Part shown: positions 1-64,000 of the stretch, one piece after another
How the letters are laid out: each line of letters begins with the position of its first letter
How positions within the stretch are numbered: the stretch's first letter is position 1
From: Ischnura elegans
Lineage: Eukaryota; Arthropoda; Insecta; Odonata; Coenagrionidae
Direction of reading: 5' to 3'
Length of the DNA stretch: 64,000 nt
Assembly: GCF_921293095.1 (NCBI RefSeq)
Contig: NC_060251.1
Span: 98,504,566-98,568,565 of the forward strand
Notes under the pieces: generated by a model
What the model was told of the DNA's origin: nothing
What the model saw: only the letters and a program-made list of their open reading frames with translations
Database searches by the model: none
Program-made: the position numbers and the translations under genes

Positions 1-3000
1 TGGGTGATTGGAAAGCGATTCTACCGAAAATGATAACATTCACTGGTGGCAAGCTAACTACTGAAAATTTTCGGGGAATGTACGGAAGAATTTTAAGTCA
101 CTGGGTCAGCTTTATTCAGACTGATACAACACACGCAAGCCTCAATAATGAAGTCGATACGGAGAATACAGGGAATTGAAAACCTATGCATAAAAGAGAG
201 ACGAAAATTTGATACCAGGAAGGGGAATATTATCGGAGAAAAATAAAATACGGAGTTGAAAAATTGGAAGGCTAAAATATCGGTCAAAAATGGCTATAAT
301 CATCACTCAGGCTGTCTTTCCCTGAAATCAATCCGGCAGCTCTTGCAATATGGTATAGGGTATTTTTTTGAAAATCGACATTACTGTATGTACTTATTTT
401 TTTACCAACTTTAATCTAAAAAAAGAAAATTCTCCGTAGCTAGAATAGTACATTCTTAAACATTAAAAAATCCTTAGTTATTTATAACAGAGGCAGAACA
501 TGTTTAATTGAAAAAGTCAGATGATTTTATGAGTTATCATACATTCAAGCTATAAAAGTTGGAGCAGTGGAAGTTAGACCGTAATCACATCCATTAGGTA
601 CCGAGATCTGCTTAGTGATGACCAGTCAGACATTTTGCAAGGTGCGTAACCTTAGTAATATTTACAGCGAAAGATCCCACAGTCATGACGGTTACGTTCA
701 TAGATGCCATACTACGCGACATGAGTCAAAGTAGTGCACTGTAAATTTTGATTCGAGGCGTTGGGAACGCATGGCGAATTTTAAGGATGTAGGTTAGCGA
801 CTGCGAGGTACAAAAAATAATATCCGCATAAGTTAAAAAAAAAACAAGCTTTTCCATTGTTCAATACAACCATCGAGGTCTTAAAAAATCAATTTAATGA
901 TACAGAGAAGGAAGATGATATAATCGTTCAGTTTTTAACCGAACACTTCTTCCGGAAATTTAAGCCAATATTAGCGCCATTTTCATCATATGATCGCTAT
1001 TTGACTGAACGAAGAACTGCACACGAAACTGCACGAATTTACATAGAAAAGCTTGGTAAAACGTCTGTTTTTCCTCAATTTCGAAGATAAATGAACCATG
1101 TATCGTAATGACTGCACATATTCATCCTTAACTCAGATCATACCCAAAAAATTAAGTCAATTTCACCATGGAAAAAGATTTATGACGAAATGGAAAATCC
1201 CGATGGTCAGCGGTAACGCATGTCCGGAAGGTACTGAGCCTCTTTACATGCTACATAATATCCCAGTAATAAGTCACAATTCACACCTCCCTTTTTTATT
1301 TCCATTCCTATCCTAAAAGCATTTTGCACATGCGTAGAGGATCAGAACGGAAAGGTATTGCTGCAGAAATTCTTCCCGGGTTCTCCATCGCGTCAGCTTT
1401 TCCATGGACGAAGATTCGATGTCGAAACCTCAATTAAATGCTCATCTGCCCTGATGAAGATGCGTGAGTCGGGAATCGAAACGTGGGCTAAAAAGAACGC
1501 GATGGAGAACCCGAGGATAATTCCTGCCGCTAAATCGCCGCAAAAGCCCACGATCCTTACTCGACTGCTTTCTCCTTTGAATCCGATCGGAAAGCAATGC
1601 TCGGCTAAGCTTGATTGTTACGTCATCGACAGGCGTCAGGAATGGCGAGGAAAATGGGATGAGTAAATACTTGAGGAACTGTTAATTTAGGCACAAAGTC
1701 GGATGACGTCAAATGTTTAGCGAAATACGGGAATTGTTTTCAAATTCAATTGGTGACCGCCTCCTGCGCCAGAGTATCGGCTCACTTCCAAGGGTTCACT
1801 TCCACAGGAACGGTTCATTTCTATCCATCTATCGTTGTTGCCTCAAGCAATGAATAGCTCAATGAACGATTCATTCGATGATCCAAAAGATATCCGAATA
1901 CGATAATTTTATTCGGAAATACTATACATCCGCCATTAGGTAAATGGAATGGAAAAATTTAGGCCTTAAAGCCAGATTATAGAGAAAATCAACAAATATA
2001 ATTAATAAAACGAACAACTTGATTCACATCATTAGAAGCATTAGGTTCAAAGATAACTTAGCTAGGACTGAACGCTAGGTATCATTCCTCTGAAGAAGTA
2101 CGACAAACGGCTGCACATAATTGAAATTGAGTGGAACAGTTTCTTAGCCGCATCGATATTTACTTACCTCCCTATCATATGCACGCTTTTTTCATCCCAA
2201 GGAGTCTTCTTCCACTATCCACGATTACATCTAACAAAACACGGTTGCGAAGCGCAAGAAAAACAATTGATGCGACACTGCTCGTCCCAACGGTTGACGC
2301 TTTTTTTCGATGCGATTTTCTCGATTGTTAAAAATTCGACCAGACCTCACGCTAATTTCCGAGAAAACATATTCCATTCCAAACAGATTCCATTGATTAT
2401 TCTATACAAACAATTTATTACTAGCAAGCAATTAAAATCTTTGGCCGACATTAAAAGAAAAGTGAAAGAATGGTTAATAAGTGAAACTGTAAACTTGTAT
2501 TTTCCTTAATTTAATCTGAAATGTACAAATAATATTAAATTTTCATATTTTTGTTTCAAAGCTCCTAAAACGTTTTGTGCCATTTTATTGTTTTTTTATG
2601 TCAATGAAGTTGTAACTTGTACTGTTACTTTTGTAATAAATGCTATGCTTTCGATGTTGGCACTATGTAGGATAAATGGAACCTTCTGACAAGCCATATG
2701 GCTTAGAAGGAGCAAGTTTGTACATGCTAATAAAGCCAATCTAATATTTACCATTTTCCATGAAATCGGAGATTAGAGGGAGGAAAACTGGGGGAAAGCT
2801 TAGCGATAGCACCCTCTGGACCGCGGCGCTCGGCTACCTTACCCTCTCTGTCACCACTCCTCGGCGTGCGTCGAGTGTTTATTCCCATGGAGACCGTCAT
2901 CCACCCCCACCTCCTCCCCTCTTCCGATCAGATCTTTCCTACACTTTTCTGATCCTTTCCCCAGGCAGGAAACGATCAAAGGATCAAGTTTGCTCCGGCA

Positions 3001-3701
3001 TACTCATCGCGGGGAAAACTTAATTATCCCTGATAAATACGACCGTTCGAAGCGAAACCAGATAAGAGGTGGAGGACGTAATCCACTTCGAAACTGAGCA
3101 TTTTATCATGTCTCAAGATATCTGGAGCGAAAAAAAACGAGGATGGAACTCGAGAGTTCTCCAAGATTAATCGGGAAACGAGAAAAACCTATCCAACGCA
3201 GCGGTGAAATGATATCATTCCGGAAATCTCGTTCAATTTTTTCCAGTTCTTTTCCGCAAAATTCAAACTGTTATCATTTCCAAATTCACCTTTTTATTGT
3301 CTAAAAATAAAAATAGTTTTTTTTTGTTTAATTTACCTCGAAATAATACGCTACGCCTCCATATTCGTATTCGCGAGATGGAAATTTTGAAGAAAAGAAA
3401 TTCCTAACTAAAATGACCAACAGCCCGAGGACGTCAACTGCGCCCATTCTTTGTCGTCAGAGTAAACAACAACCATCCTAATAACTACGAGAAATATTTT
3501 TATCTCCTAGCATGACGTCGGGGTTGATGCAGGGAGCCGGTCATGTATGTAGGCTTCGGATGGCATTCGATCAAACTGGGTTGGATGTAACTGTTTTCTA
3601 GTAAAAGTATTGATGTGAAATTTCCCGTGCAACAAGGATATACAGGGTTTTTCTGGAGGAATCTGTAATACTTCAGGTGGTGGTCGGGTAAGCAATTTTA
3701 A
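1..3701. other. No supported gene
   Basis: I see no coding region, RNA gene or structured repeat that I can support here. Short open frames occur at 857-1090, 1358-1666 and 2131-2509, but none has a recognisable motif, convincing splice sites or codon bias. A GC-richer patch at about 2800-3010 and another at 1370-1660 stand out from the AT-rich surroundings but have no assignable content. Confidence 0.5.
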
Positions 3702-4317
3702 CACTAGCACGCCCGAACAATCCTTACACCCTATTGGGCCCGAGTGGGTCAATTTGACCCAATATGACCATGTTTGCAGGTTATACTCAAAATACTCAAT
3801 TCATTCCCACTTTATTTATTAATATTGCTTATAAAGCATTCGGTAGGGTAGTAGAAAATTTAATTTGACATAAAATATTTAAATTTTAGTTGCTTAACAA
3901 TCTCTATGGTGTTATGGAAACTAGCTTCCACAAATTTGTGAATACCTATCACTTTTCCTCCGATGGGTTTGGGAGGTACAAAGAATTTCAATGGCATCAG
4001 GTTAAAAAAAAATTACAGTAACAATTTGACAAAAAATCAGTCTAAAACACACCGTTATATTGAATACAATGGAAAATTAGAAAGGCTTCAAATGGATTTG
4101 ATAGTCTGGGTCAAAATGAGCCATCCGGACACGGCAGGCACAAGTGATGAGAAAAAATAGAAAAAATAATAATATTAGGCCTAACTTTTGCACGGTGGTA
4201 AACCACATAAAATAATTAAAAGCCATGAAATATGAGTCTAAAATTTTTCTTTCTTTCAAAATAATCAACATAAATATTTCCTATTGGGTCAAATTGACCC
4301 AGTCGGGCATTCTAGTG
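3702..4317. mobile_element. piggyBac-type non-autonomous element (616 bp)
   Basis: The element is flanked by TTAA at 3698-3701 and 4318-4321, the target site of piggyBac transposons. The ends are inverted: CACTAGCACGCCCG on the left and CGGGCATTCTAGTG on the right. Just inside both ends is the palindrome TGGGTCAATTTGACCCA, separated from the left terminus by about 20 extra bases. The interior is AT-rich with no transposase, so this is a MITE that would need a transposase supplied elsewhere. Its ends do not match those of the whole piggyBac at 55689-59073, so a different family member probably mobilised it. Confidence 0.85.
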
Positions 4318-4375
4318 TTAAGCATTTTTGTCCATAAACATAGGGCCTCGACCAGGCCCGAGCTGGATCCCTTCT

Positions 4376-5222
4376 TAGAGTAGAATAGAATAGAATAGAA
4401 TTTTATTGTTCGAGGACTAGTGTCCAATGGAACAGGATTACAATTTAACTTTTTTTTTAGTTCTGGTGCTGCAAATGGACAAATGGATAGCTCTTCTCGA
4501 CAAACTCTTAGGGAGGTGGAAGGCCATAGGCAGAGGGTGCCAGCACTATTCAGGGGTAGGACTACCGGGTGTGTGTCTGGGGGTGTGGAATATAATAAAT
4601 AAATTCTCAAATTTTAATCCTTACCCTCTTGAGATTGAATCGAATCTCACCAGATTGAATTATATTAATTTTACTCATTACTATATTAACTCAAGGCGGT
4701 TGTGTGTGTATTCTGTTGAATGCCTCGCCGGAATTTCTGGTTTTATTGTGTTCACTAGTCCCAGCCTACTGGCTGTCTCCAGTGTGTTCCAGGAAAATTC
4801 GTTTCTGGTGTGTTTTTTCGTTGTATCATTTTAGTATTTCTAGTGGTGTGATTATTTAGGGGGAGGGGATATGATTTGGGAGGAATGCAGAGTTAGGAGT
4901 TCGGTGTTTAAAAGATGAATTTGGTGTATAGTTCCAGAGGTTGGCAATTTTTTCATTTTCTGTACGGCTGAGGAATTTCTTGAATTGTGTTAGATTTTCT
5001 TTTAAATCTTGGAGAATAGGTGTTATGTGAAGGTCCTTGCGTAAGTCCTTAATTCTTATAAGCCATGGAGCGCCAACTATTTTCCTTAGGAGGACGTTTT
5101 CACTTTTCTGGATTTTTGTGAGGTGTGTCTTCGAAGCCATCAGCCAGACCGGAGAAGGGTATGTCAGAAAAAGGTTTCAGCATGGTTTTATAACGCTGTT
5201 AAATGAGACATCATTGAAATAA
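4376..5222 (-). mobile_element. Jockey-like LINE, 3' end with reverse-transcriptase C-terminus
   Basis: On the minus strand a frame at 5140-4856 encodes ASKTHLTKIQKSENVLLRKI followed by a GAPW motif. This is the conserved region after the polymerase domain of Jockey-clade retrotransposons (consensus near S-KTH-KKLQ--QNK-LR-I--APW). The frame continues further 5' to about 5222 with matching sense (L-KP-LTY-SPVW), interrupted by a stop. Downstream sequence runs to a (TAGAA)n tail at 4376-4400 when read on the plus strand, a typical LINE 3' simple repeat. Endonuclease and catalytic polymerase motifs are absent, so this is a 5'-truncated dead copy. The clade is judged from pattern memory only. 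Confidence 0.7.
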
Positions 5223-5300
5223 AGTTAACCGCTTAATTTTGGTATTCTGACTGTAAAATTTGTCAGTTTCGGAACGAGAGGGCACCAAAGGTTTCCAGGC

Positions 5301-5787
5301 TTGAGGTCGCACCGGGATAGGTCCCGGCGGCCCAGCGAGGGCCTGCTATCAACTCCTTAGTTACAGAGCTATGGCAACCCAAAATTTGCTTTGGATGCGC
5401 TTTGCAGTTACCATGGAAATGGTTTTTCTTCGGTATCCAGCCTCTTCGACATTTACTCTAATACTTAGTATTTTTAAAGATATCAAATAATTAAGATCGG
5501 ATGAAAATTCGCGATCATAATTTTCTGAAATAATTGATTTTTAAAAGGAATGAGATTGCGCATTCGCATCGCTGATACTCGCTCAAAGCTTTCTTTTAAT
5601 TAAGCTCGAAGATAAACTTTTTCAGGCCAACTCTAATTATTTTACTTTCTTAAATATCCTAAGGGTTAAATAAAATGTTGAAAAGGCTGGATACCCAAAA
5701 AATCATTTTTTTATGGTAACTGCAAGGTGCATCCAAGGAAATGTTTGCGTTGCCGAAGTTCAGTAACTAAGGAATTTCGACCTCATG
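5301..5787. mobile_element. MITE with long inverted repeats
   Basis: About 490 bp bounded by TGAGGTCG on the left and CGACCTCA on the right. The inverted arms extend over roughly 130 bp. Both contain CTCCTTAGTTAC or its near match, TTGCAGTTACCAT and GGTATCCAGCCT in the same order from the ends. The left arm carries about 40 bp of extra GC-rich sequence near its terminus. There is no coding capacity. I could not define a target-site duplication, so the superfamily is unassigned. Confidence 0.7.
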
Positions 5788-5962
5788 TTTGAGGACAAAA
5801 AATTCTTAAAAGTCCACCCCCCCCCCCTACAATCTCCTGAAGTATTGCAAATTCCTCCTGAAACATCCTGAATATTAAGCCTGAATGATACGATCATTTT
5901 TTTTGTCATTTTCGAGTAATCACTCGATCACATCGATCATTCGAATATGATCGTCGGGGACA

Positions 5963-6726
5963 ATAGGGTAGTTTCCTTCATAAAAGAAAACGAAAGGCAT
6001 TGATTGCGATTCGTTACCCACCATTACTGTATTCATAATATACAAATTATTTCGTTTTAGAAATACCGGTTTAGACGAATGGCAATGGTCCATTTTTATT
6101 CTCATTTGAAAAGGGCCAGATTGGCGCCCATGCGATTCCACTCCACGTGACGTCACAGGGACCTAGTTTCTATAGGAGAAGATAGGAGTTATACATCGTC
6201 TGAGGTTACCAATGCATGCATGAGGCGCAGAGCTCAGGGAAACATGTCTTAATAATCACTTATTAAAACTGGCTAAGGTCGGAAAGTTTTCTTCATTTGA
6301 TAAGGTATTAATAATCCTTATTTAAGCCAAGCGCTACCAGCCAGCAGGGTACTCAGCTACCCGCTAGCAGCCTGCGTCGTATCAGCGCTCAATTCGCCTC
6401 AAGGTCACAGCGGGAACCAGAAATACGTCACACGGAGAGATTTCCCGGCATTCATACTTACGCGTCGCGTTTTCGCGCGCTTGAAAATTTTCACTTTTCA
6501 TTTAAACGCGGAAAATAGATATCGTCATTTAAAAATCTAAAATCGTGAAATACGTACTCCATGAGTAATAATCTTTCGATTTAGGCAAAAAAGATTATAG
6601 GAAACCACTTTAAATCATTTTAAGTCATTTTAAGTCATTTAAAAATCTGAAAGCGTGAAATACGTACTCTGGGAGTAATAATCTTTCGATTTAGACAATA
6701 AAAAAAAATAATAGGAAACCACCCTA
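5963..6726 (+). mobile_element. TA-flanked MITE, family 1, copy A
   Basis: Ends are TAGGGTAGTTTCC on the left and GGAAACCACCCTA on the right, so the element carries TA at both outer edges, consistent with a Tc1/mariner-like target. The same family recurs at 7558-8184 (inverted), 37402-37838 and 44091-44746. This copy holds CACGTGACGTCA near 6144 (overlapping E-box and CRE). Its right end is present twice: one terminal unit ends in ATAGGAAACCAC at about 6607 and a second ends at 6726. No open frame is shared between copies. Confidence 0.85.
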
Positions 6727-7557
6727 TCAACGACCCTTACACTTGACAAATAGCAAAACTCGGCCGTTAAACGGTGATTGTGGGCAAGGTCGCTAAACAC
6801 GGGCACCGTCTCCAGGTTAAACACAGAGTTCTCAGTTCCTTGAATATGGTGCCCGAGTCAGTTCCCGAAACTGTGGAGGCTATGGAGATATTTACCCGGC
6901 TGGTAGACCGAGGGCAGCTCCTGAAAACGATTCGCCGGGAAAGCACCGAATCATATTCTACTTTACATGAAGAAAACATCAAAAAATTTGACTTTCCACA
7001 CATTATAAATGTTGAATTTTATAAGCATCTTCGATGGATTCCATGGGGACAAATTTACTTTTACTTAACTATTGTTTCATGCTTATACTGCTGACATCTA
7101 CACCCACCTGAAAGTGAATTTCAATATTCAGGACTTTTGACTACATTCAAGCTCATTCGGAGGTCATAGTAGTAAATTAACCATATAAGTGAATTTCGAT
7201 GAAAAGTGTAAAAAGTTTCGAAAAAGCGACCTATAGAAAGTATTTCGCATTCATTGTTTATAACTTATGAACATTCTTCGCAACTTCATTTTCTGAGGTT
7301 CATGAAACGTTTTATTCCAAAGATCTTGAGGGGAGATCATAAATCAAGAATTCTAAAATAAAAAAAAAGACCGTCCCTCAGAAATAAAGTATAACTTACA
7401 TAATAACCAGAAAGAATCAGGCAATACTCAATACGTTTGATGGTTTCATTTCGATATCCAAGTAGATGTAAATGATAAAATTGATGGGATACTCAAATGA
7501 GGGACGGCAGCTTGAATTTATTCAGAGACTCTGAGAACAAATTTTACTTATTATGAA
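6727..7557. other. Unassigned segment between two inverted family-1 MITEs
   Basis: 831 bp lie between copies A and B, which point in opposite directions. An open frame at 6774-7094 on the plus strand (106 residues, including SVPETVEAMEIFTRLVDRG) looks protein-like but matches nothing I recognise and has no obvious splice partners. I do not call it a gene. Confidence 0.4.
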
Positions 7558-8184
7558 TAGGGTGGTTTTCTATTATTTTTTATTTCCTCCTGGAGTACGT
7601 ATTTCACGTTTTCAGATTTTTAAATGACGATATCTATTTTTCGCGATTAACTGAAAAGTGAAAATTTTCAAGCGCGCGAAAACGCGACGGCTAAGTATGA
7701 ATGCTGGGAAAACTCCGCGTGACGTCGTTGTGGTTCCCGCTGCCGCAAGTGAAGTAACCTTGGGGCGAGGCTTTGAGCGCTGATACGACGCAGGATGCTA
7801 GCAGGTAGCAGAGTACCATTCTAGCTGGTAGCGCTTGGCTTAAATAAGGATTATTAATACCTTATCAAACGAGGAAAACTTTCCGACCTTAGGCAGTTTT
7901 AATAGGTGATTTAGAGCTCCGTGCCTCATGCATGCATTGGTAATCTCAGACGATGTAAAACTCCTATTTACTCGTATAGGAACTAGGTCCCTGTGACGTC
8001 ACGTGGAGTGGCATCGCACAGGCGCCAATCTGGCCTTTTTCAAATGAGGATAAAATTGACCATTGCCATTCGTCTAAACCGTGATTTCTAAAACCAAATA
8101 AGTATTTTATGATGAATACACTAATGGTGAGTAACAATTCGCAATTAATGCCTTTCGTTTTCTTTGATGAAGGAAACTACCCTA
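7558..8184 (-). mobile_element. TA-flanked MITE, family 1, copy B
   Basis: An inverted copy of the family at 5963-6726, running from TAGGGTGGTTTTC to GGAAACTACCCTA. It keeps the internal landmarks in reverse order: TCAAGCGCGCGAAAACGCG, TAATAATCCTTATTTAAGCC, and TGACGTCACGTGG at 7994-8006. Length is 627 bp. Sequence agreement with copies A and D over the whole length is high but not perfect, indicating moderate age. Confidence 0.85.
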
Positions 8185-8187
8185 TTC

Positions 8188-8456
8188 CCTCGGGGGAGCG
8201 TGGTAGTCTAGTGTGTAGAGCGCTTGGCAGCTGATCGAGAGTTCAAATCCCGAGTGAAGCCTTCAGACGCTTTCAAATCAAATCCTCGAAGTACGAGGTG
8301 GCTCAGTGAAAGGAACTGCCCCCCCCCCCCCCCCCACCATCCTAAATGTGTGAAGGTCGCAAACTTGTGCCTTAGTTCTGGGTGAGCTCTACCCTCCCAT
8401 ATCAAACCCAACCTTCGGGTTGAATTAACGAGTAAGTATATCATCTCAAAAAAGTT
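8188..8456 (+). repeat. tRNA-derived SINE
   Basis: The head resembles a tRNA gene: GTGGTAGTCTAGTG fits an A box and GAGTTCAAATCCCG fits a B box about 45 bp downstream, the spacing of an internal Pol III promoter. A non-tRNA body follows, containing a run of about 17 C and the sequence GGGTGAGCTCTACCCTCCC. The end is CTCAAAAAA, a short A tail. It sits immediately beyond copy B of the family-1 MITE. Part of the body recurs at about 18478-18520. The tRNA part has drifted too far for a functional tRNA gene. Confidence 0.75.
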
Positions 8457-10290
8457 CTATATTATCTTAAATGGTTAATAAGGTCATTGATATCATGCTC
8501 CACAAGACAGTTTGTCAACACTGATTTGAATAACGTTAAAACTCGGAAAAGTATTTTTTTTTTACTTTTAAAAACACAAATCGATATAACAAAAAAACAC
8601 TTGTTTAAATTTGTACACAAGTCTGTACTTGATCGGAAAACAACCCAGCCAGCACGAGGTAGTGAAGTATCGAAGTTTGGATTCGTTGGGGATATCGCGG
8701 GAGGGCTTTCGGATGCATAAGTGAAAAGACGCTCTACTACGCACACTGGAGATCGAATCATGAAAAAGCGAAAAGGAACTGTGTTCCAGCGCAAAATAAT
8801 AAAATCCGATAAATTTTTAAAATGTCCAAAGGTTAGCTGTGCGATTCGTCAAAAACTGCTAAAAGCGATCGGAGCTTTGTAAAGATTTCCCAGAAGCCAA
8901 TGGACAATCGGAGGCTACGTGCTAGTCTAAGATTGTTTCAGTAATTAAGAATAAATTTTATTTTGTTTTTATTTTATTTTAATAAAGTGGTACACAAACA
9001 GCAAGACTCCCAATTTATAGTTCACTAATAACAACTAATATTAAATAATTAAATAAATAATTATAAATTACAAATTTAAATAAAACAAAAACGAAAACAA
9101 CAAACATTTATCCAGCTATATAGTCTTTCATGAGTTAAATAAGTTGATGCCAGGTGAGTTAAATATTAAATTGTTAGAGAAAACGGATCAATATCACCCG
9201 GGAGATTATTTATTGGAAAATATTAGGAAAAATTCTATGGGATAGAGAGCGCTTAATTACACATAGCCTGGGTTTAGGAATGTGGAGTAAAGAGGTAGAT
9301 CGGGTGTGGCGGGAAGGTACTCTGATGTTCAGGGCATTATATCATAAATATCTTTAAGAGCGACCAGGAGAACATCATTTTATAATCCTCCCTATATCTC
9401 TAGCTCCAAAAGAAACGATTAAGAAAGAGAGATATTTTTCACGACCAAAAGGTATAAGAATTGGTTTTTCCCCCTACAAAGAGGTTGAATGAATTCTTGG
9501 TGAGACTCAGTGGTTAAACATCTCCAACGGGTACCTTCTAGTCTTTAAAACAAAAAAAACACAGGCTAGTGTCCTTAAACCCCCTTCGCCTCTATTGAGG
9601 CGGCTTGAAGGGGCAAATGTAGATGTATTGATTGGCTCTGCTAAATGTAAATTTAACGTTCATATTCAGCAAGGCAAAATTCAGCCACCCAAGAAAAATA
9701 TCTGCCAGGAAAATTCACTACTTGAGGATAAACTTCCACAGGTCTTGTGGTTTTTACCACACTTCCGGTGACCTGCATTCGGGAAGGAGCTAGGTACTCG
9801 TTAAAAAACCATTACCGAGTGTTCCCACCGCAAAGCTTTAGTCATAAGGGTATCTAGCCCTCTGGACTTAAAACCTATGCTTGAAAAGAAGTAAGCTCGT
9901 AAAATGAAAGGCACGAAGACAATTTTTGTTCAAAATTAGCGCACTTACAAAAAAATTATTCTTCTTCGAGTACTTACGACCACCGTTTCCATACTTCCAA
10001 CGATTTTTATTCTCCGAGATGATATTTTTTCCTTTAACTTTCTACTCTTGTACTGCTTTTTAAAGCTTATAATTTCTCAGTATTATTTAACCCATGTTTC
10101 TTCGCGGTAAGCCCTTTGTTCAACACTAACCTTTTGTGCATGATTTATTCAGCAATATTAGCTTTCTTGTCTTGTTAACTTGAATGACAGTTTTGAGTTG
10201 CATTGAGCGACGTATGCTTGGTGGAAGAGAACACCGCCTGCACAAATATTTAAGAGTTATTATTTTATCGTTTATTTTTAAAGCCATCCG
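8457..10290. repeat. Unclassified dispersed repeat plus unassigned sequence
   Basis: Pieces of 8840-9510 match 62755-63025 in the same order and orientation: GATTCGTCAAAAACTGCT; then a block containing GAGCGAC, AGAACATCAT and GAAACGAT; then AAGAGAGATATTTT and GGTAT-GAATT-GTTTT. In this copy the interval is stretched by about 340 bp of AT-rich sequence (8950-9290), probably an insertion. No terminal repeats or coding frame are visible, so the class is unknown. I see nothing supportable in 9510-10290. Confidence 0.5.
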
Positions 10291-10299
10291 GACTACACT

Positions 10300-11335
10300 A
10301 GTGAGGGTAGCCGATGGAGAATCTGTAAGAGCATTTGCTGAGGTGTGAGGTAAGGTTGTCTACTATGACCGTTGCTTTTGAACGTGTCCGCTGAGGATAT
10401 GGTAAGAGAGACCTGGGATGAGTTGGAAGCAGATAGGCTCAAGATAAAGTAGGCGTGCAAAAGTTGAATAGGTAGAGCAATTCAACTATTTGGGCAGCAC
10501 GCTAGAGGAAAACCTATACATCAGTAAGGTTATGAGGAAGAGAATGCGTTAGAAAAGGAGGCGTTCATGAACAGGAATGAGATTGTGAGAGACAGTGGCG
10601 CAGCGAGGGGGGTTTTAGGGGTTAAAACCCCCCCAGATCTCAGAGAAATATTTAAATTTAAACCATTTTACTTAATTTGATTGATATTACTAATAGAATA
10701 GTGTAAGGATAAATAAAATATCCCTCAGAAAGCCGTAAAACTCACCATTTTGAACCGTTTATCTTAAAATTCCGCTACCTATTTATTAATCTCGCACCTA
10801 CCGCTTATCCTGGTGGGTATTCCATACCCCCACACACCCCGGTAGTATTTTTTGCACCTCAACCCCCCCCCCCCCCCCTCCCAGCCTTAATTTCTGGCTG
10901 CGCTCCTGGTGAGAGAAATGTTATGCAACGGTTGAAAGAAAAGTCAAAGGAAGGGTGGAGTGTAGCATTTTACGGTGCGGGAAGGTGGGCACTTAGGAAG
11001 GTGGGTGAGAGACGACTGGAGGCGTTCCACATGTGGGTCTCGAGGAGAATGGAGGTGAAGGAGACGGTGAAGAGGAAGAGCGACGCAGTGCCGGACATGG
11101 TGAGTGAGGATAGGAAGCTTCTAGATGAGATACGGAGGAGACAGAAGATATGAATGGAGGAAGTATTTAGCGGGGAGGGGATGTTGAAGACAGTGTTAGA
11201 GGGTAGAATGTTGGGCAAACGAGGCAGAGAAAAGTGGATAATAGGAATTTTAGATAGAATGAGAGGGAGTAGGGCACATTGTGAATTGACGAGAATGGAG
11301 ATTACCAGAATGCTTCTCATATAATAAACCATGAG
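10300..11335 (+). mobile_element. LINE fragment (endonuclease-RT type), copy 1
   Basis: Broken plus-strand frames encode the late reverse-transcriptase region of a non-LTR element. These include a V-A-EDMVRETWDELEAD segment after the RQGCPLSP position, VEQFNYLGSTLEEN, EKEAFMNRNEI, then WALRKVGERRLEAFHMWVSR and KLLDEIRRRQK, and finally GEGMLKTVLEGRMLGKRGR. This order is that of the insect endonuclease-reverse-transcriptase LINEs also seen at 20930-23075. The catalytic YADD block is missing. A hAT-type MITE is inserted at 10593-10908. A non-functional remnant. Confidence 0.75.
10593..10908. mobile_element. hAT-type MITE nested in LINE copy 1
   Basis: 316 bp flanked by the exact 8-bp duplication GTGAGAGA (10585-10592 and 10909-10916). 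The ends are CAGTGGCGCAGC on the left and GCTGCGCTCCTG on the right. The CAG-start and 8-bp duplication are the hallmark of hAT elements. Both subterminal regions are rich in G or C homopolymer, including a run of about 17 C near the right end. There is no coding capacity. Removing it and one duplicate restores LINE continuity, so it inserted after the LINE. Confidence 0.85.
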
Positions 11336-12050
11336 GCCTACCTTAACCAGTAAAATGCATGTCCCGCGACTAGGCTTCCGCTTCCGCCCAAGCCGTACGG
11401 TAGTCTTGTGCGAATTCGCAGGAAACGATATTACTTTATTCACTGTATCCAAACTTATGACATTTGATGTTCAACGAGTCATCCCGGCCCCCCCCCCCCC
11501 CCCCATAGTTACGTCATTGATCCGGAGCATCATGCAAGTAAATGGCCCAGGTAAAGTTTAAACGCCACTTTTTTGTATTTGTGCCACTGTTTGGAACTCT
11601 GGAATCAGAAACACGAACATTATAGCATTTCGTTTTCTCAAGGAAATAATTTGCGCTACCGATTTCAAGGAATTTCCACTATTTGAAGGAAATGCAAGCG
11701 ACAAATAAATCTGTATTACCAACAACAGTTTTAAAAAATTACCATAAAACAATAAATAGCACCATTTGAGGGTTAAAAAATATGATGTAGCAACAGATTG
11801 TGAATTTCAAGGAAATGGAAAACAAATTTTTCATGAAAACCTGTTATTCTTTGAACAAGTATTATGCGTATTTGTTCAACGTATAACAGGCTTCCATAGG
11901 CAAAAAAAATTGCTATAAGTATCTCCATTTCCTTATTCCTCTGTCTTACATATTCAACTGTCTTCAATTATTCGCAAAAATATCTGCATTGGGGACATTA
12001 TTCCCCATTTTTTTCTGTCCCAGACCACCGTGCGGATATGGCGGAGATAT
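11336..12050. other. No supported feature
   Basis: AT-rich sequence with a run of about 16 C at 11489-11504. I see no gene or structured repeat. Confidence 0.4.
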
Positions 12051-12054
12051 GTCA

Positions 12055-12205
12055 GAGATTACCCGATATCTACTTGGGTGCTTTGTGGAGTGCACTTCAA
12101 TTACAGCACTTTGTCTGTCGGATGGGACGTTAACCCGCTCAATAGGCCCTTTCCGTTAAAAGTAGGCTGATACCGACGCGTGTCTCTTCTTCCTTCCTCC
12201 CCAAC
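12055..12205 (+). repeat. SINE body fragment
   Basis: Contains GCACTTTGTCTGTCGGATGG followed by GACGTTAA, AGTAGGCTGATACCGACG and a pyrimidine-rich stretch. The same order occurs at 40835-41060 (GCAC-ATGTCTGTC-GATGAGACCTTAAGCCGTGG). This arrangement is common in arthropod SINE bodies. No tRNA-like head remains in this copy. Confidence 0.55.
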
Positions 12206-12218
12206 GACTTAAAGTCTA

Positions 12219-12980
12219 AATCACACCATCACTTTTTACGTCCCTCAGAATGATAGCTCCAGCGATAGGTTTTCAGGGACCAAAAGAGTGATCGCTCGAC
12301 CAAACATTTTTGAATCACACGGTCATTCCCACAGTCACTTAATTCATCGCTTTTTCCATCACTTTCCATAAATTACAACTGTTGTTCAATTAGGAACCAA
12401 GCGACGCGTTACAATCGCTGTCATCGGATGTCCGTTCTGATTGGTTGAAAGACGGTAACAGCCAAGGGGACTGCATAGAGGTGGTCCAATTCCATCCCAT
12501 AGAAACGCGATCTGCTTTTTCTCAATATTATGCATTATTATGCTTTTAATAGTGAGGAATAGCATTTTCAAGTTATGAATTTGATAGATTACATCATCTT
12601 GTATATAAATTTTGGTTAAAACAGCTAATAATACCCATGGTACTAATATATTAGTATCATAAAATACCTTTATTCCCCGTGAAACTCGGATCACTTTGTC
12701 CATCAGCGACACGAGTGGCGAATTTTGTAAATACATTTGAATGCGCGGTGGCAGGCAACACATGTAGAAGCAGACTTGAGGAACCTCTTTTGTGGTATTC
12801 GTGGTACCAGCGATGATTTCAGCGACGGAAAAGGACGTGCCGAGAAATGGAAAAAGGGATCGCATCACTATCCCATTGGCCATAGCGAAAAATGTTTGCA
12901 TGAGACGGTCATATTTTTCACGCCATCATTGGAGCAATAGCTAAAGCGTCCGGAAGGGACGGAAAAAATGATAGTGTGAA
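12219..12980. mobile_element. MITE with about 30-bp inverted ends
   Basis: The left end reads ATCACACCATCACTTTTTAC then GTCCC. The reverse of the right end reads ATTCACACTATCATTTTTTC then CGTCCC. Length is about 760 bp. Part of its interior (about 12500-12800) recurs at 14590-14860, with shared landmarks TGCATTATTATG, CCCGTGAAA-TCGGATCA and GACACGAGTGGCG or GACGCGAGTGGCG. No convincing target duplication or coding frame was found, so the superfamily is unassigned. Confidence 0.6.
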
Positions 12981-13653
12981 TCAGGCTCAATCCGCGGTAC
13001 CCTTGGCGCTTTTTGATTTAAGTTGACTATTACCGACGCCGATGGGCAACGAGGTTTTGGGATCCGTCGCAAAAAGTCTTCAATAATTGCAAGTCTGCAA
13101 GGATTGCAATAATATTTACTATTAGATGGAGGATATCGGTCTGAAAGAAGTGTTGCCTTGGATAACCTCGACGACTGTGGCATTACAAACAAAAAAACCC
13201 TTGCGGCAGTGTTGTCATGGTGCCGGAACGCCGCGACGTTCCGGCACTGGTCAACGAAAGACAATAGTCAAATTATAATTTCGTCAATTTTGTTGCCTCA
13301 AAATTTCTGGTTTATACATTACTAACCAAAAGCAAAAATTTAGTAATAAAATTAAAATAATGACTTGTAATCAAAAACGCACATAGTAATGTTTCACTTG
13401 TAAAGAAAGTTAAGAAGAGCGTTCCGGCATTGCAATTTTTGCCTTGACGTCACTGCCTTGCGGCCTTTACACATTCTAGAAAAAATAGAAGAGAACTACG
13501 TGGCGCTGATGACCGAATCAAATATCCATCACTCACAATCAGTATGTCTTTTACATAAACTGAAAAAAAAACAAGAATGCGATGTTTTAAAGAATAGTAA
13601 CAACTTCATCGAATGTTGCCATGTTTCAAGTCAAGCTTAAATATAAACCTGCA

Positions 13654-14006
13654 TTATTTCCACTCGATTGAAAGCGTAACTAAGTTTTCAGGCACAATAA
13701 GTGAAGCATCGTCTTTGTGTATATTAAAAGCTTGAAGTTCTTGTTCTACTCCTACAACACGAAATAATAATACAAAATCAAAGCGGTATGCTTTTGCAGG
13801 GGTGTAGTGGATAAGGAGCCCAGCCTGCATCATCAACTGGCAATTTGTAACACATATCTTTCGTTTTGAACGATCCGCCAAAAATCTCTCCTTTCTCATC
13901 ATAGACCAGGTTACTCCGAATGTATTTCAACGATGAATGGTACGCTTCATCTTCCTTTCGCGGTAATACGAACACATCCTCAGCGGAGCAGTATTCTGTG
14001 AAAAAA
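13654..14006 (-). pseudogene. Unrecognised possible terminal exon or gene fragment
   Basis: On the minus strand a good 3' splice site (TTGTATTTTTTCACAG) precedes a frame reading YCSAEDVFVLPRKEDEAYHS followed by SLKYIRSNLVYDEKGEIFGG. That frame closes at 13778. A second minus frame, overlapping the end of the first, encodes VVGVEQELQAFNIHKDDASL and IVPENLVTLSIEWK before a stop at 13654. The composition of both halves looks like real protein, and the shift suggests one frameshift in a decayed exon or retrocopy. I do not recognise the family. No upstream exon was located, and no clear AATAAA follows. Confidence 0.3.
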
Positions 14007-14524
14007 TACAATGATATATGTACACACTGAATCAAATGGCAATAAATAGGAAGAGCATGGTTTCTCTCCCTAGACCTTTAGAATCGTGTCAGCTAACTGC
14101 ACTCTCATTACCAGAAAACCACAACACAAGATCGCATAGCAATCCCAACACAACCACAGAATACGATGAGAATCACTGAATCATCAACAAAACATTGAGA
14201 TATCAACAACAACTGTGATGCGAATTTCGATTGATTTTCCTTCATTTTCCTTCGATATATGATGTCGATTCATGAAATAGGTATCAACTATGATATCGAT
14301 TTCAATAAATACATCACGGAAATTACATTACAAGAGATTCGCCATGAGACAAATAAATCAATGTTGGAAAGAAAAGTTTATAGCCGCGCCCACGGTCCCT
14401 ATGAACTACAAGAACATGGTCAAGCCCATAGAGTTTATATAATGATCACTCCCCTCGAACGACACTATATCGATACTCTACAACCATAGGGACTGTATAC
14501 AGGATACCCCAATCTATCCCTTAA

Positions 14525-14880
14525 AGGTTGATGTCTGTTTCCACCTCGGTCGCATTTTCATCGCCTTTCAAAAATGTCCGCGGCGCAGTGATGAGTGCAG
14601 CGCGATCCGCTTTTTTTCCTATATTTTGCATTATTATGTCTTTAATTGTGAGAAATAGAATTGAAGAGTTATTGATGGATTTCATACATCGCTTTATGAT
14701 GAATGAATGTAAATTTCGGTTCACATCCCTAATTTTACTTAAATTTCCCGTGAAATTCGGATCAATGTGTCCGTCAGCGACGCGAGTGGCGCCTACTGTA
14801 AACCCATTTAAATGCGCGGCGGGTGGCATCACATTTAGATGCCGTCTTGAGAATCCTCTTTTGTTATATTAGTGAATACG
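14525..14880. repeat. Partial copy of the 12.2-13.0 kb MITE family
   Basis: Shares interior blocks with the element at 12219-12980 in the same orientation (see that entry) but lacks the inverted ends, so it is truncated or recombined. The short open frames here on both strands are by-products of this repeat. Confidence 0.55.
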
Positions 14881-17800
14881 AATTTTAAGAAACGACGTTA
14901 TTTTGAAGAGGGAAATTCTGGTGTAAAATGCAAATGGATTTAGGGACAAAATCACAAGGGTAATACTGAATAAGTTTTGTACTTTTTCCGTATAAAAAAT
15001 GCTTTCTGAGAAAAAATGGCAAAACTAGGAACTCTATCCTTGAAGTAGTACATTCCACTCGCAAAAATAAAATTGATGCATGAATGTCACCAATATGATG
15101 GTTAATGGATTCCTCAGTAAATAAAGTCAGTATAAAAAGGTTCAAAGGTTAGTGAGTGATGGCTGGTTAAGCCTGGGAAAAACAGAAAAAGGATTGCAGT
15201 ATATTGCCCACAGAACATCAATAAGGAGTGCTTCTTGTTAAACAATGAAGTCGGCATCAGAAAAATAATTCAATACAACGAGAGTAGCAATATTAATGTA
15301 GCTGAATAGTATTTTTTCAAATTTTTACTATTAAGCATATATATATATTATTTTCTTGCATGAATTCATTTATCATGTCCATCAAATACAGGATTTTCTA
15401 CATGAAAGTTTGACACTAAAATGTTTTGAAATAAGCTCATGAGCTCTATATTATATTGGAATAAATTTGTTCATAATAATGCACGCAATATAGTTGCTCA
15501 TTTGACCCGTGTTCCTCAACTTTTACTGAAAAAACTTGACTGAGTAGAGTATCAATCTGCACTGACCAAACTGGCCTTTTTGATGTAAAAAATTCAGTAC
15601 AACAAAGCAGTCTGTATAATTCACTAGTACCAAAGTAAGTCAGTATTTATCACGCGTTTTCTCCTCAGTATTTTTGTCATACATAGTGAATACTGAATTC
15701 TAAGATCCACTCCAAGTGCCTTTCCACGCATGGTCATACCCAGAATCCAAACTAGGGAGGGGGGGGGGACTAGCTGTGGTCATTCAATTGGTAACTTTTT
15801 TGCACAGAAAAGGTTAATGAAACCGAAATTTTAAGGAAATTATGACAGCAATTTATTAGTTTCTATAATTATTTGCTTGAAAAAATAATTATTTTTATTT
15901 TAGTTCCATGTCTTACAATAAAATCATCTTTCTTCAAAAGGAAAATTTGTTCATAACTTTTGTTTTGTACTAAATTTAATTTTGCTTCTAGGGGGGGCAG
16001 TAGACTTTTAAATTTTGTTAACCTAACCTCACGGTGGGGAGAAAGAAATTATAGGGATGAAGGAGAAGATGGAAAAGGAGGCAAAATTTTGATTGTGGGT
16101 GTGCAAAAGCAATTTTTTATGCTATGGAGCTATTGAATGATAGTTTTTCACCAGCATCAGTCCCAGAAAATTTGAGCAAATAATCGTTCTCGAGGCATTG
16201 GAAAAATTTTGTGCAAAAGAGAGCCAGAGCATACGTTTAGCCTAACCAAGTGAACTTCCCACATTTGTCACAGCTCACAAAAATTCAGTGCCTCTTGGAA
16301 TACTAATTATACTGAAATAATTTTGTATCTCTTGAATGATTTGAAACTATACAGCCCTATTATGGCATTCAACAGATCACCTGACAATCGGTCACTTGCA
16401 CCCTCTCCTTCCAATAAAAACTCTTCATACCCACCTTGGTCTGGTTTCGTGGACAGCAGCTGTGTTTGGCCATACAAAATTTATGGATGAATCAGTTCCA
16501 CTGCTTTGCTGGATTCAATTTCATTTTGGTTTCTTGCATCAGACCTTGGTCTTAATCAGGTGTATACTTTCCATTAAAATTATTATTTTTACTCTGATTA
16601 TCATTGGATATAAGCCATAATTATGAATTTTTCTCTTAAGATTCATACAAAAATTGCCTACAACATCAAGGGAGCCCACAAGTGATTGGATCCACAATAT
16701 CACATCACCTAAGTATGCAAAGAAAATTGTGCTCTAAAATTTCCAAATTCAATTTACGCAGGATATCTTGATACAGATTTTTTTTTTGCTTCGGTTTAGA
16801 TTCTTAATTTTAAGCATCAAAAACAAGTGAAACCAGGAAAAAAAGAATGGAAAAAACAAAACACTCTAGTAACATTGTCATATTTACCCCACCCTGGTTT
16901 CCTAGCTGTAAGTAATCATGACTCTATGCTGATTGTGAGAAGTAAATGTGGTTTGAAAATGATGTGAAATCTCCAAGAAAAATCTTTGAAACATTATCTC
17001 ATACAGCAATTATTAGTCTGGACATTCAAGAGTTGACAAGTTCATAGGTAATTTGGCCATTCAAATCCAATTTAGGCATTATATATGGATTGCAAATCCA
17101 GGAATCATTGTTTCCTTACTTTCACTTATGTCTTACTATGTATTCAGATATGTACTCGGTGAATACTTAAAAAAAAGACACAATGTTTACAAAATAGCAT
17201 TTCTCTTTATAACTTTTTATAAGATAACAACAATAATGAATTACACCACTTAAATATACATCTTATGAACTAATAACAAATAGCATCACAATTGATGAAA
17301 ATTGCCATCTGATAACAAACACAAGTCGATAAAATTAGACCCCAAGTAGGCTAGGTTGGGATATAAGGTACAAAAGAATAGTAAAAATGCATGAAGATCA
17401 ACTTCATTCCACTCACAGAAACATAATTACACAAACCTAAGAAAAAGTTTACTGCATATAAGTAGAGAGGGCAATTTTTTTACGTGGAAAAAAACCTGCA
17501 TAGAAAAATGAATATGCAATATATGGTAAGGTAATTTATACTTATTAAAAAAAAATCTCCTCCAAATTTATCTGTGGGAAAATATCTTAGCACTGGAGAT
17601 GGATTCTCGATAGCACACTGGTATAAATAAAAGTTTTTTCAAACATCCAAAAAATAGCATCAGTGGCAAACACAAATCAACAAAAATCATAACCTTATAC
17701 CTAAACACAGAAATATCATCAATATGGTCAGACACAATTAAGTCTTCTGGTCTACAGTTTCTCTTCCAAATCAAAAATTTGTTCCACTTGACAATCCGAC

Positions 17801-17982
17801 CGTTTCTGAATCCAATTTTATAACACCCAGAAATCCCGGCAAAGGTTACGTACACCTCATGTCAAATTTATCCACCGATGCAAGACAGTTGTTTGCTCGT
17901 ACATATGAAGGGCTCCACCTTCATCGCCACTCGAATAATGATGGGTATCAAGCAATGGCCACTTTCATGCACGTCGCATCTG
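14881..17982. other. No supported gene; probable 3' flank of RagA on the minus strand
   Basis: AT-rich sequence. The segment just below 17983 should carry the RagA 3' UTR, but I could not fix the polyadenylation site. Two G runs at about 15759 and 15991, oriented GGG outward within about 250 bp of AT-rich DNA, look like the remains of a G-rich-ended MITE, without defined ends. A short AT microsatellite lies at 15338-15350. Confidence 0.4.
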
Positions 17983-29533
<11,551 letters not shown>

Positions 29534-31095
29534 GATTGCAGCTTGATATTCAGACTCAATAATGAGAAAATATTAGACAACCAGGGCGTAAGTTCACCAT
29601 ACAAAGCACGTGAGCGTGCGTAATCTTATGATAACCACCCCCGGACCCTGCCTATGCCAACAACTGCAGGCGACAATATAAAATTTTAATGGAAGGTAGA
29701 TTTGAAATATCCTGAGACTGTCATACTAAAAAGTAAAAACGTTGATTATTTATGGCATAAGGTGCATTACCTTGCTTTCCGTCAAACGTCAAAACTCAAG
29801 TATAAAATAAAAGTTTATTACGAAAAAAAGAAGAGCAAAATGCGCATTTTAACATTCATTTTATGCGCAACTGGCCTGAAGGAAAATATTCGTGTCGTTG
29901 ACGTTCGAGAAAAGCAAACCAAAAAAGGAAACCGAACTTTGGCTGCCTGCAGAGCCAAGATTGGAAGGGCTATACTTCCACACTATCTTTAGATGGTGCT
30001 CGTACGAAGTCATACGGCATCGTATTCCAGGATGGCCACGTAAAGATTGAAGACTGGAGTAGACGTCAATTGGGTGGATAATTGTTGTGGTATAGAGATT
30101 AATCCTTAGGTAAGTGAGAGGAAAACTTATCAATGTTATGCACCGCTCAAAAATACCAGCCAGTTAAAGCATTAATTTTAGTTAGTAATTTAATGTCTGT
30201 GCTCATCCATGCTTGAAGGAAAAACTCACTCGGAAATCGACTCTAGAATAGTCAAAGCTATATGCTTACTTGCTTCATTGTCGTTGTTGTTACTATGATG
30301 TTATTTAATCGGCTGATTCCATCTGCCCACAAGAAATATAGTTCTGAACGCTAGCTTAGGATTTGAATTTTTGTGATATCGCCGAATATATTCTTCTCCT
30401 TGAAGAACAACTGGTTGAGAATTATAATTATTGCAGAACGTCACAGAAAGTGACAGTGACATTGTCATCAATGTGACATTTGCTATCTCTCGTGATTTTA
30501 ATGGCTAAACTCTTATTTTTTGAATACACATGTGCCCTTGGCAGGGAGACTAGTCTTCCACGACACACGAAGTCACCTTTGGGTATTTGCCAAATTTTTG
30601 TCTCTCCTAAAATGGCATTTTAATCGGGCATGAGATATGAATGGTCCGTTCAGTTTACCCTCTCTGTCAGTAGATTAAACATTTTCATTGTTTCCAATGT
30701 CAACCCATTTCGGTGTTATAATTTTTGATCTTGTATGTATTTTTATTGGCTTTCTTCATAATCGAATTGTGAATTATGAAGGTCATCTCAGGATATTGAG
30801 GTCCGCCTTATTGGAGGATCTGATTGTTATGTGACGTTCGTAGAATTTTTTGGTATTTATGATTTTCAATTTCTTCTTCTTCATGTTATTTTTTTCTTGA
30901 GAAGTGTGGTGTTTTTAGAAATAAGTTCCCTCTACGTAGAATAATTATGTTTCCTAAAACTTATTTGAGTTCAAAATAAGTGATACACAGCTCATGAGCA
31001 TGTGATATCTTACGTGCTTTTTCAAAGCTAAGATTCACTTGTAGTGGATAGATTCGCATAGTGTATACAATTAATGTGATATTCTATCCACAGGT
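29534..31095. promoter_or_regulatory. Divergent intergenic region between RagA and MsrB
   Basis: The two start codons point away from each other across 1.56 kb. RagA begins only 11 bases after its ATG with a GT donor, so its promoter and 5' UTR must lie just right of 29533. MsrB coding exon 1 is preceded by an acceptor (CTATCCACAG at 31084-31093), so it must have a non-coding 5' exon. A strong donor, CTTAG followed by GTAAGTGAG at 30110, is a candidate for it. No TATA box or core promoter could be fixed by eye. Placement of both promoters here is inference from gene geometry. Confidence 0.45.
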
Positions 31096-34000
31096 ATGGC
31101 TGAAAGTGAAAATGTGCAATCACCATCTAAAGCAGAGCTTAAGAAGCGATTGACTGCAATGCAGTATCATGTCACTCAAGAAAAAGGCACAGAAAGGTAT
31201 TTAATTCTTCTTCATGTCATATAGTAGAGCTTCAACAATCCACCTAAATGGACAGGAAATTCAAAATAAATTATCTATGGCGATGCATAATATCAGCATT
31301 ATTTTTTGTAAGTGTTTACTTTGGTTTCTGCGTCAGCCTTTCTTCCATCTATCCATTGAATAGCTAGCTGTTTATGGGTGGGGAAGAGCAGAAAATGCAG
31401 AATAGGAGAACATTTGGGGGGACAAATGCAGTGATGAAAGTATTTGTGACTATTTATACTTAAAAAATTTCAGGATGGTGGTTAATTATGAAGTAGTCAA
31501 ATAATTTTTAGGCAGTGAATTATTTACTGTTTTTAACTCTTACTCGAAGTTGATATCATGACGTAAACTTGGTCGGTATATTTTTTCATCTTTCTTTTTG
31601 CCGTCTTTAAGTTGCCTTGTGTGCTAGAAAAATGTACTGACCTGAGACTGTGAAGGACTTTGAATCTTATTACATATTTTGATTTTCATCTCGATTATCT
31701 GAGTACTTGAAATGGTTTAAGTCTTTTAGTTAAAATCCTGAGTCAGGTAATTATTACCTACTTTCTTTAGTTCTAATGGCTATGGCAGCTCAATTGATAA
31801 TCATTTCTATCTTGTTTTCTGAGTCATCGCATATTGGACATCTTAGTTTAGGCTTTGAGCGCTCACTGGAATACTATGTTTTGTATTACCACCATTTTCT
31901 TTTATCTGATAAACCATGGTCCTTATATACTGGTTGCTAATCTCCCTACATATTCCGGCTCGGGAGTGTTGCCTGAGATTCCGCTTTCACCCCTCAAATG
32001 CCTCCCCTCAAACACAAATCTGGGCATAGTGCACTGCCACTAGGGGAAATATGGAACTAACTGCGCTGTCGGCGGCAGTATATGCTTTCGACAGCGCAGT
32101 TAGTTCCATATTTCCCCTAGTGGCAGCGCACTGTGCCCAGAGTTGTGTTTGAGGGGAGGGGTTTGAGGGGTAAAAGCAGAATCTCAGGCAACAATACCGA
32201 GCCGAAGATTAGCAACCAGTATATAAGGGACATGTGATACCATTGGTAGCTACCATGTGATAAACATTGGTAGTAAGTGCTTCTTATCCCTTTTGTTTAA
32301 TTGGATCCATAAGAGGAAGGATTTGTGGAAGGCAGGTGACATCAGTACATTGGTCCCAACATAACTCGAGGGTCTCTGTTGTAGTGTGGGTATTGTGTTG
32401 CGTGACGTGCGTACGATTAGCAAATAATAGCCTTTTCTTGTGTATTTGGGTCCCAGAATAATTATTAAAGGGAAACCCATTGTCCTTTCATTGGTGAATG
32501 AGCATAAAATATTTCAATATCTTATATTTCATTTTGATATGAACCTAATTTTTCTTCCTGGGGGCATTGATGCTTAAGTTTCCTATGTCACCTGATACAT
32601 ATGATGGGAGTACATGTTAACCGAAGAGGTTGCTAGATACCTGCCCTCTGCTAATCCTTAGTTTAAGCTATACATAGATGCATTGCCTAGAGAAGCATTG
32701 CGTCGGGAAGGTTGAAAGAATTAATTTGGCAGTGGGATGGTGGATGAAATGTGTTGATGAGGAACTTCAATTTTCATCTAGTACATTACATTGCATGCAG
32801 TATTAGTGTATTAAAAACTGAAATACAAATAGACACTATCCTCACTTTAATTTTGAATCATTAAGTGAAATTATTAGGTGGGCGTGAGCATGAACAAATT
32901 CATGAAATTCAGCCAAAAAATTATATTACTGGTAAAAAAAATTTGGACCTTCACGCACATACCAGGTAAACACTTAAGTTAAAAATGAGGCGATGAATAG
33001 GTTTCTTATGTGAGGCTTTTGAACATAAGTGCATTATCTTTATAAAACCATTTTTAGCAAGTGTAGCCACTATAGAAATCTTACTTTTAGTTGATAAATA
33101 ATATTTTAACAACAAATAATATGGTCATACGTTGGTCTCTGCATACCATGTATCTTTAATAAGGCTGGTTCGGGTCCACTCTATTGCTTCAGCTGTACCA
33201 GCCGTTCTACGTCTTGTTTTGTTCGTGAAGTTTGCCCCAAAGTCGAAAATGTGAAGCCACTTTTGAAAACGGGGGAAATTTAAGAATGCCTAGTCTACCC
33301 CAAAGTGGATTGGTATTTGACCTATTACTGCTTCTACTTACTTTATCTCACAATATACCTTGCCGAATTTTTCCCTAAAATCCCTATATACAACTGCTTT
33401 GCCATTGACATAAAGTCAGGGAAATTTTTAAGAACAGGGCTGCAAATCAGGAAATGTTGGGAAAATCGAATATGGAAGTTATTTAGGAACCTGATTGAAT
33501 ATTTAAACCGTGACGTTTCTATGGGAGCATGCTGATCTAGTGAGTAGACCAATTGGCTGCAGATCAGCAGTGGAACCGAAAGTCTTTTCAGATTGCAGGT
33601 TTTGCTTCAGAGGCCAGGTCTATAAGACATAGCTTTTTTTTACCGTGCACCGTCATGAGGAGATGTATTTTGAGAGGATATTAAGAAATTAGAGACCCTG
33701 CCGAGATACGAAAGATGCATCCCCAAGATAAGGATAGTTTTCCGAGGTTAGGTATGGGAGAGTCCTGTGCCACCATTAATGCAGTGAGAGCTGCTATAAA
33801 CAAAACCCTTGGAAGTCGCTGATGCGAGAGAAATGATACTCATTTCCAGAGGGGAGTATCTTAGCTACCGGCAATGGCATGTTACTTTTCATTTAATTGT
33901 ATGTGTAACTTGTTACATTTGAATGCCTTGTATGATGTGAGGCTCGACATGGTGAAAGTTTTTAATATTAGTAAAATTGGACATTGCAATATTTCCTCTG

Positions 34001-37000
34001 AGTAGCACGGTGGAAATATTACAATGTCTAATTTTACAAATGTTACATTTGACTTAACGTTACCTTCACGAGTCTGTATCTTTTACATCCTGCAATGCTA
34101 AGGGGAGAGGAAGGGAAGGAAGAAATGTAGGGAATACTGCAGCAGTAGTGACCAAGGTGGCTCTTCCAGGCTGAGGATTGGAGAGGATAGGAGAGGAATG
34201 TAAGAAAGTCATCAAGGCCACGTGAGCTACCTATAGCGAAACCAGATTCACTGTTCCTAGAGAAAGGAAAGATCATTCTGTTAGAAGGATGATTCAGAGA
34301 TTTTCTCTTAAGTATATCATTCAGAAATTCTAGGGACTCTTTTTGAAATATTTTTGCTGTTGAACTGACGGGACACTGGATGATGCTAAAAACCATTTAT
34401 GAAACCCCTCCCCTACTTCCCTGAATTAGTGAAATTTACATGCCTCTGGCTTACTATAAGTTGAACTCTACCCTTGCTTATTCTAACCGTGAGTTAAAGC
34501 TTTGAGGTGATGAGTTAGTGAATTAAGCTGCATTGACTGTTATAATGTCTGCAGTTGATATTTCTGCCTTTTGTGAAGGACATAACTATTAATGACACTA
34601 TAAGAGGTAAATTATATGTAAAAGATCTCCTGATTCCTGGTCAGGGTGTGCTACCAGTTGCAACACCATTGGTTGATGGAAATTTCCAAGGAATTTTTGA
34701 CTACCTAATTAGCTTTTTGGATTGTTTAGTCTGAAGGGAAGGATATACAGTACACTCCAGATTATCTGGGTTAATGATGGGGATAGGCAGCACAAATAAT
34801 AGGAAAACATGGATAACCCAAAATTTCTCTTAAATGTCTTGCAATGTTCATAATTTACCTAAAACAAACAATATATTATTATTTATGCAGTTATTCTGTT
34901 ATTTTAGAGTGCTTCCCGGACTCAATGAGAGCTTTTTTTTTTGTTCGTGATCTTTTTCGTGGCAATAACATGGTTGTACTCATATTATTAATGCTCGATG
35001 TAAGGCCTGGTTTCGAAAACCACACATTCGCGGCTGTGTGATTACGGTTACTGAAAAGTGGTTTGCACGAATGCTTCAAAACCAATGCTCCACGTTGGAA
35101 ACTACACTGTCAGGCATTATGCCACGTAGTCGCGTCTCACACAAAGTGCCCGGGTTGCAACTGCTGAGGGATGTGTATCTGTGATCACGGAGCACGGTAG
35201 CACACTGCGAGGCTTGGAAAACAGGAACACACTGCTCCCGTGAATGGAACTAGTGTGCCATCGCTAATGTTTTACGAAGGTGATTCTAACGGAAGTAATA
35301 AGCCCGGTGTATCCTAGCATTAATACAGTAATTCCGATGATTTTTTTTTATTAAGATCAAGGAAAAAACTGAGCAAGAGGGTAAATTATGCCCGGATAAA
35401 CCGTAGCCGGGTAATCAGGAGACTGCTGTATGTGAATAAATGTGATGCTAAGGTAACAAATGTTTATGGGTAAGCGAAGCAAAATGGAAAGTGAAACATT
35501 GTTTATACTACGAGGGAACCGAAATTCAAACATTATTTTTTGTCGAAGTTATTTCAGGCATGCACAATGAACATTCATAAAGCAGTCAATGAATTCCTTA
35601 AGGGGATAATTTTTTTACATTTTTCGGTGTTGGCTGTAATTAGGTTGAGTGTGATTACATACAGTGCAGAGCATATTTATTTGATGTAGTCCCATCCAAG
35701 CAGATCTATAGATCATGTCAGTCAACATACTCTTTTTTTCAGTTGGGTATTCTTTTGTTCGCACTTGTATTAAACTATGTATTTCCCTTTTTAAATGCTT
35801 TCGACCGTACATTTTACCTTCAGTTGGGTTATAACAACTGTGATGTGTGTTGTTTTTGGATAGTTGCTCTTCAGCCTTTTTGGTGTCGATCTTTTCTTCT
35901 TCTCCAGTTTCCAATCAAAAAAATCAATTCTGATGACTCCCCTCTAAATCAGTTCTGTGCTGAATGTGTTAAGGCCTATAGTAAACTTCTCAGATAAATC
36001 CTATCTTAGTTGAGTCTAACATGATTTTTAAAATTTCACTCATGTCTTAATCAAGTAATTTTAAGGAGATGCATACATTTTTATTGCCTCTGGAGGTAAT
36101 CTATCAGTTACAATTGTTCTATATAGAACAAAAGTCTTTTTACTGATCATCTTTACTGATCATTTTTACTGATCATGCCAGCATGTATCCATTGCCACAT
36201 TGAATGTCCTTCTTTAACTTGGCATAAGGCAAGCCTAAGACAATCTTGATTCTGACCATGATTCCTGTTCTTATCTTTCTCCTTCCTGTGCATACCCAAC
36301 TGTCTTCCCTTTGTCATAAAGGTTTTTAGCGTGCAGTATCATGCTAGTTCAGTGGCCAAAATAATTCAAATGAATTTCTGAATTATGTACATAGTATCTC
36401 TTGTGTTTGATTGATTCTGTTGAGGGAGTAAGCTTTAAATCCTCACTTTAATGATCCAAATATTGAGGTCGAGAACTTCCTGGATGTGGCATTGACACAT
36501 TTTCTGACAAGCATTTTGGCTTAATTTCCTGGTTTAACATTGGCTAGTGTGCCAAAGAAAGGGAATGGTGTTGCCAATTGTCTTGTTGGCCTCATGACAA
36601 GCTGTGTGACAGAAAAAAAAGCCTGCAGTTGTGTTCAATTTTTATTTTACCTGCCTCTTTTATATTTCATTTGGCTTACCCAATTCAATAACGTTTTTGT
36701 TTGATATGTACCATTCTCAGCAATTGAATTGCCAGGCTTTTTACTACAACCACTGTACTTCTTACAATTAGTTAATGTGACAAAGGTTTAACACAACATT
36801 TTATTATTATGTGAACCTTCTCGTATTATGCATGAAAAATTTTGCTAGGGTAAGATTGAAAATCGCTAATTTCACCAGTACCCAATTTAAGCATTATATT
36901 TAATGTATTTTGCTCAAAAAACTGTATTAAAGTCTCTGAAATTTTCATTTAATCCTCTTTGTCTTACTTTCTCAAAAACTGAAAGATTTTTATTGGTAAC

Positions 37001-40000
37001 TGCTACCACAGTACAGTTTAATTAAAGCCGTTAAGCAAATGGAAAAGTGGATATAGCAAGTTACTATGAGCTTTTCTGGCACTCTATTGTTGGGCATGCT
37101 ATAACAAGTGTCGTACATGAGCCAATGTTATATTATGAAATGACTTTGATGTTATATCAGGAAATGATTTTGAGAATGTCAGTATCAAGGAAAGAAAACA
37201 TTTCCATTTTCATGAGACGGAATTGGAGAGAAAGAGGATGTCCATGGCCACAAGTCCTTATTTACGATTCCATTTATAGAAGATTAGAAGTAGATGGAAG
37301 GAGATAGTGAGGAGGAAATTGGCTTCCATTTAGTTTTCCATTACATTTCAGTTTAGCCTAATTTAAGGTCCTCTGCTTAAAAAAGATGGATATTCAATTC
37401 AATAGTGTATTTTTCGTCATCAAAGAAAACGAAAGTCATTGATTGTGATTCGTTACCCACCATTAGTGTATTCATGATATACCTACAAATTATTTGGTTT
37501 TAGAAATCCCAGTTTAGACGAATGGCAATGGCCAATTTTAACCACATTTGAAAAAGGACAGATTGCCACCCATGCGATGCCACTCCACGTAACGTCACAG
37601 GGACCTAGTTTCTATACGAGTAGATAGGAGCGACAGCGGGGACCAGAATGACATCACACGTGCTTTTCCCAGCATTCATACTTAGCCTACACGTTTTCGC
37701 ACACCTGAAATTTTTCACTTTTCATTTGATCGTGAAAAATAGATATCGTCATTTAAAAATCTAAAAGCGTGGAATGCCTACTCCAGGAGTAATAATCTTT
37801 CGATTTAGGCAATAAAAAAATAATAGGAAACCACCCTATTATGCATTCAACTCAATTACTATGAGCCTTTCTGGCCATCACGACATGCTATAACAAGTGC
37901 CGTACATGAGCCAATTTTAAATCAGGAAATGAAACCTAAAAGCTTGCCAGGAAATGTGTCAATGTCAAGTCCATGAAGTGCTTGACCTCAATAGATGGCT
38001 TATTAAATTAAAGAGTTAAAGATTACCCCCTCAACTGCATCAATCAAATGCAAGAGTATAAGATAATAAGTCTGTAATAAATTCAGAAATTTAATTGACT
38101 ACTTTCTGAATATTTTTGTTTTTTGAACTAGTACGATGCCAGGTGCTGAAAACCATGGTAGAGTGAAGAATGTTGGGAAGTCATCAAGTAACCATTGTTC
38201 TTTCCAACTTCTGCTTTAGTTTATGTCGGGGTAGATAAAATTTGGGATGGAAATGTAATTATGTTTTAGCATAATGAAAGTGTAATTCTGAACGATATGG
38301 CTAGCTGTTACATCATTACACTCAAGTGTGACTCTTTTTCTAGGTTCTGAGTTTGGTTTTTGTGGACAAAATTTAGGGGTTACATAATCAATTCTTGTAA
38401 TTCAGTGACAATCGTTAAAATTAAAGATGTGTAGGGGTGCTTTTTGATTACGAAAGTATGGAGATTTAATTCTACAGTAATATGGTTATTGGGACAGATG
38501 GAGAGAAGATTGTGGGATAGAAGTATCAGTTGCACTTATTGTAGATATGTGCATTTTAATTATGTATTACATATTTTATGTTACATTCATGTAAACGGTG
38601 TTGAATTTTTAGCAATTTGTTTTTGGCTAAAAAAGAGTACTACAATTTTTGGTGGGCAAAATAAATGTGTAACCTGCATGCTGTAGCATAGTCATCTACT
38701 GAATCTTCATGGAAAACCTTCCGAGCCATACATCAAAACCAGAAATATATGTTTTAGTACTCAGTCAACCCTTTTGAGGTGGTGGAGTTCTCTCCTTAGG
38801 ATAACTGCTGGACTGAGCCCCAAGAGATTCATCCGTCCCCTCCGTAGGGAGAATTTTTGTAGGTCATTCGTTAAGAAAGGTCTCGCGGATAATCACACAC
38901 TCTCAGCACCAACCTTTTTCGACCCTTCCTAGCGAGGACTTTGCATTATCTCGGACTCCGAGGGTAGTTGGGGTCCCTCCTTTCAGGGTTTATAACCCTA
39001 CCAGCGGCATTGGTTCGCGGTCAATCATGCTATGTTTATATGAATTAGCTGCATGGGTGATTGTTGCTTGCACGTAAATGTCAGAATTGGAATTGAATTC
39101 CTCGATTAATTCTGAGAATTGTTAAATTTTGAACAAAGCTGATGTCGTCAATATTGATGCATTTAATGCAGCAACAATTTCCATGTTGATTGTTATACTG
39201 AAATCGAGATTTAAGTTAATATTTATCGCAGAATTTTGGTTAAAAATTATAAACGCTGCTCAAACGACAAAGAAATTAATTCTTAGTTTATACTTTTAGA
39301 GAGAGGAACAAATATTTATTTCGAAAACTGACTGAAGGAACAATTTAATGACCGCGATCCCTTACCACAAAGAGGATAATATAAGACGAGGGGCCTGGGT
39401 ACCGGCTCCCAGGTAACGAGGGTATGGCCGAAGTTCTGCATTGTTGGGTCCCAAAACTAAGACCCGCGACCGTCATAAAAGGGGGAGAGGATGGAAATGT
39501 ATATTTTTGGCATTCTTTTTCCTGCGAAGAATAATCTCCAATGAAAATTTGCTTATTTCTTCTCCCTAGGTTAAGAAACGTCCCGCCGCATATTTTCGTT
39601 GTTAGTAGCGAAAGGGTTTACCCTGGGACTCAAATGATTCAAGTCCTTGTGTAACCTGGGCAACAAGTGATGTTCAATCCTAGTTTTTGATTCTGATAAA
39701 TGGTTGGATGCTACTCATACTACATAATCAATCATGGAAAATTGCTTGTACCAGATAGTCCTCTGCCATTTTACCTCTTCTCACACTCCTATAAATCCAA
39801 GGCAAATCTGGGGAGCTGTGTACCTTTAAAAAATTGGAGCGGATATATTGAATGCAGAATAGTCTTATCCTTCCTCTTGGGTTTCATTGAATGGGTTTTC
39901 TGTGGCACTGAGCCAAGGTCTCATTGCTGTTGCCAAGAGTGAAGCTTTAAGTCTAGTAACCTTCAGCTTTGTGGTAGTTTTAGCTTGCAGTAGTAGTCCT

Positions 40001-43000
40001 TGGCTGTCCTAGTTGTACAGTGCTAAAGAATTCTAGCATTATCAAATAACTAAAAGGTATATGTCAAGTACGTGGAACCACCTATCTAATATGCGAATAA
40101 CTTTTATTTTTCTGACCCAGGGTTTTGACTGGAATATAGGAAGTCAATATCAAGGTGACCATATTCTAGTCGAAACCCTGGGTCAGAGCAATAAAAGTTT
40201 TTGTGGAACATTACTAAGTGATTTATTTCACATGTTAATTAAAAGGTATTCTGCCAGTTAGGTTCATTAATTTACCTGAGGTGATTTTGGCAATTTTTAG
40301 ACTCCCGCGTTAGTGAGATATCATGAGATTTGGTTGGACCCCCTCCTTCTAATCTCATGTGAGATTGTTCAAAATGCGTATTTTCAGTGTAAACACTTTA
40401 ATCTATGCATCATTGTGTTGGATTTATTATAAAAAACAATTTGTGTAATTATTTTTATTTAAGATTAGTTAAGACAAGTATTAAAGATTGCTAAGATCGT
40501 AGTCTAGAATTACATCAGAAAAAAGTTACATTATACTTTCCAGGACCCCCCTACTTCACCCCACGTGAGATTAGTTGAGAATTGGTTTGAACCCCTCTCC
40601 CTCTATTAGCCTCACATAATTAAGGGATGGCCACTTAGGGTAGGTTTAGTGGCAAGTATTTTGCAAATCGACCCTATAATCCACACAAGTGAGATCTATC
40701 ACTTTTTATTCTATCTATAAATCCTAATCTCCTCTTCCTCCATCCTTGGTCACCTGTCATTCTTTCCTATATCGCAGCTTTTAATAACCTCTCAAATTCT
40801 GATTAAGTTCTGATTTCAAATCCTGAAGGTGGTGGAGATTTTTCAGAGACAGCGCTATCCTTGTGTGAGTACATTGTCGGGGGTAATTAATGCGCAGCAC
40901 TATGTCTGTCAGATGAGACCTTAAGCCGTGGTCTCCCTGGCACCTTAGGTTTAAGAGCAAGCAAATGTCAATGCTGGGTTTCTCTCTCCATCCCTCTTTC
41001 CCCACCATTCCCGTATGATATGAATGCCCTTTGCTGTCGGTCACCTCCCCCACATACCTATCGTGTCAATAGTGGTCAATCTGAGAGACTGAGAATACCC
41101 CAATTTATTTCATTGAAACAATTATTGTTTTAGAAGCTTATTCATTTATTTTATGTGTACGGTAAAACACTCTTATAATGATCACACATGTAACGAAATC
41201 CCGCCCATAAAGAGGTGAGTTCCCAGTACCATGGACATTCCTACGATTGCCAGTGTTAATATCCCTGCATGTTAAGAGTACGGATGGAACGGAATACCCA
41301 CTATTATAAACCATTCTTTGGTCCCTTGGGGAATTGTTACAGACCTGTTGCCAGTAACAGATACGGAAAAAATTCAAGGGGGGGCCCAAATGGTATTTAT
41401 TGAGCTACCTATGTATACTTTTATCGTAATAAAAAAGAATCAAGTTACGTGCAAAGTTTAAGATAGTTTTGTTTAAACTGTTTATACGCATATGCAAGAC
41501 AGTGCTATCGTATGATATAAAAAAAGGTACAATTGTGGTTCTGATATGTTCGGCAATGCTGGCAGTTCTGCAAGGGGGGGTGCACACAACCCTGTGCCCT
41601 GCCTCCCACCATATGTATTGTATCTATGTATCTGCCACTGTCTGTTGCTTGAAGAAAGAAGATTTACGGAATTTTATGTATCACGTGCGTGCTGTGCGCG
41701 CTCCTAGCGGGCTTCCCCCGCTCTTTTCAATGCAGGTCCACAGGGGGATAGGCTGGTTTCTAATTTTAAAATGTAAAAAAAAGGCAGGGTCTTATGTACA
41801 AATTTAATTGGAATGTTCATGTACAAATTGAGGTCAGAGGACCTCTTTTAAACACAACATTGGAAGTAATTACACTATCCTCTGTTACACGCACATGATG
41901 ACTCATACTTACGTATCAACAGGAGACTTGAATGTGGAATCAGCCGCATTTTGATAAAAGTCATTTAAAGAATGCAAGATATTGTTGCAAATGAACAAAT
42001 GTATCAGTTTGTGCGCCGTTAACGTCAGGAATATTTACCGGTTTTTGTTTTTTTTTTTAATTATTTAAAAATCAATTTTAGGAAACAATAGCAATATTTA
42101 GGAAGTAAGATATGCTGTTGCATGTTCTCTGATAAATTCTGTGCATTTTGGTATCTCATTTTTAGAGTTTGGTTGCGCATAAGTTGAGAAAAAGGTATCT
42201 ATACAGTAGAAATAATATGGAAGATGAATATAACAAAATCCCGTTAATAGCAAAATAGAAAAATGGTCCCCTGAATTTCATTATAAGTGAGTTTTAGTGT
42301 TTTTGTATAGGGGAAAATGATATTTTACCTAAATTTCCTTGGAGTGGGTTGTGTTGAAATATTTTGATGACTTGGGAGTCTGGAGACCTGTAGATTCCCA
42401 AATGACTGGATGATGCATGAGTGAATTGTCATCTGCCACCACCTACTTGTTTCGTACCCAATATGATTTTTGAGTGCGGAGAGACTTATCCTATTGAATG
42501 CTTCTGAGTCTCAACAATGATCTAAAGAGGGAGAGACAATGCAAGGAAATAAATAGAGGCTTTTGCAAAACTTATAAAAAGAAGTATTGCTAATGGTGAG
42601 CAGATACATATGTACCATAGCTAATCATTTCAAGGATATGTAGTTTTTCTTTTAGGCATGTCCTCACGCAGTATTCTGATCAATTTGTCAGATTCCATGG
42701 CCTGCTCCAATTCCTTCACTGTGCCAGTGGCAGAAAAATAGATGTTTTTGTACTGTAGTCCTCTGTATTCTTACTGTTGTAGCATTATATCGTAAAATCT
42801 TGGAGATTGTCCACGTAAGCCCAGACATAGGGAACTCCAATCGTCGGTCACAAGCTGGTTCAGGGAAAAACTCCACAAACAAGAAATCAGCACTCAAGAA
42901 ATAATTGTCAAAATATTCACGAGTTACTTTCAATCAATTTGAAGTAGAAGTATTCAAAATCAGAATTATTACAGAAAACAACGATGATAACTAATGATCC

Positions 43001-46000
43001 CATAGGAAACATCACCAAACTAAGTACCAGCTGTATAATTTTTCTAAAATCACCCATGTCAGTCAAGCCATCCGTCCACCTCGGGCGCCCGTGGATCCCA
43101 TCCAGCATCCCGCTAAGGACTTTTCACGCTAAGTTCTGCGGATAAGTTCGGAGGAATTTCTGGGGGGGGGGGGTACACTAAAAAATGCCACACTGTTATT
43201 TCAATAGTGTGACAAAAAGCGTGTGATGTTGCAGTTGTCACTTCAGAATATCTGATGTAATATGTCAAGATAGTCAAAATGTCATAGTTTGCTTTTGCTA
43301 ATCAGGAGTTCTTTTGTTTGAATAAAAATAGCAATAATGATATTTATATTGCTTGTAATTTTAGGATTCATTCAGGATGTAATTTTACAGATATTTTTTG
43401 GGTATTTTTCTATACATTCTTTGTTTTTAGAAGTCGTTCTCTCAGTGTGTGTTATTCTATCATCATTTCTTTTATTTCAATGTGTTAATTCTTAGACAGA
43501 TTTAATATATGACTTTGTGGAACTCATGGGACAATTTGATTTTCAGGGCATACACCGGTAAATACTACAAGTGCACAGATGCTGGCGTTTACAGCTGTAT
43601 AGTATGCAAGCAGGAGCTTTTTTCCTCGGATGCAAAATATGATTCAGGATGTGGATGGCCGGCCTTCTCCAAAGTTCTTCAGCAAGGGTTGGTGAAGCTT
43701 TCGAAGGACACTACACATGGTGAGTGGGTGTACTCTGTTTGGATTTTTAGGAATGTCTGGTAAGAATAAAAGTGCCTAAGGACTGCGTTCTTCAGGTGAA
43801 ATTTATGATGGCATACTTTATTTTTTATCGAACAAATTTCTTGCAGAAGGAATTGTCATTTTGTGGGGGGTCCCAGTAAGGTAATTGTGCACTAGAGGGA
43901 CAGGATGAGTCATCTAGACCCATGCATCATGTTCCAAATCAAATTTTGCTCCTTGTTTTAAATTCCTTATCAGAGATCTCCAACCTATGGCCCACTGGCC
44001 ATATCCGGCCTGACACATTATTTCATCCCGCCCGCCAAACAAATCCCTGTGTGTTTAGTGTAGAGAAAGAAATCTGATTGAGTTTTATAATAGGGTAGTT
44101 ACCTTCAGCAAAGAAAACGAAAGGCATTGATTGCGATTCGTTACCCACCATTAGTGCATTCATAATAAACAAATTATTTGGTTTTAGAAATACCAGTTTA
44201 GACGAATGGCAAGGGTCAGTTTTATCCTCATTTAATAAAGGCCAGATTGGCGCCCATGCGATGCCACTCCACGTGACGTCACAGGGACCTAGATTCTACA
44301 CGAGAAGATAGGAGTTATACGTTGTCTGAGATTACCAATGCATGCATGAGGTTGAGCTCAGGGAAACATGTCTTAATAATCACCTATTAAAACTGACTAA
44401 GGTCGGAAAGTTTTCTTCATTTGATAAAGTATTAATAATCCTTATTTAAGCCAAGCTCTACCTGCTAGCATGGTACTCAGCTACCTGATAGCATCCTGCG
44501 TCCTATTAGCGCTCAGAGCCTCGATCAAGGTCACCTTACAAGGCGGGAGGGGGAAATGCGTCGCACGGACTTCTTCCCATCATTCCTACTTACGCGTCGC
44601 GTTTTCGCGCGCTTGAAATTTTTCACTTTTCATTTAATCGCGAAAAATAGATATCGTCATTTAAAAATCTAAAAGCGTGAAATACGTACTCCAGGAGTAA
44701 TAATCTTTCGATTTAGGCAATAAATAAATAATAGGAAACCACCCTATTGCCTGCAGCAGGATCAGTTTCCAAATTTGATAAATTTTGCATTTAGTTTTGT
44801 GTTTGTTTTTGTTAAAACATACGTGTGTGAACTAACGTTTTCCAAAATGAAGTATGTGGAATGTAACTATCGGGAAAATTTGTCTGATGATCACTTAGAA
44901 TCAATTCTTACAATGTAACCTGGAAACTGATTTTAATGTAATTTTGAAGTCAAAAGACGGTATCATTCGCACACTAATTTGGTTGCTTGAAACTAAAGGC
45001 AGGAATCCAATTAGTTTTCACTGATTTTTTCAAACAAGTTATTTTTTTAATTTTTCAACGTTTGTAATCTAATTTTTGAGAAATTTAAATTGCTGGCATT
45101 GATTTCCTTAAATCCTTTGGTCTGCGTAAATGTAGGAAATATATAATGTGGCCCTTAAATTGAAAAGTTTGGAGATCCCTGTTATATTCAGTCAGAAATG
45201 TTACGATTTTGTGTATTTTAGAAAGAAAATTTCATGAATTTTTTATATGGAAGCCATACATGTCAGTTTTGGCTCACTTTGACCCACTACTCCTCTGTGC
45301 ATTGAGGTCAGATCTTCTCTCTATTTTCGTTTCAGTCAGACACTGGATATTAATTTACAGATATTGTAAGGTATCAGAATTCGTTTAGATCGGAAGCCTT
45401 TTAATTTCATTTGAATGTTATTCTGTCGTAAACAAGCATCTCATTATTTGCTGGTTTCCTAAATAACAAATATTTTTGCATTTCTTCGATTTCAAATAAA
45501 AATTGCATTTGTGAGAAGAATATGAGTTATTTTATTTCTATCATAATGGGCGTCACTGTGCATTATCAGAATATATTGCATAGTAGGATATCTTGATGAC
45601 GTAAGTGGGCATGAAGGTGGAAAAGTTACATAAACAGTCAAAATGATTCATGCCTGTCCTTCTAGATTGTGGTAGAGTCCTCTCCTACTATTAATGACAC
45701 ACTCATGGTTGTGAGGTGAACTCAGTTAAAGTTGATTATTCACCATTTAGCCAGAAACTAGGTTTTCTTCCTCTGATAATTTGCCTTGGTTTGTGAAGCA
45801 TCTTTTAGATAATTGATTCGCTTTCATGCATTTGCTTAAGAAACATGACCCAGCTTGTCTTGAGAGTATAAACATGTACTTGTTTCACTCGTGCTTCCAT
45901 TATAATTTTTGCATTTTCCCAATCTCGGCCATTTGTGTTGCTAGAGACAACTTTATTGCAATCCAATATTTTTTGTGAATGATTGCTGATTTGTTTCTTA

Positions 46001-49000
46001 TTGACTTGTTAGTTTCCTCGTTTTTTGATCATTGCCTACTCGCCAAATAGTGCTGAATGCCTACCCCTCCTCCAATGTACATCGTTTACTTAATTAGTGA
46101 CAACTTTCCTTTTTTTTAGGGGTAATGTTATTGTTTTTATTTTTCCCTGTATTCCTTCAAATGTGGTGATGATGAACAAAAGGGAATTATTAATTTTCCA
46201 TTGGTGGTCATTATCTTTTGTGTATTCACTTAGGCTTTTGCTATTTGATACTGTGATAACATCTTGGACATCCTAATTTCATGGTATTGCTTAGTAGAAA
46301 ATAATTTTTTTTTCTCCGTTGAAGTATATCCCTTAGTTTTTGCCAAGAGTTTTCATAATGCTTGGAAATATTAAAGGAAAAAGTACTCCTCTTTAAGGTC
46401 CACATTATCCATAATTCTGTGTGCAGCAGAGCATGTATTTGTCCTTTTTTGGGAAACTGTGATACAGGGATGCAAAAAAAATGTATGAAATTGTGATTGC
46501 AGTGAAACACACGACCACCATGTCGTACGATGTGCATTTGAAATCAGCTTGCACTCCAAGTTTGTGAGAGGGAACTGCTCCAAAAATATGTTTTTGCTCA
46601 TTCCATGCATCAAAAAAATAATGTTTGGATTTCATCACAATTCATAAGGAAGCACATTTGTGAATCAGTTTATGTCTCATCTGCTTTCACTGGCAATGCC
46701 AGGGCTCTCTACTGAAGTTCTCCATTCAAACTTAATTGGGGCATATTTATCATTATCATCTCTAACTGCGAGTTCTGAGGCATGAGAATCCTTATCATGT
46801 TTCACTGAATTTTTTTAATTTTTATGTGAAGTTTTATTTTTTTATGATTATTTTCAAGTTTCTTATGTTTGAGTTAAGCCCATTGTCCTCCCTCCAATGA
46901 TGGAATCCGTGATTCGGGTGAGAATGCCTTGTTGAATTAATCAATTAAAAAAAACAAAACCTTCTTCTTAATTGGTGAAGGGATTACCAAACTTTGAACT
47001 ATTCAATGCACATCCATTAGTTGAGGTGATGATGTTGCATCTGTTTCCTGCAAATGCAAAGGGAAAATATCCTCACACTGTTTTAGCATGCAGTACTCAG
47101 TTTTGGAGAAATCTATTGTTTTAGCATGTAGTACTCAAGGGGGGAGACCACGTACCTTGCTATGCCTTTTTCAGTGGCATATTATTTCATCCATTTCAGT
47201 GGCACATTCAAAATGGCGAATGCATCTTGGAACTGGTAGTGGTTCCTTTAAAAGGGCCTTCGTTTGGCTGTAATTAATTATTTTTCATGTGGTACAGTTG
47301 TTGCAGTGATTACCGTCGTTGACTCCCACTGTGGGATCCAGGGTTCATGGTACCATTTACTATGAAGGTGTATTGAAAAGTAAGGTCTCCTGTGACACTA
47401 TTTCCGAACGCGAGTCGCTAGGTGAAATATAACTACTGCACTGCATTCCGTGGTTCCTCCGCCAAAGTGTGGAACCGCTCACATGACCTTGGGCCACTCA
47501 GTCGCTGCATAGCAGTGGGTTAGGATGGAGCTCCCGCTTGGCTCGCCCGCTAGGTTCGAACTACGCTCTGTCATTCGATTTTTGAAAGCAAAAATTTTTC
47601 TCCGATAGAAATTCGTCACCAGTGAGTGGAAGTGTATGGTGAGAAGTATATGCGCATCAAAACGTTGGGGAAATGGTGCCAGGAGTATTCTGATGGACTG
47701 GAAAACGTCCATGTTGATCAGCAGTTGGCTAGGATGAGTTTGCAGGAATTAACAGCAGCTTGAACTGACAAGATGGTGAGCAATGGCTAGAGAATAACCT
47801 GCATAAGGTGAAAGAAGATCTTAAAAAAGAATGGGGCTACCTCTCTGTACAGAATAATGTGTCAAAGGTCCTTGGTTACTATTATGTCGAAGGAAGCTGT
47901 CTACAAGAAGAACAATCTTACTCTTTGGCTTTTAGACTTTATTTCACTTTGGGTCTCACAGACATGAGTAACGAAAGACTGCGACCTCTCTCAACTCGTC
48001 AACCGCCCGAACAGCACTCTGCCCGGACGTAACACTCGGCAGCGCGCAGGCTGCCCACATGACTCACAGCGCGCAGGCTGCCAACATAACACTACTCACA
48101 GCGCGCAGGCTGCCAACATAACAGTTACAACAAGATATCCACCTGGCAGATCCCTAAGCAACTCACCAATGACCACAAGAAAAAGCATGTCCACATGTGT
48201 CACATCAAACGATCACCCTACTCAATGAATTCGGTTGGAATATTATCGACCAAACTCCTTATAGCCCGATAGTTGCCCCGAGCAACTACCACTGTTTCCC
48301 GCTTTCAAAAACTTCCTTGGGGACAGAAATTCTAGTCAGATGAGGGAGTGCAAGATGTAGTCACCAGTTGGCTTCACAATGTGGTGGGAGAGTGGTATGA
48401 TGCCGGTAGTATTAAGGTGCTGGTTACAAGGATGAAAAAAATAATTGATCATCGAGGCGATTACTTTGTAGAAAAATAGCTAAATTCTTAGGCTTTCCAA
48501 TGACGCAGGTAAAGTTTAAAATAAATTGATTTTCCATTTTTTAAGTAATAGGAGACCTTTCTTTTCAATACGCCCTCATATTAACTAGTCACAGAATGAT
48601 GACGATGAAGACGAAGATAAAATATACTGCCATGATGGAGCCACGAACCCTGGACCCCACTGTTGGAGTCAACTATGCTAACCACTACACCAACTGTGCT
48701 ACATGGAAGAGGAGAGCCATTTTAGAATAATGTAACACATGTTAAAAGTACTGCATGAAAAATAATTAATTACAGCCAAACTAAGGCCCATTCAATGGAA
48801 CCACCACCAATTCCAGATGCATTCGCCATTCCGAATGCCATAAAAAATATGGCAACGAAAAAGGCTTAGCAAGATACGTGATCTCCCCTTTGCCAGTTGG
48901 GAGAAATCAAAAATGGAGTTGGGAGTCTCAAGGTCACACTTCTTTAACATTGCATGGTCATCACAATATTTCAGTCAGTGTATTCATTTTCCCATACATC

Positions 49001-51431
49001 TTTCAGATTTGTCTCCTTAATGTTGCTTGGCAGCAAGTACTCTAGTGTGGTAGGTTTTTAGCCCAATTTTGAGGAAATTTGCCAAAAAAATTAGTGCCAC
49101 TAAATTTCAAATCTTACACCCATAGTACAGGTCGTTAATGTATCAGTAATTATCAAAACTTACAAATAGAGATACAATCAGTTCAGAACATTTGTCCTCA
49201 CTACACGGTAGCGAAAGTTGTAAGCCAAAATAAGATCAAGTGACTATCAACCGACATCAAGATGACAAGTTTATTACTCTTTTACTCATCGTTCATGGTA
49301 ATAAGGTGGTAGTACTCACCTTTGTTTACGAACGGTGTATTGGCATTAGAATATTCATTTGTATTCATACAAATGAATGAGTAGCAGGGAAATTGTTGAT
49401 GTATAGGAGAAAATAACTCTCGGAACCCTGGAAATTGGTCATAGTCTCTTGATCTTATGTTGGCTCACTGTGCAGTGACCAAAAAGCACACCTCCTAATC
49501 CTATTTCTATGCACAACATGGACTTTGTTGTTTGGCATAAGTTAGTTTATTTCTTCTTAGTGTTGTTCTCATGGAGGCATCAGCATTTTATTTATTTTAG
49601 TGCTTGCTTTTAATGATAAGTTTTCATAAAAATAGTTAAAGAATTGAACGAACCAAATGATCAAATCTTCATGTAAGACTCAACCATTTTCTGCGAATTT
49701 AAAGAGAATCATGGACGATCTGTGCTGTGTATTCGAAATTTGAATAATTGATATCTCTTCTGTCATCGAATATCGAATAGTGTAAAAGCTCATTATTTAA
49801 AGTATTCAGTGATTTAACTATTCGAACATCTCATCCCTAGTTTTTACTCAACTTAATTCCTGAATGTGTAAAATTTTGTGAAATTTGACTTACTCATTTA
49901 TTCCGTGTATATATATAGTGGATGTGGCCCTTCACTCACTAAAACTGTCTAGCTGCCACTGAGTATGTACTGCCGTCAGTAAACTTAGGGTGAACCTAAA
50001 CATAAGATAGTGGGCATTCAGTTAACATTCGCAGTAGTCATCAGTTATAGGCATCAGATTTTGGCTGAATACTGTGTGATGTCACCTCTTCTTCCCCATT
50101 AATATTCCTACTCAATGTTTTATTTTCACATATTTTTTTAATTCATTTGGTTTTAGTCTCAGATTTTAGTCGCTTCAATTGTTGAAAGCCAGTGTAGCAT
50201 TGTTTAGGTGTATTAAGTCCGCAAAGATATTCAATTGCTGATACCTTGTTATTTTTCTCTTTCTCTTCCCTCTTCTCGGGCTTCTTTTTCAAACCATGTC
50301 ATTTTTCCCCTCATGAATTGTGACTAATACTATCTTGTGATGCCTCCTTGTGTTTCCAATTTTTGCTCTCGTGTGCATATTTGTTATCTTTGCCGAAAAT
50401 CTCATTTGTGTGGTTTCCTATTAAATGTATTTCTTTATTCTGGTCAAAAATATTATTGGCTTGATTGTTGATTCTGACCTGTCGTTCTATGTTCTGATCT
50501 GTTGGGGCTGATGTGAATCTATTGTGTGTGCACCATTTTAAATCATTTCACAACCTAACTCTCAAATAATTGATTTGTTTTTATTTTATAATCAAAATAT
50601 TTCACCTAAATTTATTTTATTACCCCATTCCCAATGATGAATTTAACTTGTGCAAAAACATATATATTTATGTTGAAAACTCACAATGTGGTTGATGATA
50701 ACTTGGCCTAATACTGACTTGCTTATTTGTAATTACTCTTCATAATTTTTTAATGTGTTAATTTTTTGGCGAATCTTTATTTGTACCACCCATGTTTAAT
50801 TTGAAATCACACTATTTGGTTGATGGTTTCTCGATCTAATTCTTACTTGCTTTTCACCACTTCGGTATTTTAAAAAATTTTAATTCGCATTAATTTTTAA
50901 TCCACTCTTTGATGAATTTAACGCGCACCACCCATTTTTAATTTTGAAATCACTCTTATTTGGTTTCTTGGTCTAATACGATAACTTGCTCATGCCTTTT
51001 TGCTTTGTCTTTTTTTTCCGTCTCTCTTCATCTCTTGCTTGTGGCTTTTGGTCATGTCTCGCATGCTCTTTAACTGTCTCAATTAATGTCTCTAATTCGT
51101 ATTAAAACAATACCAATCCTCTCCCGACTCACACGGCTGTCCTCCCCCACTCTGCTCTTCGCTTTGCAATCCCCCTGGGCCCATCGTGTTTTTTGCCGCG
51201 TTGCGCTCGTTGCGTGCCCCAGTGGGTGCTAACCTGCTCCTGCTGCTGACTGACCGATCGGCAGGGATGGTGCGCACGGAGGTCAGCTGCTCGCAGTGCG
51301 GTGCTCACCTCGGCCACGTCTTCAACGACGGACCCCTCCCGACCAGGACGCGCTTCTGCATCAACAGCTCAGCCTTGCACTTCGAGCCCCTCCAGCAGCC
51401 CGAACAACAGACGAATGGGACCAAGGAGTAA
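31096..51431 (+). CDS. MsrB: Methionine-R-sulfoxide reductase B
   Basis: Three coding exons, 31096-31196, 43547-43719 and 51265-51431, join in frame to 146 residues (441 bp with stop) across GT-AG introns of 12.35 and 7.5 kb. The enzyme reduces methionine-R-sulfoxide in proteins using thioredoxin. Visible: [20 protein letters not shown] at the N-terminus; two zinc CxxC pairs (C51/C54 in CIVC, C100/C103 in CSQC); SGCGWPAF around residues 67-74; [12 protein letters not shown]; and the catalytic RFCIN with C123. The active residue is Cys (TGC), not selenocysteine. C69 sits where Cys-type insect enzymes carry the resolving cysteine. No targeting peptide is visible, so a cytosolic/nuclear form is likely. 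ATG at 31096 lies two bases after an acceptor, implying a 5' non-coding exon. Exon 3 is strongly GC-biased compared with exons 1 and 2. Reading past the exon 2 donor gives only about 15 residues before a stop. Confidence 0.96.
31914..32236. repeat. Fold-back palindrome (~145-bp arms)
   Basis: The left arm CCTTATATACTGGTTGCTAA is mirrored by the right arm ending TTAGCAACCAGTATATAAGG. The arms stay complementary through CACTGCCACTAGGGGAAATA and AACTAACTGCGCTGTCG, leaving a loop of about 18 bases near 32068-32087. No coding frame. It lies in MsrB intron 1. Similar 14-base strings TGATAAACCATGGT (31908) and TGATAAACATTGGT (32257) flank it and may be a decayed duplication. Best read as a fold-back MITE; the superfamily is unknown. 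Confidence 0.8.
33961..34048. repeat. Short hairpin (~33-bp arms) in MsrB intron 1
   Basis: TAATATTAGTAAAATTGGAC with ATTGCAATATTTCC pairs with GGAAATATTACAATGTCTAA with TTTTACAAATGTTA, leaving a loop of about 14 bases around AGTAGCACGG. AT-rich and imperfect. It could be a tiny MITE or a structured RNA; I cannot tell which. Confidence 0.55.
34748..35428. mobile_element. pogo-like non-autonomous element (681 bp)
   Basis: Flanked by TA (34746-34747 and 35429-35430). The left end CAGTACACTCCAGATTATCTGG matches the reverse of the right end (CAGCAGTCTCCTGATTACCC). CAGTA-ACTC-CGATTATCCGG is the terminal pattern of pogo/Tigger-type elements of the Tc1/mariner superfamily. The interior holds no recognisable transposase. 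Lies in MsrB intron 1. Confidence 0.7.
35430..37401. other. MsrB intron 1, no supported feature
   Basis: AT-rich intronic sequence. Overlapping short frames on both strands at 35615-35997 have no recognisable motif. Confidence 0.4.
37402..37838 (+). mobile_element. TA-flanked MITE, family 1, copy C (internally deleted)
   Basis: Starts at a degraded left end (ATAGTGTATTTTTC) and finishes with GGAAACCACCCTA. It matches copies A, B and D at both sides but lacks about 200 bp from the middle, including TAATAATCCTTATTTAAGCC. Its CRE is mutated to ACGTAACGTCACA. The most diverged of the four copies. Lies in MsrB intron 1. Confidence 0.8.
38700..40098. other. MsrB intron 1, GC-richer unclassified segment
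   Basis: At 38760-39010 and 39380-39490 there are GC-richer blocks (for example GGGTACCGGCTCCCAGGTAA and CCAGCGGCATTGGTTCGCGG) within AT-rich intron. They look like old repeat insertions, but I could not find ends, a second copy in the window, or coding content. Confidence 0.3.
40099..40200. ncRNA. miRNA-like hairpin candidate
   Basis: About 42-bp arms pair almost throughout: AACTTTTATTTTTCTGACCC then AGGGTTTTGACTGGAATAT, against ATATTCTAGTCGAAACCCTG then GGTCAGAGCAATAAAAGTT. The loop is about 20 bases (AAGTCAATATCAAGGTGACC). Length, stem and loop fit a pre-miRNA in either orientation, but a small palindromic MITE fits equally well. It lies within MsrB intron 1. I recognise no known miRNA seed. 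Confidence 0.4.
40270..40623 (-). mobile_element. MITE, family 2, copy 1
   Basis: Inverted ends TTACCTGAGGTGATTTTGGC and CCTCACATAATTA. It matches 59092-59575 in the opposite orientation, with shared interior TTCAAAATGCGTATTTTC, TAATCTATGC and ATCGTAGTCTAGAAT. Subterminal sequence is rich in pyrimidine on one strand (CCCCCTCC). TA-flanked ends suggest a Tc1/mariner-like or similar MITE. Non-coding. Confidence 0.7.
40830..41070 (+). repeat. SINE body fragment
   Basis: Contains GCAGCACTATGTCTGTCAGA, GAGACCTTAAGCCGTGGTC, TTAAGAGCAAGCAAATGTCA and GGGTTTCTCTCTCCATCCC, matching the order at 12055-12205. The tRNA-like head is not evident. In MsrB intron 1. Confidence 0.55.
41071..43546. other. MsrB intron 1, 3' part
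   Basis: G-rich runs at 41378-41385 and 41571-41580 resemble ends of a G-rich MITE, without a defined boundary. Two adjacent minus-strand frames at 43108-42917 and 42933-42688 ([40 protein letters not shown], hydrophobic) might be a decayed membrane-protein fragment. I do not recognise them well enough to name. A run of 12 G lies near 43164. Confidence 0.3.
44091..44746 (+). mobile_element. TA-flanked MITE, family 1, copy D
   Basis: A full-length copy, 656 bp, from TAGGGTAGTTACC to GGAAACCACCCTA in MsrB intron 2. It keeps CACGTGACGTCA (CRE core at 44274-44281), TAATAATCCTTATTTAAGCC and GCGTCGCGTTTTCGCGCGCT. With copies A and B it defines a 630-660 bp full-length family. Confidence 0.85.
44747..47138. 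other. MsrB intron 2, no supported feature
   Basis: AT-rich intron. The short minus-strand frames at 46241-46638 overlap each other and have no recognisable motif. Confidence 0.4.
47139..48889. repeat. Palindromic tRNA-headed repeat split by a mariner element
   Basis: Left arm 47139-47360 and right arm about 48640-48889 are inverted copies. Each begins with GGGGAGA-CACGTA-CTTGC at the outer edge, continues through GGCGAATGCATCT-GAA and TGGCTGTAATTAATTATTTT, and ends in a tRNA-like block. Read outward-in on the right arm this is TAGCACAGTTGGTGTAGTGG (A box) and TCCAGGGTTCGTGGCTCC (B box); the left arm has TGGTACAGTTG and TCCAGGGTTCATGG. With the mariner at 47363-48578 removed, the arms close on a loop of about 60 bp. 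This differs from a normal one-direction SINE. Confidence 0.7.
47363..48578 (+). mobile_element. mariner element, decayed
   Basis: Flanked by TA at 47361-47362 and 48579-48580. The inverted ends TGAAGGTGTATTGAAAAGTA and the matching right end (ATTGAAAAGAAAGGTCTCC in reverse) agree at about 27 of 30 positions. Coding remnants on the plus strand: a region near 47630 with [19 protein letters not shown], then [18 protein letters not shown] at about 48250 (the mariner YSPDLAPSDYHLF motif, with its Asp changed), and a tail matching [20 protein letters not shown] and [13 protein letters not shown] before a stop. About 1.2 kb, near full length, with several frame breaks. Inserted into the palindromic repeat. 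Confidence 0.8.
48890..51264. other. MsrB intron 2, 3' part, no supported feature
   Basis: AT-rich until about 51110, where GC content rises sharply into exon 3. Confidence 0.4.
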
Positions 51432-54400
51432 ACAGAAGAAAAACAGTGCTGAGCTGCTGCTACATCCTTGTATACACTTTCTTCACGCAGGCCGAGAGTG
51501 AATCACTACTGAGAATTATTTACACCGAGCAAAGGGCATAGATGAGAGTAATTTTTGGGGTGTCAAATGATATTTCTCCTGAAAATGGTTTGACTTCAAC
51601 ATGTGAGGAGTATTGTCACCTAAACATTAGTCTTGCTGGCTTGCTGTGGTGAATGTGCTTCCGGTATTCGATGACTCCTTTTCATTTCATTTTTTTGTTA
51701 CCATTACAATGACAAAATAGCGATCATGTTATGTTGTTGATTACCTATCAAGAGCTTACATAACCAAGGAAAACCTAAGCATGGGTTTTAAAAATGCTGG
51801 TAATGCAGAAATTAGGTGTCTCCCCCAAGGATACCTCCATATCAGTGTAATTTGAGATGCAGATGGTATTATATATTTCTGAAGCTAAGCTTTCAGTGTC
51901 AGCTAGCCATAGACATATAGGAGTGATGATGATATTTCATTATTCATCATACCTGATCGCCCTAAAACTAGGATCTTACAGCACTTGGCTCAGAAAAGAA
52001 GGTGTAATTTATCAAGGTGCATGTCTGTTGAACTAACAGTAGGAGTGTATTATGAAACTTAAAAAATATCCTGTGTTCGAGTCTTTCTTAAATTCATTGT
52101 GTTCTTTTGGTTCCAAAATGTGTTTGGTGTTAGCAGTTCCATTTCCTATCCCAGTAATTAACAAATTTCAAATTTCTGGGCATAAGTCACCTGGAAGTTT
52201 CGTAATTGGTCATGCATGGATATGGAATTGGTTATTTTTTTACATATTTAGCACAACTTTACTTTTGATTATTCCTTAAAAAGGTATTCTCTAGTGGGGA
52301 GATTTTGGTTTCTTTTAAATATATTTTAAAATAATATTTTGGTGGAAAGGTATGCAAAAAATAAAAGGGCTCTTTTGACTGGATGCTCATTGTACAATCC
52401 TCAACGTAGTCTAAAATATGATGCACATGGAAGTGAGACTCGGTATGTTTATTTAACTGTGTGCTGTGTGGATTAATGTGATTAACCCATGAATACGTGA
52501 TGTGTGCAAGTCCACAAGTGCACATCTGAAAGTTGATGACTTTGAAACAAATATTTTTTTACATCGAAGGATAAATGTAAACTCATTGCATATGTTTAGG
52601 GAAATATTTTCATTTTTCTGTGCCATTGTGGCAAACGTCAAAGCTTTTCTCGCAAGAATCTTTACAAATTGTACATAATCAGCATTAACCCAATGTAAAT
52701 TGTACAAATTGAACTCTTAGCTTTAAACATTTCTCTCCCTATTGCATTCATTCATCCATGAATTCTTTCTGCACCAATTATCATTAGTCGGTATCATCAT
52801 AACTTTGGTATTGATTGGCCTAAGGAATGGAATTTGGGCAAATAATTTGTCTAAGTACTTCTATTTAAAGTTAAACTCATCGTTTACTTTTATCTCCTCA
52901 AATGAGGGTGAGAACTCGATAACTTTGTGGTGCATTTTTTTTGTTTAGTTTGGTGGCTAAGTTTTAAATTATTGCCTTCCCTTTAAATTCTTTTACTCTT
53001 GCTGCATAATAAGATTTTATTTGTGCAGTGGTTTCAGCTTTCATGGTTGAAAGTGTGAGCTTGTAGTTTTTATGAAGAAGGCCAGTACTAGTTTGATTTA
53101 TGTTGAGTATTAATATTATTAAGGAACAAACCTATGATGTAGGAAATTAAATTAATATATATACTTGCATGTACTTGTACAATTTTTTATGAAAAGTTTT
53201 TGGGGGTTGGCCCGTGGAATTTGTACTCACTTCGATCATTATATATTTTTATTGGTGGCTGTACTTGTGTCCATTTAGTCTTGATCGTAGTATAAGATTG
53301 ATTTGATATCAATTTAGTGCATGAAATGCTATTTAGTCAGCTGTAACCACCAAACTCTTTATTTTTGTAAATTCCTTCCGTTAATGGCCCTCCTGACTCG
53401 ATTTAATACACTTCTTTCTGCTTTCCTTAAAATATTTTTGCTAAAACTATTTAATTTATTCTTGTGGGTCAAATTTGAAACTTATTTATGTATGTACCTG
53501 ATGCTTCAGGGAAAAATGTGTTATGACAAATGCTCTTATTATGCTCATTGGTCATTCTTGATGGATAAATTTTATTAATATTCTTGTTTACATTGAAGAG
53601 GTATCAATGTAAATTTATGGATGAGAAAGTAAATCAAAACAGTGTTGTCTCTTGAATATTTTGAATACAAGGGCAGACCAACATTCATTTTTGAAATTGG
53701 CAATGCTCGAAACGGAATGAGATTCTAAACAAAAGTGAAAATTTTCAAATTATCGGGAGAAATTATTTTATTTATATGCTCTCTGGGCCTTAATCTAAGT
53801 ATTTTGAATGGTGAAAAATTTTGTGCTTCACTATCAAAGGTAATTTATTACAAGTGACTACTTTTATAAACAGTTTTTCTGCTTTTTAAGCCTAGAATTA
53901 TACAATTGTGAAAAAGTGAAGAGGTGATAATGTGCTCTCAACTCAGATTAACTTATTTTTTTACTGTAGTGGGTAACAATTGTATTCTAAGTTTACTAAT
54001 TGCTAGTCATGAGCTTCTTATTTTATGTGCTTGTGCATTGTATTTATATTTAACTGTGATTGAGTGATGTATAAAATAATTGACTTTTGTGTGAAATTGT
54101 TGTATATTTATTTTGGAACGATTTTGTTTTGTTATTAATACTGATTGTTATTATTTATGTATTTTAATTGTGACCAAATTTTAATAATAGACTGCCTTAA
54201 ACAACTAATTAATTTGTTTTATTTGTACTCCTGTTGTTTGAGCCCTGGATGGTGGTGTTTACCCTTGTAGGGAAGGATTTTGCCTATACAACTGTGGGAT
54301 TAATGCTATCATAATAGGATGAAGTCTGTGTTGCTTTGAAAGGCCTCTAGAAACTTAATTTTATTCAAACTATTTTCCTACATTAGACAACATAATAGTA

Positions 54401-55090
54401 GTAGACAGTAAGAGTCGTATTGCATCGAGTGTTAAAGTGGAATAGTTATTTTGAAAGTGAAGTTGAATTTTAAGTGAAAGTAGTTGATTTTTGATCAGAC
54501 GAAGGTGCTGCAATTTCAATTTGGGAAGTACTTTTTTGTTTTTGGTGGTTGTTAACATAGGTGTTCTTAAAACTATAAAAACAACATTCAATTCTTAAAA
54601 GGAGGCAAAAATAAATCATGGAATACTACATATTTCAAGTGTCTCTTTATTTTCCTGAGGTAACATAATACATAGTAACATAATGAAAGTCACTACAGAT
54701 TATGTCTTCATTATAGATTATTTTAGCTGTAAAGGTAAAAATTGGCTTCCTCCTCCGTATGAATATCTTATGCTGTACCATAAATCATTAAAGCAACTAA
54801 TTATTATGTATACATAATTTTCCTTACATCTCTTAAGGGGTTATCTGCTCAAGCTGAATGAGAAATTAACTTGGTATTGAATCGAAAACAATTTTACTCC
54901 CTTTGTCAAGCTGGTCTTGGTAAGGCAGAATAAAGTCCTCTCCTGTCAATCTATGCAAGGATTAACAAAAGCTAACCTGTGAGCCTTGATTGTAGAATTC
55001 AATGGGGACGATGTCCAGAGGTAATATTTGTCACGTGAGTAGGAACGCTGGCTTTCTTACTGTAAAGCCTCTTGGTGGGTGATGGGCTCT
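51432..55090. other. Downstream of MsrB: 3' UTR and intergenic, no gene
   Basis: AT-rich sequence following the MsrB stop. The 3' UTR must begin here, but I could not choose the polyadenylation site among several AATAAA-like strings, such as AAAATAAATC near 54608. The open frames in this stretch are short, low in complexity and without motifs. Confidence 0.4.
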
Positions 55091-55094
55091 TTAA

Positions 55095-55328
55095 CACGTT
55101 GCGTACCGAGGTAAGCTAATGTTTAGAATACAACTTCACCCAATCAAATGTTATGATGCATCAATTCATTATGAATAACGAACAACAACTGAAAACATAC
55201 TAACGAATACGTATTGTACGCTTTAAAATTATGTTGGTTGATGTGCCTAAATGACGAGAATCTTCGTCATCCGTCCGGAACGTTCGGGAAGAAAATGATG
55301 AGAATTCTCGCCATCCATACGCAATGTG
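55095..55328. mobile_element. piggyBac-type MITE (234 bp)
   Basis: Flanked by TTAA at 55091-55094 and 55329-55332. The ends are inverted: CACGTTGCGTACCGAGG on the left and CCATACGCAATGTG on the right. An inner pair (GACGAGAATCTTCGTC and GATGAGAATTCTCGCC) gives further symmetry near the right end. Non-coding. The ends differ from those of the whole piggyBac 360 bp away. Confidence 0.8.
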
Positions 55329-55688
55329 TTAAGGGAAAGAAAATTTTAAAAAAAACAGGGTACTAAGTAGAGGGTTTTAAACTAATTTTAACACTTTTCA
55401 TAATCGAGAAAACTTCATTTGTTGAAGAAATATTTTGTAAATTCATAATTTTTCGATATATTTTTTTACATGAGGGAAAATAATTGTGTTTTTATATTTC
55501 GGGGGGGGGGAGGAGGGAGTCCAGACCCTCCCCCTGGCAACGCCAATGCCCTTATCCCCCCACGTGCACTGCTTTATATTGCCAAGGGTTCCCCTTCACT
55601 CTAAATAGTCAACAGTCAGTTTGTGGCTAAACAGTCTCTGATAGTAAACAAAAATGGTTCCAAAATTTCCGCCCAGAAAGACTCTTAA

Positions 55689-58600
55689 CCCATTAGTGCC
55701 CAAATGATTTTTTTTACAAAAATTTCAATTTTTTAACCTGAATTACTTTATATGAACTCATTGATACTAAATAAATGATTTTTTAAATTTTTTGCATTTT
55801 TCAATGTAGAAATATTTACATGCAACTCAAGTTGCTCGTGGGCACTTGAGTGAACTAAATTCAGGATCTTCATTAGTATTGTAATGAGAAAGATACTTTT
55901 TTTTAAATGTTACATGTTAGTCATTTTATTCTTTTATATCACTAATTCGGATGCATCATAGATACAATGAGCATAAAATATTAGAGTTACATTTTTTTAA
56001 ACAGTTTTTACCGGGTGTTTCCACCATGTACAAAATATTTCGTCATTTCTCATGAAATGCAAGAAAACATTCTGGGTGTAAAGAAATATTACATTTTTTG
56101 CAAATGTAAACTGTTCTTTTTTTACACTGAGCACATACTTTATACTTCGATGACCCTTTAGTTATCAAATGGTCTAAGTGATCAGTCCTGATTTCCTCAG
56201 CCCCCGTATGTGATTGTCTAAAACCACGTCCAGCAGATGGAGATCCAAAATGCCTCATCATGTACAGAGCGCATTCTCGTCGAAACTGTAAATAGTCCAT
56301 TGTACTCCCCACATGTCGGTGTAACAACCAGCCCTGAACACATGACACGTCTACTGCCCAGGCGAAAAATGGCCACCACCACTTTTTTGTCCTGATGTTC
56401 ACCCTATACATGGCCAATAGTTGGTCACATAAATCTACTCCTCCCATGAATTTGTTGTACTCTGCAATGGCAAGAGGAATAGGAACAGTAACATTTTTTT
56501 TCTCTTTCCTTGAGTAACGGTTTACAACCTTATTTCCTCCCTGGATACAATTTGTCATCATTGTTACCACTGCATTATCGTTCCAGCGAGTAACAAGTAT
56601 GTCACCATTGGTTCTTTCCTCCATCGTTCCTCTAGCTTCTTTTTTGAATTTATTTTTTTCTGTTAACTCATTTTCTGCATACTTCACTCGATTTTCACGT
56701 AGTGTGCCAGTCCCTCCAATTTGCATATCCTTTAAAGTGTACAGTAACTTTTCAGATGTGAAAAGGTTATCGAAGAACAACCTTGAACCTTTTTCTAGTT
56801 GACTCTTTTCCAATAAGCCCACAACTACATCACCTCCTTGACCAAGATCAGACTTCGGGATTCGAGTACACAATCCTCCATAGGGCTCTGCGTGAATTAT
56901 ATGGCCATTTGATTCTGCCAGACACCATAGTTTGAACCCAAACCTAATTGGTTTTCCTTTTATAAACTGCTTTGCGCCATGTTTTCCACAATATGGAATT
57001 ATAGTTTCATCAACACAGCAGTTCATCCTGGGAGGTAATAGCTTAAAATTTCTGTTTAAAAATTGAAATATTGGCCGTATTTTATATAATCTATCAGAAG
57101 TATCAAGGTTTGTGTTGTCTGCTAAGTGTAAGTAGCGGAGAATATCATCAAATCTATTCCTTCTCATTGTTTCTCTGACAATAGTGACATTGCAGTCATC
57201 ATCTGTGTTCCAAAAGAGGCGTTTTCTGGGTAAAAAGTGGTATCCAGAGAATAGCAATATGCCAAGAAATGCATATATCTCTTCACTAGCTACGCTGAAT
57301 CCATGATTCCCTCTCAAGTTCGCATACATATTTGTTTGTTCTACTATGTGCAACACGAAATCCTCAGAAAAGAAAACCCTAAAGGAATCAAAGGGTGACT
57401 GATTGATCGAGAATCTACTCGGAGTTAGAGGGGGGATAAACTCAGGTAATTTAAAATTTAACTCAGTTAAATCGCGCGACCATTTTTTTGTTGAATCTTT
57501 TAACTTGCGTTTTTTGGCCATCCTTTTGCACCCTTTGTATGTCGACGGTTGCTCTGACTGCGATTCTTCAGGCAGAGTTTCCCTCGAATGAAGCTGTCCT
57601 TCTGCATCCAAAACACGTCGTGGTAGATGCGTTGGATCTCCAGTCACTTCCGCATCTGATTCATCGGAATCTTCATCCGTAATAGCCTCAGCACCTTCCT
57701 CCGGTCCAGTTATAATTATTGTCTGCGGCCTGTGTTCGTCACCCTCTTCCTCAAGTATATTTATTATTTCATTTACGGTCAGACGCTGTCGAGACCTGAA
57801 AATACATCATTTAAGTTTATATTTACACGGGAAATCGTAAATTCATATGATATAAATAACTTGTTAAATGAACTTACATTTTAAAAGAATGTCTCAATAG
57901 ACGAACAGTCTCAGCAAGAACAGCCCTCACTGCAAATCACTCGGCACCTACAAATGCTAATAGCAAAAAAGCTAGTTCATAAATGTTATAGACGTTTAAA
58001 GCATGGAAATGATCAATATTATGTAAGGTAATGTGGGGAGTATGCGACCCCTAAATAGCATACATCAATTTTAACTAGCTTAGGAAAATTTTCTAGGCTT
58101 GCTAAAACATGAGATTCAATGTATAATATGTAGGTGAATCACTGAAAAAATTCTCTCTCTATACGGCGGGGAAAGTGCGCCCCCCCATCTAAACTAAATA
58201 TAATACCCGAGTTCCAAAATTTAGAGTAAAGCAAGGAAAACCATTCCATAAAGAAGAGGAAACAAGATACAGTTCTTACCTTACACCTCCGATGCGTTTA
58301 TTCTTAGAGAACTGCGGTGTCGCCTCTCATCAAAACCAACTAAGACTACGAGATGAATGGACGGGTATATTTTCTAAGCATGTGAAACGAGAACTAAAGG
58401 GATAATTATTACAAAGTTGTTGGCTCTGGTTCCATTACAATGTATGGAATATGTTGCACTACCGCCACCTGCTTTGAGAACAGAAATACGATCTTCCTCA
58501 AGGGAGGTCGCACTTATCCCGCAGTCGCACTTACTCCACCTCACCTTAACATTTAGTAAGTAATACATAAGAAAAACCTTTTTACACCTTGTTGAATGCA

Positions 58601-59073
58601 TGGGAAGAACTGAAACTGGTATTCAATCTTTCAAGGCAAAGGAGACAAATTCTAAGGGAAAGGCAAAAATTAGTACTACTATGTGCCCACGAGCAACTTC
58701 AGTTGCATCAAAAGTTTGACCATCAATAAAAAAATTATTTTCTAGCCAAATCACGAAATATTTTACTCAAAGAGAATTACATATTTACTTACCATTTTGG
58801 AGTATTCAAATCCAATATGCATTCCGCTGGACAGATGGTATATATTCCCGAGCAGCACAGAGTCAGAAGCACAATTGGCGGCGACGGACCCTAAAAGGGT
58901 CGGCGCAGCAAAGCACCGTTATCTCTTTGCTTGGACGCTTTTAAAAAATAACCTAGTTAGAAGAAGGAATAACCCTTAAATAGGGTATTCTCCTGCATAT
59001 TTGTGAGCTTCCAGGAGGGAAGGAGAATTTTTTTTCCTTGATGCAACTTAAGTTGCTCGTGGGCTTTAATGGG
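55689..59073 (-). mobile_element. piggyBac transposon, apparently complete (3,385 bp)
   Basis: Bounded by TTAA at 55685-55688 and 59074-59077. The ends are CCCATTAGTGCCCA on the left and, read inward from the right, CCCATTAAAGCCCACGAGC. A subterminal motif, TGCAACT-AAGTTGCTCGTGGGC, occurs near the left end (55822), near the right end (59041) and, inverted, at 58683, as is usual for transposase-binding repeats of this superfamily. The transposase at 56043-57879 is open throughout. Whole ends plus an open transposase make this the only element in the window that might still be active. Whether it is transcribed cannot be told from sequence. Confidence 0.92.
56043..57879 (-). CDS. piggyBac transposase, start codon formed by splicing
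   Basis: Cuts and pastes DNA at TTAA. The main exon (57795-56043) is open for 584 codons. Read upstream it reaches an acceptor (GTATTTTCAG) at 57796. Across an 82-bp intron the donor GTAAGT follows AAAAT at 57878, so splicing joins AT and G to make ATG and the start MSRQRLTVNEIINILEEEGD. Unspliced, the same ATG is followed at once by TAA. The acidic N-terminus (EEEGDE, DEDSDESD) is typical. The DDD triad is present: D263 (CVDETIIPYCG), D343 (FFDNLF) and D455 (GGVD), near the insect reference positions 268, 346 and 447. The C-terminus carries the cysteine-rich zinc domain (CAQCKKRTVYICKKC, HPEC, H). A shorter start at MAKKRKLKD would not need splicing but loses about 92 residues. Confidence 0.9.
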
Positions 59074-59091
59074 TTAAGGAGACATCCAGTA

Positions 59092-59575
59092 ATTACGTGA
59101 GGCGTTCAGGGGAGGGAGGGGGCGGGGTCAAGCCGATTCTCCCCTAATCTCACTTTGGGTAGAGTGGGGGTCCTGGCAAGTATCGCGTAATTTTTTCCCC
59201 AAGAAACAGTGTAGCAGTCACTCTTGAGAGCGTGTATGAGTTCCCGTGGACCGAATTAGAATGAGTATTCTTTTATCGACTTCAGTATTTCGCATTTTAT
59301 TGTTTAATTTTTTCACTCTGATTCTAGACTACGATCTTAATTATCTTAAACACTAGTCTTAACTACTTTGAAATGAAGATAATTCAATATTGTATTTTTT
59401 CAATAATTCCAACGCATAGAAGCATAGATTAACGTAGGTATTGACACCGAAAATACGCATTTTGAACAACCGCACGTCGGATTAGAGGGGGAGAGGGTCG
59501 AGCCAAATCTCACGATATGTCACTGAGGGGGGAGGTAGGGGTCCAAAAATCGCCAAAATCACCTCGCGTAATTTA
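59092..59575 (+). mobile_element. MITE, family 2, copy 2
   Basis: Begins TAATTACGTGAGG just 14 bp beyond the piggyBac right TTAA and ends CCTCGCGTAATTTA. About 484 bp, with purine-rich subterminal stretches (GGGAGGGAGGGGGCGGGG). It corresponds to the copy at 40270-40623 in reverse and is longer and better preserved. Non-coding. Confidence 0.7.
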
Positions 59576-59719
59576 TGGACAACTATCTCGGCAACATCTA
59601 TTGATAATGACCACAAAATAACGCATTTTAGATTTTCAACCCCCACAGAATGTCATGGTGTAAGGGTTGATATAGATTTTTTAAATGTTTTGGATCTTAT
59701 TTTGAGTCATATATGACTC

Positions 59720-60050
59720 CTTGGCGCAGGTGTTAAATCATTACGTTTACACTGACGCTGATCCACCCTTCACTGGCGCCTTGAGAGCAGGTTTTAAGTG
59801 TGAAGAAAGCCGGCGCGGCGTCGCCTTTATCCTGCTTTAAACGAAAGGTTCCTATGAGACAATAGCTTAACCTCCCATACGACGGACGGTAGGGAACAGG
59901 CTTTAATTGGAAAACCTCCGGAATCACCGGTGTTTGAACCCAGACACTTTGAATGAGCTGTCAATATACTTACCAACACTAGACCCGATAAGGCTAGACA
60001 CTTCAGCTGTATACATGGCGTACTACCCACTAGCCCACTAATTCACCCTG
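59720..60050 (-). repeat. tRNA-derived SINE
   Basis: On the minus strand a tRNA-like head, GGCTAGTGGGTAGTACGCC (A box) and CTGGGTTCAAACACCGG (B box), is followed by a body and a 3' end reading AGGCGCCAGTGAAGGGTGGA and TTTAACACCTGCGCCAAGGA. The 3' end recurs alone at 60365-60470. The A-to-B spacing is longer than in a tRNA gene, as in drifted SINE heads. Confidence 0.6.
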
Positions 60051-60364
60051 ATCGACAACGACAGATGATAATCTTTTGTAGAAGGCCAAATGCTATGTCT
60101 TAAAACTTATTCACGGAAAAAATATCGATTAAAAAGTCATTCTTGAAAAGTATACGTCAATCCTTTCATCATCCCTAATTTGTATGTAACTAATTACCAT
60201 TAAAAAGGTATATAAATCGATTGCAGCGAATTTTGCAACGAGTAGAAAACTGCAAATGAATAAAATATGACTAGACGAGCTTATTAGATACCTACATTAT
60301 ACTACAGAAAACATTTAAAACCAACAGAAACCGATTATCGTATTTGCAATAGTGAAATGGTAAT

Positions 60365-60470
60365 GAGTACCTATGTCTCCTTGGCGCCGGTGTTAAATCA
60401 GTAGGTTCGTTTTCACTGTCACTGGGTTTTTTTCCGCCCTTCACCGTCGGGTTACCCTCTTGGGCAAATC
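60365..60470 (-). repeat. SINE 3' end fragment
   Basis: On the minus strand, CGGTGAAGGGCGGAAAAAAA then CAGTGACAGTGAAAACG and TTTAACACCGGCGCCAAGGA match the 3' end of the SINE at 59720-60050. The head is missing. Confidence 0.55.
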
Positions 60471-61796
60471 CCGAACCTTTAAAATTGTAGCCATTCTTAA
60501 AACAAGTACGGTAATTCCTTATTTGTGCATGACTCATTATCATTGAAAAGGTATATTAATGAATTGATGCTAATTTAATAGTAGAAAACTGTATTGAATA
60601 AAAAAACGATTGAACGAGCTGAAGAAAAAAATTAGATAGAATTATGCTCCAATGGGGACCCAATCATGCATTTCTCACATCAAATTTACCAGAAGTGTTT
60701 GTTCACACGTAATATACAAATCAGAAGGGAAAACCGGGGCAAGTACATACTAGTAAATACTCACGGAATAATCATTACATATATCGAAAAAGAATGATGA
60801 ATTTGCAATAATGAAGTAACTTATCTAATCGAGAACATATGTTTTCCCGCACAAACGAAATATTTGCGGTGCGTGACCAAGGAGTGCAGAAGGAGTTAGG
60901 ATGGTGGCGATATGTATGGGGGGTCACGGAGGGCGACCCCCCCCCCTTGCTGGACCGTCCACATTATGCCGAATATTACAGAATCACAATTCTAACTTCT
61001 TTGTATCATAAGAAGTTAGGTCTTGTATGTGTGTATAAACAGTTTTTTTAAACTTTTCTTTAACTTCGCTCTTGACTTGATTTTTATTTTATTACGATAA
61101 AAGTAAAGGTAGGTATCTCTAGATATCTTTTGCGCACCCTTGAAATTTTCGTGAGAAGTAGAAGGCGCCACACACTTTATCCTAAAACTTTTGAAAGTAA
61201 CTGCACCTTAAGTGGTAGAATACTTTAGTGAAAAAAATATTTCCCCCCGTGCATAGGGAAATACCGCCGCGTGATGAGTCAATGGGAATGATAATGCCTC
61301 TTTGATAGCCTTAAATCCTATAGGGCAGATTTTTCCGAGAAATGGAAAGTGGAGGACACAATAGCCGTGGAAGGAGGACTGTACGGCAAAAGTAGAAACT
61401 TCATTTTAGGGAGGCCCTGAGGCGATATTGCGTTCATCCTCGTTCTGCTTTACGGCCACATGTCCCGCTGAAATTGAAGGGAGAAAGTGCAGGCGATAAA
61501 TAGAGACGTCCTTGGCCTACGACGCCTCCAGCGAAGCTATTCTGGTGTTGTCGGCCGTAAGCGTGAAAGCTCACGACACCTTAGCTGCTATCTTTAGGGG
61601 TGGATTTTTGGGTGTGGGCGGTATCGAAAATGCATTCATCCGAAGCGCATATTTTTGTGCTTATCATCAGTCAGTAATCAGAAGATTAGTTTGAAGCAGC
61701 TCTCCACTCAATTCTCATTTCAACTGATACTTTAACTCTTACATAATCCTTCCGCTTAATATTCTTCATCGCCTTAGATGTCACCTGCTATCACAA
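60471..61796. other. No supported feature
   Basis: AT-rich, with a run of about 10 C at 60939. The short frames at 60839-61051 and 61512-61694 have no recognisable motif. Confidence 0.4.
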
Positions 61797-61931
61797 TTTC
61801 TGAAAGTATTTTGTAACTAAAATACTTTTAAGAAGTATTTTGTATGTCTTCAGAATACAGATGAAATCAAAATGCTTATTGATCTAGTCAGCATTTGTCC
61901 GCGTATGTTGGTTTTTATACATTATCCTGGC

Positions 61932-62502
61932 AGACTCTACGGACGGGCAGGAGGGAAGAGGGGCGACCTCAAATGAGTAACTTAGGACAGGTTATAAAGA
62001 ATGTAAAAGGAAAGAAAAATGGGCGTACCCAGCGAGGGGCAGGGGGTGGGGGGGCAGCTGCCCCCACTACAAGCAAAAATCGCAAGTCTTTAGGAAAAAT
62101 CAGTACTGAATTGAAACGCAAGTATTCAACAAATTTTCTTTAAACCCACGAAAAATTATTTGTATTAGTATAAGATATGTAACTAAAATAAAACTATTTT
62201 TTTCAAGGAAATAATCTCATTAACTAATAAAGCGCTGTATTAATTTTCTTAAAATGCTGCTTTTATTCACCTTTTCCATGCTAAAATGTCACAACTTGGT
62301 TCGCCTCCCCCCCCTAGACCATTGCTTGCCTACCCCTCGACAATGGCTTGCCCCCCCCCACCCCCAACCCTAGTTTTGATCCTAGGTACGCCCTTGGAAA
62401 GAAATACCTCGTTATGAAAAGGCTTGAGTATAGGAGAGTGGAATTGAAAGCTGCATTAATCAATTAAATGTGCTTAGAATTGTTTACTTATGATGATGAT
62501 AT
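61932..62502 (+). mobile_element. LINE 3' end, copy 4, with nested MITE
   Basis: The plus frame encodes TGRREEGRPQMSNLGQVIKN with VKGKK, is interrupted at 62018, and resumes after 62404 as a tail encoding MKRLEYRRVELKAALIN. This is the same C-terminal region as on the minus strand at 20580-20790 (RMSYIGHVVKEVK). The 3' end is TTACTTATGATGATGAT, the family's GAT tail. Severely 5'-truncated. Confidence 0.7.
62018..62396. mobile_element. hAT-type MITE nested in LINE copy 4
   Basis: 379 bp between the 8-bp duplication GAAAGAAA (62010-62017 and 62397-62404). Ends are inverted: AATGGGCGTACC and GGTACGCCCTTG. Subterminal G and C runs occur on both sides (GGGGGTGGGGGGGCAG; CCCCCCCCCACCCCC). The 8-bp duplication fits hAT; the termini differ from those of the hAT MITE at 10593-10908. 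Removing it restores the LINE. Confidence 0.75.
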
Positions 62503-62754
62503 CGAAATAAAACGTCCGAAGATATTTTGTAATTAAAATGCAATTACGAATTATTTTTTAATTTCAGAATACAATTAATATAAAAAAAAGTTGATCTAGT
62601 CCGGTTGTGATGAATGAGCCCGCGTCTGTTGATTTTTTTAGGCCTTATCCCAAAAAGTAAAAGAGAGGTGCTATTTCCCTCTCGTCAGGCCACACCCTGA
62701 ATATTCAGCGAGCGTACGGTATCCGGTGTAAAAAGACTTAATTTTATACAAAAG

Positions 62755-63025
62755 AAAGCCGAGTGATTCGTCAAAAACTGCTGCGGGCGAACATAAAGTG
62801 TCAGGCAGACGTTGAACGAATTATGCTGGGAGCCGCTAGAGACTCGGATGCTACCCACTAGGCTTAGCTTGCTTGAGTAATTGAGAATAGATATCTTTCA
62901 GAGCGACACGTAGAACATCATATTAGAACCCCACTGTACTTCCAGGTCCGACCGAAACGATAAATTAAGAGAGATATTTTCCCGAATGGATCGGTATGGG
63001 AATTTGTTTTCTCCCCGATCATTAT
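62755..63025 (+). repeat. Unclassified dispersed repeat, second copy
   Basis: Matches 8840-9510 piecewise (see that entry). This copy is compact, without the 340-bp AT-rich expansion, so it is probably closer to the original form. It ends where the piggyBac-type element at 63036 begins. Confidence 0.5.
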
Positions 63026-63035
63026 AGGGATTTAA

Positions 63036-63257
63036 CCCTTCCGTGACTGTGCGGGGTAACTCAGTTACCCCAAATTATGTTAATGTTGAATATTTTTTAT
63101 TTTTGTTCCTTTGATATTTTTTGTATTTGAGCTGAACCACTATTTTTCTATTTGGGAGACGATTTTATTTTTTTACTTTTAAATTGCTTTTGAAAGCTTC
63201 AATTTTTATTGTTGGGGTAGTAACTGAGTTACCCCGCATAGCTGTTGGCGGGAAGAA
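63036..63257. mobile_element. piggyBac-type MITE, right end decayed
   Basis: TTAA at 63032-63035 precedes CCCTTCCGTGACTGTGC and the palindrome GGGGTAACTCAGTTACCCC (63053-63071). The inverse occurs at 63214-63250 as GTAACTGAGTTACCCCGC and a degraded terminus (GGCGGGAAG). The right TTAA is lost. The interior is AT-rich and non-coding. Confidence 0.6.
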
Positions 63258-64000
63258 AAAATACTTGTTTGTTATGTGAGTGCGTGGATAAAAGTTGAAT
63301 GCAATAAATTTTATTACATTATAACCTCAATAACGACAATATTCTGGATGATTACACCTTTTGTACTATTTTTAATTGTAATTTATGTGCTACTTATTAT
63401 TTTTATTTTCTTATGAAGTATCCAGGTTCACAATACAATAAATTAATCAATCAACAAATTTTATATTATTACTACAGTAACTTAGGTACCAATAACATAT
63501 TTCTTTTGTTAATACTGTAATGGTTCAACGTCGGTTGCCCGGATGAAAACCGCGAAAACCACCCATAAATGATAAACCTCATTAAGTTGCCAGTCAGGAC
63601 GATTTATCGAAAGATTTAATTTAGCATTACAATAAATGCGGGGGATTCCCGTTCGCAGCTTGTTTCGTGGTGAAGAGATCCAAATTGTAGTAAGACGCGT
63701 GACGACTCGGCGGCAGGTGAAGGTAGTTAAATAGGTTTCGTAGAAATACCCAAAGAAATGCAAGGACCTTTTCATTCAGCATTCGCACAAATATATTCAA
63801 AAATAAGAAACATCTTACATGAAATTTTTAACCTGATGAGTGAAAATGATTGGGTTAGTGATGAATGGATGAAATAATAAATGATTTATGCAATGGGCAT
63901 TTGAAATTACCATGAAACAATTTTTTAAAAATATCTAACAAAAGCCAAAATGTATGCCGTTAAGAGGACTTATTTCAATTATTAGACTTCGTTACACTTT
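63258..64000. other. No supported feature
   Basis: AT-rich sequence. A minus-strand frame at 63509-63775 (88 residues) has no recognisable motif. Confidence 0.4.

Follow-up and report, generated by a model that had tools for sequence, protein, structure and literature searches.

The 64,000-nucleotide stretch of Ischnura elegans DNA analysed here (hereafter the window) carries what looks, from comparison with its relatives, like a member of a piggyBac family that was mobile recently and in which a short predicted intron divides the start codon of the transposase. The split start is inherited, as related families in this genome repeatedly show a predicted intron at the start codon or close to it. 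We consider it about 80% probable that these elements (a recently mobile family, an inherited split start and a short intron most likely spliced constitutively) make up the full explanation. Transcription of the transposase, on the minus strand, would begin at an internal promoter of the element, and the short intron, which has near-consensus sites, would be removed, most likely constitutively. Removal would join AT to G and create the only AUG from which the full 584-residue protein can start, and the enzyme, if active, would cut and paste the element at TTAA. A single junction would decide whether the full-length protein can come from an AUG, and it offers a simple handle on transposase expression. 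No description of an intron-split piggyBac start codon was found among the titles and abstract openings of the open-access papers that literature searches listed; prior publication is possible.

Architecture of the element and its transposase

The element (Table 1) has TTAA on both sides, matching though imperfect inverted ends (CCCATTAGTGCCCA / CCCATTAAAGCCCA) and repeated subterminal motifs located at three places, so that the boundaries drawn in the first-pass annotation hold. In the window copy and the copies aligned with it, the terminal inverted repeats are short and begin with CCC, as in the piggyBac superfamily. The subterminal motif is 24–27 bp long, occurs three times in the window copy and contains a CAACTTAAGTTG-like palindrome, which reads CAACTT(A/G)AGTTG or CAACTGAAGTTG. 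Two of its occurrences, at 59038–59064 and 58685–58711, face each other and are 96% complementary. Similar palindromes are present in the sequence pieces retrieved for two related families described below (the 49% and 54% families).

Table 1. Features of the window copy (strand "." marks features given without orientation)
Positions	Strand	Feature	Basis or remark
55685–59077		Whole piggyBac element, window copy	Transposase on minus strand
55685–55688	.	TTAA target-site duplication, 3' side of element	Sequence and copy alignment
55689–55702	+	Terminal inverted repeat CCCATTAGTGCCCA, element 3' end	Inverted-repeat pair and copy alignment
55820–55843	-	Subterminal motif near element 3' end	
55925–55930	-	AATAAA, candidate polyadenylation signal	112 nt past stop
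56043–57795	-	Exon 2, transposase, from G of ATG to TGA	584 codons once joined to AT
56049–56138	-	C-terminal Cys/His-rich stretch	Alignments; weak profile score
56433–56435	-	Catalytic aspartate D455 of spliced protein	By alignment
56769–56771	-	Catalytic aspartate D343 of spliced protein	By alignment
56988–56990	-	Codon 270	Cys in window copy, Tyr in other five young copies
57009–57011	-	Catalytic aspartate D263 of spliced protein	By alignment
57519–57521	-	First in-frame internal ATG, codon 93	
57796–57877	-	Intron, 82 bp, phase 2, splitting the start codon; GTAAGT...TATTTTCAG	Arrangement shared by two other families
57878–57879	-	AT of start codon	
57878–57958	-	Conserved block ending in AT; putative 5' leader (exon 1)	
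58030–58555	.	Nested repeat in element 5' non-coding region	Imperfect inverted ends, TA-flanked
58685–58711	+	Subterminal motif, inverted copy	
59038–59064	-	Subterminal motif with palindrome CAACTTAAGTTG	Candidate transposase site
59060–59073	-	Terminal inverted repeat CCCATTAAAGCCCA in element sense, element 5' end	Inverted-repeat pair and copy alignment
59074–59077	.	TTAA target-site duplication, 5' side of element	Sequence and copy alignment

The 5' non-coding region harbors a nested repeat. Its inverted ends are imperfect and bordered by TA, which hints at a small DNA transposon. The repeat is present in nine younger copies of the family and missing from all five older copies examined, and was thus carried along with the element. 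Part of it (roughly positions 8–394 of 526) is found elsewhere in the genome at 89–90%, and 31 of the 40 matches scored, out of 511 candidates, sit outside the window family.

The minus-strand frame at 56043–57806 is open for 587 codons; counted from the spliced ATG, the transposase has 584 codons and a stop, the length originally annotated. The 586-residue translation of 56043–57803 matches PF13843 at residues 136–489 (E = 4.6e-76), which covers profile positions 1–346 of 349, and its sequence matches in the PDB (9c0f, piggyBat, 8.7e-27; 6x67, 4.5e-21) liken it to the solved piggyBat and piggyBac structures. The complete set of catalytic aspartates that had been proposed was recovered: D263, D343 and D455, which we take to be the residues with the catalytic role in piggyBac transposases, align with the three aspartates of piggyBat. 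The C-terminal Cys/His pattern is kept in the window transposase and the three relatives aligned with it. This stretch scores 17.7 bits against Pfam C1_2, under the cut-off of 26, and a second, C-terminal stretch of piggyBat matches the window transposase at 6.7 bits only. By its TTAA, CCC ends, PF13843 domain and DDD triad, all of them sequence characters, the window element belongs to the piggyBac superfamily. A Pfam search with five further ORFs from the window was negative at E ≤ 0.1. Viral contigs were scanned with the transposase by a method sensitive to close relatives alone; of the 11 pattern hits, none was confirmed.

A start codon divided by a predicted intron

In the sense orientation, the region reads TTTTAAAAT/GTAAGTTC...TATTTTCAG/GTCTCGACAG, where slashes mark the exon borders, i.e. 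a GT-AG intron whose removal would join AT to G. The annotated 82-bp intron parting AT from G is exact to the base (57877–57796, GTAAGT...TATTTTCAG). The unspliced RNA does read ATG-TAA, as had been pointed out, but this is a necessary outcome of any AT/GTAA split and is no separate feature. The GTAAGT donor and the TATTTTCAG/G acceptor are both close to the usual splice consensus. When the 600 nt upstream were shuffled with dinucleotides preserved, an in-frame ATGTAAGT...YAG/G split start arose in six of 5000 shuffles, and in 35 of a second 5000 when ATGTRAG was also allowed. Recurrence of the split start in two other families makes chance less likely still.

The splice signals are well kept within the subfamily. 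Of the 21 aligned sequences, 20 have GTAAGT as the donor hexamer, the exception being L043 with GTAGGT, and 20 agree in all nine acceptor bases, L055 having one change. Four older copies lack the start, because the base after the acceptor is T (L048, L049 and L052) or because AT has become AA (L057). In L056, a relative at 80%, the intron core is 49% identical (33/67), while all 15 of the 15 splice-signal bases are unchanged and the flanks of the intron are 84% (68/81) and 79% (93/117) identical. In nine older copies (L046–L054), core and exon 2 have diverged alike (82–87% versus 84–88%), so the case for divergence specific to the intron comes from L056, with L055 (83% versus 92%) pointing weakly the same way; exon 2 of L057, at 48%, is not comparable.

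Start regions were compared across 14 piggyBac families of the genome in a grouping of our own, comprising the window family, seven families from 20 loci, one represented by L001–L008 and five more. A split AT/G is found in three of the 14. Besides the window family, these are a family at ~54% protein identity (the 54% family, L058–L061), which has AT/GTAAGT...AG/G with an intron of 89 bp and the donor in all four copies retrieved, and a family at ~49% protein identity (the 49% family), which has the same AT/GTAAGT...AG/G with an intron of 645 bp. Two of the three copies of the latter that were checked, L082 and L084, carry GTAAGT, and L083 carries GTTAGC. Such recurrence in two related families makes the intron look both real and old. 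In a further relative, the 40% family, an 88-bp intron lies 8 nt into the coding sequence (ATGGCAAG/GTTAGT...TTTAG/T).

In the remaining families, the start regions were read by eye and these readings serve as leads only. An acceptor-like AG precedes the ATG by 0–2 nt in the L071, L074, L077 and L090 families and by 6 nt in the L001 family. In L075/L076, L091 and L092, the frame opens without a nearby ATG and has an acceptor-like AG at that point, and in L088 and L089 the ATG has no adjacent acceptor. The open frame of L091 contains no Met in its first 68 residues, and L092 contains none in the 113 residues upstream of its Pfam match; these two families may need an upstream exon too. Because some other piggyBac families of this genome seem to depend on such an exon, gene prediction that insists on a main-frame ATG could mistake them for truncated copies.

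These arrangements bear on the idea that an intron near the start is mainly an exon-trap design, in which a strong acceptor, an ORF without its own ATG and a downstream poly(A) signal yield host–transposase fusions from copies lying in host introns. The idea has been put forward for T. ni piggyBac and PGBD3, as the accessible text of PMC2268245 relates. The window element has the acceptor, no ATG near the start of the ORF and an AATAAA 112 nt past the stop, and several other families, read by eye, have an acceptor-like AG at their start or close to it, which fits as well. Moreover, a host exon could be spliced to the acceptor with which the element completes its ATG. However, in three families the element brings its own donor and AT, which would be superfluous for pure host capture. 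As the main purpose of the intron, the trap is in our view unlikely, even though it is compatible with the inherited, constitutively spliced start that we favor.

Where translation probably begins

The sequence between the split ATG and the first internal ATG, at codon 93, has the character of coding DNA. Over codons 2–94, the first, second and third codon positions are 57, 64 and 34% identical to the 54% family, 52, 52 and 31% identical to the 49% family, and 50, 52 and 26% identical to the 40% family. The third positions are the least identical in all three comparisons, which is why this stretch looks coding. The window transposase and the 54% family also have in common the motif TDEDSD.SD.EVTGDPTHLP. 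The Met at codon 93 is missing in the three relatives aligned. Taken together, the coding-like codons 2–94 and the unshared Met place the start upstream of codon 93. The split ATG is the sole AUG candidate that we see for the full protein and is probably where translation starts, in preference to a non-AUG codon. The earlier proposal that the full-length start is assembled by splicing thus gains from both the recurrence of the split in related families and the apparent coding conservation of the upstream stretch.

The opposite reading takes the split ATG for a coincidence and has the protein start unspliced, either at codon 93 or from a codon other than AUG. The window family does possess the ATG at codon 93, and the shuffles did produce a split start by chance (6/5000). 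Against this stand the conservation of codons 2–94 as coding sequence in three comparisons, the absence of the codon-93 Met from the three relatives and the recurrence of the split start in two other families, which together render coincidence very improbable.

Copies, age and insertion sites

The 1.72-Gb host genome contains six full-length copies of the element, namely the window copy and L038–L042, each with different flanks and TTAA on both sides. The first-pass annotation had proposed a count of near-identical copies and of empty TTAA sites across individuals; near-identical copies turned up within this one genome, together with uninterrupted relatives of two insertion sites. The other five full-length copies are 99.3–99.8% identical and sit at other TTAA sites; pairwise, the six differ by 6–14 substitutions. 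TTAA flanks both sides in all eight copies inspected in the alignment. The 587-codon frame is uninterrupted in five of the six full-length copies, the exception being L042, which has a 17-bp internal deletion and a stop at codon 338. Over the alignment columns counted, the six copies carry 26 private substitutions, a mean of 0.13% per copy (two in the window copy, three each in L041 and L038, five in L040, seven in L039 and six in L042). Four of the 17 codon differences among the young copies are silent, a pattern as expected from drift after insertion.

One of the differences private to the window copy, Tyr270Cys (Y270C), falls in the catalytic core, seven residues after D263. At the equivalent position, both the 54% and the 49% family have Tyr, the 40% family has Phe and piggyBat has Arg. 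The activity of the window copy itself is uncertain because of this change, which may impair the copy or may reflect an error in the assembly.

Less similar copies form a graded series. L044 and L045 over their whole length, and L043 over 2.7 kb, align at 94–96% identity; pieces at 90–92% turned up on C4, C5 and C9 in end searches; and most of the older copies, ~86% identical, are found on four small contigs, C17, C16, C14 and C13. The older subfamily (L046–L055 and L057) is concentrated above all on C17 (10.3 Mb) and has shared breakpoints, which may be a sign of a sex-limited, B or heterochromatic chromosome. The genome is rich in piggyBac sequences in general: 116 PF13843 matches were scored out of 9,242 candidates; many of them have long open frames, and identical scores recur in groups.

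Uninterrupted relatives of the insertion site were found for two of the young copies by joining the flanks around one TTAA. For L041, the 40 matches scored out of 1,792 candidates are 89–92% identical, cover nearly the whole query and lack the element; the single uninterrupted relative aligned has TTGA at the site. For L039, one place matches at 90% over the whole query, with other units of the array weaker, and in the alignment the uninterrupted relative has TTAA once. L039 (C10:43700031-43705830) is a young copy inside a local repeat array, with units on both sides. These empty sites are paralogous sites and not alleles. With the joined flanks of the window copy (40 scored of 654 candidates), both halves match only at their own place. 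Elsewhere it is the right half that matches, a few of these matches crossing the TTAA by at most eight bases, which is too little to count.

Constitutive or regulated splicing

The closeness of the splice sites to the consensus and the shortness of the intron favor constitutive splicing. A further proposal is that a piggyBac clade has kept a splice-dependent start down to ~49% protein identity and that host or element could control activity through the single splice, for example by competition with an upstream GTGAGG or by piRNA-linked intron retention. We hold this to be quite unlikely. About as improbable, to our mind, is a regulated switch modelled on P-element IVS3, with the intron retained in the soma or under piRNA silencing and removed in a permissive germline. 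Such a switch would draw on the need for splicing to obtain the full-length protein from an AUG and on a GTGAGG pseudo-donor 53 nt upstream, invariant in the 21 aligned subfamily sequences; P elements use pseudo-donors upstream of IVS3, according to the accessible text of PMC7776569. However, the form of the sites and the shortness of the intron suggest constitutive removal, retention leads to ATG-TAA with no long product from that start, and intron size ranges from 82 to 645 bp between families. The pseudo-donor lacks significant support as an element of the switch: the leader of the 54% family aligns with its block no better than shuffles, of which 66 in 1000 are at least as good, and it is therefore not counted as evidence. 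Control of tissue specificity of the P-element type by this intron may exist but is unsupported, and a constitutively spliced, inherited split start is the reading we retain.

Comparison with known systems

The window element resembles T. ni piggyBac and piggyBat in its TTAA target, CCC ends, PF13843 domain and DDD triad and, less surely, in a candidate C-terminal Cys-rich stretch, and differs in having its start codon split by an intron. The transposase gene of T. ni piggyBac is not known to have an intron-split start codon. A potential 3' splice site is described just upstream of its ORF in the part of PMC2268245 available.

The P element belongs to a different transposase superfamily from piggyBac. 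Its IVS3 is like the window intron in that the full transposase depends on intron removal. In P elements, IVS3 retention gives a 66-kDa repressor (PMC7776569, as far as its accessible text goes), whereas retention in the window element gives ATG-TAA and not a shorter repressor from the same start.

Within the piggyBac superfamily, Pokey of Daphnia has a short intron of 68–84 bp, the splicing of which was confirmed by RT-PCR, and removal of this intron changes a 487-residue product to one of 668 residues (accessible part of PMC3849761). Pokey and the window element are thus alike in requiring removal of a short intron for the longer protein. The Pokey intron lies in the coding region, and a split start codon goes unmentioned in that part of PMC3849761.

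In the human domesticated CSB-PGBD3, a 3' splice site adjoins the start of the transposase, and a poly(A) signal lies further down (PMC2268245). In sequence, the window element shares this layout, with a 3' splice site at the start of the ORF and a poly(A) signal after it. In CSB-PGBD3, the acceptor precedes the first Met by 7 nt and the host gene provides the donor, whereas in the window element the acceptor lies inside the ATG itself, and the donor and the AT are supplied by the element.
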